A DNA stretch of 43,266 nucleotides, from IMG/VR virus record IMGVR_UViG_3300020129_000122, positions 1 through 43,266 of that record; one strand, given 5' to 3'. The translations under genes were made by a program, and so were the position numbers. A model generated the notes under the pieces. That model ran no database searches. It had not been told where the DNA came from and saw only the letters and a program-made list of their open reading frames with translations. Each line of letters opens with the position of its first letter. The stretch's first letter is position 1. Source of the stretch: a virus. This document shows, in pieces, positions 1 through 43,266 of the stretch.

Positions 1-42
1 CTCTTCGAAGAGCCCCAACAGTCCACGGCTGGGCAACGGTAG
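1..42 (+). CDS. 3' end of the ribbon-helix-helix gene (partial, continues from the right end)
   Basis: These 14 codons, ending in TAG at 40-42, are the last residues (SSKSP-type frame not used; the correct frame ends QQSTAGQR) of the gene seen complete at 42951-43181. They appear here only because the circular genome was cut inside that gene. The 66-residue gene follows 8 bp after the stop. Confidence 0.9.
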   Translation, partial: LFEEPQQSTAGQR

Positions 43-127
43 GGCCACAAATGGCCTACGAAAAGTCCCACGAGCGGGACCTCGTGCTCAGCAAGGAAGA
101 AGCAAAGCTCGTGAAGCAGACGGCCGC
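1..127. repeat. Terminal overlap, copy 1 (identical to 43140-43266)
   Basis: Bases 1-127 match the last 127 bases of the window exactly. A repeat of exactly 127 bp is what a de Bruijn assembler run at k=127 leaves on a circular contig. I therefore read it as a circularity mark and not as a biological terminal repeat. It contains the last codons of the ribbon-helix-helix gene and the start of the 66-residue gene. Removing one copy gives a unit of 43,139 bp. Confidence 0.95.
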
Positions 128-251
128 GCGCCTCGGGGTCTCGGAGGAAGAGGCGGCCACCCTGGTGGTCAAGGCATCGATTGCCAGGCGGATGAGGAAG
201 AGGACAGGGAAGGCGCCGGGCAAGGTCTACGCAATCGGCCGCAACAGGTAG
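51..251 (+). CDS. Small hypothetical protein, helical, basic C-terminus (66 aa)
   Basis: The reading frame starts at ATG 51, 8 bp after the ribbon-helix-helix gene, so the two are probably co-transcribed in the rightward early operon. The protein is charged and helical. A Glu/Lys-rich first half contains an LGVSEEEAATLVV segment that could form a small helix-turn-helix, followed by a strongly basic tail (RRMRKRTGK) typical of nucleic-acid binders. No family is recognised. The start is repeated at 43190 because of the terminal overlap. A small DNA-binding accessory protein is plausible but unproven. Confidence 0.7.
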   Translation: MAYEKSHERDLVLSKEEAKLVKQTAARLGVSEEEAATLVVKASIARRMRKRTGKAPGKVYAIGRNR

Positions 252-306
252 GACCCGACCGGGCACGAGCCCGGCGAGAACGAACAAGAATCAGGAGAAG
301 GGCACC

Positions 307-339
307 ATGCTTTCCCGAGGGCTCGCGCCTTGGATATGA
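307..339 (+). CDS. Possible 10-codon leader peptide upstream of the replication gene
   Basis: A good Shine-Dalgarno (GGAGAAGG, 294-301) sits at normal distance from ATG 307, which opens a frame encoding MLSRGLAPWI and stops at TGA 337-339. That stop overlaps the ATG at 336 of the DUF1376 gene as ATGA. The ribosome site therefore serves the leader directly, and the replication gene would be reached by translational coupling. An alternative is that initiation occurs at TTG 330 of the larger frame. The leader is inferred from signals only. Confidence 0.4.
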   Translation: MLSRGLAPWI

Positions 340-1151
340 CACACGCAGCGCTGTCCGAGCCGCTCGTGCCCGTGGATTGCGATCTTCGGGGCTTGCCCTG
401 GATGCCGATCGATACGGTGCGGCTTCTCGACTCCGACCTTTTCGCCCTAGCCACTGGCGATGAATTCAAGGCCGCCGTGGCGCTCTGGTGCAAGGCCTGG
501 CAGCAAGTCCCGGCCGCGAGCCTCCCGAACGATGATCGCGTGCTCGCGCACTTGTCAGGCGCCGGGTCCCGGTGGAAGAAGGTGATGCCCCAGGCGCTCC
601 GTGGCTTCGTGTTATGCGCGGACGGCCGCTGGTATCACCCCGTGATCGCCGAGAAGGCCCTCGAAGCATGGTCCCACCGCAAGGCGCAACGCGAACGCGC
701 GGGAAAGCGATGGCACAAACCCGGCAATGCCACGGGTGATCCCACGGCACATGCCACGGCATGTCCCACGGCAATGCAAGGGACAGGGACAGGACAGGGA
801 CAAGACCTTGAAAAGACTGGATCCGCTAAAGCGGATCTGGCCACAGCTTCCCCGTGTCCCCATCTCGAAATCATCGGGCTTTACCACAAGCACCTTCCCA
901 TGGGCCGACAGGTCAAGCCCGAGCTTTGGTCCGGGACCCGAGCCAAGCATTTGCAGGCGCGTTGGCGGGAGGAAGCGAAGCGCCAGAAGCTCGGCTGGTG
1001 GGAGAAGTTCTTCGTCTACTGCGCCGAATCGAAATTCCTGACCGGGCAGGTCCCGCCCAACGGCGATCACAAGCAGTTCGAGATCAGCCTCGACTGGATC
1101 GTCAATCCGCAGAACTTCGTGAAGATCTACGAGGGGAAATACCACTCATGA
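336..1151 (+). CDS. DUF1376 (YdaU-like) replication protein
   Basis: The N-terminal ~110 residues match the DUF1376/YdaU pattern seen in phage replication modules: a LPWMPIDTVRLLDSDLFAL-type opening, a WCKAWQQVPAASLP segment, then a winged-helix-like part and an HPVIAEKAL segment. Such proteins normally sit where lambda has its O initiator, next to a helicase or loader. The middle (about residues 125-160) is low complexity and is coded by 12-bp tandem repeats. The C-terminal part is helical and Trp-rich. Start ATG 336 is chosen because it forms ATGA with the leader stop; TTG 330 is also possible. The stop overlaps the dnaB start (ATGA 1148-1151). The role in origin recognition is inferred from family and context. 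Confidence 0.8.
   Translation: MTHAALSEPLVPVDCDLRGLPWMPIDTVRLLDSDLFALATGDEFKAAVALWCKAWQQVPAASLPNDDRVLAHLSGAGSRWKKVMPQALRGFVLCADGRWYHPVIAEKALEAWSHRKAQRERAGKRWHKPGNATGDPTAHATACPTAMQGTGTGQGQDLEKTGSAKADLATASPCPHLEIIGLYHKHLPMGRQVKPELWSGTRAKHLQARWREEAKRQKLGWWEKFFVYCAESKFLTGQVPPNGDHKQFEISLDWIVNPQNFVKIYEGKYHS
729..837. other. Candidate replication origin: four 12-bp tandem repeats plus a palindrome inside the replication gene
   Basis: Four 12-bp units with the core (G/C)CCACGG lie head to tail at 729-740, 741-752, 753-764 and 765-776. A GGACAG-rich tract (780-805) follows, and then a perfect 8-bp inverted repeat GATCCGCT-AA-AGCGGATC at 820-837. The repeats code for a four-residue pattern (A/P-T-A/G-x). 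In lambda the origin is four iterons inside the O gene. The arrangement here is similar in position and copy number, but the region is not AT-rich. The origin call is an inference. Confidence 0.4.
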
Positions 1152-2590
1152 AACGCGACCTCGCCGACAACAGCGACGGCATGCTGCAGCTCGCGATCCC
1201 GCCGCACAGCGTCGAGGCGGAGCAGTCCCTCCTCGGCGCGCTGTTGCTGGACAACTCTGCCTACGACCGGGTCATTGACCTAGTCACCGAGAAAGACTTC
1301 TACCGGGACGATCACCGGCGCATCTACAAGCAACTCGTGCGGATGATCGAAAGCAACCGTCCGGCGGACTTGGTGACGCTGGCCGACGCACTCGACAAGG
1401 ACCTTGAGAAGATTCCCGGGGGCCTTGGCTACCTCAGCACCCTGATGCAAAACAGCCCCGGATCCACGAACGTGCGCCGCTATGCCGAGATCGTGTCCGA
1501 CCGGGCGAAGAAGAGGGCGCTGATCCTGTTATGCGCCGAGCTTTCGAACGAGGCCTTCGGGCCCGCAGCGCTCCCCGCGGCCGACATGGTCGACAAAGCC
1601 TCCGAGCAGCTTTTCGCACTGAGCTTGCGCACCGGCACCCAGACCGCAGTTCCGTTCGGGACGTTGCTCGCCAAGGTCATGGAGGGCGTCGACCAGCGCT
1701 ACCACAGCGAGAACCAGACGATCACCGGCGTGGCCACGGGGTTCGTGGACCTCGACGACAAGACGGCAGGATTTCAGCGCGGGGACCTGATCATCATTGC
1801 CGGGCGTCCTTCGATGGGGAAGACCGCGCTGGCAATGAACATCGTCGAGGAAGTCTCCGTGCAGCAGGGGCTTCCTTCGCTGGTGTTGTCCCTCGAAATG
1901 GCGAATACGCAGCTCGCGCAGCGGATGCTCGGATCCTCGGCTCGAGTCAACCAGCACGCGCTGCGCACGGGGCGGCTGTCCGATGAAAGCTGGTCGAAGC
2001 TCTCCGTGGCGATGGGGAAGCTGCACGAAGCGCCGATCATCATCGAGGAGACCTTCGACCTCAATCCGGCCACGCTCAGGGCCAAGGCCAGGCGCGCGCA
2101 CCGCGAATGCGGAGGCTTGGGCCTGATCGTCGTGGACTACCTGCAGCTCATGGAGTCGACCGGCGATGGCAGGAATGACCAGATCTCGGAGATCACCCGC
2201 GGCCTGAAGCGCATCGCCAAGGAATTGGATGTTCCGGTAGTCGCGCTCTCGCAGTTGAACCGCGCCCTCGAGAAGCGCCCGAACAAGCGCCCGATGATGG
2301 CCGACCTGCGGGACTCCGGGGCCATCGAACAGGATGCGGACGTCATCCTCTTCCTCTACCGCGACGAGGTGTACTTCCCCGACAAAGTAGAGTCCTTCGG
2401 ACTGGCCGAACTGATCATCGGCAAGCAGCGGAACGGCGAGATCGGGACCGTGTACCTGACGTTCCTGAAGGACTACACACGCTTCGAGAACCGCGCCGCG
2501 TCAGCGGACTTAGTCAGCTACGCGCCCAGGGCGCCGCGCTCTCGCGCATTCGACGATTCACAGCAGTCCCGGGCCGACCTCTATGGCTGA
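1148..2590 (+). CDS. dnaB: Replicative DNA helicase, DnaB family
   Basis: This 480-residue protein has full DnaB length and order. The N-terminal domain opens with the typical PPHSVEAEQSLLGALLLD segment, followed by a linker and the RecA-like ATPase domain. The Walker A motif GRPSMGKT is at residues 219-226 and Walker B (LIVVDYLQL) ends near Asp330. The downstream SQLNRALEKR, LRDSGAIEQDAD and KQRNGEIG segments are the conserved C-terminal motifs. It is the hexameric 5'-3' helicase for phage forks. ATG 1148 is chosen because it overlaps the preceding stop (ATGA), although the open frame extends further upstream. No separate helicase loader is obvious; the DUF1376 protein is the candidate partner. 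Confidence 0.96.
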   Translation: MKRDLADNSDGMLQLAIPPHSVEAEQSLLGALLLDNSAYDRVIDLVTEKDFYRDDHRRIYKQLVRMIESNRPADLVTLADALDKDLEKIPGGLGYLSTLMQNSPGSTNVRRYAEIVSDRAKKRALILLCAELSNEAFGPAALPAADMVDKASEQLFALSLRTGTQTAVPFGTLLAKVMEGVDQRYHSENQTITGVATGFVDLDDKTAGFQRGDLIIIAGRPSMGKTALAMNIVEEVSVQQGLPSLVLSLEMANTQLAQRMLGSSARVNQHALRTGRLSDESWSKLSVAMGKLHEAPIIIEETFDLNPATLRAKARRAHRECGGLGLIVVDYLQLMESTGDGRNDQISEITRGLKRIAKELDVPVVALSQLNRALEKRPNKRPMMADLRDSGAIEQDADVILFLYRDEVYFPDKVESFGLAELIIGKQRNGEIGTVYLTFLKDYTRFENRAASADLVSYAPRAPRSRAFDDSQQSRADLYG

Positions 2591-2651
2591 GCCCGCGAAA
2601 TCCCGTACGGCAATCAACCCGGCCGCAGCTTGGCCATTTCCCGGAGGAAAG

Positions 2652-2957
2652 ATGGAAACCACAGCAGGCACCAACGGCAGCAAGAGCCCACGCGGCAGGA
2701 AGGACGCGGACAAGCAGGAGCAGGTCATCAAGACGAAGATCATCAAGGACGGCATCGACAAGCTCGTCGCGCTGAAGAAAGCGGCCGACGACGCGGCGAC
2801 CGACTTCAACGATGCGGTAAAGGCCGCGGCCGAGAAGTCGGGCCTCCTGGCCACGACGGTTAAGAAGTTCGTTGTCGCGCGCGCCGGCGAGAACTTCGAG
2901 GAGGCGCAGCGCAAGGTCGAGCAGCTCGCGCTCGTGTTCGAGGAAGTCGGGGGCTGA
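2652..2957 (+). CDS. Small helical hypothetical protein, loosely GapR-like (101 aa)
   Basis: ATG 2652 is preceded by a strong ribosome site (GGAGGAAAG, 2643-2651). An upstream ATG at 2583 is in frame but has no such site and lies inside dnaB. After a disordered N-terminus (about 20 residues) the protein is helical: a segment IKDGIDKLVALKKAADD, then an AEKSGLLATTVKKFVVAR segment and a C-terminal helix. The order of charged coil, a Gly-containing turn and a basic helix recalls DUF2312/GapR DNA-binding proteins, but the match is by eye and weak. It lies between helicase and recombination genes. Confidence 0.75.
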   Translation: METTAGTNGSKSPRGRKDADKQEQVIKTKIIKDGIDKLVALKKAADDAATDFNDAVKAAAEKSGLLATTVKKFVVARAGENFEEAQRKVEQLALVFEEVGG

Positions 2958-2958
2958 C

Positions 2959-3354
2959 ATGTCCGGGCGCGGCACCCTCGTGGACAAGTGCGATCGGTGC
3001 GGTGCGTGGCTCGCCAAGATGGAGGCGGGCCAGCATCGCGCAGTCGAGGCTGTCTACGGGGAGCTTGCCGAGCAGTTGGACTGGCCACGGGGCTCAGGGA
3101 TCAAGCGCACGCCCTGGCAATGGCATCAGCTTGTCCTCGGGGCCTTTGCGCAGGAGCAGGGGTGGAAGCCGGAATTCCTACCGGCGTTGAATGGCGACGG
3201 CTTCGTGATGACGACCCGCATGAAGCAATCCCGGCTCACGCGCAAGCAGGGGCAGGACCTAAAGCATTTCGTCCGGGCCTGGGCTATCGATAACGGGGTG
3301 ATATTGCGCGAACCGGAGCACGACGAGATTCCCCCGGTGGAAGCGTACGCATGA
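2959..3354 (+). CDS. ninB: NinB-like recombination protein (lambda Orf family)
   Basis: The 131-residue product matches the NinB/Orf family in its core: HRAVEAVYGELAEQLDW, the KRTPWQWHQLVLGAF segment (family position W-K-H), a GDGFVMTTR strand and the MTTRMKQSRLTRKQGQDL-type helix before an AWAIDNGV end. A CDRC pair near residues 11-14 extends the N-terminus and may bind metal. Lambda Orf is a ssDNA/SSB-binding mediator that helps annealing proteins in recombination. Here it would assist the ERF annealase coded at 37770-38585. It starts 1 bp after the preceding stop and overlaps the next gene by ATGA. Confidence 0.8.
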   Translation: MSGRGTLVDKCDRCGAWLAKMEAGQHRAVEAVYGELAEQLDWPRGSGIKRTPWQWHQLVLGAFAQEQGWKPEFLPALNGDGFVMTTRMKQSRLTRKQGQDLKHFVRAWAIDNGVILREPEHDEIPPVEAYA

Positions 3355-3620
3355 CGCCCGCCGAAATGGCCGAGATTCAGATCCTCGTGATGAAGAAGGC
3401 AAACCGCCGGCGCTCGCAATGCAGCGGCAAGTGGAAGTTCGCCACGTTCGAGGGCGCGAAGGTGGCCATCCGGCATCGGGGCATGGAGCCCTACCGGTGC
3501 GGGGTGTGCAGCCAGTTCCATGTAGGCACGCCGGACAGGATGCGCCGGGTTGCGATCAAGGGCGCGCGCGAGCGCCTGAAGCTGCGCAGCCGAGAGCTGG
3601 ACGAGGAGGTAGCCGCCTGA
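3351..3620 (+). CDS. Small basic hypothetical protein with CxxC (89 aa)
   Basis: The frame starts with an ATGA overlap onto the NinB stop. The protein is basic and has three cysteines: one near residue 24 (SQCSGKWKF) and a YRCGVCSQFHVG segment near 49-60, a pattern common in small phage zinc-ribbon-like proteins. The C-terminus is an Arg-rich helix. It is translationally coupled to its neighbours in a recombination-gene cluster. A nucleic-acid-binding accessory role is likely, but no named family is recognised. Confidence 0.75.
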   Translation: MTPAEMAEIQILVMKKANRRRSQCSGKWKFATFEGAKVAIRHRGMEPYRCGVCSQFHVGTPDRMRRVAIKGARERLKLRSRELDEEVAA

Positions 3621-3844
3621 TGTTTCCGAGCCAATGGGTCCTGCGCGCTGTCGCGATCTTCCCGGCCACAAGAGCGGTCCTCGAAACGCTGGCCGAGCGC
3701 CACGGCGCGAAGAGCGGTCAGGCAGTCGTCGATGGCCTGCTTTCAGAGGGTCGGCTGGTGATGCTCGGGGAGCGGCGCGCGGCGCGGTACTGCCTGCCTC
3801 AAAACGCGCCGAGAAACAGGAAGCGAGCGAGGAGGGGGCAATGA
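3620..3844 (+). CDS. Small hypothetical protein, winged-helix-like (74 aa)
   Basis: ATG 3620 overlaps the preceding TGA by one base (TGATG). The helical segment ATRAVLETLAERHGAKSGQA, followed by VVDGLLSEGRLVMLGERRA and a short strand, resembles a small winged-helix domain. The end is very basic (NRKRARRG). The stop overlaps the next ATG (ATGA 3841-3844). The function is not recognised; DNA binding is inferred from fold and charge. Confidence 0.7.
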   Translation: MFPSQWVLRAVAIFPATRAVLETLAERHGAKSGQAVVDGLLSEGRLVMLGERRAARYCLPQNAPRNRKRARRGQ

Positions 3845-4080
3845 ACCTCACCATCGGCTGCCTCTACTCGTGCAACGTCTGCGGAATCAAGGACGCTGAG
3901 GTCCAAGTCCCGGCGCGAGGGGCTGAGGACGTTATCGCGTGGATGAATGGCACCTTGACGCCCCACCTTGTAGCCGATCACGAGCAGCGCAGCCCGGGTT
4001 GTCGTCCTCAGAGCTTGAGCCAGGTGAAGATCCCGATGCCTGCCGGCACAGACCGCGTCGGGGGAGCTCCAGCGCAATGA
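3841..4080 (+). CDS. Hypothetical protein with N-terminal CxxC (79 aa)
   Basis: The frame lies between two ATGA overlaps (3841-3844 and 4077-4080), so it is coupled to both neighbours. The first 20 residues contain CLYSCNVCG, giving a possible zinc knuckle. A segment with a conserved-looking HLVADHE follows, and the last 25 residues are low-complexity. No family is recognised. The tight packing between recombination genes supports it as real. Confidence 0.65.
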   Translation: MNLTIGCLYSCNVCGIKDAEVQVPARGAEDVIAWMNGTLTPHLVADHEQRSPGCRPQSLSQVKIPMPAGTDRVGGAPAQ

Positions 4081-4553
4081 TCCTCGTCCTCCCATACCCG
4101 ATCAGCGCCAACCGCTACTGGATCAGCTTCTGGGCGGCCAAGGCGAAGCGCGTCATCACCGGCGTCACCAAGGAGGCCAAGGCCTTTAAGGACGAGTGCG
4201 GATGGCGAGCCAAGGCTGCCGGTGTGCACACGCCGATGGAGGGCACTATCGAGTTGCGGATCGCGCTGATCCCGAAGAACAAAGTCTGCATGGATCTCGA
4301 CAACGCACTCAAGGTCACCATCGACGCCTTGAAGGGCATCGTGTACGCGGACGATTCTCAGGTATACCGGATCGTGGCCGAGCGGAAGGAAGCGGACCCG
4401 AGCGGCGCGCGGCTGGAGATCGAGATCGTGCCGCTGGTGCTGCCGGTGCCCGCGGGCGAGATGTTCGAGGTCCCGGTGGCGACTCGCAACCCCAGGGCAA
4501 AGCCGATCCCGGCCGCGAAGCCGCCGCTCGAGCGCGGGGACGTGCCGTTCTGA
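4077..4553 (+). CDS. rusA: RusA-family Holliday junction resolvase
   Basis: The protein (158 aa) has the RusA signature: an N-terminal LPYPISANRYW strand, then DLDNALK with Asp73, Asp75, Asn76 and Lys79, Asp83 in IDAL, and ADDSQV with Asp92/Asp93. In RusA the aspartates hold the catalytic metal that cuts Holliday junctions. About 40 extra C-terminal residues, rich in Pro and Ala, go beyond the usual ~120. Start ATG 4077 overlaps the previous stop. In phage it would resolve recombination or replication branches before packaging. Confidence 0.92.
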   Translation: MILVLPYPISANRYWISFWAAKAKRVITGVTKEAKAFKDECGWRAKAAGVHTPMEGTIELRIALIPKNKVCMDLDNALKVTIDALKGIVYADDSQVYRIVAERKEADPSGARLEIEIVPLVLPVPAGEMFEVPVATRNPRAKPIPAAKPPLERGDVPF

Positions 4554-4783
4554 TGGAAACCAACTGGCTGCATCCCAGATTGGTCGAATTGGCGGAAGCC
4601 CGCGAGAAGCTGGAACGCGACTTCCCGGGCGTCGACATTGATGCGATTCACCGCAAGCTGAAGAATTCCCCCGCCTCGCGTGCACCGAGGCAAGCGGGTA
4701 GCACCGCAGACGTCAAGCGAAGGAAGGGCGTCCCGAGTACCGGCTGCGTGAAGGCAGGTTCGATTCCTGCCGGGGGAGCCTGA
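4553..4783 (+). CDS. Small hypothetical protein whose 3' half is a tRNA-like sequence (76 aa)
   Basis: ATG 4553 overlaps the RusA stop (TGATG) and TGA 4781-4783 overlaps the next ATG. The first ~38 residues are normal-looking helix (LVELAEAREKLERDFPGVD). From about residue 39 the coding sequence coincides with the tRNA-like element at 4667-4778, and the protein there is low-complexity Ser/Gly/Arg-rich. Either the end of the gene was replaced by the element, or the coding sequence and RNA share bases. The function is unknown. Confidence 0.55.
   Translation: METNWLHPRLVELAEAREKLERDFPGVDIDAIHRKLKNSPASRAPRQAGSTADVKRRKGVPSTGCVKAGSIPAGGA
4667..4778 (+). other. tRNA-like element (acceptor- and T-arm-like pairing, overlong interior)
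   Basis: A perfect T-arm-like hairpin GCAGG-TTCGATT-CCTGC (4754-4770) is followed directly by CGGGGGA (4771-4777), which pairs 7/7 with TCCCCCG at 4667-4673, as an acceptor stem would. Inside are a CCTCG/CGAGG hairpin with a 7-base loop (4674-4690) and a CGCAG/CTGCG long-range stem (4705-4709 with 4744-4748). Total length of about 112 nt is too long for a normal tRNA, the D- and anticodon arms are not canonical, and the end is GCCT where a tRNA would have CCA. It looks like a decayed or divergent tRNA or tRNA mimic. Confidence 0.45.
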
Positions 4784-5193
4784 TGGGCAACGTCAGCCTC
4801 GCGAAACTCCTGCGTAAGCAGCTTCCCGCGCTCCACGAAACGGCGCTGCCCACGATCCTCAAGGGCCAGCCAGCCCCCTCCAAGCCGGTGAATGGCACGC
4901 AGCGCAGCCGCAGCCTGCTCGACGTCGCCCACGAGGCCCCGTGCTGCCTCCAGCTCGGCGCGAAGGGCTGCGGGACCCATCCCTCGGTCCCCTGCCACTC
5001 CGACATGCTCGCGCACGGCCGCGGCGCAGGCCTGAAAAGCCACGACTGCCTCGCGGTCCCTGGCTGCCCTGCCTGCCATGACGCCTTCACCCGCAAGAAG
5101 CTCGGAAAGGAGGGCTACCTCACCGCCTGGGCGAACGGCATGGCGCGCTATCTCGTGTGGGCGTGGAAGAACGGGAAGCTGAGGCTCGCATGA
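4783..5193 (+). CDS. DUF1364 family nuclease-like protein (136 aa)
   Basis: The second half carries the cysteine/histidine pattern of DUF1364 phage proteins: CCLQLGAKGCG, an SVPCHSDM segment, LAHGRGAG with the HNH-like histidine, and VPGCPACHDAF. These are zinc-bound HNH-type folds found in lambdoid nin-like regions. The N-terminal 45 residues are basic and flexible. The gene overlaps the preceding stop by one base. Its place next to RusA and NinB suggests a recombination or DNA-processing role. Activity is inferred from the family only. Confidence 0.75.
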   Translation: MGNVSLAKLLRKQLPALHETALPTILKGQPAPSKPVNGTQRSRSLLDVAHEAPCCLQLGAKGCGTHPSVPCHSDMLAHGRGAGLKSHDCLAVPGCPACHDAFTRKKLGKEGYLTAWANGMARYLVWAWKNGKLRLA

Positions 5194-5208
5194 CAAAAAA
5201 AATAAGCG

Positions 5209-5406
5209 ATGGAAAATACAGTGGCTCTTAAGAACACGTATCGGCTTCCAAAGAAATTCTGGGCTGGATTCGTCGACGGGCGCCTTGACCTTCATCCATA
5301 CCCGAAAGATGACCCGCGTTACGGGGTCCTCTACACCAACGAGCGCGAGGCGAAAAATTGGTATCAGGACGTGCGCCGCGTTGAAATCAGAGAGGCAAAT
5401 AAATGA
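5209..5406 (+). CDS. Small hypothetical protein, AT-richer than its neighbours (65 aa)
   Basis: ATG 5209 lies 15 bp after the previous stop, in an A-rich stretch with only a weak ribosome site. The protein is aromatic and charged (YRLPKKFWAGFVDGRLDLHPYPKDD). Its codons use many more A/T third positions than neighbours, suggesting recent acquisition together with the next gene, which it overlaps by ATGA (5403-5406). No family is recognised. Confidence 0.7.
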   Translation: MENTVALKNTYRLPKKFWAGFVDGRLDLHPYPKDDPRYGVLYTNEREAKNWYQDVRRVEIREANK

Positions 5407-5900
5407 AGATCATTACATCGACATTGATCGACGGAAAGCCACACGTTGAATGCTCTTGCCCACGCGACAAAAATGAATGTGCGCTGGGCAAGAAGCGCCA
5501 TCTGGACACGGCGCAATTCAGGCAGTGCATGGTGCCCGCAGACGTCGAGGACGCTGGCGGGTATTTCGTCTATGTTCAAGCCTGCCGCCCCGGCGACCGC
5601 GCAATGCTTCAGCGCCCGGAGGGTTTAGACCTCGTCCGCGCTGCTCTTGCCGAGGGCCCGGACTGCTCTCTATGCAAAACAGATATTCGATCACGCGAAA
5701 AGGTCGGAGCCGTTTGCTACAACCCCGGCTGCCCACAAGGATGGGATCGAACTCCAAAACTAGAACGCGAGAACAGGATGCTGATAGCGGTTCTGGAGAG
5801 TATGGAGAAGTGGTTTTACGCCCACCACCCAGACTCGATGCCGACCGAGCGCGTTCAGATGCGCGCCGCCATCGCTAAGGCGACCACCACAGGCAGATGA
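5403..5900 (+). CDS. Hypothetical protein with two cysteine clusters (165 aa)
   Basis: The protein begins with a short beta segment and a CSCPRDKNECALG cluster, then has a second cluster, CSLCKTDI followed by VCYNPGCPQGW, that looks like a four-cysteine zinc ribbon. A C-terminal helical part contains an ERENRMLIAVLESMEKWF coil. Codon use is AT-richer than the flanking replication and packaging genes, as in the preceding gene. It overlaps the next start by ATGA (5897-5900). The role is unknown; a metal-binding accessory protein is likely. Confidence 0.7.
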   Translation: MKIITSTLIDGKPHVECSCPRDKNECALGKKRHLDTAQFRQCMVPADVEDAGGYFVYVQACRPGDRAMLQRPEGLDLVRAALAEGPDCSLCKTDIRSREKVGAVCYNPGCPQGWDRTPKLERENRMLIAVLESMEKWFYAHHPDSMPTERVQMRAAIAKATTTGR

Positions 5901-6163
5901 GCGCCGTCCTCCCAGTCGAAGCTATCTTCCCGCGGCGCCTGCCCTGGCACCTCATGTTCATCGACATGCACAAGGCTGGGGTTTCGTACTCACGGCAGGC
6001 AAACCTCCTCGGCATCGCGTGGGGCACCTTCCACCCGTGGCTGCAGGCCGACGGTCCCGAGCCTCGCCATAGTCTCGGAGCCGCGATCATAGCCATGCAC
6101 CGAGCCGTGTGCGGCGTCGAATTGTCGGAAAAGCGGCAGCGCGAGGCAGTCCTGCAGGCTTAG
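5897..6163 (+). CDS. HTH-like small protein just before the packaging genes (88 aa)
   Basis: The central segment (IDMHKAGVSYSRQANLLGIAWGTFHPWLQADG) has the spacing of a helix-turn-helix, and a second helix (GAAIIAMHRAVCGVE) resembles the domain end seen in phage regulators. It is the last gene before TerS, the position where lambdoid phages place their late regulator or antiterminator. I infer a late-gene regulator, with no family assignment. A short gap (6164-6195) follows. Confidence 0.6.
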   Translation: MSAVLPVEAIFPRRLPWHLMFIDMHKAGVSYSRQANLLGIAWGTFHPWLQADGPEPRHSLGAAIIAMHRAVCGVELSEKRQREAVLQA

Positions 6164-6195
6164 TGTTCGGCCCGTTGCGGTCCGAAAGACTAGGC

Positions 6196-6510
6196 GTGGA
6201 AATCAAAAAATCAAAGCGCGGCGGTCGGAGAGAGGGCGCAGGCCGGAAGAAAGGCGTGCCCAACAAGATCACGAAGACCGTGAAGATGATGATCCTTGCC
6301 GCCCTGGCCAAGGTGGGCGGCGAACGCTATCTCGTCAAGCAGGCGAAAGAGAACCCTACGGCCTTCCTCACGCTCCTCGGCAAGATCATGCCGACGCAGG
6401 TGGTTGGCGACGTGAGCCACAGCTATGTGGCGCACATTCCGCCGCCTGAGAACAACACCGAGGCATGGAAGCAACGGTACGCGCCCCAGCCCCAGCCGAC
6501 AAAGCACTAG
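6196..6510 (+). CDS. terS: Terminase small subunit
   Basis: The protein begins with the basic GGRREGAGRKKGVPNK segment typical of many TerS proteins, then a helical DNA-binding/oligomerisation part ending in PTAFLTLLGKIMP. TerS recognises the pac site and recruits TerL. GTG 6196 is chosen because it places this basic segment near the N-terminus. The open frame runs further upstream (from 6109), but that part overlaps the preceding gene and looks non-coding. The 3' end overlaps terL by 46 bp. Confidence 0.85.
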   Translation: MEIKKSKRGGRREGAGRKKGVPNKITKTVKMMILAALAKVGGERYLVKQAKENPTAFLTLLGKIMPTQVVGDVSHSYVAHIPPPENNTEAWKQRYAPQPQPTKH

Positions 6511-7988
6511 TCGCATGGGAGCCGCGCTCAGCACCGCAGGCGGCCTACATCACCTGCCCGGTGTTCGAGATCTTCTACGGCGGGTCTCGCGGATCGCTGA
6601 AGACCGAGGGCACGCTCGGGGACTGGATCAGCCACTCGCACCAGTACGGCGAGGATGCGATCGGTCTGATGATCCGGCGCACGCGAAAGCAACTGCAGGA
6701 GACCTTCGAGCGGGCCAAGCGCCTCTACATCCCGCTGGGCTTCCATCCGTCCGGGCACACGATCACCAGCCCCCAGGGTGCGCGCCTGCGCTTCGAGTAC
6801 CTCGAGCACGACGCGGACGCGGAGAACTACCAGGGGGACAACAACACGCGGGTCTACATCGAGGAGCTCGGCAACTTCCCCAACCAGGCGCCGGTGATGA
6901 AGCTCATGGCCACGCTGCGCAGCACGAAGGGCGTGCCGGTGGGCTTCAGGGGCACGGGCAACCCTGGCGGCCCGGGACACGGCTGGGTGAAGAAGCGCTA
7001 CATCGACCCAGCCCCGCTGGGCTGGAAGGTGATCGAGGAGCAGTTCGTCAACCCGTGGACGCAGGAAAAGGTGATGAAGGAGCGGATCTTCATCCCCGGC
7101 AAGATCACGGACCACAACCTGCTCGGCCCAGACTACATCGCCAACCTGCAGATGTCCGGCTCCCCGGAGCTCGTGCGCGCGTGGCTGGAAGGCGACTGGG
7201 ATGTGATCGCCGGCGCCTACTTCCCCGAGTTCTCCAAGGGTCGGCATGTGCTGGTGGACACGCCATTCCCGAAGGAGTGGCGGCGCTTCACGGCGACGGA
7301 CTGGGGATCGGCCCGGCCGTTCTGGACCGGCTGGTTCGTGATCGTGCAGAAGGAAATGTGGGCCGTGACGGTCACCGGCGCGAAGGTGCTCCTCCTGCCC
7401 GGCGCCTTGGTCTGCTATCGCGAGTGGTACGGCGAATCGAAGGAGCAGCCCAGCCAGAACATCGGACTGAAGCTGCCCATCGAGGAGTGGGCCAAGGGCG
7501 TGCTCGAGCGAAACCGCGGGGACGAGATCCTCTACAACACGGTCGACTCTTCGATGTTCGACGAGGACGGCGGCCCGAGCTTGGCCGAGCGGGCAATGAA
7601 GGTCGACCTGAAGGGCAAGAAGCTGCAGCTGCGCCGCGCGGACAAACGAAGGCTGCCGGGCTGGAACCAGGTGCGCTACCGCCTGCGCGGGGATCAGGGG
7701 CCGGAGTTCTCGCCGCCGATGCTCTTCTTCACCCAGTTCTGCCCGGACGCGATCAGGACGCTGGCAGCCCTTCAGCACGACGACGCGGCCAACAAGTTCG
7801 AGGACGCGGACACGGATGGGGAAGACCACCCGCCCGATGGAATTCGGTACGGGTGCATGTCGAGGCCTCGGAAGATCCTCGAGGAGCCGCCGCGCATCGG
7901 CGGGCCGAAACCCGGATCGATGGACTGGCTGATCGCCGAGGGATGGAAGAACAAGCCGAAGGAGGGTTACGACATTGATGCCGGATGA
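6465..7988 (+). CDS. terL: Terminase large subunit (packaging ATPase/nuclease)
   Basis: The ATPase domain shows a Walker A variant GGSRGSLKT (residues 39-47) and Walker B VYIEE (130-134), with a GTGNPGG coupling-type motif downstream. The RNase H-like nuclease domain begins with TATDWGS (Asp279), and later acidic residues (VDSSMFDEDGG) may complete the metal site. At 507 aa it has the usual size. It drives headful-type DNA translocation and cutting, docked on the portal. Nothing in the gene looks degraded. The start lies within terS. Confidence 0.95.
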   Translation: MEATVRAPAPADKALVAWEPRSAPQAAYITCPVFEIFYGGSRGSLKTEGTLGDWISHSHQYGEDAIGLMIRRTRKQLQETFERAKRLYIPLGFHPSGHTITSPQGARLRFEYLEHDADAENYQGDNNTRVYIEELGNFPNQAPVMKLMATLRSTKGVPVGFRGTGNPGGPGHGWVKKRYIDPAPLGWKVIEEQFVNPWTQEKVMKERIFIPGKITDHNLLGPDYIANLQMSGSPELVRAWLEGDWDVIAGAYFPEFSKGRHVLVDTPFPKEWRRFTATDWGSARPFWTGWFVIVQKEMWAVTVTGAKVLLLPGALVCYREWYGESKEQPSQNIGLKLPIEEWAKGVLERNRGDEILYNTVDSSMFDEDGGPSLAERAMKVDLKGKKLQLRRADKRRLPGWNQVRYRLRGDQGPEFSPPMLFFTQFCPDAIRTLAALQHDDAANKFEDADTDGEDHPPDGIRYGCMSRPRKILEEPPRIGGPKPGSMDWLIAEGWKNKPKEGYDIDAG

Positions 7989-8469
7989 CCACGAGATCGA
8001 CACCACGGGCACGGCGCACGGGCAACTGTCCACGCGCCGGAGGATCCTCACCGCCGACGAGCTCTGCAGGCTCAAGGACGCGCGGCCGCACTTCGAGAAG
8101 GAGATGGTGCTGCCCGGCGACTCGCGCAAGAAGAACATCGTCTTCATGTTCTCCATCGATGGAATGCTCGATGGTGAGCCAGTGATCGGCGCTCTGTTCG
8201 CAGGCGAGTGCATGCTGGTCCAAGCCCGGACGCTGGCGATGGCCGAGCGGATCTGCAAGGAAGGGCTGAAGGACACGGCGAGCTTCGCCCTGGCCGAATT
8301 CGAGGACCGCACGCGCCTTGTGCAGCCGGCCACGGCGATGGAGCAGGGCCTCACGGTCGAGGCTGGGGGCAAGCGATCGGCAAGCGAGGATCCGGACCTC
8401 CTGCGCTCGGACCCGCTGATGAAGAAGATCCTCGCGACCGAGATCGGCGGGATCAAGTGGAAGCATTGA
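7978..8469 (+). CDS. Hypothetical protein downstream of terL (163 aa)
   Basis: ATG 7978 lies 11 bases after a strong AGGAGGG (7960-7966); TTG 7975 immediately before it is an alternative. It overlaps the terL stop by 11 bp. The protein has a charged N-terminus (LTADELCRLKDARPHFEKEMV), a beta segment (KKNIVFMFSIDGM) and a helical middle, and ends IGGIKWKH. No family is recognised. Position suggests a packaging or head-assembly accessory factor. Confidence 0.7.
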   Translation: MPDDHEIDTTGTAHGQLSTRRRILTADELCRLKDARPHFEKEMVLPGDSRKKNIVFMFSIDGMLDGEPVIGALFAGECMLVQARTLAMAERICKEGLKDTASFALAEFEDRTRLVQPATAMEQGLTVEAGGKRSASEDPDLLRSDPLMKKILATEIGGIKWKH

Positions 8470-8795
8470 TGCCCGGCTTCCTCCTCAGCGTCACGACCGT
8501 CACCCATCACCGGGAGTACGGGAAGACGCCTTGGCGGGAGATCCAGACGCGCGCGCCGATGTTCGAGGACTCGCGGCATCACGCGATCAACTTCCAGAAG
8601 CGCGATGGATGCTCGGCAGGCCCATGCGGATCGCTTGCCAGCGTCCGGGAGTCGGCCGGATGGGTCTTTTACGAGCTGCTCGGTCAGCTCAGGGCATATC
8701 AGGCGCTCTATGGGGATCAACCCCTCGGCGCGTACTACCGAAACCAAGGCGCACGGACAGGACCGCGCGGGCGGTCACCCGTGAGCTTGTTGTAA
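8469..8795 (+). CDS. Hypothetical protein (108 aa)
   Basis: The start overlaps the previous stop by one base (TGATG), so the two genes are coupled. The N-terminal half is beta-like (FLLSVTTVTHHREYGKTPW). The middle contains a CSAGPCG pair and an aromatic helix (GWVFYELLGQLRAYQALYG), and the end is basic. No family is recognised. An internal-frame artefact cannot be excluded, but coupling and the absence of other coding frames favour a real gene. Confidence 0.6.
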   Translation: MPGFLLSVTTVTHHREYGKTPWREIQTRAPMFEDSRHHAINFQKRDGCSAGPCGSLASVRESAGWVFYELLGQLRAYQALYGDQPLGAYYRNQGARTGPRGRSPVSLL

Positions 8796-8814
8796 CCACG
8801 AAGAGGAGCTGGCG

Positions 8815-9114
8815 ATGGAAACCAAGGCAAGCAATGCAACGATGGGCAAGGCGGGCGCGGCTGCGGCAACGCTCGGAGGCGTGAACAAGATCGAGGCCGC
8901 GCGCGAGCGCACCTTCGACGAGCTCGACGTCCCCGAGCAGATCCAGGCGCTGCGCCGGACGATCCAGATCGAGCGCGAGCGGGCCAACTCACAGCAGCAG
9001 ATCATCGAGCGGCTGATCAAGCACTCGCACGCGGCGGACGGCACGCTGATGATCCCGGCCTTCGAGTACCGGGGACTCGGGGCGATAGGTGGCCAACGCG
9101 ACCCGCTCGCCTGA
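8815..9114 (+). CDS. Small coiled-coil hypothetical protein (99 aa)
   Basis: A clear ribosome site (AAGAGGAG, 8800-8807) precedes ATG 8815. An Ala/Gly-rich N-terminus (about 25 residues) is followed by a charged helix, EQIQALRRTIQIERERANSQQQIIERLI, with heptad spacing and then a short tail. It may be a structural or assembly cofactor near the portal gene. No family is recognised. Confidence 0.65.
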   Translation: METKASNATMGKAGAAAATLGGVNKIEAARERTFDELDVPEQIQALRRTIQIERERANSQQQIIERLIKHSHAADGTLMIPAFEYRGLGAIGGQRDPLA

Positions 9115-9146
9115 TCGGGCTTGAAGTCAAGCGGAAAGCGGGGAGG

Positions 9147-9260
9147 ATGCGCTCCGTTGGACGTAGTCGGACGAATGTGGACGGCTACGGACAACGCCCC
9201 GCAGCAGAACCGGGATCGTTCTGCGCGCTGGCAGGGCGTTTCTCTGCGACTGGCCGGTAA
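9147..9260 (+). CDS. Doubtful 37-codon frame in the 9115-9290 gap
   Basis: The 176-bp gap before the next structural gene holds one short frame from ATG 9147, with GGGGAGG directly before the start, ending TAA 9258-9260. The product is Arg/Gly/Ala-rich with no recognisable feature. The ribosome site is too close to the ATG to be convincing. Nothing else is seen in the gap apart from the ribosome site of the next gene (AAGGAAG). Confidence 0.2.
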   Translation: MRSVGRSRTNVDGYGQRPAAEPGSFCALAGRFSATGR

Positions 9261-9290
9261 GCGCACCGCGACGCGCGAAGGAAGATAGCT

Positions 9291-9866
9291 ATGTCCCTCA
9301 AGACAAAATCCCTCGGTACCGTTTCCTCGGCCGCTCGCGGCATCCTGATCACCAGCGGCACGAACGCCACGCCCATCGTCGCGACCATCACCGCCGGCCA
9401 CCGCCAGCGCAACGGTTCGCGCCTGGCCATCGCCGGGGTTACCACCCTGACCGCGATGAACGGCGAGTGGAACATCTCGGCGGTCGCGGCCACCACGGTG
9501 TCCCTGGACGGCTCGGCAGGCAACGGTGCCTTCGGTGGCACCGCGGTCGTCGCCGCGATCTGCGACAAGACGCCCTTCATGCCCAAGCACTCGGCGGTTG
9601 TGCAGCTCGGCCAGCCCTCGGGCGCTGTGTTCGTGGGCACGGCGGTGATCGAATACGCCGACTCGGTCGACGCGACGCAGTTCTACTACACCTCCTCGGG
9701 TGTGGCGACGGCCGGCTTCAACGGTGCGCTGCTCTCGGGCGAGATCGCGATCCCGGCGGCCACTGCGGGCCAGGCGATGTCGATCGAAGTGATGCTGGCG
9801 CGCTACATGACGTTCCGCGCCTCGGCGTACACGTCCGGCGTGATGTGCGCCGACCTGCTCGCCTGA
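9291..9866 (+). CDS. Virion-associated beta protein with E1-FCCH-like module (191 aa)
   Basis: Residues about 33-85 follow the pattern G-H-x-x-x-x-G-x-x-L-x-I-x-G-V, then MNGEWNISAV and TVSLDGSAGNGAF. This is the beta module (ubiquitin-activating enzyme E1 FCCH-like) that recurs in phage structural and tail proteins. The rest is beta-rich, Ala/Gly/Thr-rich and without cofactors. Placed between terL and portal, it is probably a head decoration or accessory virion protein. It overlaps the next gene by TGATG. Confidence 0.65.
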   Translation: MSLKTKSLGTVSSAARGILITSGTNATPIVATITAGHRQRNGSRLAIAGVTTLTAMNGEWNISAVAATTVSLDGSAGNGAFGGTAVVAAICDKTPFMPKHSAVVQLGQPSGAVFVGTAVIEYADSVDATQFYYTSSGVATAGFNGALLSGEIAIPAATAGQAMSIEVMLARYMTFRASAYTSGVMCADLLA

Positions 9867-10204
9867 TGAACCTCGCGGGGGGCGTCAAGGGTCTACTGCC
9901 CGGGGAGCCATTCTCCGTGCGGATGACCTACGACGGCCTCCGCGACATGGTTCAGGAGCAAAAGACGCTCGGCAGGGTCCCCAAGATCCTGCTGGTGTCC
10001 GAATACGACCGGAACGAGATCACGCAGGAGCTTCAGGCGCATTCACTCACGCCGGTGGCCAAGTCCGACGAAGACAAATTCAACCAGACGCTGGGCTTCA
10101 TGGAAGGCTGCATGGTCCTCGCGCATCGCGACGTGCCCAGGGGCCGCATCCGCGTGATCTGCGAGAAGCCGAACGCCGACGCTCAGCGGGTGATCAGTGC
10201 CTAA
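9866..10204 (+). CDS. Hypothetical protein upstream of portal (112 aa)
   Basis: ATG 9866 overlaps the previous stop. The protein has an alternating alpha/beta composition: VRMTYDGLRDMVQEQKTL, then a strand KILLVSEYDRNEI and a C-terminal strand RIRVICEKP. No family is recognised. The 3' end overlaps the portal start (GTG 10197) by 8 bp, so translation of the two is probably coupled. Confidence 0.65.
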   Translation: MNLAGGVKGLLPGEPFSVRMTYDGLRDMVQEQKTLGRVPKILLVSEYDRNEITQELQAHSLTPVAKSDEDKFNQTLGFMEGCMVLAHRDVPRGRIRVICEKPNADAQRVISA

Positions 10205-12497
10205 GAAGGCGATCAAGTCGGAAGACTCCGACAAATCCACGCTTCCCAGGGATGACAAGGACTTTGAGCCATCCCAGGACGAAAAGACAGCCGTAAAACA
10301 CTGGCTCGACCGCGTCCGGCGGGCCGAGGAAGAGCCGCGGCGCAAGGAGTGGTTCGAGCTCCTAGAAAAGCTCCGCGGCTACGTCTACGGGACCGAGCAC
10401 AAGGACCCGAGCGGCAACAAGCTCACGCGCACGAACCTGACCTTCGCGACCATCGCGACCCTGGTCCCCCGGATCTACGCGAAGAACCCCGACATCGCCG
10501 TCGCTCCGACCGCCGCGGTGGGCAAGGACATGCTGGCGATGGTGAAGAAGTTCGCCGCCACGTGCGAATCGCTCCTCTCGCAGATGCTCGTGAAGGAGGC
10601 CAAGCTCAAGAAGCGCATGAAGTCGAACGTGCGCTCGGCCATGACGACCTCCTACGGCGTGGTGAAGATGCTCTTTCAGAAGTCGCTCTCGGGCGACCCG
10701 CTGGTGATCCGCCGCATCCAGGACACGCAGGAGAACATCGCCAAGATCGAGGCGCTCGCCGCCGACATGAAGGAAGGCGACGACGTCCAGAAGCTCGCGA
10801 TCCAGCGGGACGAACTGCGCGGGCAGCTTGAGGGCCTCCGGTCCGGGAACGAGGTCAAGATCTTCAAAGGCTTCGTGGTCGATCGCATGCGCTCCGAGGA
10901 CTTTCTCATCCTCGACGATTCCATCGCCGAGTTCGACGAGTATGTCGACGCCGCCGCGCTCGGGCATGTGGTGTGGATGACGGTCGACGACTACAAGGCG
11001 AAGTTCAAGCACGAGCCGAAGGCCGCGACCAAGTACAACACCCCGTTCGCCAAGGCGGAGGGGCAGGAGAAGGACGGCCAGGGCCTCGGCGACATGTTCG
11101 TCTGCGTGATCGAGATCTGGGACAAGTCCGCCGGCGTGATCAGGACCGTGGCCAAGGGCTCGAATCGCTGGTGCCGCGAGCCGTACGCGCCTAAGAACAC
11201 GCCGCAGCGCTGGTACCCGTTCTACGTGCTGGGCTTCAACCTGGTCGAGGGACGCTGGCGGCCCAATTCGGACGTCGAGCTCCTGATGAACCTGCAGGAC
11301 GAGTACAACACGACGCGCACGAACTTCGCCGACGCGAGGAAGGACTCGGTCCCGATCAGGGTGTTCCGCAAAGGCGGGAGCTTGACGGAGGAGGACATCA
11401 AGGCCCTGTCGGTTGCCCGCCGGAATCGCGACTGGATCGGGGTCGAAGGCAATCCCTCTGTCAAGATCAATGACGACATCATGCAGCTCGATGGCCCGAA
11501 GATCGATCCGCAGGCCTATGACGTCACCCTGATCCGGAACGACATGGACATGATGGCCGGGCTGTCGGACGCCTCCCGCGCCAATCTGATCCAAGCGAAG
11601 ACCGCGACCGAGGCCGAGATTATGCGGGACTCGCTGGGCCTGCGCGTGGACGAGCGCCGGGACACGAACGAGGACCTGATGAGCGAGATGGCCGAGGCCG
11701 CGCTCGAGATCGCCCTCCGCGACATGTCGAAGGAAGAGGTCAAGCAACTGGCTGGCGAGGATGCCGAGTGGCCCTCCGACCTGTCGGTCGACCAGATCTT
11801 CGCCATGGTGAACGTATCGGTCCGGGCCGGATCCTCGGGCAAGCCGAACGCGGACAAGGACCGGGAGCAGTGGACGAAGCTGCTGCCCGAAATCAAGGGC
11901 TCCATGGAGACCGTCAGCAAGCTCCGGGAGACTGGGCACTTCGACATGGCCGACGCGATGATCGAACTCTTGCGCGAGACCCTGCGCCGGTTCCAGGAGA
12001 AGCTCGACGTCGACTCGCTGATCCCGCCCATCGAGAAGGATGCGGAAGGCAAGCCCGTGGCGCAGGCCCAGGCGATGCAGCAGGCGGCGCAGCTCAAGCA
12101 GGAAGTCGCCGAGCTCACCGAGCAGCTGCAGGGCTGCCAGCAGGAACTCCAGAAGGCGCAGGCGGGCGAGCAGTCCAAGGTCGCCCAGATCAACGCCGAC
12201 AAGGAACTGGCAGCGACCAAGGCGACGGCCGAAGGGCAAGCGCGCGCGGCAGAAGCCAACGCCCGGGCCGAAACGGAGAAGCACCTTGTACTCGTGAAGG
12301 CCGCGGTCGAGCTGCTCGGCAAGACGATGGACAACGCCAAGCAGCTCGAGCAGGACGGCGCCGGCGACGAGGCGGGCACGAAAGCAACGCTCCAGATGAA
12401 CGAGGTCCTCGCGAACCTGGGCGAAACGATGAACGGACTGCGGACCACGATGGAGAAGATCGCGGCCGGAACCGCGCCTGCGGGGGCGCAACAATGA
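10197..12497 (+). CDS. Portal protein
   Basis: At 766 aa this is in the size range of P22-like portals. The N-terminal third contains a charged helix and an AKNPDIAVAP segment. The middle has features shared by this portal group: RWYPFYVLGFNLVEGRWRPNSDVELLMNLQDEYN and a helix with MAGLSDASRANL. From about residue 620 the tail is Gln/Ala/Glu-rich and coiled-coil (LKQEVAELTEQLQ), matching a barrel-type extension. The dodecameric portal forms the packaging channel and nucleates procapsid assembly. GTG 10197 has only a weak ribosome site, consistent with coupling to the overlapped upstream gene. Confidence 0.88.
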   Translation: MPKKAIKSEDSDKSTLPRDDKDFEPSQDEKTAVKHWLDRVRRAEEEPRRKEWFELLEKLRGYVYGTEHKDPSGNKLTRTNLTFATIATLVPRIYAKNPDIAVAPTAAVGKDMLAMVKKFAATCESLLSQMLVKEAKLKKRMKSNVRSAMTTSYGVVKMLFQKSLSGDPLVIRRIQDTQENIAKIEALAADMKEGDDVQKLAIQRDELRGQLEGLRSGNEVKIFKGFVVDRMRSEDFLILDDSIAEFDEYVDAAALGHVVWMTVDDYKAKFKHEPKAATKYNTPFAKAEGQEKDGQGLGDMFVCVIEIWDKSAGVIRTVAKGSNRWCREPYAPKNTPQRWYPFYVLGFNLVEGRWRPNSDVELLMNLQDEYNTTRTNFADARKDSVPIRVFRKGGSLTEEDIKALSVARRNRDWIGVEGNPSVKINDDIMQLDGPKIDPQAYDVTLIRNDMDMMAGLSDASRANLIQAKTATEAEIMRDSLGLRVDERRDTNEDLMSEMAEAALEIALRDMSKEEVKQLAGEDAEWPSDLSVDQIFAMVNVSVRAGSSGKPNADKDREQWTKLLPEIKGSMETVSKLRETGHFDMADAMIELLRETLRRFQEKLDVDSLIPPIEKDAEGKPVAQAQAMQQAAQLKQEVAELTEQLQGCQQELQKAQAGEQSKVAQINADKELAATKATAEGQARAAEANARAETEKHLVLVKAAVELLGKTMDNAKQLEQDGAGDEAGTKATLQMNEVLANLGETMNGLRTTMEKIAAGTAPAGAQQ

Positions 12498-12507
12498 GGA
12501 GCTGGCA

Positions 12508-13716
12508 ATGAAACTGCGCTATTGGGTCTATCGGGACGAAACGGGCGACACTGGGGACACTGGCGGAGGCGGCGGCACGAGCGGCGCGCCGGCGGCCGGG
12601 GAGGGCACGCAGGGCACTGACGCCGGCGGGGAAGGTGCCACGAGTGCTACAGCGCCCAAGAGCATGCTCGAGGCTCTCGACGCTGGGCTCGGCTACAAGA
12701 CCGGCGAGGATGGCGGCGGGACCGGAGCTGCGAAGCCCCAGCAGTCCGCCGAAGAGAAAGCCGCAGCCGACGACAAGGCCGCCGAAGAAGCGGCGATCAA
12801 GGAGCGCGACGAGAAAGCCGCGAAAGGAGACCCCGGTGCGATCAAAGCCAAGCAGGACGCTGAAGCCGCGGCGAAAGCCGAGGCCGCCAAGCCCAAGGAC
12901 CTGAAGGCCCTCGAGCTCTCGGAGGCCGACAAGAAGGTGATGAAGGGCAAGACCGCCGAGCGCTACAACGAGGTGCTCGGGATCGCGAAGGCCGAGCGCA
13001 CGCGGGCCGAGACCGCGGAGGGACAGGTCAAGGCCTTGGCCGTGTCCCGGGACGCGATCCTCGGCGTGCTGAAGGAAACGAACACGACGCAGGAGGACCT
13101 CGGCAACCTCCTCGAATTCAACCGGCTCATCAAGAGCGGCCAGCCGGCGGACATGGAGACCGCGCTCAAGATCGTCACGAACCAGCGCCTGGCGCTCCTG
13201 AAGGCGCTCGGCAGGGAAGGGGACGGACACGACCCACTCACCGAGTTTCCGGATCTCGCGCAGGAGGTCGAGGACCAGAAGATCACGCGAGAGCGGGCGC
13301 TGGAGCTCGCGGCCGTGCGCAAGCGCGATGCGATCACCAAGGCCAATGCCGAAGCCCAACAGCGTGGCAAGCAAAGCGCGCAGCAAAAGCACGATGCCGA
13401 GGTCAAAGCCCAGCAGGATGGCCTCGCGTCCATCGAGTCCTGGAGCGCCCAGGTCGCCAAGACGGATATTGACTTCAAGGCGAAAGAGGCTATTTTGCTC
13501 CCCAAGATTACGGAGATCGTGAAGAACAACCCTCCGGACTCGTGGCTCAAAACGATCAAGCTCGCGTACAGCATGATCGTGGTGCAGAAGGCCAGCTCAG
13601 CCCTCCCGAAGACCGGCGACCAGCCGCTCCGGGCGAGCGGGGCGAAAGCAGGGAACGCAGCCCCGACATCGATGCAGGAAGCGATCGATCAGGGGCTGGG
13701 GTACGCGAAGGGCTGA
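12508..13716 (+). CDS. Scaffolding protein
   Basis: The protein lies between portal and coat, is acidic, Ala/Lys/Glu-rich and largely helical. An N-terminal Gly/Thr-rich disordered part (residues 10-50) precedes long charged helices, and the C-terminal end is basic, the coat-binding side in scaffolds of this type. It carries two copies of one peptide, SMLEALDAGLGY at residues 52-63 and SMQEAIDQGLGY at 388-399, the second at its extreme C-terminus. The same peptide ends the protein at 26201-26560. Scaffold directs coat assembly and leaves the procapsid. The ribosome site is GAGGAGC before ATG 12508. Confidence 0.8.
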   Translation: MKLRYWVYRDETGDTGDTGGGGGTSGAPAAGEGTQGTDAGGEGATSATAPKSMLEALDAGLGYKTGEDGGGTGAAKPQQSAEEKAAADDKAAEEAAIKERDEKAAKGDPGAIKAKQDAEAAAKAEAAKPKDLKALELSEADKKVMKGKTAERYNEVLGIAKAERTRAETAEGQVKALAVSRDAILGVLKETNTTQEDLGNLLEFNRLIKSGQPADMETALKIVTNQRLALLKALGREGDGHDPLTEFPDLAQEVEDQKITRERALELAAVRKRDAITKANAEAQQRGKQSAQQKHDAEVKAQQDGLASIESWSAQVAKTDIDFKAKEAILLPKITEIVKNNPPDSWLKTIKLAYSMIVVQKASSALPKTGDQPLRASGAKAGNAAPTSMQEAIDQGLGYAKG

Positions 13717-13721
13717 GCACC

Positions 13722-13801
13722 GCCGGGTCGCCTCCGGCAAGACGGCAGCAGGCCGGTTCGTCACCGGCACGTAAGGGGCTGAAAACGGGATCGCCCTCCG
13801 T
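13722..13801 (+). other. Three similar hairpins between the scaffold gene and the first HNH gene
   Basis: The 145-bp gap 13717-13861 holds GCCGG-(7)-CCGGC at 13722-13738, GCCGGT-TCGTC-ACCGGC at 13752-13768, and a weaker ACGG-(9)-CCGT at 13785-13801. All three have TCG in the loop and are spaced about 31-33 bp apart. No T-run follows, so they are not standard terminators. They may slow ribosomes or protect RNA ends between scaffold and coat, or be relics of the insertion. The rest of the gap holds the HNH ribosome site. Confidence 0.5.
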
Positions 13802-13861
13802 GACTGAGAAATGCGCTTCGTCAGCGTGAAAAAACCAATCTCAATCACACGGAGAAGAACT

Positions 13862-14365
13862 TTGCCCCGCAAGCTCCAACCAGTCCGGTCCTGCACCCGC
13901 TGCGGCTCCTCCACCAACGAGTTCTACAAGTGCTCGAAGGTATCGGATGGGCTGTCGTCATGGTGTAAGCCGTGTTTCCGCTCGTATCGAGAGGCCGACT
14001 ATGTCGTGCATCCCGAGAGGAAACAGCGCCGCAATGAAGTCAGCGCGAACTGGCAAAAGGCCAACCCAGAAAAGACCGTAGAGAAGTCGCGCCGGTATCA
14101 ACTGACGCATCCCGAGCGGTGTGAGCGTGTGCGCTCTCGTCGTCACCTGACAGCAAGGCGACCGGCGTGGGCAAACCCGTTCTTCATTTCGGAAATCTAC
14201 GATCTGGCTCGTCGACGCACAAAGCTCCTCGGAGAAAAGTACGTTGTCGACCACGTGATCCCGCTGAAGCATCCGCTCGTTTGCGGGCTTCACGTCGAGA
14301 CGAATCTGCGCGTTGTGCCCCAGCGAGTGAACGCGGTGAAGGGCAACTCATTCGAAATTATCTAG
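13862..14365 (+). CDS. HNH homing endonuclease upstream of the capsid gene
   Basis: The product (167 aa) begins with a zinc-ribbon-like part (CTRCGSS about residues 11-17, CKPCFR about 36-41), then a basic helical linker with repeated PEK/PER turns, and ends with a DHVIPLKHPLVCGLHVETNLRVVPQRVNAVKG segment, the H-N-H nuclease core. TTG 13862 is chosen because GGAGAAG (13851-13857) sits at the right distance; ATG 13811 is in frame but has no site. Codon use is AT-richer than the flanking genes. It is probably a free-standing homing endonuclease inserted next to the coat gene; its stop is 10 bp before the coat start. Confidence 0.85.
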   Translation: MPRKLQPVRSCTRCGSSTNEFYKCSKVSDGLSSWCKPCFRSYREADYVVHPERKQRRNEVSANWQKANPEKTVEKSRRYQLTHPERCERVRSRRHLTARRPAWANPFFISEIYDLARRRTKLLGEKYVVDHVIPLKHPLVCGLHVETNLRVVPQRVNAVKGNSFEII

Positions 14366-14375
14366 GAGAGCGAAA

Positions 14376-15431
14376 ATTCCTTTCACCTCGCAGGAAATAA
14401 CCGACGCAGGGAAAATCGGTCTTGATTTTTACCTGAAAAACGATCCAATCGACCAGATCGCGGTCGAGCGCCCGCTCTACAAGTTCCTGAACGGCCGCAA
14501 AACCTCAGCCCCCGGCGCCAAGCAGTACATCGTCGAGCAGCTGCGCATCAAGTACCAGTCGAACTTCCAGTGGTTCAACGGCTCGCAGGTCGTGACGTAC
14601 AACAAGCGTCAGACCATCGAGCAGGCGAACTACGCATGGCGCGCGGCGCATGACGGCTTCGCCCTCGACGAAGATCGCCTGATCCAGAACGGCATCTCGG
14701 TCGACGACAACGGGCCCGGCGGCAACGCAACCGGTGCCGAGCGGCTGCAGCTCACCAACCTGCTGAAGGAGCAGTCCGAAGTCCTCAAGCTCGGCTTCCA
14801 GGAGAAGTTCTCCCAAGCCCAGCACCTGGACGGCACGCAGTCCTCGGACGCCATCACGGGCGTGGACGCGCTGGTCTCGCTGACCCCGACCACGGGGACG
14901 GTGGGCGGCATCGACCGCGCGGGCGCGACGAACGTCTACTGGCGCAACTACGCCCAGACCGGCCTCACGTCGACGACGACCACGGGGAACATCCTCGACT
15001 ACATGGAGATCGCCTGGCGCGCCTGCGTCCGCAACGGCGGCAAGCCGGACTTCATCGAGGTGGGGTCGACCTTCCTCGACGGCTTCCGGAACTTCATGTT
15101 CAAGAGCTTCGGGCGCATCGACTACGAAGGCGTGAGCGAGCGGACCATCGAAGGCGGCACGAAGATGTGCACCTTCCACGGGGTCGACATGGTCTGGAAC
15201 CCGGAATTCTCGGATCTGGACGCGCTCTATGCGCCCTCGACGCTCTGGGAGAAGCGCTGCTACTTCATCAACGGGCGCCACCTCAAGCTCCGGCCCATCG
15301 AGGGGCAGGACATGATCACCAGGAAGCCCCCGCGCGCGTACGACAAGTACGAATATTATTGGGGATTGACTTGGCGTGGTGCTGTCACCATGAACAGGTC
15401 GAACGCGCACGCGGTCCTCGCGGTCTCCTGA
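14376..15431 (+). CDS. Major capsid protein, apparently starting at ATT
   Basis: The frame codes for the coat of P22/N4/Bcep22-type relatives: PFTSQEITDAGKIGLDFYLK near the start, then DQIAVERPLYKFL, QYIVEQLR, FQWFNGSQVV, TYNKRQTIEQANY and a conserved HDGF. The open frame begins after TGA 14337 and has no ATG, GTG or TTG before GTG 14592, which would remove about 72 conserved residues. AGGAGAG at 14364-14370 sits 5 bases before ATT 14376, giving a 351-aa protein of expected length. ATT initiation (as in infC) or an assembly error are the options. Composition is AT-richer at both ends, next to the two HNH genes. Confidence 0.85.
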   Translation: MPFTSQEITDAGKIGLDFYLKNDPIDQIAVERPLYKFLNGRKTSAPGAKQYIVEQLRIKYQSNFQWFNGSQVVTYNKRQTIEQANYAWRAAHDGFALDEDRLIQNGISVDDNGPGGNATGAERLQLTNLLKEQSEVLKLGFQEKFSQAQHLDGTQSSDAITGVDALVSLTPTTGTVGGIDRAGATNVYWRNYAQTGLTSTTTTGNILDYMEIAWRACVRNGGKPDFIEVGSTFLDGFRNFMFKSFGRIDYEGVSERTIEGGTKMCTFHGVDMVWNPEFSDLDALYAPSTLWEKRCYFINGRHLKLRPIEGQDMITRKPPRAYDKYEYYWGLTWRGAVTMNRSNAHAVLAVS

Positions 15432-15452
15432 CGTTGTAAAAGTACCGTTTCC

Positions 15453-15481
15453 GTGCGAGAGTGCGAAGGCACTTTCGACAC
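15453..15481 (+). other. Stem-loop between the capsid gene and the second HNH gene
   Basis: GTGCGAGAGTGC (15453-15464) pairs with GCACTTTCGACAC (15469-15481) around a GAAG loop, with one bulge and one wobble or mismatch. No U-run follows, and the stem ends 1-2 bases before the HNH ribosome site (GGAGG, 15483-15487). It may stabilise the coat mRNA 3' end or hold down HNH translation in the abundant late transcript, as reported for some T4-type homing endonuclease genes. Confidence 0.5.
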
Positions 15482-15490
15482 GGAGGCGGT

Positions 15491-16099
15491 ATGCAACAGG
15501 ACGAAATTAAAGCGGCGTTTTCGCGGCTCAAGAAGCGAATCTCGAAGCGCGGCGAGTGCTGGATCTGGCAGGGGGCAATCGACACGAATGGTTATGGGTG
15601 CATCAGGGTCGGCGACAAGGTCATCTCGACGCACAGGCTCGCGTACCTCGCGGTCCATGGGCCGATCCCGCGCGGAAAGGTGGTTAGGCATAGCTGCGAT
15701 GTCACTGATTGCTGCTGTCCCAAGCACGTTCTCTGCGGAGACCACGAAGACAACGTCCAAGACCAGCGCGACCGCAACCGATTCAAGCCTCGCCGTGTCC
15801 TCACTGACGCGGAGCGCGCAACTGTCGCCGAGATGCGCCACGCGGGCTCTACCAAGCGACAGATCGCGGAGGCGCTGCACATCAACTGGAACGCGGTCTC
15901 CCGGGCTCTCGACGATCTTGGGATCGGACGCGGAAAGGGTGGCAGGCCGAAGGGCTCTCGCAATGCGCGGCAGCGGTTTTCGGAGGATCAGAAGCGACGG
16001 ATCGCCGAGGAGTACGCGGCCGGGGGAATCACGCAAAAGGCTCTTGCTGAAAAGCATGGCTGCGACCAGACGTACATCAGCATTCTCGTAAGGCGTTAG
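15491..16099 (+). CDS. HNH endonuclease (HNH_3 type) with C-terminal HTH motifs
   Basis: After a short helix the protein has the HNH_3 core: CWIWQGAIDTNGYG, then STHRLAYLAVHGPI, VVRHSCDVTDCCCPKHVLCG and DNVQD, with the catalytic His in VRHSC. Two helix-turn-helix repeats follow: TKRQIAEALHINWNAVSRAL near residues 120-140 and TQKALAEKHGCDQTYIS near the end, which would set site specificity. Start ATG 15491 has GGAGG 3-4 bases upstream. It is of a different family from the HNH protein on the other side of the coat gene, so the two insertions are independent. Confidence 0.88.
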   Translation: MQQDEIKAAFSRLKKRISKRGECWIWQGAIDTNGYGCIRVGDKVISTHRLAYLAVHGPIPRGKVVRHSCDVTDCCCPKHVLCGDHEDNVQDQRDRNRFKPRRVLTDAERATVAEMRHAGSTKRQIAEALHINWNAVSRALDDLGIGRGKGGRPKGSRNARQRFSEDQKRRIAEEYAAGGITQKALAEKHGCDQTYISILVRR

Positions 16100-16148
16100 C
16101 TGGCGACTCGTGGGCATCGTGCCTCCGGGTCATTGAACGGAGGAAGTG

Positions 16149-16391
16149 ATGAAATCCACGAAAGCAGCGAAGAAGGCTAAGGCGAAAGCCCCGGCCAAGA
16201 AGGTGGCAGCGCCGCGTGCGCGTGCGCCGAAAGCAGCCCCGGCCCAGCCTGCGGCGAAATCGGTCGAGTTCCCGGTCCTCGCGCACGTCGGCAAGTCGGG
16301 CGACAAGATCCCAGTCCAAGTGACGGACCAGGCTCATCTCGACCGGCTGATCGGCGAGCACGGGGCTGGCGGTGTCGAGGTGCAATCTTGA
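16149..16391 (+). CDS. Lys/Ala-rich small virion-region protein (80 aa)
   Basis: ATG 16149 follows GGAGGAAG (16139-16146). GTG 16146 is in frame but too close to that site. The first ~38 residues are Lys/Ala/Pro-rich, like histone H1 tails (KAAKKAKAKAPAKKVAAPRAR). The rest is a small folded part with strands FPVLAHVG and KIPVQVTD. It may bind packaged DNA or a head surface. No family is recognised. Confidence 0.7.
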   Translation: MKSTKAAKKAKAKAPAKKVAAPRARAPKAAPAQPAAKSVEFPVLAHVGKSGDKIPVQVTDQAHLDRLIGEHGAGGVEVQS

Positions 16392-16936
16392 CCCGGCGCA
16401 TTTTCGTCAACGTCTCGCGGGGAATGACCGACAAGACGGCGGTCTGCGTCTTCCCGTGGGAGAAGGCGATCCTCGAGCAGATCCACGGCGGAGAGGTGGA
16501 GGAGGTCTCCATCGACGAGATGTGCGCGCTGAAGGGCGCCATCAAGGTCGAGAAGACCAAGTTCAAGCGCGAGCTGCCGGACGGCGCGGAGCGGGACAAG
16601 GCCCCCGACCTGCGCGCCCAGTTCGAGGCGATGGTGGTGGTCCCCGAGGACGAGGACCCGAGCGCCGATCCGGACGCCGAGTATGGACGGCTGGTCGACA
16701 AGTACGGCATGGACAAGGACATCAACATGCCGGTGGTGACGGTCGTCTACGGCCGCGTCGAGTCGGGCGGGTTCGCGGCAGCCATCAAGGCCGCGGCGAA
16801 GTCTTCCGGCGAGAAGGCGGTCGAGGACATGTCGATCAACGAGCTGCGCACGAAGCTCCGGGCAGAGGGCATCGACTTCGCACCGACCGCGAAGAAGGCG
16901 GAACTCGCGGATCTCCTGGCCACGGCGACCGCGTAA
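16388..16936 (+). CDS. Hypothetical head-region protein with C-terminal SAP/HeH-like motif (182 aa)
   Basis: TTG 16388 overlaps the preceding stop by four bases (TTGA) and has GAGG about 8 bases upstream. The N-terminal half is beta-rich (RRIFVNVSRGMTDKTAVCVFPWE). A middle acidic segment (VVPEDEDPSADPDAEYG) follows. The last ~35 residues, MSINELRTKLRAEGIDFAPTAKKAELADLL, match the two-helix SAP/HeH motif common in small phage head proteins placed after the coat. It is probably a structural or DNA-binding accessory protein. Confidence 0.75.
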   Translation: MTRRIFVNVSRGMTDKTAVCVFPWEKAILEQIHGGEVEEVSIDEMCALKGAIKVEKTKFKRELPDGAERDKAPDLRAQFEAMVVVPEDEDPSADPDAEYGRLVDKYGMDKDINMPVVTVVYGRVESGGFAAAIKAAAKSSGEKAVEDMSINELRTKLRAEGIDFAPTAKKAELADLLATATA

Positions 16937-16939
16937 GGC

Positions 16940-17596
16940 ATGGCGCGCCAGTACCGGACCCTGTCGAATCTGAGGAGCGAGCTTCGCGCCGCTCTCGGAT
17001 TCGCCTCGGCCGGTGCGAGCGCGGGCCCGAACCAGACCCTGCTCGACTCGGCCCTCCGGGACGCGCAGACGCTTCTCTACTACACGCACGACTGGGCGCA
17101 TCTTCGCCGGTACGAAATCAAGCAGACCGGGGCCTCGGCCACATTGATCGACTACCCGGCCACGGCCGATCCGGACCGCATCAAGGCGATCTCGGTGTAC
17201 CGCGGGGGCGTGTGGTCAAAGCCCATCCCCAAGGGCATCACGCCGCAGCTTTACACGTACCAGACGAACCGCAGCTGGCCGCAGCGCTGGGAGCCTTACG
17301 AGCAGATCGAGCTCTGGCCGCAGACCGATCAGGACTACCAGGGCCGGATCTTCTTCATCAAGGCGCTCGGGCGATTCACCGAGGACGATGACCGGGCAAC
17401 CATCGACGACACGATGGTGATGCTGCTCGCGAAAGCCAACATGAAGGGGCACTACCGCCACCCGGACGCAGCGCGCTACGACACGCAGGCGCAAGCGCTG
17501 GTCACCAGCCTCAAGGCGAAGAGCTGGGGGCAATCCACTTTCAACCCGGGCGACTGGGCGGAGCAGGAACCGCTCGTTCGGCCGGTCACCGTGTAG
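16940..17596 (+). CDS. Head-tail adaptor (P22 gp4-like connector)
   Basis: At 218 aa, it begins RTLSNLRSELRAALGFASAG and has a GPNQTLLDSALRDAQTLLYY segment, IDYPATADPDRIKAISV, then EQIELWPQTDQDYQGRIFFIKALGRFTEDDD and a helix with MLLAKANMKGHYRHPDA. I recognise this layout from adaptor proteins of Bcep22/BPP-1-type podoviruses that dock the tail onto the portal. It lies at the usual place between coat and tail genes. Assignment rests on recalled family pattern, not on a search. Confidence 0.75.
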   Translation: MARQYRTLSNLRSELRAALGFASAGASAGPNQTLLDSALRDAQTLLYYTHDWAHLRRYEIKQTGASATLIDYPATADPDRIKAISVYRGGVWSKPIPKGITPQLYTYQTNRSWPQRWEPYEQIELWPQTDQDYQGRIFFIKALGRFTEDDDRATIDDTMVMLLAKANMKGHYRHPDAARYDTQAQALVTSLKAKSWGQSTFNPGDWAEQEPLVRPVTV

Positions 17597-17605
17597 GAGA
17601 GGGCC

Positions 17606-17926
17606 ATGGATGCACGCGAAGTAACCCTGAACGTCGACACCGGCGGCAATTCTCAAGTCGTCGCCATCAGCGGCACGAGTGCGCAGTCCGCGGTGCTCAC
17701 GAGCCCGGACACGAACCTGAACAAGAGCACGCTCGACGTGGTGTGCACGCCGACGGTCGATTGCTTCGTGCGCCAGGGTTCGAACCCGACCGCCCTTGCA
17801 ACCGGCGTCGACATCTTCCTCGTCGGGGGTAACACGTACCGGCTGAGCGGGATCCTCTCCGGCAACAAGCTCGCCTTCAAGACCGGCGGCGCGACCGGGA
17901 ACGTCTACATTACGCCGAGCGCCTGA
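17606..17926 (+). CDS. Small beta-rich virion protein (106 aa)
   Basis: A good site (AGGAGAGG, 17595-17602) precedes ATG 17606. The protein is nearly all beta: alternating Val/Thr/Ser stretches, two cysteines (VVCTPTVDCFV) and a C-terminal GNVYITPSA strand. It resembles small jelly-roll or head-closure/decoration proteins near connector genes. No family is named with confidence. Confidence 0.6.
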   Translation: MDAREVTLNVDTGGNSQVVAISGTSAQSAVLTSPDTNLNKSTLDVVCTPTVDCFVRQGSNPTALATGVDIFLVGGNTYRLSGILSGNKLAFKTGGATGNVYITPSA

Positions 17927-17927
17927 C

Positions 17928-18170
17928 ATGCTCGCGCGCCGCTCAGCACCGAACTACACGGACAACGAGACCCCTACCGGGGCGATCAACTCGTCGAACG
18001 TGACTTACACGCTCGCCGCTGCTCCGAACCCGGCGGCCTCGCTCGACCTTTACCTCAACGGGGTGCGTCAGACAGGCGGAGGCGTGGACTACACGCTCTC
18101 GGGCCTGACGATCACCTACGTCACCGCCCCTTCTACTGGAGATGCGCATGTCGCCTCGTACCGTACGTAA
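17928..18170 (+). CDS. Small tail-associated beta domain protein (80 aa)
   Basis: The product follows a pattern recurrent in phage tail proteins: E-T-P-x-G-A-I-x-S-S-N-V-T-Y-T-L, then NPAASLDLYLNGVRQ, DYTLSGLTITYVTAP and a final V-A-S-Y strand. In larger fibres this beta-sandwich is an internal module; here it is a stand-alone gene. Its 3' end overlaps the next gene by 23 bp. Confidence 0.7.
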   Translation: MLARRSAPNYTDNETPTGAINSSNVTYTLAAAPNPAASLDLYLNGVRQTGGGVDYTLSGLTITYVTAPSTGDAHVASYRT

Positions 18171-19029
18171 AGCTGCTGTAGCGCTCTTTCTCGCCCTCGG
18201 GATCGTTTCCATCGGAGTCGGCGGCGCAACCCTCGTGAACCTCGCCACGCAGGTCAAGGGCCTCTTGAGCCCTGCAAACGGCGGGACCGGGGTCGCGAAC
18301 AACTCCGCCGCCACGTTCACGCGCTCTGGCAACCACGCGCTCACGCTTACGACCACGGGCACCACGAACGTGACGCTGCCGACCACCGGCACTTTGATGA
18401 CCCTCGACCAGGTCGAAACGGTCACTGGCGCCAAGACCTTCGGCTCAGCAGGCGCGGTAGGAAAGCTCAAGGTGGCGGGCACGACGAGCGGCTCGACGAT
18501 CATCGACGCGACTGCGGTCGCAGGCTCGGGCACCGTCACGCTTCCCACCACGGGGACGCTTGCCACGTTGGCGGGCTCCGAAGCGCTGACCGGCAAGACC
18601 TACAACGGGCTCACGGTCACGACCAGCACGGGCACGCTGACGATCCCGAACGGCACCACGGTCGCTTACGAGGAGGGCAGCTACACGGCCACGCTCGCGG
18701 TGGGCTGCACGACCACGCCGACGGCTTCGGTCCGGTACACGCGCATCGGCAAGAACGTGACGCTGACCATGGCAGTCGCTGGAGCCTTTACCTGCACGAG
18801 CAACAGCACCTCCGCTCGATCGATAACCGGCATGAACGCATCGCTGCAGCCGAGCGCGATAACCAAGGGGATCTTCAGCTGCTCGAACAACGGCGGCGCG
18901 TACGTGCCCTGCGTGGTGAGCATCGCCACCAACGGGACGATGTCCGTGGGCGCGACACTGAGCAATAACGCCTGGACGAACACCGGCACGCAGGACATCG
19001 ACATCTTCACGATCAGCTACGCACAGTAA
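18148..19029 (+). CDS. Fibre-like protein with an N-terminal hydrophobic helix (293 aa)
   Basis: After SPRTVRK a hydrophobic stretch (AAVALFLALGIVSIGVGGATL, residues about 8-28) could be a signal or membrane segment, unusual for a virion fibre. Next come fibre-type repeats (NGGTGVANNSA, TTGTTNVTLPTTGTL and a second VTLPTTGTLATL). A beta C-terminal domain contains SITGM, a NNGGAYV turn and a final FTISY strand, resembling the C-terminal domain of the fibre at 26707-27936. Start ATG 18148 has GGAG 7 bases upstream; ATG 18142 is an alternative. Likely a tail appendage or receptor-binding accessory. Confidence 0.7.
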   Translation: MSPRTVRKAAVALFLALGIVSIGVGGATLVNLATQVKGLLSPANGGTGVANNSAATFTRSGNHALTLTTTGTTNVTLPTTGTLMTLDQVETVTGAKTFGSAGAVGKLKVAGTTSGSTIIDATAVAGSGTVTLPTTGTLATLAGSEALTGKTYNGLTVTTSTGTLTIPNGTTVAYEEGSYTATLAVGCTTTPTASVRYTRIGKNVTLTMAVAGAFTCTSNSTSARSITGMNASLQPSAITKGIFSCSNNGGAYVPCVVSIATNGTMSVGATLSNNAWTNTGTQDIDIFTISYAQ

Positions 19030-20639
19030 TGGCCGCGCTGACTTTCGACAGGTTTGAAGGGGGGCTGGACGTCCGGCCGGGGTTCCCCATGTCGAAGGCG
19101 AACATCCTGCGGGTGCTGAAGAACGCCTACATCACCACGGGGCGCTCGATCAAGAAGCGGCCATGCCTGAACCTCGTCGCCACGCTCGAGGCGGGCACGG
19201 TGGGCCTCCAGGCCTCGGGCGGCAGGCTGCGCACGTTCTACGGCCACGGGGCTGCCATCACGCACGCGAACACGCTCTTTCAGGCCACGCGGGTGCCGCA
19301 CTACCTCACCGGGGCCGCACCGACCAAGATCGCCTACTGTGACCAGTTCAACGCGCTGGCCTACGTGGCGGCCGGGTACGCGGATGGGACGTACCGGCAC
19401 CACTACCTCGACGACCCGGGAACCTGGGTTGCGCTCACCGTGGTGGCTGCGAACGCTTTCCGCCGGCCGACGACGCCGAACGGCTTCCGGTATGAGGCAA
19501 CCCTCGGCGGCGGGGGTGCGACCGGAGCTGGAGAGCCGATCTGGCCGGTGATCGTGGGCACGACCGTGGTGGACGGCGCGATCACGTGGACCTGCAGGAC
19601 CTTCGCGGTGACGGACACGAACTGCCCGCACACCAAGATCGTCACGAAGCGCCAGCAGAAGATCTATGCAGCTGGAGCCGCACCGAACGGCGGCAACGTG
19701 AACTACTGCAAGACCGGGGATCCTCGGGACTGGACTGCGGCCTCGGACGCGGGCTTCCTTCCGGCGGGCCTTCAGGCGACCGGCTCCGACCAGGTGACCG
19801 CCCTTGGGCAGTTCCAGAAGAGCCTCGCGGTCCTCTTCTCCGACAGCGCACAGGTGTGGTCGGTAGCTTCGAACCCGGCCTCGAACGAGCTCACGGGCAC
19901 GGTGGAGAACGTGGGGACGCTCTTCGCCCGCGCAGCTCGTGCCCTTGCAGGCGATCTCTTTTTCCTCTCTCAAAGCGGGTATCGATCGATTTCGCTCCTC
20001 GCGCTCACGGCCAACCTGCAGGATCAGGACGTCGGCAACGCCATCGACAAGCTGGTGACGCAGGCCACGGTGGACGGAGCAGCGAACGACCTGATGGTGC
20101 TCCCCACGGATGACCCGCTTTCGATCTACTACCCCAAGCTCGGGCAGTGGTGGTCGATCAACCGCAGCACGGCGTTCGTGTATTCGTTTTCGCGGACCGG
20201 GAAGCTCTCGGCGTGGTCGGTGTATTCCTTCCCGTTCAACATCGACGACGCGACGATCCTCAATCAGGAGCTCTACATCCGCACGGGGAATGACGTTTAC
20301 AAGGCTGACCAGGCAGTGTTCAAGGACGGCGCGACCTCCATCCCGCTGGTGGACGTGCAGATGTACTACCAGGACGCGCAACGTCCTGACGTGCTCAAGC
20401 AATTCATGGGCTTCAAGAGCATCGGCAAGGGCAGCCCGACGGTGAGCTTCCTCTATGCGGCCGAAAACCAGACGCTGGAGAGCGCGCCTTACGAGCTGCC
20501 CGCGGTGTCCGAATCTGGAGCGATCTACCCGGTCGAGCTGTGCTCGACGCGCATAGCTCCGCACTTCACGCACCAGAAGGACGAGGACTTCGAGCTCAGC
20601 CTCGCTTCGTTGCTGTACGAGAACCTGGGGCCGATCTGA
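19029..20639 (+). CDS. Tail nozzle / DNA-stabilisation-like protein (536 aa)
   Basis: The start overlaps the previous stop (TAATG). The protein opens FDRFEGGLDVRPGFP with SKANILRVLKNAYITTGRSIKKRPCL, a pattern seen in nozzle proteins that seal podovirus tails (P22 gp10 position). The body is beta-propeller-like, with repeated strands and turns such as VWSVASNPASNELTGTV and LSIYYPKLGQWWSINR, where host or tail contacts may lie. Size and location after the adaptor support a tail-tube or nozzle role. The family was recalled and not searched. Confidence 0.65.
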   Translation: MAALTFDRFEGGLDVRPGFPMSKANILRVLKNAYITTGRSIKKRPCLNLVATLEAGTVGLQASGGRLRTFYGHGAAITHANTLFQATRVPHYLTGAAPTKIAYCDQFNALAYVAAGYADGTYRHHYLDDPGTWVALTVVAANAFRRPTTPNGFRYEATLGGGGATGAGEPIWPVIVGTTVVDGAITWTCRTFAVTDTNCPHTKIVTKRQQKIYAAGAAPNGGNVNYCKTGDPRDWTAASDAGFLPAGLQATGSDQVTALGQFQKSLAVLFSDSAQVWSVASNPASNELTGTVENVGTLFARAARALAGDLFFLSQSGYRSISLLALTANLQDQDVGNAIDKLVTQATVDGAANDLMVLPTDDPLSIYYPKLGQWWSINRSTAFVYSFSRTGKLSAWSVYSFPFNIDDATILNQELYIRTGNDVYKADQAVFKDGATSIPLVDVQMYYQDAQRPDVLKQFMGFKSIGKGSPTVSFLYAAENQTLESAPYELPAVSESGAIYPVELCSTRIAPHFTHQKDEDFELSLASLLYENLGPI

Positions 20640-20657
20640 TGAAAAGGGGAGCCTGAC

Positions 20658-22136
20658 ATGGCCGGATTCTGGCAAGGCGCAGCGGTCGATCCGAACGACC
20701 CGACAGGCGTCAGCGACTACTACGTCAACGGCAAAAACGTCGCCTCGATCATCGGCGGGAAGCTGCACGTCTTCGATCATGCGAACTTCAACGCAGCCGA
20801 CCCGGGCGTGCAGTCCGTGCTGCAGGCTCTCAATCCCATCCTTGCAACGCCGGCCGAGACCTCGAAGATCATCGACGAGGACGCGCCCGGGAACGGAGCA
20901 GGCAAGGGCAGCATGAAGGAGGGGCTGCTCACCGCCGCCAAAGCTGCGCTCGCGATGTACGGGGCCGGAAACCTCATTGGCGGTACTGGCGCGCCATCTA
21001 TCACCGACCGGATCCAGAACTTCTTCACGCCGACCACGACAAGCGCGCCCATGCAGCTCGCGGACGCCGGGAACATCATGACGGACGTGGGCCCGGGCTA
21101 TGGTCCAACCGCAGGCATTTCCGACGCCGACATGCTGAAGGCGGTGCAGCTCGACGAGATGAATGTGCCGGGCGTGGGAAATCCCAATCCGGTCGGGTCG
21201 GCCGCATGGAACGCGTTTGAGACAGCATCACAGGGCGCGCCGTTCCTGCCGCCGGTACCGGGCGCGCCGGGTGCCACGCAAGAGCCTGCGCCGGTTGAAG
21301 ATAAGGGCAAACCTTACGACCCGAGCGCACCGGGAAATTCATCCAATACCGTGCCGGTACCGCCAGCCAGCGGGAAGGACGGCAGCGGCCTGCTCGACAA
21401 GGCCGCAGGAGGTCTCTTGTCTGGGGCTGCGGCCGCCGCCGTGAGCGCTGGAATAGGCTCGGCGCTGTCCAAAGGCGGCAGTAGCGGCGACGGTGGTCTC
21501 TCGGCAGCTTCGGACGCGCAGAAGGCCGAGGAAGACCGCAAGGCAGGCCTTCGCAAGCGCATCAACCAGATCTACGGCATCGACGATGGGACGGACGATC
21601 CGGTCGCCAAGGCCGCGCGCGATTCGATGGCCGCGGAAGAAAACACGCTCGGCGGTGCCACTCGGAACTTCTACGACGAGCAGCTCCAGCACGACACGGA
21701 GAAAGCCTTCCGCAATAACCGGTTCGCCCTGGCGGATCGCGGCACGCTCGGCGGCTCGGCGCAGATCGACACCGAGAAGGAACTCTCGCGGGACAACACG
21801 CTGGGGGCGACTCGAGTGGCTGACCAGGTCGCAAACGCCATTGCTGGCCTGAAATCCTCGCGCGAGCAGGAGCGACTGAACGCGACGAACCTGGTGAACA
21901 CCGGCTCGGGCGAGGACGCGGTAAATAGCGCGCAGGCGGGCCTCACGCGGTCCCTATCGAACGCGCAGGCCCAGCAGCACGCGAGCATCACCGGGGACCT
22001 CTTTGCGGGCGGGGCGGACTCCGTGGCGAGCGCGAACGCGGGCTACAACCCGCTCCTGCTGGCGCAGTACCAGAACCGGCTCGGCTCGTTCTTCAACCCG
22101 GGCAGCGGTAGCACTGCAAGGACGACGGCGACATGA
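20658..22136 (+). CDS. Ejection/internal virion protein 1 (492 aa)
   Basis: The protein is the first of four consecutive Ala/Gly-rich helical genes of the type ejected with DNA by podoviruses. The N-terminal part has a short conserved-looking segment (SDYYVNGKNVASIIGGKLHVFD). The middle is Pro/Gly-rich and disordered (about residues 190-240), followed by a hydrophobic Ala/Gly run (GGLLSGAAAAAVSAGIGSAL) that could insert in membranes. The C-terminal half is helical and Asn/Gln/Ala-rich. The ribosome site AAGGGGAG precedes ATG 20658. The stop overlaps the next start by ATGA. Confidence 0.65.
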   Translation: MAGFWQGAAVDPNDPTGVSDYYVNGKNVASIIGGKLHVFDHANFNAADPGVQSVLQALNPILATPAETSKIIDEDAPGNGAGKGSMKEGLLTAAKAALAMYGAGNLIGGTGAPSITDRIQNFFTPTTTSAPMQLADAGNIMTDVGPGYGPTAGISDADMLKAVQLDEMNVPGVGNPNPVGSAAWNAFETASQGAPFLPPVPGAPGATQEPAPVEDKGKPYDPSAPGNSSNTVPVPPASGKDGSGLLDKAAGGLLSGAAAAAVSAGIGSALSKGGSSGDGGLSAASDAQKAEEDRKAGLRKRINQIYGIDDGTDDPVAKAARDSMAAEENTLGGATRNFYDEQLQHDTEKAFRNNRFALADRGTLGGSAQIDTEKELSRDNTLGATRVADQVANAIAGLKSSREQERLNATNLVNTGSGEDAVNSAQAGLTRSLSNAQAQQHASITGDLFAGGADSVASANAGYNPLLLAQYQNRLGSFFNPGSGSTARTTAT

Positions 22137-22885
22137 ACCTCTCCGACTTCTGGAAGGGCCTCTTCGGTGGCGACCAGATCGCAGCCGACATCCCGGTCGA
22201 TGAAGGCCTGCCTGCCTCGTGGAACGCGGGCGCTGGGGACGTTGCAACGCCCTCGGGCTTTCAACTGCCCAGCCCGGTTGCGCTCGGCCTGCAGGTTGGG
22301 GGAGCGCTGGTCAAAGGCAGCGCGGCCGAGGATGCGGCACGCCGGAAAATGGCGCTGGCCAAGGCGATGGGCCAGTACAAGCTCGCGAACGCTGGCCAGC
22401 AGACCGGGATCGTGGACAAGTACGTCGGCGGGGACACGCCGCAAGCGCGAGCGGACGCAACGATGCGCGCCACGGACGAAGCGAAGCTCGGCCTCGAGCA
22501 AAGCGTGGGCGCGGCCCAGGCCTTCGCCAAGCCCGGAGAGGTCGCGGGCAACACCTCGCAGGCCTTCAAGGACGCCGGAGCCGCTTCAGCCGACGCGGTG
22601 AGCGCGCGGAACAACAAGCTGATTGCCGCGCTTTCGACGATGCGCGCGCCGGGCCTCGTGAACGCCGAGAACGCACGCCGCTACGGGCTGGCTGCCGGTG
22701 AGGTCGGAGGCCTGAAGACCGCGGCGAACACCGTCGGGGGCGCCTACGAGACCGACATGGGCAACGTGGTCACGAACCCGTGGGCGGGAATGACTGGCGA
22801 CGTGCTCTCCGGCGTCGGCAAGGGAATCGCGATGAACGATGCGGCGGCCAAAAACGCCGCGGCTCTTAAAAAGGCGCTCGCCTGA
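22133..22885 (+). CDS. Ejection/internal virion protein 2 (250 aa)
   Basis: ATGA overlap with the preceding gene and TGATG overlap with the next make this part of a coupled set. It opens MNLSDFWKGLFGGDQI. The rest is Ala-rich helix, with a segment resembling virion proteins of the same set (QQTGIVDKYVGGDTPQARADAT and SARNNKLIAALSTMRAPG). No enzymatic motif is seen. It is probably delivered into the cell or forms part of the internal core. Confidence 0.65.
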   Translation: MNLSDFWKGLFGGDQIAADIPVDEGLPASWNAGAGDVATPSGFQLPSPVALGLQVGGALVKGSAAEDAARRKMALAKAMGQYKLANAGQQTGIVDKYVGGDTPQARADATMRATDEAKLGLEQSVGAAQAFAKPGEVAGNTSQAFKDAGAASADAVSARNNKLIAALSTMRAPGLVNAENARRYGLAAGEVGGLKTAANTVGGAYETDMGNVVTNPWAGMTGDVLSGVGKGIAMNDAAAKNAAALKKALA

Positions 22886-24411
22886 TGCCTTACTTTTCGA
22901 CACAGCCCACCGGTAGCGTGATGGAAGCTGCTCAGCGTGCCGTGAGCACGCTCGGCGGAGGTGATGTAAGCGCGAAGGACTTGATTGCAGCCGATCATGC
23001 TGCGCTCACGGCAGGGCATTTGATGGCGCAGACCAAGTATTCGCAGGCCATGGCCGAAAAGGCGCGCCAAGAGATTGAGGAAAAGCGCAAGGCGGGAGCG
23101 GCTCGAGAGAATCCTGCCGTTCAAGCCGAAATAGCGTCGGATCTGACAGGCGTTGCGCGTCCAGAGGGGCAACGCATCGCGGACCATATCCGCGGAATTC
23201 TCGAGCAGCCGAGCGTAGCGGACTACGAGGACAACTCGAACGTGCAGCCCTTCCCAACCGAGCTGCCCCCATCAGTGGCGCCAGACAAGGTAAACGAGTT
23301 CCGCCGGACGATTGGTGTCATGGGCTTGGGGAATATTGCCACTGGGCACTCGACCGCCGACCAGCTCGTGCAGGGCATGAAGCATGCACAGGAGAACTCG
23401 ATCCTCGCCGAAGCTGCAGCCGCAGCGCGAGGCGGGAACGTCCCACAGACGAACTTGCTCGCATCTGGCGTGCTTGGGAAGAAAGAGCTGACCCCTTTCA
23501 AGACAAACGAACGCGGGGTGACCACCAACGAGTGGTCCGGGACTCGAGACGAGACCGGGCAGAACTCTCAGGCGAACATCGGCGCATTGGATGCGCTCGC
23601 CGGGCAGCGCGACGCGAAAGCAGCGTTGCCTGGGCGTGCTGCGGGGTCTTCGCGGACCGCTGGCGGCGCAGTTCCTGCCGCCTCCGCAACACCGCCTGCC
23701 GCTTCGGCGCCAGTTACGGCGGGCGCCCCCCTGACCGGCGAGGAATACCTCAAGACTTTGCCGCCCGGGGAGGCCGCCAACATCAAGTCCGTCGCTGAAG
23801 GGCGAGTCCCGCTCACGTCTTTCAGCACGAAGGGCGGCCATCGGGAAAGGGTGCTTCAGCAAGTGCACCAGTACGATCCCACGTTCAATTCGACGCGCGC
23901 TGCGACGTGGAAGGAATTCACCACGGGCAAAGCGGCCGGGAACATCACCTCGATCAACACCTCTCTCGCGCATATCGGGACGTTGGACGAGCTCGCCGAT
24001 GCGATGAAGAACAAGGACATCCCGCGGCTCAACCAGGTGATCAATTTCGTCAAGACCAACACCGGCAAAGAGGACGTGAACAACTTCGAGACCGCGCGCC
24101 TGGCTGTCGGAGACGAGTTGATGCGCACCTTCCGCGTTGTCGGCGCCTCCGAGAAGGAAAGCGAGGCCTGGCAGAAGCGCTTTGCAGCCGCGAACAGCCC
24201 GGAGCAGTTGAAGGGTGCGATCAAGACGGCCGCCGAGCTCCTGAAGGGCCGCATTGACGCGGTGAACGACCAGTGGAAGCGCGGAACGCAACTCACCACG
24301 GACTTCCCCGAGATCCTGTCGCCCAAATCGCGCGCGGTGATGGAGCGTATCCAGGGCGGAGCGAAGCCGAAGGCATTGCCCGGCGGCTGGTCGATCAAGA
24401 GGATCGACTGA
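22885..24411 (+). CDS. Ejection/internal virion protein 3 (508 aa)
   Basis: The C-terminal half has a block I recognise from large phage internal proteins: EAANIKSVAEGRVPLTSFST, GHRERVLQQVHQYDPTF, then NITSINTSLAHIGTLDELADAM, NNFETARLAVGDELMR and SPEQLKGAIKTAAELL. The N-terminal half is helical and charged, with an Ala/Pro-rich linker near residues 245-280. These proteins lie after the nozzle in podoviruses and leave the virion with the genome. Start ATG 22885 overlaps the previous stop. Confidence 0.72.
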   Translation: MPYFSTQPTGSVMEAAQRAVSTLGGGDVSAKDLIAADHAALTAGHLMAQTKYSQAMAEKARQEIEEKRKAGAARENPAVQAEIASDLTGVARPEGQRIADHIRGILEQPSVADYEDNSNVQPFPTELPPSVAPDKVNEFRRTIGVMGLGNIATGHSTADQLVQGMKHAQENSILAEAAAAARGGNVPQTNLLASGVLGKKELTPFKTNERGVTTNEWSGTRDETGQNSQANIGALDALAGQRDAKAALPGRAAGSSRTAGGAVPAASATPPAASAPVTAGAPLTGEEYLKTLPPGEAANIKSVAEGRVPLTSFSTKGGHRERVLQQVHQYDPTFNSTRAATWKEFTTGKAAGNITSINTSLAHIGTLDELADAMKNKDIPRLNQVINFVKTNTGKEDVNNFETARLAVGDELMRTFRVVGASEKESEAWQKRFAAANSPEQLKGAIKTAAELLKGRIDAVNDQWKRGTQLTTDFPEILSPKSRAVMERIQGGAKPKALPGGWSIKRID

Positions 24412-26048
24412 TGCCGAAATACCAGATCACCGGCCCGGATGGCGGAAATTACGAAGTCGAGGCCCCGAACGGCGCCACCGAACAGGACGTGCTCACGCAA
24501 GTTCAGGCGCACGTGGCGGGGCGAGCCGACAAGCTGAAAAAGCAGAACGCCGCCGACAAGAAGCTCTACGATCCTGCGGCCGGAGAGTCGACCTTCGAGA
24601 ATGTCGCAGCCGGGGTTGGCAAGGCAGCCTACGACGCTGCTCGCGGCTTGGGGCAGGTAGTCGGCCTCACCTCGCGCGAGGACGTTGCAGAAGCCCGCAA
24701 GCGCGACGAGGCGCTTATGGACACCACGGCGGGCACGGTCGGCAACGTCGCAGGCCAGATCGGCCTTGTGCTGGCTCCAGGCGGTGCCGTAAAGGCCGCT
24801 GGCATGGCTGCAAAGGCCGCAGGGGCCACGGAAGCCGCAGGAGCGCTCTCGAAGGCCGGGGGCGCGCTGCTGGCGCCGAAAACGGTGACGGCAGCACTCC
24901 CTGCAGGCGCGGCGGTGGGAGCGATTCAGCCGAGCGTGAGCACCGAGGAGACCCTTGCGAACACCGGTATCGGTGCCGTGGCAAACGCGGTGCTTCCAGT
25001 GGCCACGGCAGGAGTGAAGGCACTTGCAGCGAAGCCAGCCGCGGCCGCAGCGGACAAATCCCGCAATGCCGTACGCGATGCGACGTTCAAGGCCGCCCAG
25101 GACGAGGGCTATGTCGTGCCGCCGTCTGCGGTGAATCCGTCATGGATCAACAAGCGCTTGGAGAGCGTGGCTGGCAAGGCCGCAGTGAGCCAAGAGGCCA
25201 CCGTTCGCAACCAGGAAGCAACGAACGCGATCATCCGCAAGGAACTTGGTTTGGCGGCCGATCAGCCGATCAGCGATACAGCGCTCGAGGCGCTCCGGAA
25301 GGGCCACGGCAAGACTTACGCCGAGGTGGCGAAGCTGAGCGACGATGCCGCGCAGGCGCTGGAGGCGTTGAAGCAATCGCGTGCCGATACGACTGCTTAT
25401 TTCAAGCATTACCAACGCTCGGCCGATCCGGCGGCGCTGGCGCGCGCGAAGGCGGCTCAATCCGATGCCGTTTTCTGGGAGAAATTCCTCGAAGGAGAAG
25501 CCCAATCTGCCGGGCGGCCTGAGCTGATTCCGGAATTGCGCGCGGCGCGCAAGGCAATCGCCCAGACGCATGATGTAGAGCGGGCGCTGAACACTTCGAC
25601 TGGCAATGTGGACGCCACGACGCTCGGCCGGATGGTGGACAAGGGGAAACCGCTCACCGGAGGGCTGGAGACTGCTGCCAGGTTCGCCGATGCCTTCCCG
25701 TACGCGCGTGAAGCCTCGCGTGTGCCGACCCCGGGCGTGAGCAAGTCGGAAGCGATCTTCGGGACGCTTCTTGGCGCGGGCGGCGCCGCTGCTGGTGGCC
25801 CGGCTGGTGCCGCTGCAGGCGTGCTGCCGCTGCTCAGCGGTCCGGCGCGGTCCTTGGTGCTCTCAGGCCCTTACCAGCGACTTATGGCGCGACCGAAGTA
25901 CGAGAGTGGCGTGGCAGCGAAGGCGGCCGAGGCCATCGATGCGATGGCGCGGACGCCCGGAAACGAGCGGCTGGTCGATCTGGCTGCCCACGGTGGATCG
26001 GCGCTGACGCGCGCGGCCGCGATGGCCCTAGTCAATGGGCAGCAGTAG
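24411..26048 (+). CDS. Ejection/internal virion protein 4, with hydrophobic Gly/Ala segments (545 aa)
   Basis: It begins KYQITGPDGGNYEVEAPNGA, a short N-terminal module found at the head of several phage internal proteins. Several Ala/Gly-rich hydrophobic runs follow (VGNVAGQIGLVLAPGGAVKAAG and LLGAGGAAAGGPAGAAAGVLPLL). These could cross or insert into the inner membrane during DNA entry. The middle contains a helical block with KELGLAADQPISDTALEAL. ATG 24411 overlaps the previous stop by one base. The 3' end overlaps the minus-strand peptide gene at 26028-26171. Confidence 0.68.
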   Translation: MPKYQITGPDGGNYEVEAPNGATEQDVLTQVQAHVAGRADKLKKQNAADKKLYDPAAGESTFENVAAGVGKAAYDAARGLGQVVGLTSREDVAEARKRDEALMDTTAGTVGNVAGQIGLVLAPGGAVKAAGMAAKAAGATEAAGALSKAGGALLAPKTVTAALPAGAAVGAIQPSVSTEETLANTGIGAVANAVLPVATAGVKALAAKPAAAAADKSRNAVRDATFKAAQDEGYVVPPSAVNPSWINKRLESVAGKAAVSQEATVRNQEATNAIIRKELGLAADQPISDTALEALRKGHGKTYAEVAKLSDDAAQALEALKQSRADTTAYFKHYQRSADPAALARAKAAQSDAVFWEKFLEGEAQSAGRPELIPELRAARKAIAQTHDVERALNTSTGNVDATTLGRMVDKGKPLTGGLETAARFADAFPYAREASRVPTPGVSKSEAIFGTLLGAGGAAAGGPAGAAAGVLPLLSGPARSLVLSGPYQRLMARPKYESGVAAKAAEAIDAMARTPGNERLVDLAAHGGSALTRAAAMALVNGQQ

Positions 26049-26171
26049 CGCCCGCTTGAGACTCGACTCGGGGACCCACTTCATGACCGCGAACCGGATC
26101 GGCAACAGGATGCAGGCCAAGAGCAGGAAGAGCGCCACGGGGCGCAGCAACAGGGCGATGGCGAACGTCAT
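26028..26171 (-). CDS. Small hydrophobic membrane peptide on the minus strand (47 aa)
   Basis: In the gap between the fourth ejection gene and the next plus gene, the minus strand codes for a 47-residue peptide with a clear transmembrane helix (FAIALLLRPVALFLLLACIL, residues 3-22), then Arg, VMKWVPESSLKR and a Leu-rich end. The layout (hydrophobic start, internal Pro/Arg, basic KR end) resembles small hydrophobic proteins in podovirus virion regions as I recall them. It overlaps the ejection gene by 21 bp. The ribosome site is weak (GGCAG). The plus strand shows no gene in this 152-bp gap. Function unknown. Confidence 0.5.
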   Translation of the reverse strand: MTFAIALLLRPVALFLLLACILLPIRFAVMKWVPESSLKRALLLPID

Positions 26172-26200
26172 CTGCCAATTCTAGACCAAGGATCGACGCC

Positions 26201-26560
26201 ATGCCCGCCTACAAAGTACCGCCCGAAAAAGACTATCCCTCCGAGATCGCCACGGCGCCGAGCGGCAAGAAGGAAAAGCGCTACCCGACGGTCACGATCT
26301 GCTGCGACCAGGCAATCATCGACGCCCTCGAACTGAACGGGGACGCCGAGGTCACCCTGCGCGGCAAGATCGTCGGCCTCTCGGCGAACGAGTCGAACGA
26401 CTACTACGGCAACCGCACCGAGTTCCGGATTGAGCTGCACGAGGTCGAGGCCGAGCCGGGTGAAAGCGCCGACGACACGGATGACGACGAGAGCGAGCCG
26501 AACGACATGCAGGGCGCAATCGAGAAGGGTCTCGGCTACGCGAAGGACGAAAAGAAATGA
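26201..26560 (+). CDS. OB-like small protein ending in the scaffold GLGY peptide (119 aa)
   Basis: AAGGA (26188-26192) serves ATG 26201. The core is a small beta fold with KRYPTVTICCDQAI, GDAEVTLRGKIVGLSANESN and an RIELHEVE strand, similar in outline to an OB fold. An acidic linker follows (DDTDDDESE). The last residues (DMQGAIEKGLGYAK, 102-115) repeat the peptide found at both ends of the scaffold protein, 13 kb away. No family is recognised. The shared tail suggests both proteins contact one partner, perhaps the coat or portal. Confidence 0.7.
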   Translation: MPAYKVPPEKDYPSEIATAPSGKKEKRYPTVTICCDQAIIDALELNGDAEVTLRGKIVGLSANESNDYYGNRTEFRIELHEVEAEPGESADDTDDDESEPNDMQGAIEKGLGYAKDEKK

Positions 26561-26697
26561 GGTTCTCGGCCTCGGCGCGCGCCTGCTCCAGGTCGCCGCG
26601 TGGGACGCCAGCTCCTGCGCGACCGACACCCGCTGCCGCGGGATGCGCGTCGATGGCCGGGATTCGCTCTTTATCTCAAGCCGCACCGATCGTATAA
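26557..26697 (+). CDS. Doubtful 46-codon frame overlapping the preceding stop
   Basis: ATG 26557 overlaps TGA 26558-26560 as ATGA, the coupling used widely in this genome, and the frame runs to TAA 26695-26697. The product is Ser/Arg/Ala/Pro-rich and low-complexity with no recognisable structure. Nothing else convincing is seen between 26561 and 26706 apart from a weak AAGG ribosome site before the fibre gene. Treat as uncertain. Confidence 0.2.
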   Translation: MRFSASARACSRSPRGTPAPARPTPAAAGCASMAGIRSLSQAAPIV

Positions 26698-26706
26698 GGC
26701 AGCATC

Positions 26707-27936
26707 ATGGCCCAGCCAACTCCATACGTTCCGACGACTGACTTCTCCAACGAGGAAGCCGCTGGTGTAGCCGGCCGCTCAACGGTCCGCACGGCCGCAG
26801 TGGATGTCGAATTCGCGAACCTCGCGACGACCATCGGCCAGATCCTCACGAACCTCTCGCTCCTGCAGCGGGACGATGGGCGGATCCGCGACCAGTACGT
26901 CGACACGTTCAACCTCTCGCCTGCGGTCCTGACGCTCTTCGGCTCGGGCGGGTTCGTTGTCCGGGGTTCGTGGGTCACGGCCACGGCCTACGCGGTGGGC
27001 GACCTGGTGCGCAACACCACTGGGGCCTACGTCTGCTTGACGGCGCACACCTCTGGGACGTTCGCCACGGATCTGGCTGCAGGCAAGTGGGTGACGATCT
27101 ACGACACGGCGGCCTACAACCCGGCGGCCGTCGCGATCACGGGCGGCACGATTGTCGGGATCACCGATCTGGCCATCGCCGACGGCGGCACGGGCGCGAG
27201 CACCGCAGCGAATGCCCGCACGAACCTCGGCCTCGGGACGATGGCTGTGCAGGCTGCAAGCGCGGTTGCGATCACCGGGGGGACGATCACCGGGATCACC
27301 GGCACGACAGGCCTGGCATCGCTGAGCGTGGGCGGGACCCTGACGCTCGACGCCGGCGCAATCGTCGCGCAAGGGACGTTCGGGCACACGAACAAGGGCT
27401 ACCTGTACGAGGACAGCGCGAACATCTGGCTCACCAGCGGCGCGGCTGCGAGCGGGTACGGCATCGGGATTAGCGGGACGGCTCTGACGCTGCTCGGCGC
27501 CGGCGCGACAGTCGCAACCCTGAGCTCTGCATCATTCGACGTTACTGGCTCTCTCTCGGCTTCGGCCGGGGTCTCGTCGCTCGGTGCGGCGACCACATTC
27601 ACGGCCACTGCAACGGGCTTTACGGCAGGCGTGAGCGGAACGGCGAAATATCGCCTCATCGGGAACCAGGCGACGGTGGACTTCCCGGAACTCACCGGGA
27701 CCAGCAATGCGGCCGGATTCACCGTCAGCGGCGCGCCGGCGGCAATTCGCCCAGCCACGCGCAAGGCCTTCCCCATCACGATTCAGGACAACGGCGGCGC
27801 CTACGTTTCTGCCACCGCTTACATAGAAGCGACGACAGGGGTCATCAGCATCTTCGCCACGCCGAGCCGCAACGGCTTCACGGCCGCGGGCACGAAGGGA
27901 TGCTGGTCGACCTCGTTCACGTACACGGTCGACTAG
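26707..27936 (+). CDS. Tail fibre protein (409 aa)
   Basis: The N-terminal ~110 residues are a virion-attachment part, with VRGSWVTATAYAVGDLVRN similar to carbohydrate-binding-type modules of fibre proteins. Next is the classic fibre segment ADGGTGASTAANARTNLGLG, then Gly/Thr/Ala-rich beta repeats (ITGGTIVGIT, ITGGTITGIT). The C-terminal domain contains DNGGAYVSATAYIEATTG and ends in a FTYTVD strand, similar to the end of the protein at 18148-19029. It probably binds the host receptor. No reverse transcriptase or variable repeat is nearby, unlike in BPP-1. Confidence 0.82.
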   Translation: MAQPTPYVPTTDFSNEEAAGVAGRSTVRTAAVDVEFANLATTIGQILTNLSLLQRDDGRIRDQYVDTFNLSPAVLTLFGSGGFVVRGSWVTATAYAVGDLVRNTTGAYVCLTAHTSGTFATDLAAGKWVTIYDTAAYNPAAVAITGGTIVGITDLAIADGGTGASTAANARTNLGLGTMAVQAASAVAITGGTITGITGTTGLASLSVGGTLTLDAGAIVAQGTFGHTNKGYLYEDSANIWLTSGAAASGYGIGISGTALTLLGAGATVATLSSASFDVTGSLSASAGVSSLGAATTFTATATGFTAGVSGTAKYRLIGNQATVDFPELTGTSNAAGFTVSGAPAAIRPATRKAFPITIQDNGGAYVSATAYIEATTGVISIFATPSRNGFTAAGTKGCWSTSFTYTVD

Positions 27937-27944
27937 GAGACAGC

Positions 27945-28283
27945 ATGAAAACGCTCGCAATCCACCACATCGGGATCCTCGGCACGGGAGAGGTCGAGGC
28001 CACGTTCCACAAGCTCTCTTCGGACGGTGACGCCCTGGGCAAGCATGTCGTCATCTTCGAACCGGGCGACGACATCAACGTCCGGATCGGCGTCGAGGAC
28101 GATCAGACGACGAAGGACGGCTTCGCGCCGATCAGCTCGGCCGACACCACGATGATCGCGGGCTACTGCAAGCTCGCATGGACGAAGGCCGTGGTGAAGA
28201 AGTGGACGGACGCGAAGAAAGCGGCGGAAGAGGCGCGCGCGGCCGAGATGGCCGAAGCCGACAGGCTGGCATCCACCGTCTGA
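27945..28283 (+). CDS. Small fibre-associated hypothetical protein (112 aa)
   Basis: AGGAGA (27935-27940) overlaps the fibre stop and serves ATG 27945. The N-terminal half is beta (AIHHIGILGTGEVEATFHKL and HVVIFEPGDDINVRIG). The C-terminal half is an Ala/Glu/Lys helix (TDAKKAAEEARAAEMAEAD). It could be a fibre chaperone or adaptor, since it directly follows the fibre gene. No family is recognised. Confidence 0.7.
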   Translation: MKTLAIHHIGILGTGEVEATFHKLSSDGDALGKHVVIFEPGDDINVRIGVEDDQTTKDGFAPISSADTTMIAGYCKLAWTKAVVKKWTDAKKAAEEARAAEMAEADRLASTV

Positions 28284-28284
28284 C

Positions 28285-28815
28285 ATGGCTGGCGAGCTCG
28301 TATTCATCGGCGATTCGATCACGCAGCACTGGGCGCTGCCGTGGCCGCACGCGGTCAATGCGGGCATCAACGGACAGGGCACTGCGGCGATCCTTGCGCG
28401 CATGGACGCGCTGATCGCTGCCTACCCTGATGCGGCGCTCTTCCACATTCTCGCGGGCACCAACGACTCGACAGGCGCCTGGGATCAGGCCGTAGACAAC
28501 ATCGAAGCGATGGCCGACAAGTGCCTCGACGCCGGGATCCCTTTCGTGCTGTGCAAGGTACCGGCACGCCCCTGGGTCATGAACGGGCTGAACGATGGGA
28601 TTGCAGCGATGTGCAGGGCGCGCGGCTTTGCACCGCCGATCGATTACTACTCGCCGTTCCAGTTGCCGTCCGAGGACTCGAACGTCTTTTTTCTCCCCGA
28701 CGGCACGCACCCGAACACGCTCGGCTACGCGGTGATGAAGGCCGTAGCTGATCCGGTCATCTGCAACAAACTGGCCCCGAAACTCTCCTGCTCAAAACTG
28801 GCGGCGATCCTATGA
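28285..28815 (+). CDS. SGNH/GDSL hydrolase, probable tail-borne deacylase
   Basis: The four SGNH blocks are visible: FIGDSITQ with Ser11, the NAGINGQGT block with Gly, the AGTND block with Asn60, and PDGTHPN with Asp139 and His142. At 176 aa it is a compact single domain. Such enzymes in fibre clusters remove acyl groups from host surface polysaccharide during adsorption. It lies one base after the previous stop, shares ATGA with the next gene and has no signal peptide, in agreement with a virion role. The substrate is unknown. Confidence 0.85.
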   Translation: MAGELVFIGDSITQHWALPWPHAVNAGINGQGTAAILARMDALIAAYPDAALFHILAGTNDSTGAWDQAVDNIEAMADKCLDAGIPFVLCKVPARPWVMNGLNDGIAAMCRARGFAPPIDYYSPFQLPSEDSNVFFLPDGTHPNTLGYAVMKAVADPVICNKLAPKLSCSKLAAIL

Positions 28816-29075
28816 CGACTGCAACCGGCAAGGTTTCCATCATCGGCCCGAATCCATCCGCGACAGGCACGGACAACTCGGTCTTCTTCCAGTTGACCAC
28901 CTCGGGGGTCACCTTCGGTCTGAACCTCGCGCAGGCCGGGCAGAAGGCGATCTTCGACCTGCTCACGAAGTGCGCCGCGCTCGGCTGGTCGGTGACCGTG
29001 ATCGGGACGACCGCATACGACCCCGGGCACGGCTGGGAGGGAGTCAGCCAGTGTTACGTCAGTCCGCCGATTTAG
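28812..29075 (+). CDS. Hypothetical protein after the SGNH hydrolase (87 aa)
   Basis: ATGA overlap (28812-28815) couples it to the hydrolase. The sequence is beta/alpha: GKVSIIGPNPSATGTDNSVFFQLTT, a helix QKAIFDLLTKCAALG, then SVTVIGTTAYDPG. It looks like a small folded domain, perhaps a fibre tip or partner of the hydrolase. No family is recognised. Confidence 0.65.
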   Translation: MTTATGKVSIIGPNPSATGTDNSVFFQLTTSGVTFGLNLAQAGQKAIFDLLTKCAALGWSVTVIGTTAYDPGHGWEGVSQCYVSPPI

Positions 29076-29085
29076 GGAGGATCCG

Positions 29086-29379
29086 ATGGCGATTGAGACC
29101 AACGGAGAGGTTGCACAGTGGATCGGCGGGATCTTCGCGACCCTGGCCACGTTCCTGCTCAAGCATCTGCACGGCAAAGTGCAGGAAGCCGCGAGCAAGG
29201 CTGACCTCGCCGAGGCGCTGAGAAAGATCGCCGAGCAGCGGCTCGAGGACAACCAGCGCTATGAGCAATACCGGCGCGAGCGACTCAGCACCGAGGTCGA
29301 GATCTTCGACCGGCTGGGGGAGCAGGACAAGATCCTCGCCCGGATCGACGAGCGCACCGCGAGGATGACGAGATCGTGA
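29086..29379 (+). CDS. Membrane-anchored coiled-coil protein, candidate inner-membrane spanin (97 aa)
   Basis: One transmembrane helix near residues 11-27 (WIGGIFATLATFLLKHL) is followed by a long charged coiled coil (EAASKADLAEALRKIAEQRLEDNQRYEQYRRERL). This is the layout of an i-spanin such as Rz. The gene overlaps the lipoprotein gene (GTGA 29376-29379) just upstream of the endolysin. A holin regulator is an alternative. AGGAGG (29076-29081) precedes ATG 29086. Confidence 0.65.
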   Translation: MAIETNGEVAQWIGGIFATLATFLLKHLHGKVQEAASKADLAEALRKIAEQRLEDNQRYEQYRRERLSTEVEIFDRLGEQDKILARIDERTARMTRS

Positions 29380-29567
29380 AGGCCTTCGTTCTGATCGTGG
29401 CACTGGCCGGCTGCGCTACCCCCCCCCAGGAGCGCTGGCTCACGGCGGAAGAGGACGCTGAGATGCGCGCCAAGTGCGAGCCGGTCGGCGGCTGCGCAAT
29501 GGTCCCCATGCCGCTCTGGAACCAGATCGAGAAGCTCCTTCGCAGCTTGGCGGGGACCTCGATTTGA
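29376..29567 (+). CDS. Small lipoprotein, candidate outer-membrane spanin (63 aa)
   Basis: GTG 29376 opens a signal peptide AFVLIVALAGC whose lipobox cysteine is residue 13, so the mature protein has about 50 residues with three Cys, including GGCAMVPMPLWNQIEKLL. It overlaps the membrane coiled-coil gene upstream and the endolysin downstream (TTGA). The pair fits a two-component spanin (i-spanin plus Rz1-type lipoprotein) that fuses inner and outer membranes at lysis. It is not proline-rich like lambda Rz1, so this remains an inference. Confidence 0.65.
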   Translation: MKAFVLIVALAGCATPPQERWLTAEEDAEMRAKCEPVGGCAMVPMPLWNQIEKLLRSLAGTSI

Positions 29568-30046
29568 ACTTCGACGACGCCTTCCGCGAGCTGCTCGGCA
29601 ACGAAGGCGGCTACTCGAACGTCGCGGGCGACCCCGGCGGCGAGACCATGTTCGGGATAACCAAGCGCGTGGCCGTGGCCAATGGCTACACCGAAGAGAT
29701 GAAGGCGCTGCCGCTGGAGCGCGCCAAGGCCATCGCCAAGGCGCAATACTGGGACCGGTACCACTGCGACGAGCTGCCCTACGAGATCGCGTTCCAGATG
29801 TTCGACGCGGCCTACAACGGGGGCTACCCCGTGAAGTGGCTCCAGCAGGCCGCCAAGGTGCGCCCTGACGGCATCATCGGGCCCGGGACCGTACGGGCAG
29901 TGAACGAGGCCGACCCGGACAAGATCATCCTGCGATTCGACGCCTACAGGCTCCAGTACCTTGCCAGCCTGACGACCTGGGCCTCGTTCGGTCGCGGCTG
30001 GGCGAATCGCATCGCAAACAACCTCATTGCAGCAACGGAGCCCTGA
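29564..30046 (+). CDS. Endolysin, GH108 N-acetylmuramidase-like
   Basis: TTG 29564 forms TTGA with the previous stop and gives a 160-aa protein starting MNFDDAFRELLGNEGGYSN. The EGGY motif with Glu14 is the GH108 catalytic block, followed by GDPGGETMFGIT and a C-terminal peptidoglycan-binding-like part with VRPDGIIGPGTV and LASLTTWASFGRGWANRI. The frame is open further upstream, but that stretch overlaps the lipoprotein. No signal peptide is visible, so export should depend on the holin at 30049-30561. Confidence 0.9.
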   Translation: MNFDDAFRELLGNEGGYSNVAGDPGGETMFGITKRVAVANGYTEEMKALPLERAKAIAKAQYWDRYHCDELPYEIAFQMFDAAYNGGYPVKWLQQAAKVRPDGIIGPGTVRAVNEADPDKIILRFDAYRLQYLASLTTWASFGRGWANRIANNLIAATEP

Positions 30047-30048
30047 CA

Positions 30049-30561
30049 ATGGCAATCCCAGACTGGCTGTTGAAAATCGCCCCCACCGTCGCCACTGCGC
30101 TCGGCGGCCCACTTGCCGGTATCGCGGTCTCGGCTCTCGGCAAAGCCCTGGGCGTGGACGAATCGAAGGTGAACGACATCCTGCAATCGGGATCCATGAC
30201 CGGCGAGCAGATCGCCGCGGTGAAGGTGGCCGAGCTCGAGCTCAAGCAAAAGGAGTCGGACAACGGCTTCAAGTTCGCGGAGCTCGACGTGCGGGACCGA
30301 GAAAGCGCTCGGGCCATGCAGATCGCCAACAAGTCCTACACGCCCGAGATCATCTCCTGGCTCATCATCATCGCTACCGTGGGGCTGGAGGGCTATGTGC
30401 TGCTGCAGGGCCTTCCGACAAGCGCCCCCGAGCTCGTGGTGGGCCGCATCCTCGGAACGCTGGATATGGCGTTCGGGACCGTCCTCGCCTTCTGGCTTGT
30501 CACCAGCCGATCGAGCCAGAACAAGGATGTCGCGCTCGCCCAGGCTGCGGCGAAGACTTGA
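30049..30561 (+). CDS. Holin of the 3-TM (GTA_holin-like) family
   Basis: The N-terminal segment PTVATALGGPLAGIAVSALGKALGV is typical of the Holin_3TMs family, followed by a charged linker with VKVAELELKQKE and DVRDRESARAMQ. Two hydrophobic segments then follow (EIISWLIIIATVGLEGYVLLQ and LGTLDMAFGTVLAFWLVTS). At 170 aa it is normal for the family. It would form the pores that release the GH108 endolysin. It begins 2 bp after the endolysin stop and overlaps the next gene by TTGA. Confidence 0.85.
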   Translation: MAIPDWLLKIAPTVATALGGPLAGIAVSALGKALGVDESKVNDILQSGSMTGEQIAAVKVAELELKQKESDNGFKFAELDVRDRESARAMQIANKSYTPEIISWLIIIATVGLEGYVLLQGLPTSAPELVVGRILGTLDMAFGTVLAFWLVTSRSSQNKDVALAQAAAKT

Positions 30562-30935
30562 GGCTCACCGACCTCAATCCGCAATGGCTGGAGAAGGACG
30601 GCCAACGGGTAGGGGTCCTCTTCATGTGCCCGTGCTGCCAGCAGGCGTGGTTGACGTGCTTCTGGGTGAAGCTGCCGACGTGGGGTGAGGAAGGCCATAG
30701 CGGCGAATGGACCGGCCAGATGGGATGCGTTCGCCGGGCGTTCAAGAAGGCCAAGCTCTACCGCACCAAGCGGCGCCCGAACGGCTGGCGTGAAAGCAAC
30801 ACGGTCCCCTGCGATGAGACCTGCCAGTGGAAGTGGAACGGCAAGGACTTCGACGCGATGACGATCACGCCCAGCCTCGACGCCAGCAAGTCAGGGCATT
30901 GGCACGGCTTCATCACCGCCGGCGCAATCCAGTGA
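30558..30935 (+). CDS. DUF6527-like phage protein (125 aa)
   Basis: TTG 30558 (TTGA overlap with the holin stop) gives a protein with an MCPCCQ pair, a CFWVKLPTWG segment, and a C-terminal block FDAMTITPSLDASKSGHWHGFITAGAI. The Cys pair with T-P-S-L-D and HWHG resembles DUF6527-type phage proteins of unknown function. The frame is open upstream over the holin region, but that part is not coding-like. A metal-binding role is probable. Confidence 0.7.
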   Translation: MRLTDLNPQWLEKDGQRVGVLFMCPCCQQAWLTCFWVKLPTWGEEGHSGEWTGQMGCVRRAFKKAKLYRTKRRPNGWRESNTVPCDETCQWKWNGKDFDAMTITPSLDASKSGHWHGFITAGAIQ

Positions 30936-30936
30936 C

Positions 30937-31227
30937 GTGAACACCCTCGCATCTCGCCTGACCCGGCGCGAGATCCAGGTGATGCAGGGAATTGCCCAAG
31001 GCCTCGAGCGGCCCGAGATCTGCCGGGTGATGGGGATCTCGCCCAAGACGTACGACACCTACAGGACCCGGATCACCCGCAAGCTACACGCGGAGAACGG
31101 CCTGCACGCCATGTACCTCTGGGGAATGGCCGAGGATCGAAAGGCAGAGCGGACCGTGAACCGGCTCGCGGAGGACCTCTTGAAGGCGGTTTACAGCATC
31201 GCGCAGGAGAAGCTCCGCCGGGCCTGA
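30937..31227 (+). CDS. LuxR/GerE-type HTH protein (96 aa)
   Basis: GTG 30937 follows the previous stop by one base. Residues 6-60 match a LuxR-type DNA-binding domain: LTRREIQVMQGIAQGLERPEICRVMGISPKTYDTYRTRITRKL, with the recognition helix at SPKTYDTYRTRI. There is no receiver or ligand domain. A short helical tail may dimerise. As the last gene of the late strand, just before attP, it could regulate host or prophage genes. The target is unknown. Confidence 0.85.
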   Translation: MNTLASRLTRREIQVMQGIAQGLERPEICRVMGISPKTYDTYRTRITRKLHAENGLHAMYLWGMAEDRKAERTVNRLAEDLLKAVYSIAQEKLRRA

Positions 31228-31228
31228 T

Positions 31229-31441
31229 CTACTTGTCGTGCCAGCCCCGGCCGATCAGGTGGTCGGCAGTCGTGGCTCCGTCCATCGAAGTGCGCACCTC
31301 AAGGGAGCCTTCGACCTTGACCGCGGCATCTCCCCAACGCGCCCGAGCATCTTCCTCGGTCATCCTCCAGCGGGTCTTCCTGGGCTTGAAGGGCGGGGTG
31401 TCTGAAGGGGCGATCCAGAACCAGAATTCGTTCGCGGGCAT
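31229..31441 (-). CDS. Small hypothetical protein on the minus strand beside attP (70 aa)
   Basis: This minus-strand frame converges on the LuxR-type gene and starts at ATG 31441, 14 bp from the left arm-type repeat of attP. The protein has an aromatic N-terminus (ANEFWFWIAPSDTPPFKPRKTRWRMTEEDARARWGD) and a charged C-terminus. Because it is separated from integrase by attP, in a prophage it would sit at the far end from int. No family is recognised. Confidence 0.65.
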   Translation of the reverse strand: MPANEFWFWIAPSDTPPFKPRKTRWRMTEEDARARWGDAAVKVEGSLEVRTSMDGATTADHLIGRGWHDK

Positions 31442-31454
31442 CGCACGATTTTAC

Positions 31455-31478
31455 GGCAGGGACTTTGGAAGGGACTCG
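31455..31478. repeat. Left arm-type repeat of attP (paired AGGGACT)
   Basis: Two AGGGACT heptamers at 31458-31464 and 31470-31476 lie 12 bp apart. The 24-bp block differs from the one at 31686-31709 at only three positions. It is followed by an inverted GGACTC-GACTG-GAGTCC (31472-31488). Such repeats on both sides of a core are what integrase N-terminal domains bind. Confidence 0.6.
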
Positions 31479-31542
31479 ACTGGAGTCCTACTGGACAGCA
31501 GGGAGCAGAAGTGTGGAACGGCCGCTCCGGGTGCTACAATCA

Positions 31543-31555
31543 AATCAATCGGTTG
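31543..31555 (+). promoter_or_regulatory. IHF-consensus site between arm repeats and attP core
   Basis: AATCAATCGGTTG matches the IHF consensus WATCAANNNNTTR at every defined position. It lies 16 bp from the tRNA-derived core, where a bend is needed to bring arm-type sites to the core. The match is seen directly; binding is inferred. Confidence 0.6.
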
Positions 31556-31570
31556 CGCGAGAGGCTCGAT

Positions 31571-31615
31571 CTACGAACCAAGGGGTCGGGAGTTCGAATC
31601 TCTCTGGGCGCGCCA
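31571..31615 (+). other. attP: attP core: 3' half of tRNA-Arg(ACG)
   Basis: These 45 bases reproduce a tRNA-Arg(ACG) from the anticodon loop (CTACGAA) through the T-arm (GGGAG-TTCGAAT-CTCTC) to the CCA end (31613-31615). No 5' half is present, so it is not a phage tRNA gene but the identity segment that rebuilds the host tRNA after integration. It lies 43 bp beyond the integrase stop, with an IHF site and arm repeats around it. The expected attB is the 3' half of a host tRNA-Arg(ACG) gene. Confidence 0.85.
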
Positions 31616-31634
31616 AAAGTTCTCTTCGTACCTC

Positions 31635-31672
31635 AACGGCTTAAAGCGTGTCCGCGCTCTAGGCCGTTTTTC
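31635..31672 (+). terminator. Candidate intrinsic terminator for rightward late transcripts
   Basis: AACGGC (31635-31640) pairs with GCCGTT (31663-31668), with an inner AGCG/CGCT stem, followed on the plus strand by a T-rich run ending at 31672. It overlaps the last codons of integrase. On the minus strand no T-run follows, so it should work mainly against late-strand readthrough into int. Confidence 0.5.
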
Positions 31673-32816
31673 TTTCAAGCTCACCGGCAGGGACTTCGAC
31701 AGGGACTCGCGATTTCTGAATCAATGTCGACAGGCTCACGTTCTGCACGTTGCGCTCATCCGTGATTCGCTCGAGCGCTTCGCGTATCTCGATCACCTGG
31801 GCCACCGCGTAGTGCTGCGGCATGCCCTTCCTGACGTGCCACAGGATGTCCGCTCGCGTTTCCTCGTGCACCCCTGCCTCACGTAGCCGCATGCCCACGG
31901 TGTGCCGCATATCGTGGACCCTGAAGCCTGCCACCCCACCGCGGACCCGCGCCTTCTGCCAGGCCGTGTTGTTCATCGTGGCGATCGGCTTGTAGATCGG
32001 CTTCTTCCCCTCCTTTTTGATCCGGGAGTAGACGAAGACGAACTCCGGGTGCATGCCCCGGACCGATTCAATCACCCGCTGAGCCACGCTGTTACAGACC
32101 AACACGCGGTCCCGCTTCCTGCCCTTCACGTACCGCTTCGGCACGATGAACACCGAGAACCCAAGATCCTCGAGCCGCAGCTCCCACTCCCACCGCAGAT
32201 TGCAGACCGCCTCGTCGCGGGCCCCGGTGTTCAGGTCGAACAGGGCCATGCGTGCGAGGTGCGCCGGCAGCTCGGGCAGGAACTTGCGTTGCTGCGCCCA
32301 CGTAAGCTGCATCGGCTCGGTCTGGTCATTCAGCGGCAGGAACGTGAGCAGCGGCGGCGCCACCTTCAGCCAAGGCAACCCATCGTCCCCGCGCCACTTC
32401 CTCGCGCAGAGGTTCAGGATCCGGAGGACCGCGCCCAGGGCGAGATTGATGGTCTTCGCCTTGCGTCCCTCCTTCTTTCGCGCCTTCACGAACGGTTTCA
32501 AGGTGCCGTCATGGATCTGGTCGATTGGGAGGTGCCCCGCGTAGGGCATCACCGCCTCGAGCAGGGTGATGTCGGTTTCAATCGAAATCTTGCCCTCGTA
32601 CTCGTTCAGGTAGTGCGCGGCCGCCTGGTCAAACGTGGGGGATGGTCCGGTTGGAGCCTTCGCGCTGTTGCGGCGCGCCAGCTCAGCGATCAGCCAGCCT
32701 TCCGCCGCTCCATAATCTTCGAAGCCGCCTCTTTGAATCCGATCACCCCGGTGGACCTTGTCGATGCTCCAGCCGTCCTTCCCTCGGTAGATGCCCGAGG
32801 CCTTTGATCGACGCAT
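31659..32816 (-). CDS. int: Tyrosine recombinase integrase
   Basis: At 385 aa the protein has an N-terminal arm-binding part (SGIYRGKDGWSIDKVHRGDRIQ), a core-binding SAM-like domain and the catalytic domain. Catalytic residues seen are Arg200 (NTGARDEAV), a Lys near 229-231, His301 and Arg304 (HDMRH), His327 (LWH) and the nucleophile Tyr336 (MPQHY). Start ATG 32816 has a strong AAAGGAG site. The C-terminal codons overlap the right arm repeat and a terminator stem. It would integrate the phage at a tRNA-Arg(ACG) gene. Confidence 0.96.
   Translation of the reverse strand: MRRSKASGIYRGKDGWSIDKVHRGDRIQRGGFEDYGAAEGWLIAELARRNSAKAPTGPSPTFDQAAAHYLNEYEGKISIETDITLLEAVMPYAGHLPIDQIHDGTLKPFVKARKKEGRKAKTINLALGAVLRILNLCARKWRGDDGLPWLKVAPPLLTFLPLNDQTEPMQLTWAQQRKFLPELPAHLARMALFDLNTGARDEAVCNLRWEWELRLEDLGFSVFIVPKRYVKGRKRDRVLVCNSVAQRVIESVRGMHPEFVFVYSRIKKEGKKPIYKPIATMNNTAWQKARVRGGVAGFRVHDMRHTVGMRLREAGVHEETRADILWHVRKGMPQHYAVAQVIEIREALERITDERNVQNVSLSTLIQKSRVPVEVPAGELERKTA
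31686..31709. repeat. Right arm-type repeat of attP, inside the integrase 3' end
   Basis: Paired AGGGACT at 31689-31695 and 31701-31707 (12 bp apart) matches the left block at 21 of 24 positions. It lies within the coding end of int (residues SRVPVEVPA), so the coding sequence and the binding site overlap. Distance to the core is about 70 bp. Confidence 0.6.
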
Positions 32817-33016
32817 TTGCTATCTCCTTTGTCGTCGGGTCGGCCGTTCCGGTCCCGATACTGTTCAAACGCGGCATCGAGGTCAACCCGATCCCAGACC
32901 TTTGACGTGCCGCACTGGGTGGGGATTGGCAGGCGAGGTCGGATGTGCTTGTCGAAGGCCTTCCTCTTGATTCCGAGGTAGCCGTGGGCCTCCTGGATGG
33001 CGTAGGCGCGCTTCAC
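32690..33016 (-). CDS. Excisionase-like HTH protein (108 aa)
   Basis: GTG 33016 overlaps the previous stop (GTGA). The first ~60 residues (KRAYAIQEAHGYLGIKRKAFDKHIRPRLPIP, then SKVWDRVDLDAAFEQYRDR) match the small winged-helix layout of excisionase/AlpA-type proteins: helix, turn, then a W-x-R-x-D-L-D end. The C-terminal ~42 residues are read in the frame that overlaps the integrase start by 127 bp and look low-complexity, so the gene may once have ended earlier. It would direct integrase to excision. Confidence 0.7.
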   Translation of the reverse strand: MKRAYAIQEAHGYLGIKRKAFDKHIRPRLPIPTQCGTSKVWDRVDLDAAFEQYRDRNGRPDDKGDSKCVDQRPRASTEGRTAGASTRSTGVIGFKEAASKIMERRKAG

Positions 33017-33555
33017 GGGGCGGCGGGCTTCCACAGCACGAACTGCTGCCCGCGTGGTATCCGATGCTTGCCGCGCGCGAGAGGATGCTTCGGCGCGCCG
33101 CTGGCAGTCAGCCCGAAGCAATAGACGTCCGGCCAAGGCTCCTCGCCCGCCTGAATCTCTTCGAGGATCGAATCGACCCAGAGATCGTCCTTGGCCAGCG
33201 CGCCCCAGCAGGCGACGACGCGGTCGGCCTTCTTCGCCTGCTCTGCGACGATGCAAATGTTTTGCTGCAAGCGATCCCGCGCCCACCAGTCCGGGCCGTT
33301 CTTCTCGTAGTCGGCCCAGTTGCGGCAAAGCTGCGGATCGGACGAGCGGAAGGGGTACAGGTTGACAGCGACATAGCGCCCGAAGCCCTGCGCCTGGGCG
33401 AAGTGGATCCACGCCAGCGAGGTAGGGTCCTCTTTCTCATGCCCGGCGGTCGATGGGTTGTGGCCGATGTAGCAGACGCTTGGGCCCGGACCCCACTCGC
33501 GCGTGAGCGTGAATCGCAGGGCATTGCACGGCGAGTAGGTTGCGCCGCGCTTCAT
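33013..33555 (-). CDS. DUF1643 family protein (180 aa)
   Basis: The sequence follows DUF1643: LRFTLTREWGPGPSVCYIGHNPSTAGHEKEDPTSLAWIHFA, GFGRYVAVNLYPFRSSDP, a DRVVACWGAL segment and a C-terminal PKHPLARGKHRIP. Function is unknown. The N-P-S-T-A motif and W-G motif suggest a small-molecule or nucleotide-binding pocket, but no reaction is established. Start ATG 33555 forms ATGA with the preceding gene; the open frame runs further upstream without coding character. Confidence 0.85.
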   Translation of the reverse strand: MKRGATYSPCNALRFTLTREWGPGPSVCYIGHNPSTAGHEKEDPTSLAWIHFAQAQGFGRYVAVNLYPFRSSDPQLCRNWADYEKNGPDWWARDRLQQNICIVAEQAKKADRVVACWGALAKDDLWVDSILEEIQAGEEPWPDVYCFGLTASGAPKHPLARGKHRIPRGQQFVLWKPAAP

Positions 33556-33944
33556 GGCTCGGTCGGGAACTTGGGGTGCTGGCTCTTCATGTGCCGAGCA
33601 AGGTTCTGGAAGCTCCGCGTGCAGCACGGGCAGACGCCGTTGGCGATTCGCTTCTTCACCGCCCGGGTCTTGCCCTCGGCGGCTCGCTGGAGCCGGTAGC
33701 GCTTCTCTACCTCGCGCTGCGTGGACCGCAGAAGGTCGTCCTTGGTGGCGATCTGCGCTTTCAACTCGGCCACCCGCTGCGAATCGGTCTTACCGGGGAA
33801 CCATTGCTTGTGCCCAGCCGGGCAATAGAAGATCTGGCGGTCGCTTTTTCGCGCTGCATCGAATGACGAAGTGATTCCGAATCCCATGTTGCACGAGGCG
33901 CAATGCAGGATCTCGTAAGTCTCGGTGCGGTAAATCGTGTCCAT
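33552..33944 (-). CDS. Zinc-finger protein (130 aa)
   Basis: Two metal sites are visible. An N-terminal zinc-ribbon-like CASC with a later C-x-A-G-H (FYCPAGHKQWF) is followed by a coiled linker (RVAELKAQIATKDDLLRSTQREVEKRYRLQ). A C-terminal C2H2-like finger (VCPCCTRSFQNLARHMKSQH) ends the protein. This architecture is frequent in phage early operons, usually without known function. DNA or RNA binding is likely. Confidence 0.8.
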   Translation of the reverse strand: MDTIYRTETYEILHCASCNMGFGITSSFDAARKSDRQIFYCPAGHKQWFPGKTDSQRVAELKAQIATKDDLLRSTQREVEKRYRLQRAAEGKTRAVKKRIANGVCPCCTRSFQNLARHMKSQHPKFPTEP

Positions 33945-34219
33945 CAGAAAAGCTCCTTAGTAAGCTCGTCCCGCACGGCGACGGAGACAGCTTCGCCTTG
34001 AGCGCTCGGCGGCTCGGTCGGGTACATCGATCGAATGAACTCCTGCAAATCGGGCTCGGCAGGGAAGAACGCGCACTGCTCACGCTGCGGGCAGAACACG
34101 GCCATGAAGGCGGTTGTCATCGGTGCGCCGCACTTGTCGCACACCGGATCAGCGACGTTGCTCGCGGCCTTCCCGCACGTGCACGGCAGCCGACCTTGAT
34201 TGCAGTTGCAGAAGCTCAT
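33944..34219 (-). CDS. Cysteine-rich small protein (91 aa)
   Basis: Eight or more Cys are concentrated in the first 50 residues (CNCNQGRLPCTCG, VCDKCGAPM and CPQREQC), suggesting two zinc-binding knuckles, followed by an acidic tail. It starts by ATGA overlap with the Dam stop and ends with a one-base overlap (TGATG) onto the zinc-finger gene. No family is recognised. Confidence 0.7.
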   Translation of the reverse strand: MSFCNCNQGRLPCTCGKAASNVADPVCDKCGAPMTTAFMAVFCPQREQCAFFPAEPDLQEFIRSMYPTEPPSAQGEAVSVAVRDELTKELF

Positions 34220-35070
34220 GCTGCTTTCCTTTTCTCCAGTGCGGCGGCAGCGGCGTCATTCAGCCAAAGCACCTCCAGACGCGGGCGACCACCATCCGCC
34301 ATGTGCGGTCGTTCGAAGCGCGCCCAGGTCGCGTAGAGCTCGCGGTCGTAGAGGTCGCAGGCGTACCCGCTGACGATGACCATTCCCTTGCCGGCGTGCT
34401 GCACGCCGGCAAGGGCAGCATGCTCGTCGTCCGTCAGCTCGTGGCGGTAGGCTCGGTGCGTGCCGCCGGCATCGAACCCACGGGTGCTGTGCACGTAGGG
34501 CGGATCGACGTAGTGCAGGACATCATCGCCGTCGTGCTCCTGGATGACCTTCGTCGCGTCCCGGTGTTCGATCACCACGCCGCGCAGCCGATCGATCAGC
34601 GCGGCCATTGCCTCGGGATAGTTGCGCCAGTCTCCGGCCGGGATGCTGCCCCGGTTCTTCTTCGAGTAGGTCCGAAAGCCGGTGCGCTGCGGTGTTTGGT
34701 CGCGATTGGGGCGCGTGAGGTTGCCGCCGAATCCCATAAAGGACCTGATCACCGTGCGCCTGGCCGCTTCGATCTTGTCCAGCGTCGGCAGGAAGCTCTC
34801 GTAGAAGTCCTCGCGGGAGAAAGGCGTCAGCTCGATCATGCGCACGAGCTCGTCCCCGTTGTCCCGCAGCACGCGGAACAGGTTGACGATCTCGCCGTCG
34901 AGGTCGTTGTAGACCTCGGCATAGGACCGGGGCTTGCGCATCAGCACCGAGCCGGCGCCGCCGAACGGTTCGACATACGCCCGATGGTCGGGGAAGAAGC
35001 CGATGATCCACGGTGCCAGGCGCCACTTTCCGCCGTGATACCGCAGGACCGGGCGAGTCGGTGCGCTCAC
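34216..35070 (-). CDS. dam: DNA adenine methyltransferase, Dam (D12) class
   Basis: The 284-aa protein has the Dam/D12 set: YHGGKWRLAPWI at the N-terminus, FGGAGS (36-41; SAM binding), the middle target-recognition part with FMGFGGNLTR, and DPPY (189-192; catalytic). The end EVLWLND is also typical. It would methylate adenine, protecting phage DNA or altering regulation. GATC is the usual target but is not established here. GTG 35070 forms GTGA with the Lar-like gene. Confidence 0.92.
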   Translation of the reverse strand: MSAPTRPVLRYHGGKWRLAPWIIGFFPDHRAYVEPFGGAGSVLMRKPRSYAEVYNDLDGEIVNLFRVLRDNGDELVRMIELTPFSREDFYESFLPTLDKIEAARRTVIRSFMGFGGNLTRPNRDQTPQRTGFRTYSKKNRGSIPAGDWRNYPEAMAALIDRLRGVVIEHRDATKVIQEHDGDDVLHYVDPPYVHSTRGFDAGGTHRAYRHELTDDEHAALAGVQHAGKGMVIVSGYACDLYDRELYATWARFERPHMADGGRPRLEVLWLNDAAAAALEKRKAA

Positions 35071-35255
35071 GCGGCCCTCTTGTTCCAAAGCTCGATTGCC
35101 TTGGGGCCGATATTCGTTACCCCATCGTCGGACTGATGCGGCCCTACTGCACCGCACTCGTTGCAGCAGACGGCCCAAATGTCCATTTCGATCTCGTCGA
35201 TTGCGGGGTCCGTGTCGCCGCAGAATGGGCAAGGAAGGATGGCGGGCGCGGTCAT
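35067..35255 (-). CDS. Lar-like restriction alleviation zinc-ribbon protein (62 aa)
   Basis: LPCPFCGDTDPAIDE at the start, VCCNECGAVGP in the middle and AIELWNKRA at the end form the layout of Lar-type proteins (C-P-F-C, C-x-x-C-G-A, A-I-x-x-W-N). Lar of Rac prophage relieves type I restriction by changing the enzyme's activity balance. It lies exactly between DndC-like and Dam genes, which also act on DNA marking. Activity is inferred from family only. Confidence 0.8.
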   Translation of the reverse strand: MTAPAILPCPFCGDTDPAIDEIEMDIWAVCCNECGAVGPHQSDDGVTNIGPKAIELWNKRAA

Positions 35256-36469
35256 GCTTTGAAAAGAAGCGGCTGCACCGCTCCGTTCTGGTAGATCGTT
35301 TCGAGCAGCTCGTCGGCATGCGGCTCGTCGCCTTCCCATCCCTGCGGCCACGTGCCAGCGGAGATCAGTTCGCGAATGCGCGTTTCTTCCTCGCGATTGA
35401 GGATGTCGACCAGCGGGCGGCCAATTGCACGCGCTGCGATGTTGCAGTCCTCCTGGATGCCGAGAACCGTTTCGAGAGCCTGCAGCCGGGTTTCGAGCAG
35501 GATGGGACCCATGCGCTGCGGGTTCTTGCCGATCGATCCATCTTTGAGGCGCTCTATCCCGGCTTGGCGGAGTCGGTTGTGCGGAAGGCGAAGCTCGCGA
35601 TAGAGCGGTTTCAGGCCCTTCAGCGGGGCGAGATACCGCCAGCGCGGATTGAGCAGCACCGTGTCGAGCGCGGTGTCCTGCGCGGCCAGAGGACAGCCCA
35701 CGCAACCGGTGCGGGCATTGATCTCTTCCGCCTCGTCGCCTCCGTAGGCGTCCGCGATGTCGGCCGTCGACCAGTCTCCGAATTCGGCGGTTGGGGCCCA
35801 GTGCTTCAGCCACTCCCAAACGTGACAAACCCGCCAATGCAGGATCGGCGCGAGCGTGGCGATCCGGCCGCGCAGGCCCTTCGACTCGGGAAGGATCTGC
35901 TGATACCAGCCTTGACCGCACTCGGCACCGTCCTTGGAGCAGGACATTTCGATGCGACGGTCCCGGATGGCCGACTCGCCCTGGCGCACCCCGGTGATCA
36001 TCAGGACGGTTCCTTCGAGGCCTTCGATGGCCTTGACAACTTCGTCCTGCATCGGCTCGACCTTGATCTGCCGGGTGCACCAGCGGAACGTGTTGTTATT
36101 CGGGGGCGGCACGCCGCGGCCGAGTATGTAGACGAAGAATCGCTTGTCCATGGGCGCGCACACTGTCCGCACGTCGATGCCGCGCTCGCGAAGCTCGTCC
36201 ATGATCTGCAAAGCCGAGATCGCCAGCGGCTGAAGCTCCATGCGGGTATCCGCGTAGAACACCGTGAACGTCTTGGGGCGTGGGATCTTCCCCGAGTCGA
36301 TCAGGTAGCAGATAAGCGTCAGCGTGGCGCTCGAATCCTTGCCGCCCGACCAGGCGAGCGCCCAATGGTCGTGCGCCGCTCCCCACGCCGTCATGGATTG
36401 GATCGTCATATCGATCGATTCAGTCATCTGCAGGCGCTGGCCACTCTCGAAGAAATCGCGATTGTTCAT
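35252..36469 (-). CDS. DndC-like PP-loop (PAPS reductase family) protein (405 aa)
   Basis: The PP-loop SGGKDSSAT begins at residue 41. The pattern LGRGVPPPNNNTFRWCTRQIK (117-136) parallels the GKGYPAP...RWCTxRLK block of DndC, and GVRQGES at 160-166 is also family-typical. Cysteines at C131, C256 and C259 (TGCVGCP) could hold an iron-sulfur cluster. DndC activates the backbone for phosphorothioation with DndA, D and E, none of which is seen here. It may act with host partners, or in another thiolation or adenylation step. ATGA overlaps join it to both neighbours. Confidence 0.82.
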   Translation of the reverse strand: MNNRDFFESGQRLQMTESIDMTIQSMTAWGAAHDHWALAWSGGKDSSATLTLICYLIDSGKIPRPKTFTVFYADTRMELQPLAISALQIMDELRERGIDVRTVCAPMDKRFFVYILGRGVPPPNNNTFRWCTRQIKVEPMQDEVVKAIEGLEGTVLMITGVRQGESAIRDRRIEMSCSKDGAECGQGWYQQILPESKGLRGRIATLAPILHWRVCHVWEWLKHWAPTAEFGDWSTADIADAYGGDEAEEINARTGCVGCPLAAQDTALDTVLLNPRWRYLAPLKGLKPLYRELRLPHNRLRQAGIERLKDGSIGKNPQRMGPILLETRLQALETVLGIQEDCNIAARAIGRPLVDILNREEETRIRELISAGTWPQGWEGDEPHADELLETIYQNGAVQPLLFKA

Positions 36470-36759
36470 GCAGCTTCCTTGTTGGCCAGCAGGTAGGGGA
36501 GTTCGTCCGGGCTGAGTTCGCGATCCCGCTCGGCCCAGTTCTCGGGCATTGAGGGATCGCCGACGGTGCGCACCGGGAGGCGGGAGAGGAGGCGCTCGTG
36601 CGCGGCGCGTTGGGCATCGGTGAGCCCATAGAAGGGAGCGAACTTCGCGCCTTGATGTGGGTCCGACCCGAGATTCGGAACCGCATTCGACTGCTTCCCA
36701 CGGCCCTCATAGTTTTTCAGTGCCCGGTCGCTCCCTTCTATGGACTCGTCCCTGCTCAC
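36466..36759 (-). CDS. Small hypothetical protein with RLLSRLPVRT motif (97 aa)
   Basis: The N-terminal half is disordered (SIEGSDRALKNYEGRGKQS). The C-terminal half has AHERLLSRLPVRTVGDPSMPENW. This R-L-L-x-x-L-P-V-R-T element also occurs in the protein at 36944-37135, so the two are probably paralogous or share a partner. ATGA overlaps mark both ends. No family is recognised. Confidence 0.65.
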   Translation of the reverse strand: MSRDESIEGSDRALKNYEGRGKQSNAVPNLGSDPHQGAKFAPFYGLTDAQRAAHERLLSRLPVRTVGDPSMPENWAERDRELSPDELPYLLANKEAA

Positions 36760-36947
36760 GCCGACTTCCTCCGCTGCGGGCGCAGTTCTTCGATGCGCAC
36801 CTTCACCGCCCGCGTGACACGCTCGTCCTGCTTGATCTCTACCGGCAGGCCTTCGACGTACTTGGACATTTCACCGATGGAGGTTTCCCGCGCTATCTGC
36901 GCGCAGGCGTCGACCACGGTCATGTAGGGATCGGGGAAGGTCTTCAT
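36756..36947 (-). CDS. Small hypothetical protein (63 aa)
   Basis: ATG 36947 fits the 4-bp ATGA overlap used through this operon; GTG 36953 is an alternative two codons earlier. The sequence is helical and charged, KTFPDPYMTVVDACAQIARETS and EIKQDERVTRAVKVRIEEL, with a basic end. No family is recognised. Confidence 0.65.
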   Translation of the reverse strand: MKTFPDPYMTVVDACAQIARETSIGEMSKYVEGLPVEIKQDERVTRAVKVRIEELRPQRRKSA

Positions 36948-37135
36948 ACCCACTGCTCCGCGAGCCGCTTCTCACGCTTGGCGCGGTTCCTCAGCGTGCG
37001 CTCGCAGGGGTTCTCCGACCTGAGCCTGCGCGGAATGAAGTCGCTGCCCCGGGCCTTCTCGGCGGGCTCGGCCAGGTGCGTGCGCACCGGAAGCTTCGCC
37101 AGCAGCCGAAGGTGAGCCTCTAGCGCCCGGGTCAC
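36944..37135 (-). CDS. Small basic hypothetical protein with RLLAKLPVRT motif (63 aa)
   Basis: GTG 37135 forms GTGA with the YqaJ nuclease stop. The protein is short and strongly basic, with HLRLLAKLPVRTHL near the start and an Arg/Lys-rich end (RNRAKREKRLAEQ). The motif is shared with 36466-36759. The frame is open far upstream inside the nuclease gene, but that part is not coding. Function unknown. Confidence 0.65.
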   Translation of the reverse strand: MTRALEAHLRLLAKLPVRTHLAEPAEKARGSDFIPRRLRSENPCERTLRNRAKREKRLAEQWV

Positions 37136-37773
37136 TGTGCGCGCTCCCGGAGATTGGCGACCAGCTCGTCCACCTCGCCAAGGAAGACCCTGACCTCGGC
37201 CTCCATGTCCTTGATGCGCTTTTCGTCGCGGTTGAAGCGCACGGTGAATAGCTGCAGGTTCGGAGGGAGCGCCGGGCAATAGGAAACGAAGTCCACCCAG
37301 GGCAACTCGGTGCAGGCCATTTCGGCGAGCATCTGCGGCTGGTGTTCGGTCGGGGCCACGCCCGCGAGAAGCCACGCGATATGCGTTGCCGCGAATGGGC
37401 ACTTGACCTCAAGCACCCCCTTCCTCGTCGGATCGACAAGGCCGTCAGGCGAAGCGCCGAATCGATCGATGGTGGGGTGCACGATGAAGCCGACGCGGTC
37501 GACCATGACCTCGTGCTTGACCTCGTAGGCCGAGCGGGCGAAGGGCTCGTTCTCGATGCCATCGGCCATGGCCTTGTTCGAGTAGGTCCCCTCTTGCGAG
37601 ATTCCGGTGAGGATCTCGCACACCAGGCGCGCCTTGTAGTTGCGGCGCATTGCCCCTTCTCCCTTCCCGCTACGGTCGCGGGAGAGGACGTCGGCGATAT
37701 TGGAAGCCGTCACCTTGCCGCAGCGGGCCGCGGTCCATTCGGGCGTGCCCTGTTCGCACTCGATGATCTTCAT
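37132..37773 (-). CDS. YqaJ/lambda-exonuclease-like nuclease (213 aa)
   Basis: The protein has the YqaJ pattern: QGTPEWTAARCGKVTAS at residues 8-24, a GIENEPFA segment, GASPDGLV with Asp110, and LEVKCP (121-126) with Glu122 and Lys124. These form the metal-dependent nuclease centre of lambda-type 5'-3' exonucleases. It follows the ERF annealase gene (ATGA), as exo and annealase pairs usually do, so they form the phage's own recombination system. Confidence 0.92.
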   Translation of the reverse strand: MKIIECEQGTPEWTAARCGKVTASNIADVLSRDRSGKGEGAMRRNYKARLVCEILTGISQEGTYSNKAMADGIENEPFARSAYEVKHEVMVDRVGFIVHPTIDRFGASPDGLVDPTRKGVLEVKCPFAATHIAWLLAGVAPTEHQPQMLAEMACTELPWVDFVSYCPALPPNLQLFTVRFNRDEKRIKDMEAEVRVFLGEVDELVANLRERAQ

Positions 37774-38585
37774 GCCTTGGCCTTCTTCGACAGGGCGGCT
37801 TTGCGGGCATCCTTCGCGCGCGTGAAGATCCCCATCGCTTCCTTGTCGCTGAGCGCCTGGGCAGCTTTGTAGGCCTTGGAGAACGAGGCCTGCAGGGTCG
37901 CGAGGTCGGAGGCTTCGTCGAACGTCGCGATGAAGTCGGAGATTTGCGCCTCGGAGAGCAGGTCTTCCTTCCCCTCGGAGCCGCGGCCGTCGTCGTCCTG
38001 GCCCTTGACGGCCATGCCGGTGGCGGCGAGCAGCGTGTACCGCTGGAGGTAGGTCACCGTCGAGCCGACCGACTGGATGTTGTTCTTCTTGCCGGTCTCA
38101 TCACGCCCGGCCTGCATCGGCACCTTTATCGCGTGGCCCGCAGAGTGCGCGAGGACGCAGGTCACGCGGATCATGCCGCCGTCGAGCTGCTCGACGTCCC
38201 AGCGGTGTGACAGGCCATGCGGCGCGAGAGCCTTCCCGATCTTGACCGAGACCTCGTCGAGCGTGGCGTGGTAGTAGTCGGTCTTGCCGCCGCCGTTCTG
38301 GTGTTCGAAGGAAACGTGCTTGTTCTTGACCAGCTCGGGCGGGTCCTTCTTGAACGCGGCGAGTGCGGAGTCGAAGGCCTTCTTCGCCTCGGCCGCTTCC
38401 CACCGGTCCCGCAGGTCCATCAGCTTGGCGATGGTTTCGGGCGCCATGCCCTTCTGCACGGCCAGGGCGAGCATGGATGCGGGCGATTCGGAACCGGGCT
38501 GAGCCACCGGCAGCGCGCGGTCCTCGACTCGCGTGAATTGCGGCGCCGGGGACTGAATGACGCTCGCTTCGACGACTTGGTTCAT
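37770..38585 (-). CDS. erf: ERF-family single-strand annealing protein
   Basis: The 271-aa protein has an N-terminal disordered part, then the ERF core: FDSALAAFKKDPPELVKNKHV, then YYHATLDEVSVKIGKALAPHGL and the hallmark GSTVTYLQRYTLLAATG (174-190). The tail is helical, Lys/Ala-rich and may contact nuclease or SSB. ERF proteins anneal complementary single strands (P22 Erf). It partners the YqaJ nuclease downstream and NinB in the right operon. Confidence 0.92.
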   Translation of the reverse strand: MNQVVEASVIQSPAPQFTRVEDRALPVAQPGSESPASMLALAVQKGMAPETIAKLMDLRDRWEAAEAKKAFDSALAAFKKDPPELVKNKHVSFEHQNGGGKTDYYHATLDEVSVKIGKALAPHGLSHRWDVEQLDGGMIRVTCVLAHSAGHAIKVPMQAGRDETGKKNNIQSVGSTVTYLQRYTLLAATGMAVKGQDDDGRGSEGKEDLLSEAQISDFIATFDEASDLATLQASFSKAYKAAQALSDKEAMGIFTRAKDARKAALSKKAKA

Positions 38586-39700
38586 GCGGCCACCTTTTGC
38601 TGTTTGTTGGCGAAGTAGGTATCGATGGCCTTCACGACACCTGCGAATTCCCGGCGCTTGCCGAAGCGATCCTTGAAGACCGTCAGGAGCGTCTGGCCGT
38701 CCATGAGTTCGGTTTCGAGGCGGCGGGTTTCGCGCTCGGCGTCTTCCTTCGCCTTGCGATCCGCAGCGGCCTGGGCCTCCAGTTCCTCCCGTTTCTTCCG
38801 GGCCTCGTCGTCGGCCTTGCGCTGCGCGGCTTCGATTTCCTCGCGCTGCTTGCGCAGGCGCGCTTCCTCGGCGTCCCGGACGGCCTTGGCTTCAGCGTCA
38901 GCCTTGTCGCGGGCTTCCTTCGCTGCGCGGTCCTCGGCTTCCCGGCGTTCGCGGGCGGCGCGTTCTTCGGCTTCCAGCTTTGCCCGCGCCTCGGCCTGCA
39001 GCTTGGCTTCGTTGTCAGCGCGTTCCTTCGCTTCGGCGCGCAACCGGGCCAGTTCTTCCTGCTCGGCCTTGAGCTTCGCCGCGGCTTCGGCTGCAGCCTG
39101 CTCCGTGGCCAGCGCGCCGGCGTGGAGCTGCTCGAGCGCGGTCAGCGTCGAGGCCTTGATCGATTCGGCTTTGCCTACGAACTCCATCGCCCAGGCGTCG
39201 AGCTTGTTCGCCTTCAGCCCTTCGATGGCGTTGGCGATCTCGGCCGCAGTCTTGCCCGCCATGCGCAAGGGCGTCTGCTCGATGGCCGCGATGCTGAGTT
39301 CGATGCGCTCAACCCGCGCGCGCTCGGCCTGAATCTTCTCCTCGCGCTTCGTGTCCTCGGCGTTCTGCAACCGCTGGAGGCGCTTTTCCTCCTCCTCGAT
39401 GATCCCGATCAACCGGCGTTCCTCGGCGATCACGGCCTTCGAAAAGGCAGTCGCGTCCTCGCGCACCAGCTTGCCGCGACGCTCGGTACTGGTCCGGGCC
39501 TTGACCAACCGCATGCGCGCCGCATGGCACTCGGCATACCCGGCCTCGTTGGTGATCGCCACGATGCTCTTGGACTGCTCGGCCAGGGCCTTGAACTCGG
39601 CCTCGACCTGCGGGACGCTGAGCGCGGTGCGAACACGCTCGACGACCGTCAACTGCTGCGCTTCTTCCATTCCGGTGCTCCTTTCGGGGGTGGTGTTCAT
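38582..39700 (-). CDS. Long coiled-coil protein of the recombination module (372 aa)
   Basis: The N-terminal ~110 residues are helical (FKALAEQSKSIVAITNEAGYAECHAARMRLVKARTS), loosely like DUF1351-type phage proteins. A long Ala/Glu/Lys/Arg single helix or coiled coil follows (about 215-330, repeated EAEERA and RREAEDRAAKE), then a small C-terminal domain (MDGQTLLTVFKDRFGKRREFAGV). Start ATG 39700 is chosen for the ATGA overlap. ATG 39670, with AAAGGAG upstream, is a strong alternative. It may scaffold the nuclease/annealase pair or block a host nuclease. Confidence 0.75.
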   Translation of the reverse strand: MNTTPERSTGMEEAQQLTVVERVRTALSVPQVEAEFKALAEQSKSIVAITNEAGYAECHAARMRLVKARTSTERRGKLVREDATAFSKAVIAEERRLIGIIEEEEKRLQRLQNAEDTKREEKIQAERARVERIELSIAAIEQTPLRMAGKTAAEIANAIEGLKANKLDAWAMEFVGKAESIKASTLTALEQLHAGALATEQAAAEAAAKLKAEQEELARLRAEAKERADNEAKLQAEARAKLEAEERAARERREAEDRAAKEARDKADAEAKAVRDAEEARLRKQREEIEAAQRKADDEARKKREELEAQAAADRKAKEDAERETRRLETELMDGQTLLTVFKDRFGKRREFAGVVKAIDTYFANKQQKVAA

Positions 39701-39876
39701 GCCAGCCGCGCGTACTGCAGCTGGCGAATCTCGGCGCGACGCAAGCGGGCCTCGGACTCGGCAATCTCTTTGACGAGCCATGCCTTTTGGTTTTCGAGGT
39801 CGGCCTTGTGCTGCTTGAGGTACTCGACCTCGTTCTCCCAGAAGGCGAGGAGGAGGCGTTCGAGGAGGGCCTTCAT
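39697..39876 (-). CDS. Small coiled-coil protein (59 aa)
   Basis: This short frame fills the space between two larger genes and has 4-bp overlaps at both ends (39873-39876 and 39697-39700). The product is a single amphipathic helix (KALLERLLLAFWENEVEYLKQ then KAWLVKEIAESEARLRRAE). It is likely real because the operon would otherwise have a gap with no coding. It may pair with the long coiled-coil protein coded next. Confidence 0.7.
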   Translation of the reverse strand: MKALLERLLLAFWENEVEYLKQHKADLENQKAWLVKEIAESEARLRRAEIRQLQYARLA

Positions 39877-40238
39877 GCGGGCACCGGAAGCAGCGAGGTC
39901 AGGAAGTCGAGTTCAGCCTGCGCGAGTGCGACGAGCTCGGGCGTGGTGGCTTTCCACGGATAGGCCGCGGTTTTTTCGTGGGCTCGGACACCGTTTGCCC
40001 ACTGGACGTAAGGCGTGCCGCCGCAGGATGTTTGCCCGACCGTGTGGGCAACGGGGCAGCCGTAGCACTCCAGCCACCCTTCCGGGTCCTCGTCCTCGGC
40101 GTCGGCAAACGCAGCGCAAAGCGGGCAGTTTTCGACCCCAGCATCACCGCCGGTGCCAGCGACAATCGCTTCCCACTTCTTAATCGACCCTTGCAGGGCG
40201 GTCAGCGTGGTTTCGTCCATCGGCCGGGCGCTGTTCAC
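39873..40238 (-). CDS. Cysteine-rich early protein (121 aa)
   Basis: GTG 40238 forms GTGA with the preceding stop. Cysteine pairs NCPLCAAF and CYGCPVAH, with a further TSCGG, suggest one zinc site in the centre; helical ends are rich in Ala and Glu. Such proteins are common in left operons of temperate phages and rarely characterised. No named family. Confidence 0.7.
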   Translation of the reverse strand: MNSARPMDETTLTALQGSIKKWEAIVAGTGGDAGVENCPLCAAFADAEDEDPEGWLECYGCPVAHTVGQTSCGGTPYVQWANGVRAHEKTAAYPWKATTPELVALAQAELDFLTSLLPVPA

Positions 40239-40543
40239 GCTTCACCCCGCCGCGCAATCCTCCCGAGCCTGCGCTGGAGGGCCTTCGCAGCCACCCGGTG
40301 GTACCCGTACCGCACCTTGGCGTCAGCCCGCGCCTCCGCTCCCACGTAGCGCGAGGACTGCGCCAAGACCTGCCCTTGGTACATCCCCGCCGCTACGTGG
40401 TAGTCGAACAGGCTGCGAAGCCGGTCGTACGGGGTCAGGAGGGACTTCTCCCGGGCGATCAGGGCATCGATCGAGGCGAAGTCGCCAGCGACGGCCCGGC
40501 GGAAGGCGGTGTCGGTCTGGGCTGCTGCGGTGATTCGGTCCAT
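40235..40543 (-). CDS. First gene of the leftward operon, hypothetical (102 aa)
   Basis: ATG 40543 follows AGGGAG at good distance and lies about 39 bp from the -10 of the left promoter, giving a short leader. The protein is helical, with FRRAVAGDFASIDALIAREKSLLTPYDRLRSLFDYHVA and a very basic C-terminus (KALQRRLGRIARRG). An upstream in-frame extension would cross the operators and is unlikely. No family is recognised. Confidence 0.75.
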   Translation of the reverse strand: MDRITAAAQTDTAFRRAVAGDFASIDALIAREKSLLTPYDRLRSLFDYHVAAGMYQGQVLAQSSRYVGAEARADAKVRYGYHRVAAKALQRRLGRIARRGEA

Positions 40544-40581
40544 TCTTGGCTCCCTGCCCCGATTCGCGGGGTACAGGTGCC

Positions 40582-40620
40582 ATTGTCCACATCTGCGGAC
40601 AACTGTCAACAGGTGCGGAC
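40582..40620 (-). promoter_or_regulatory. Leftward early promoter PL with two operators
   Basis: On the minus strand TTGACA (40604-40609) and GACAAT (40582-40587) are separated by 16 bp. A 16-bp operator (GTCCGCAGATGTGGAC, 40585-40600) covers the -10, and a second (GTCCGCACCTGTTGAC, 40605-40620) covers the -35. Centres are 20 bp apart. The arrangement repeats that at PR base for base except at spacer positions. It should drive the 17-gene leftward operon under repressor control. Confidence 0.75.
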
Positions 40621-40634
40621 GAAATAGTTATAAT
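40606..40634 (+). promoter_or_regulatory. Rightward promoter for the gene at 40669
   Basis: A consensus -10 TATAAT (40629-40634) lies 17 bp from TCAACA (40606-40611; 4 of 6 match to TTGACA). The -35 is inside the 40605-40620 operator, so the same repressor should control it. The expected leader is about 28 nt and contains the ribosome site ACAGGAG of the 40669 gene. It is divergent from and overlaps PL. Confidence 0.65.
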
Positions 40635-40668
40635 TCGGTCGCCGGGAGGTCCCGGACAGGAGAAACCG

Positions 40669-41142
40669 ATGAAATTGTTCAAATGCAATGGGCACGACGT
40701 GTCCCAGGAAGCGCGGGAGCGGGGGATTGAAGGAGTGAGCTTTCAGGAGGCTGAAAACGAAGAGGCGGCCATGCGCCAGTGCGATGCCGAGTTGGTCGCC
40801 CACGGCAAGAAGCCTTACGCGGAGCACCCGTACGAGATCATCGAAATGAAGCCGACCAGCGTGCCAATCGAGCAGCACCGCGCACTGCTGAGCGCGCACG
40901 AACTGCTGAAGTGTCAGCTAGCTAAAGCCGTGGCGGAGCGTGGCGCCGTTTCCTACGACTCGAGAACAGGCTGGACGGTGCTTGGCGAACATATCGTCCG
41001 GCTTGAGAAGGAGCGCGACGAAGCGATCGCGCGCGGAGAAGCGTTGGTGTCTGAGCTGATCCAGGATCGGCGGTGGAATATCCGCAGCCGAGATGACTAT
41101 CCCCTGGCCATGCAAGCCATCATCGCCGCTCGCCGGCGCTAG
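40669..41142 (+). CDS. Hypothetical immunity-region protein (157 aa)
   Basis: ATG 40669 with AGGAG (40658-40662) follows the operator-controlled promoter. The N-terminal part is a compact alpha/beta region (KLFKCNGHDVSQEARERGIEGVSFQEAENE). A long charged helix follows (EHIVRLEKERDEAIARGEALVSELI). The stop shares CTAG with the convergent gene 41139-41333. Because it is under operator control it is probably an early lytic gene. No family is recognised. Confidence 0.75.
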   Translation: MKLFKCNGHDVSQEARERGIEGVSFQEAENEEAAMRQCDAELVAHGKKPYAEHPYEIIEMKPTSVPIEQHRALLSAHELLKCQLAKAVAERGAVSYDSRTGWTVLGEHIVRLEKERDEAIARGEALVSELIQDRRWNIRSRDDYPLAMQAIIAARRR

Positions 41143-41333
41143 CCTTCGAAACCGAGTGCGAGATCCCAGTCGTTCAGCTGGCGCGCGACAGTCTCCGCAT
41201 GGACGATTGTCGCCCCGGCTGGGAGGAATAGGTAGAGAACGCGCGATTGGCCATCGAGCGGCTCGATTGCGATGTAAGGCCCGGAGGGGCCCTCTTTGAC
41301 GACGAACTTTTGCTTCTCGCGGACGATCTTCAT
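41139..41333 (-). CDS. Small hypothetical protein in the repressor transcript (64 aa)
   Basis: ATG 41333 forms ATGA with the lipoprotein stop, so it is third in the repressor-lipoprotein unit. The sequence is beta-rich: KQKFVVKEGPSGPYIAIEPLD and RVLYLFLPAGAT, then a short helix. It would be made in lysogens if the unit is transcribed with the repressor. No family is recognised. Confidence 0.7.
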   Translation of the reverse strand: MKIVREKQKFVVKEGPSGPYIAIEPLDGQSRVLYLFLPAGATIVHAETVARQLNDWDLALGFEG

Positions 41334-41650
41334 TGCTTCACCGGCACGACGGTGTAACCGCGCTTCCCGAGGCACGCGGCATAGGCAAGCTGCCAAGCGT
41401 CGTCAGCGTTGGAAGCCATGTTGAACGCGATGGGCGCGCCGATGATCGTGGCCGCCAGCACCTCGGACCAAAATCCCGATTGCGCAATGTCGGGGCGTGA
41501 ATTCGCCTCGTCCTTGCAAATCAACGTGTCCACCTTCACCTGGTCAGCGCTTTTCCCTTGAGGATTTTCGAAGCGGTACTTCGAAGTCGACGCGCACCCT
41601 GCCAGAGCGATAGCCAAAGCGACCGCAGCTGCGAATGCCAGTCTGGTCAT
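41330..41650 (-). CDS. Lipoprotein in the repressor transcript (106 aa)
   Basis: A signal peptide (AFAAAVALAIALAGC) with lipobox cysteine at residue 19 is followed by a mature part with DTLICKDEANSRPD, a Gly/Ala-rich hydrophobic segment (VLAATIIGAPIAFNMASN) and a C-terminal CLGKRGYTVVPV. The ATGA overlap with the repressor means it is likely expressed in the lysogen. A surface role such as superinfection exclusion is plausible, as for other prophage lipoproteins, but not shown. Confidence 0.85.
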   Translation of the reverse strand: MTRLAFAAAVALAIALAGCASTSKYRFENPQGKSADQVKVDTLICKDEANSRPDIAQSGFWSEVLAATIIGAPIAFNMASNADDAWQLAYAACLGKRGYTVVPVKQ

Positions 41651-42147
41651 TTAGCGCCTCCGTCCTTTTGCATCATCAGGTGCTTTGTGATGCGAATAAT
41701 GTCGTTCTCGACGGCCTTCTCGTAGTCGGCATACGACTGCCCGGTGGGGCGTCCTGGAAGTAGCCAGGGATAGTGCTCGGCGAGGACCGACTCAAGAAAA
41801 ACCCACTCGCGGATCGCGTGCTGGCGAACGGGCGTCAAGCGCAGCCACGCAAGCGCTATGTCCTGAGCCTCCTTGGGAAGTGTCGGGGCTTTCGCGGGCT
41901 CAGGCGCGGCCGCGGTCACCATATCGCCCTGGCCGCTGGCGAGCCATCGCGCATCGACCTTGAAGGTGTCCGCGATCTTGAAAAGCATCTCGGGATTCGG
42001 GAGGCCGGTGCTAAACCAACGATCGACCGTTCGGCGATCCACGCCGCCCAAGGCGTTGCCGATTGCACTCTGGCTGTAGGGTACCCGGGCGTGCTCGGCC
42101 GCAAGCTGGAGGCGGCCAGCAAAGGTGGCGGGATCAGGGGTAGGCAT
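41647..42147 (-). CDS. cI: Phage repressor, XRE/CI-like HTH without a peptidase domain (166 aa)
   Basis: An HTH spans residues about 24-72 (YSQSAIGNALGGVDRRTVDRWFSTGL with NPEMLFKIADTFKVDARWL). After an Ala/Pro linker the C-terminal half is helical (ALAWLRLTPVRQHAIREWVFLE), with no Ser/Lys autoprotease, so it is not a LexA/S24-type self-cleaving repressor. Induction would need another route, perhaps an antirepressor. ATG 42147 lies only 6 bases after the likely -10 (GACAAT, 42154-42159 on the minus strand), so its mRNA may be leaderless. It lies opposite the Cro-like gene. Confidence 0.88.
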   Translation of the reverse strand: MPTPDPATFAGRLQLAAEHARVPYSQSAIGNALGGVDRRTVDRWFSTGLPNPEMLFKIADTFKVDARWLASGQGDMVTAAAPEPAKAPTLPKEAQDIALAWLRLTPVRQHAIREWVFLESVLAEHYPWLLPGRPTGQSYADYEKAVENDIIRITKHLMMQKDGGAK

Positions 42148-42153
42148 CAACCC

Positions 42154-42209
42154 ATTGTCCGCAGGTGCCCGTCCGCGTGTGTTGACAAACGTCCGCAAAT
42201 GCGGACAAT
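42154..42209 (+). promoter_or_regulatory. Rightward early promoter PR with operators, and the opposing PRM -10
   Basis: TTGACA (42182-42187) and GACAAT (42204-42209), 16 bp apart, drive the Cro-like gene. The operator GTCCGCAAATGCGGAC (42191-42206) covers the -10, a second (GTCCGCGTGTGTTGAC, 42171-42186) overlaps the -35, and a partial third (GTCCGCAGGTGC, 42157-42168) covers a minus-strand GACAAT that could be the -10 of PRM. The block matches PL at operator, -35 and -10 positions. Confidence 0.75.
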
Positions 42210-42217
42210 GCACGCTC

Positions 42218-42451
42218 ATGACCTACGAAGACCTGATCGCCCATTATCTCCGCCCCTCGGATGCCGCGCGAGCCCTTGATGTGGACCGCCGGCTGGTCGA
42301 CACCTGGAAAAAGAGGCGGATTCCCACGGTCCACCAGCTCAAGGCCGAGCACCTGACCGCCGGCGCGTTGCAGGCCGACCAGCAAGCCAAGGAAGAGGGC
42401 GCCGAAATCGCGTCTTACGTGCCCGCCGCCGAGCCCGCGAGGATCGCATGA
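42218..42451 (+). CDS. cro: Cro-like HTH repressor (77 aa)
   Basis: The N-terminal half carries an HTH: DLIAHYLRPSDAARALDVDRRLVDTWKKRRIP, of Cro/YdaS type, and the rest is a short flexible tail. It lies opposite the repressor across PR. ATG 42218 is only 8 bases after the -10 and lacks a ribosome site, so the mRNA is probably leaderless or nearly so. The 3' end overlaps the next gene by ATGA. Its function in the lytic switch is inferred from position. Confidence 0.82.
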   Translation: MTYEDLIAHYLRPSDAARALDVDRRLVDTWKKRRIPTVHQLKAEHLTAGALQADQQAKEEGAEIASYVPAAEPARIA

Positions 42452-42621
42452 CGGTTCGCCGTGGAACAAAGTGCAGTTCCTGCGGCTCGGCCAGCGATCG
42501 CGCTCCCCAGAGACTTTGCTATGCCTGCCACGCCGCCTACAACCGGATCTGGCGCAAGGCCCGGACCGCTGAACTCCATTCGCTGCGCAAGCAGGTCGCC
42601 GCGCGCGAGAGGGCCGCATGA
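42448..42621 (+). CDS. Small zinc-ribbon protein (57 aa)
   Basis: ATGA couples it to the Cro-like gene. Two CxxC pairs (KCSSCGSA and CYACHAAY) give a four-cysteine zinc site, followed by a basic helix (NRIWRKARTAELHSLRKQ). Such small zinc-ribbon proteins are common early phage products. It ends with an ATG overlap (42618-42621) onto a doubtful frame. Confidence 0.7.
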   Translation: MTVRRGTKCSSCGSASDRAPQRLCYACHAAYNRIWRKARTAELHSLRKQVAARERAA

Positions 42622-42800
42622 AACCCGCGCAAACAGCGAGTGAAGCGCTCGGGCGCAATCCGCGCCATCGCCCCACCGACGCGGGGATGACCGCGACCGA
42701 AGCTAGCGCATCCCGGTCACGTCGCTCTCGACTGACTTCAGGCGCCTCTCGACGTCCTCGAGCTGCTTCGCCAGCAGGTAAAGGCCGGCAAGCATGCTGA
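42618..42800 (+). CDS. Doubtful frame between the zinc-ribbon gene and a convergent gene (60 aa)
   Basis: The frame begins with an ATGA overlap, but the product is Ser/Arg/Ala/Pro-rich and low-complexity, and its 3' 98 bases are antisense to the better-supported gene at 42703-42873. No ribosome site or domain is seen. The first part (42618-42702) is otherwise empty. Probably not a real gene. Confidence 0.25.
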   Translation: MKPAQTASEALGRNPRHRPTDAGMTATEASASRSRRSRLTSGASRRPRAASPAGKGRQAC

Positions 42801-42873
42801 ACATTGCCGGGTCCTTCTTGTGGTCCACATACGCCTTCGCATCTTCGAACGCTGCTTTCGCACTTGTTGCCAT
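42703..42873 (-). CDS. Small helical protein on the minus strand (56 aa)
   Basis: ATG 42873 has a strong GGGAGG site (42879-42884 as read on the minus strand). The product starts with ATSAKAAFEDAKAYVDHKKD and continues with a hydrophobic helix (MFSMLAGLYLLAKQLEDVERRL), ending in an acidic segment. It lies antisense to the rightward operon. No family is recognised. It may be a lysogeny-state or antisense-regulated gene. Confidence 0.65.
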   Translation of the reverse strand: MATSAKAAFEDAKAYVDHKKDPAMFSMLAGLYLLAKQLEDVERRLKSVESDVTGMR

Positions 42874-42950
42874 GGGGCCTCCCTGTGATGGTTGAACGGT
42901 CGCACGTCAATCGTAGCAGGGAGCGCTCCGGGGCATTCGGGAGGTAATCC

Positions 42951-43181
42951 ATGTACGCCGACCCCTCAAACATCCGCGACGTGGTGATCCGCGTCCGACT
43001 GAATGATGCCGAAGCAAAGCTCCTGGACGCGGTGACGGAATACACCGGCCAGCAGAAGTCGACATTGATGCGGGAGTTGTTCATCGAGCAGGCGAGGCTA
43101 GTTCTTAGTGGTTTTGCGGATGTTGGCGCAAGCGGCCAACTCTTCGAAGAGCCCCAACAGTCCACGGCTGGGCAACGGTAG
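42951..43181 (+). CDS. Ribbon-helix-helix protein (76 aa)
   Basis: A perfect ribosome site (GGGAGGTAAT, 42939-42948) serves ATG 42951. Residues 8-46, with RDVVIRVRLNDAEAKLLDAV then TGQQKSTLMRELFIEQARL, have the strand plus two helices of MetJ/Arc/CopG-type regulators (also used in MobC-like accessory proteins). The tail is disordered. The 77-bp gap before it holds no gene. The end is repeated at the start of the window. Confidence 0.82.
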   Translation: MYADPSNIRDVVIRVRLNDAEAKLLDAVTEYTGQQKSTLMRELFIEQARLVLSGFADVGASGQLFEEPQQSTAGQR

Positions 43182-43266
43182 GGCCACAAATGGCCTACGA
43201 AAAGTCCCACGAGCGGGACCTCGTGCTCAGCAAGGAAGAAGCAAAGCTCGTGAAGCAGACGGCCGC
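43140..43266. repeat. Terminal overlap, copy 2 (identical to 1-127)
   Basis: This is the second copy of the 127-bp overlap. It holds the last codons of the ribbon-helix-helix gene and the first 77 bases of the 66-residue gene (from ATG 43190). It shows that the contig closes on itself. Confidence 0.95.
43190..43266 (+). CDS. 5' part of the 66-residue gene (partial; complete at 51-251)
   Basis: The first 25 codons of the gene annotated at 51-251 recur here because of the circular overlap. The sequence is identical and ends at the window boundary. It is not a second gene copy. Confidence 0.9.
   Translation, partial: MAYEKSHERDLVLSKEEAKLVKQTA

Follow-up and report, generated by a model that had tools for sequence, protein, structure and literature searches.

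Two unrelated HNH endonuclease genes border a viral major capsid gene that appears to start at AUU

The DNA analysed here (the window) is a stretch of 43,266 bases from the record of a bacterial virus and contains a single copy of the major capsid gene, with a different HNH endonuclease gene at each edge. The arrangement is probably explained by two unrelated free-standing HNH homing-endonuclease genes that colonised the two edges of the capsid gene independently. The upstream gene, HNH1, would have inserted at the capsid start codon, so that the leader and ribosome-binding site of the capsid now serve HNH1, while a Shine-Dalgarno sequence within the HNH1 tail would direct re-initiation of the capsid at AUU. 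The downstream gene, HNH2, would have inserted just past the capsid stop, where a hairpin over the HNH2 ribosome-binding site would have taken the place of a terminator. The altered ends of the capsid gene would be donor sequence co-inherited in homing, target sites changed so that the carrier stays uncut, or both. The argument is comparative, draws on metagenomic sequences and is built on gene positions, presence or absence, discordant relationships, start codons, altered segments and a predicted hairpin.

The capsid gene (14376-15431, + strand, 351 codons) encodes a protein that matches the PHROG major head protein (3.9e-41). A portal gene (10197-12497) and a scaffold-like gene (12508-13716) precede this locus. 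HNH1 (13862-14365, + strand, 167 aa) lies upstream of the capsid gene and HNH2 (15491-16099, + strand, 202 aa) downstream; a small gene then starts at 16146, followed by a HeH/LEM protein gene (g16388, 16388-16936). Elsewhere in the window, a gene on the - strand (38582-39781) matches PHROG 21091, of unknown function (9e-20), and a strong PHROG match is absent for most other large open reading frames scanned.

HNH1 combines a zinc ribbon (CxxC..CxxC) with a helical middle part and an HNH core at the C-terminus (D-H...N...N), and residues D130, H131, N148 and N157 are invariant across 34 homologues. The protein matches PHROG endonuclease VII (3e-13) and families of unknown function. Structure prediction from only four sequences was poor, and an AlphaFold model from the 34-sequence alignment had a pLDDT of 88. 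The top fold matches of this model are HNH nucleases, none of them individually significant by E-value. A PDB sequence search returned chance-level ATRX matches only, and a search for HNH1 relatives in bacterial genomes returned just two partial matches (31-35%). HNH2 matches Pfam HNH_3 (1.5e-9) and, twice, HTH_23. The PHROG, Pfam and fold matches bear out the preliminary description, which had placed the capsid gene between a zinc-ribbon HNH gene and an HNH_3 gene with two HTH motifs; the two proteins belong to unrelated families.

Relatives that lack an HNH gene have a conserved leader and a CGGAGG-type Shine-Dalgarno directly before the capsid ATGCC. The same native leader and Shine-Dalgarno precede the HNH gene in 6 of 6 loci with an upstream HNH gene (the window, L002, L048, L054, L005 and L015), and the TTG or GTG of that gene occupies the former position of the capsid ATG in all six. 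The native leader in the window (13717-13861, + strand) aligns with the leaders that HNH-free relatives have directly before the capsid ATG. CGGAGA (13850-13855), the original Shine-Dalgarno of this leader, is now 5' of HNH1, whose TTG start occupies the native position of the capsid ATG and which ends with TAG at 14365. By this alignment, HNH1 is placed exactly at the capsid start codon and thereby separates the leader from its gene. In the upstream carriers, the capsid gene is preceded by another Shine-Dalgarno, which lies within the HNH tail or immediately 3' of it. The window copy, AGGAG (14364-14368, + strand), comes from the HNH1 tail and lies 7 nt 5' of ATT, with the same tail in L048, and only 10 nt separate the HNH1 stop from the capsid start. 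The leader at 13717-13861 and those of L001, L003, L020 and L054 contain repeated GGTTCGYC hairpins with some compensatory changes, and this capsid leader is possibly a regulatory RNA.

Distant HNH1 relatives in the phages renfri, RF1 and FritzHoffmann also lie directly before conserved genes and overlap them, and those genes start with ATG or TTG at the overlap. Distant HNH1 relatives in cultured phages (L223, L224 and L225) overlap the starts of helicase, DNA polymerase I and DpdA genes by 8-14 nt. An HNH1-like gene that is 39% identical (L057:2983-3740, on the same contig as L233) is immediately followed by a different small gene, whose TTG start comes after GGAGAAGGCTC; a close HNH-free relative for comparison with this L057 locus was not found. 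Frames 3' of other HNH1-like proteins in L073 and L081 were considered as start-less genes and rejected as antisense or unrelated frames.

The capsid gene appears to start at the rare codon AUU at position 14376. The sequence there reads ATT CCT TTC ACC (IPFT) where relatives have MPFT, and residues 1-351 align with relatives that have M at residue 1. There is no in-frame ATG, GTG, TTG or CTG upstream of 14376 before a stop. Open reading frame finders begin the capsid at GTG 14592, the first canonical start, which is 72 codons late. Sequencing error as the source of ATT was rejected; ATT is present in four separate contigs. ATG is the start codon at most capsid loci in the comparison, and five loci use GTG. 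The HNH1 carriers have ATT (the window, L002 and L048) or TTG (L054). An ATG or GTG capsid start is lacking in 4 of 4 HNH1 carriers versus 1 of 89 other loci (Fisher p = 1.7e-6, with L031 and L034 omitted for unclear starts), and this test includes only four carriers whose mutual independence is incomplete. Degenerate capsid-start pattern scans of all IMG/VR contigs found no further ATT or TTG starts of this form. The apparent AUU start and the replacement of the capsid start codon by HNH1 were both overlooked in the preliminary description.

The sole non-canonical start among the 89 other loci is L133 (660-760), which has an ATT capsid start and an HNH1-tail-like Shine-Dalgarno and no HNH1 gene. 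Its leader ends GGAAGGAGGAACCCAAAATTCC, matching the L002 HNH1 tail AAGGAAGGAACCCAAAATTCC, and its predicted Shine-Dalgarno is about the strongest of the set. L133 also has an in-frame ATG 27 nt upstream of ATT. The locus looks like an excision scar, in which recombination of one Shine-Dalgarno copy with the other may have removed HNH1 and left ATT behind; alternatively, a resistant allele may have been acquired. Two other loci differ at the capsid start. In L002 (2066-2200), a tandem duplication of 65 bp shifts the ATT out of the capsid frame and supplies a new in-frame ATG (MSRSTSQEITDAG...); the duplication is either an assembly error or a genuine replacement of, or escape from, the ATT start. 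L034 (position 5001) has ACG at the usual capsid ATG position, an ATG 8 codons upstream and an HNH2-type gene downstream.

Loss of the capsid ATG may be a form of self-protection: the conserved start of the capsid gene (ATGCCNTTYAC...) would be the recognition site of HNH1, and a change to ATT or TTG would give immunity. This possibility is somewhat less likely than not. Both start copies are non-ATG in all four HNH1 carriers (TTG or GTG for HNH1, ATT or TTG for the capsid), and ATT is retained in carriers with HNH1 proteins just 72-74% identical to that of the window. L133, with ATT and no HNH1, is as expected of a resistant empty allele, and the capsid ATG is kept in L005 and L015, where the HNH genes at this upstream site belong to another clade. 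However, the site may already be lost through the insertion as such, the alteration reaches codon 24, and ATT could be merely the fixed edge of the insert. The fuller reading is that a homing endonuclease targets the translation start of the capsid gene, replaces the start codon, takes the ribosome-binding site and obliges the capsid to start at an AUU that also renders the allele uncuttable. This reading is tentative and, as a whole, rather unlikely; if it is true, AUU scars such as L133 would remain after the element is lost.

The preliminary description had noted AT-richer capsid ends. GC at third codon positions (GC3) is 0.48 in the first 25 codons of the window capsid, ~0.95 in the interior and 0.68 in the last 26. 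The 5' altered segment covers codons 1-24 (14376-14447, + strand) and is AT-shifted and synonymously divergent. Synonymous identity of the first or last 25 codons was compared with the gene middle for each capsid, and the p-values are one-sided, with no correction for kinship (phylogeny) or for the choice of codon window. In the six capsid genes that have an HNH gene upstream, the N-end synonymous deficit is -0.146 versus -0.057 (p = 0.009, one-sided, kinship ignored) and the N-end GC3 shift is -0.29 versus -0.11 (p = 1.3e-4, likewise). With a downstream HNH gene (n = 8), the C-end synonymous deficit is -0.223 versus -0.136 (p = 5e-4, one-sided, kinship ignored) and the C-end GC3 shift is -0.19 versus 0.00 (p = 2.4e-5, likewise). 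The end opposite the HNH gene, which served as a negative control, shows no effect. Amino-acid identity at the altered ends is not lowered, and most of the changes are therefore silent. One HNH1 carrier, L054, does not show a marked synonymous deficit at its N-end. The preliminary description had asked whether divergence peaks at the flanks; it peaks at the HNH-proximal end only, with the far end flat; uniform divergence along the gene was not found.

Ordinary codon bias for open mRNA structure near the start and stop, unlinked to HNH genes, would also make the capsid ends AT-rich, and some 5' enrichment is indeed usual: the HNH-free L006, L007 and L157 are likewise AT-rich at the 5' end, and HNH-free genes lose on average 0.19 GC3 in codons 1-12. 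Codon bias is nevertheless an improbable account of the excess, which is specific to the HNH-side end. Codons 13-24 and 325-336 shift only with a same-side HNH gene, the opposite-end controls are flat, and the capsid genes of L027 and L028 differ abruptly in their last ~48 nt after a long identical stretch. L027 (no HNH gene) and L028 (HNH2-type gene) are near-isogenic, with capsid genes essentially identical from about codon 161. About nine differences fall in the last ~48 nt of the capsid before the insertion, and the next gene is identical again. As aligned, this pair is a direct picture of a tract that would travel with an HNH2-type gene.

The window has a different pattern at its 3' end. 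The altered patch (YEYYWGLTWRGA, 15348-15383, + strand) covers the conserved motif YEYYWGLTWRG at codons 325-336 and is offset from HNH2, and the 15 capsid codons that adjoin HNH2 look native. GAA TAT TAT TGG at codons 326-329 is common only to the window and L187, the two loci with window-type HNH2, in a comparison picked after data inspection. Because native codons separate the patch from HNH2, a plain conversion tract would explain it no better than a variant target site that stays with its endonuclease. For the capsid 5' end, a recent donor tract common to the carriers was rejected; HNH1 carriers have no common 5' variants, and two HNH-carrying loci resemble each other there no more than a carrier resembles a non-carrier. 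The proposal that the altered ends are co-conversion tracts would thus apply to short ends only (~25 codons at each end, ~48 nt in L027/L028). For HNH2-type genes, the L027/L028 pair and the C-end statistics bear it out, with the patch of the window itself offset; for HNH1, N-end divergence is raised and the carriers have no tract in common.

The region between the capsid stop and the HNH2 start contains a predicted RNA hairpin (15433-15497, + strand) with a 51-nt main stem (15442-15492) and outer pairs (-44.4 kcal/mol, z -8.3). The hairpin encloses the GGAGG and AUG of HNH2, which starts with ATG at 15491 and ends with TAG at 16099. Hairpins are likewise predicted at the starts of HNH2-type genes in L187, L174, L217, L028 and L034. 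In most HNH-free relatives examined, this position is taken by a terminator-like hairpin with a T-run.

Among ~95 related capsid loci, an upstream HNH gene is present in 6 and a downstream one in 8, one of them a remnant (L030:6072-6280, an HNH2-type fragment 3' of the capsid gene with 67 aa of the C-terminal HTH part only). HNH1 itself is found in 4 capsid loci, window-type HNH2 in two (the window and L187), and HNH genes on both sides of the capsid in the window alone. HNH genes are scattered across the capsid tree (FastTree). The window and L187 capsids lie in different clades, and their HNH2 proteins are 54.5% identical. The window and L048 are 71% identical in HNH1, 66% in the capsid, 38% in the portal, 33% in the scaffold and 27% in g16388. 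This presence/absence polymorphism means that the HNH genes are not fixed in the family, and the sporadic occurrence of unrelated families on the two sides agrees with the earlier suggestion of two independent invasions. These comparisons support HNH1 and HNH2 as independent, apparently mobile genes.

The preliminary description also suggested that the capsid allele could spread as a unit, and a HEG-island, in which the flanking HNH genes move from phage to phage with the entire capsid gene, is a related alternative. Such islands with capsid genes have been described (PMC10448857), and the window has an essential gene bracketed by HEGs. This alternative is nonetheless quite improbable here. 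The bracketed arrangement occurs in the window only, and a cargo block conserved between dissimilar phages was not found. The marks are limited to the capsid ends, and the interior is closest to capsids without HNH genes (87% identity to L001). L187 and L048, whose HNH genes are nearest to those of the window, have capsids only ~65% identical to the window capsid.

Models in which HNH1 is spliced out as an intron or intein, bypassed by the ribosome or fused by frameshifting, with the capsid read from the HNH1 TTG, gain from the native Shine-Dalgarno at the HNH1 start and the likeness of its TTGCC to the capsid ATGCC, but they are very improbable and were rejected: HNH1 is free-standing with no Rfam intron match, the distance between the HNH1 stop and the capsid start varies among carriers without keeping the frame (13, 25, 13 and 14 nt), and a Shine-Dalgarno lies just before ATT or TTG in every carrier and before ATT in the HNH-free L133. 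A group I or II intron or IStron was also rejected, with no intron RNA core and 10 nt between the HNH1 stop and the capsid start.

Independent colonisation of both edges, as preferred here, would be a concrete natural example, seen in several loci, of homing genes that leave their mark on the ends of an essential gene. Empty and occupied alleles are available in a near-isogenic background, and the altered segments point to testable target sites. From these patterns we infer cleavage activity, homing, AUU initiation and immunity. The L133 ATT allele without HNH1 would make homing-gene gain, immunity and loss directly testable. If AUU truly initiates the major capsid protein, the view that AUU is confined to a few weakly expressed, regulated bacterial genes would be challenged, and gene finders will misplace such starts. 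Searches of the open-access literature found no report of an AUU-started capsid gene or of start-codon replacement by a homing gene. The rare bacterial AUU start is known from infC, which is autoregulated. The window gene has the same apparent start, and unlike infC it encodes a major capsid protein and needs high expression.

Intronless homing with co-conversion is established (PMC2988022). The T4 seg and mob endonucleases are, like HNH1 and HNH2, free-standing and located beside essential genes, and co-conversion is expected of them. Sequestration of the ribosome-binding site by a hairpin is known for T4 segB, Aeh1 mobE and I-Tev genes and resembles that predicted for HNH2 (PMC2988022). That review puts cleavage sites at hundreds or thousands of bp from the endonuclease gene, whereas the altered segments in the window are within ~150 bp, and unlike the T4 genes HNH1 replaces the start codon of its host gene. 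For Skunavirus HNH endonucleases, the recipient is assumed to be resistant once the donor variant replaces the cleavage sequence; that system concerns other phages, and the portion of the account considered here does not report insertion at a start codon (PMC12724721). In ShiLan, an HNH gene lies out-of-frame in a phage methylase coding unit without an intron or intein (PMC11855218); it is located inside the reading frame, whereas HNH1 is at the start codon and splits the leader from the gene. HEG-islands share with the window the bracketing of an essential gene, including capsid genes, by HEGs of different classes and the instability of HEG content between relatives, and differ in that the window marks only short capsid ends, with no near-identical mobile block found (PMC10448857). 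Bracketing of a capsid gene by HNH genes is therefore known, and replacement of its start codon by an HNH gene, together with an AUU capsid start, appears to be new.
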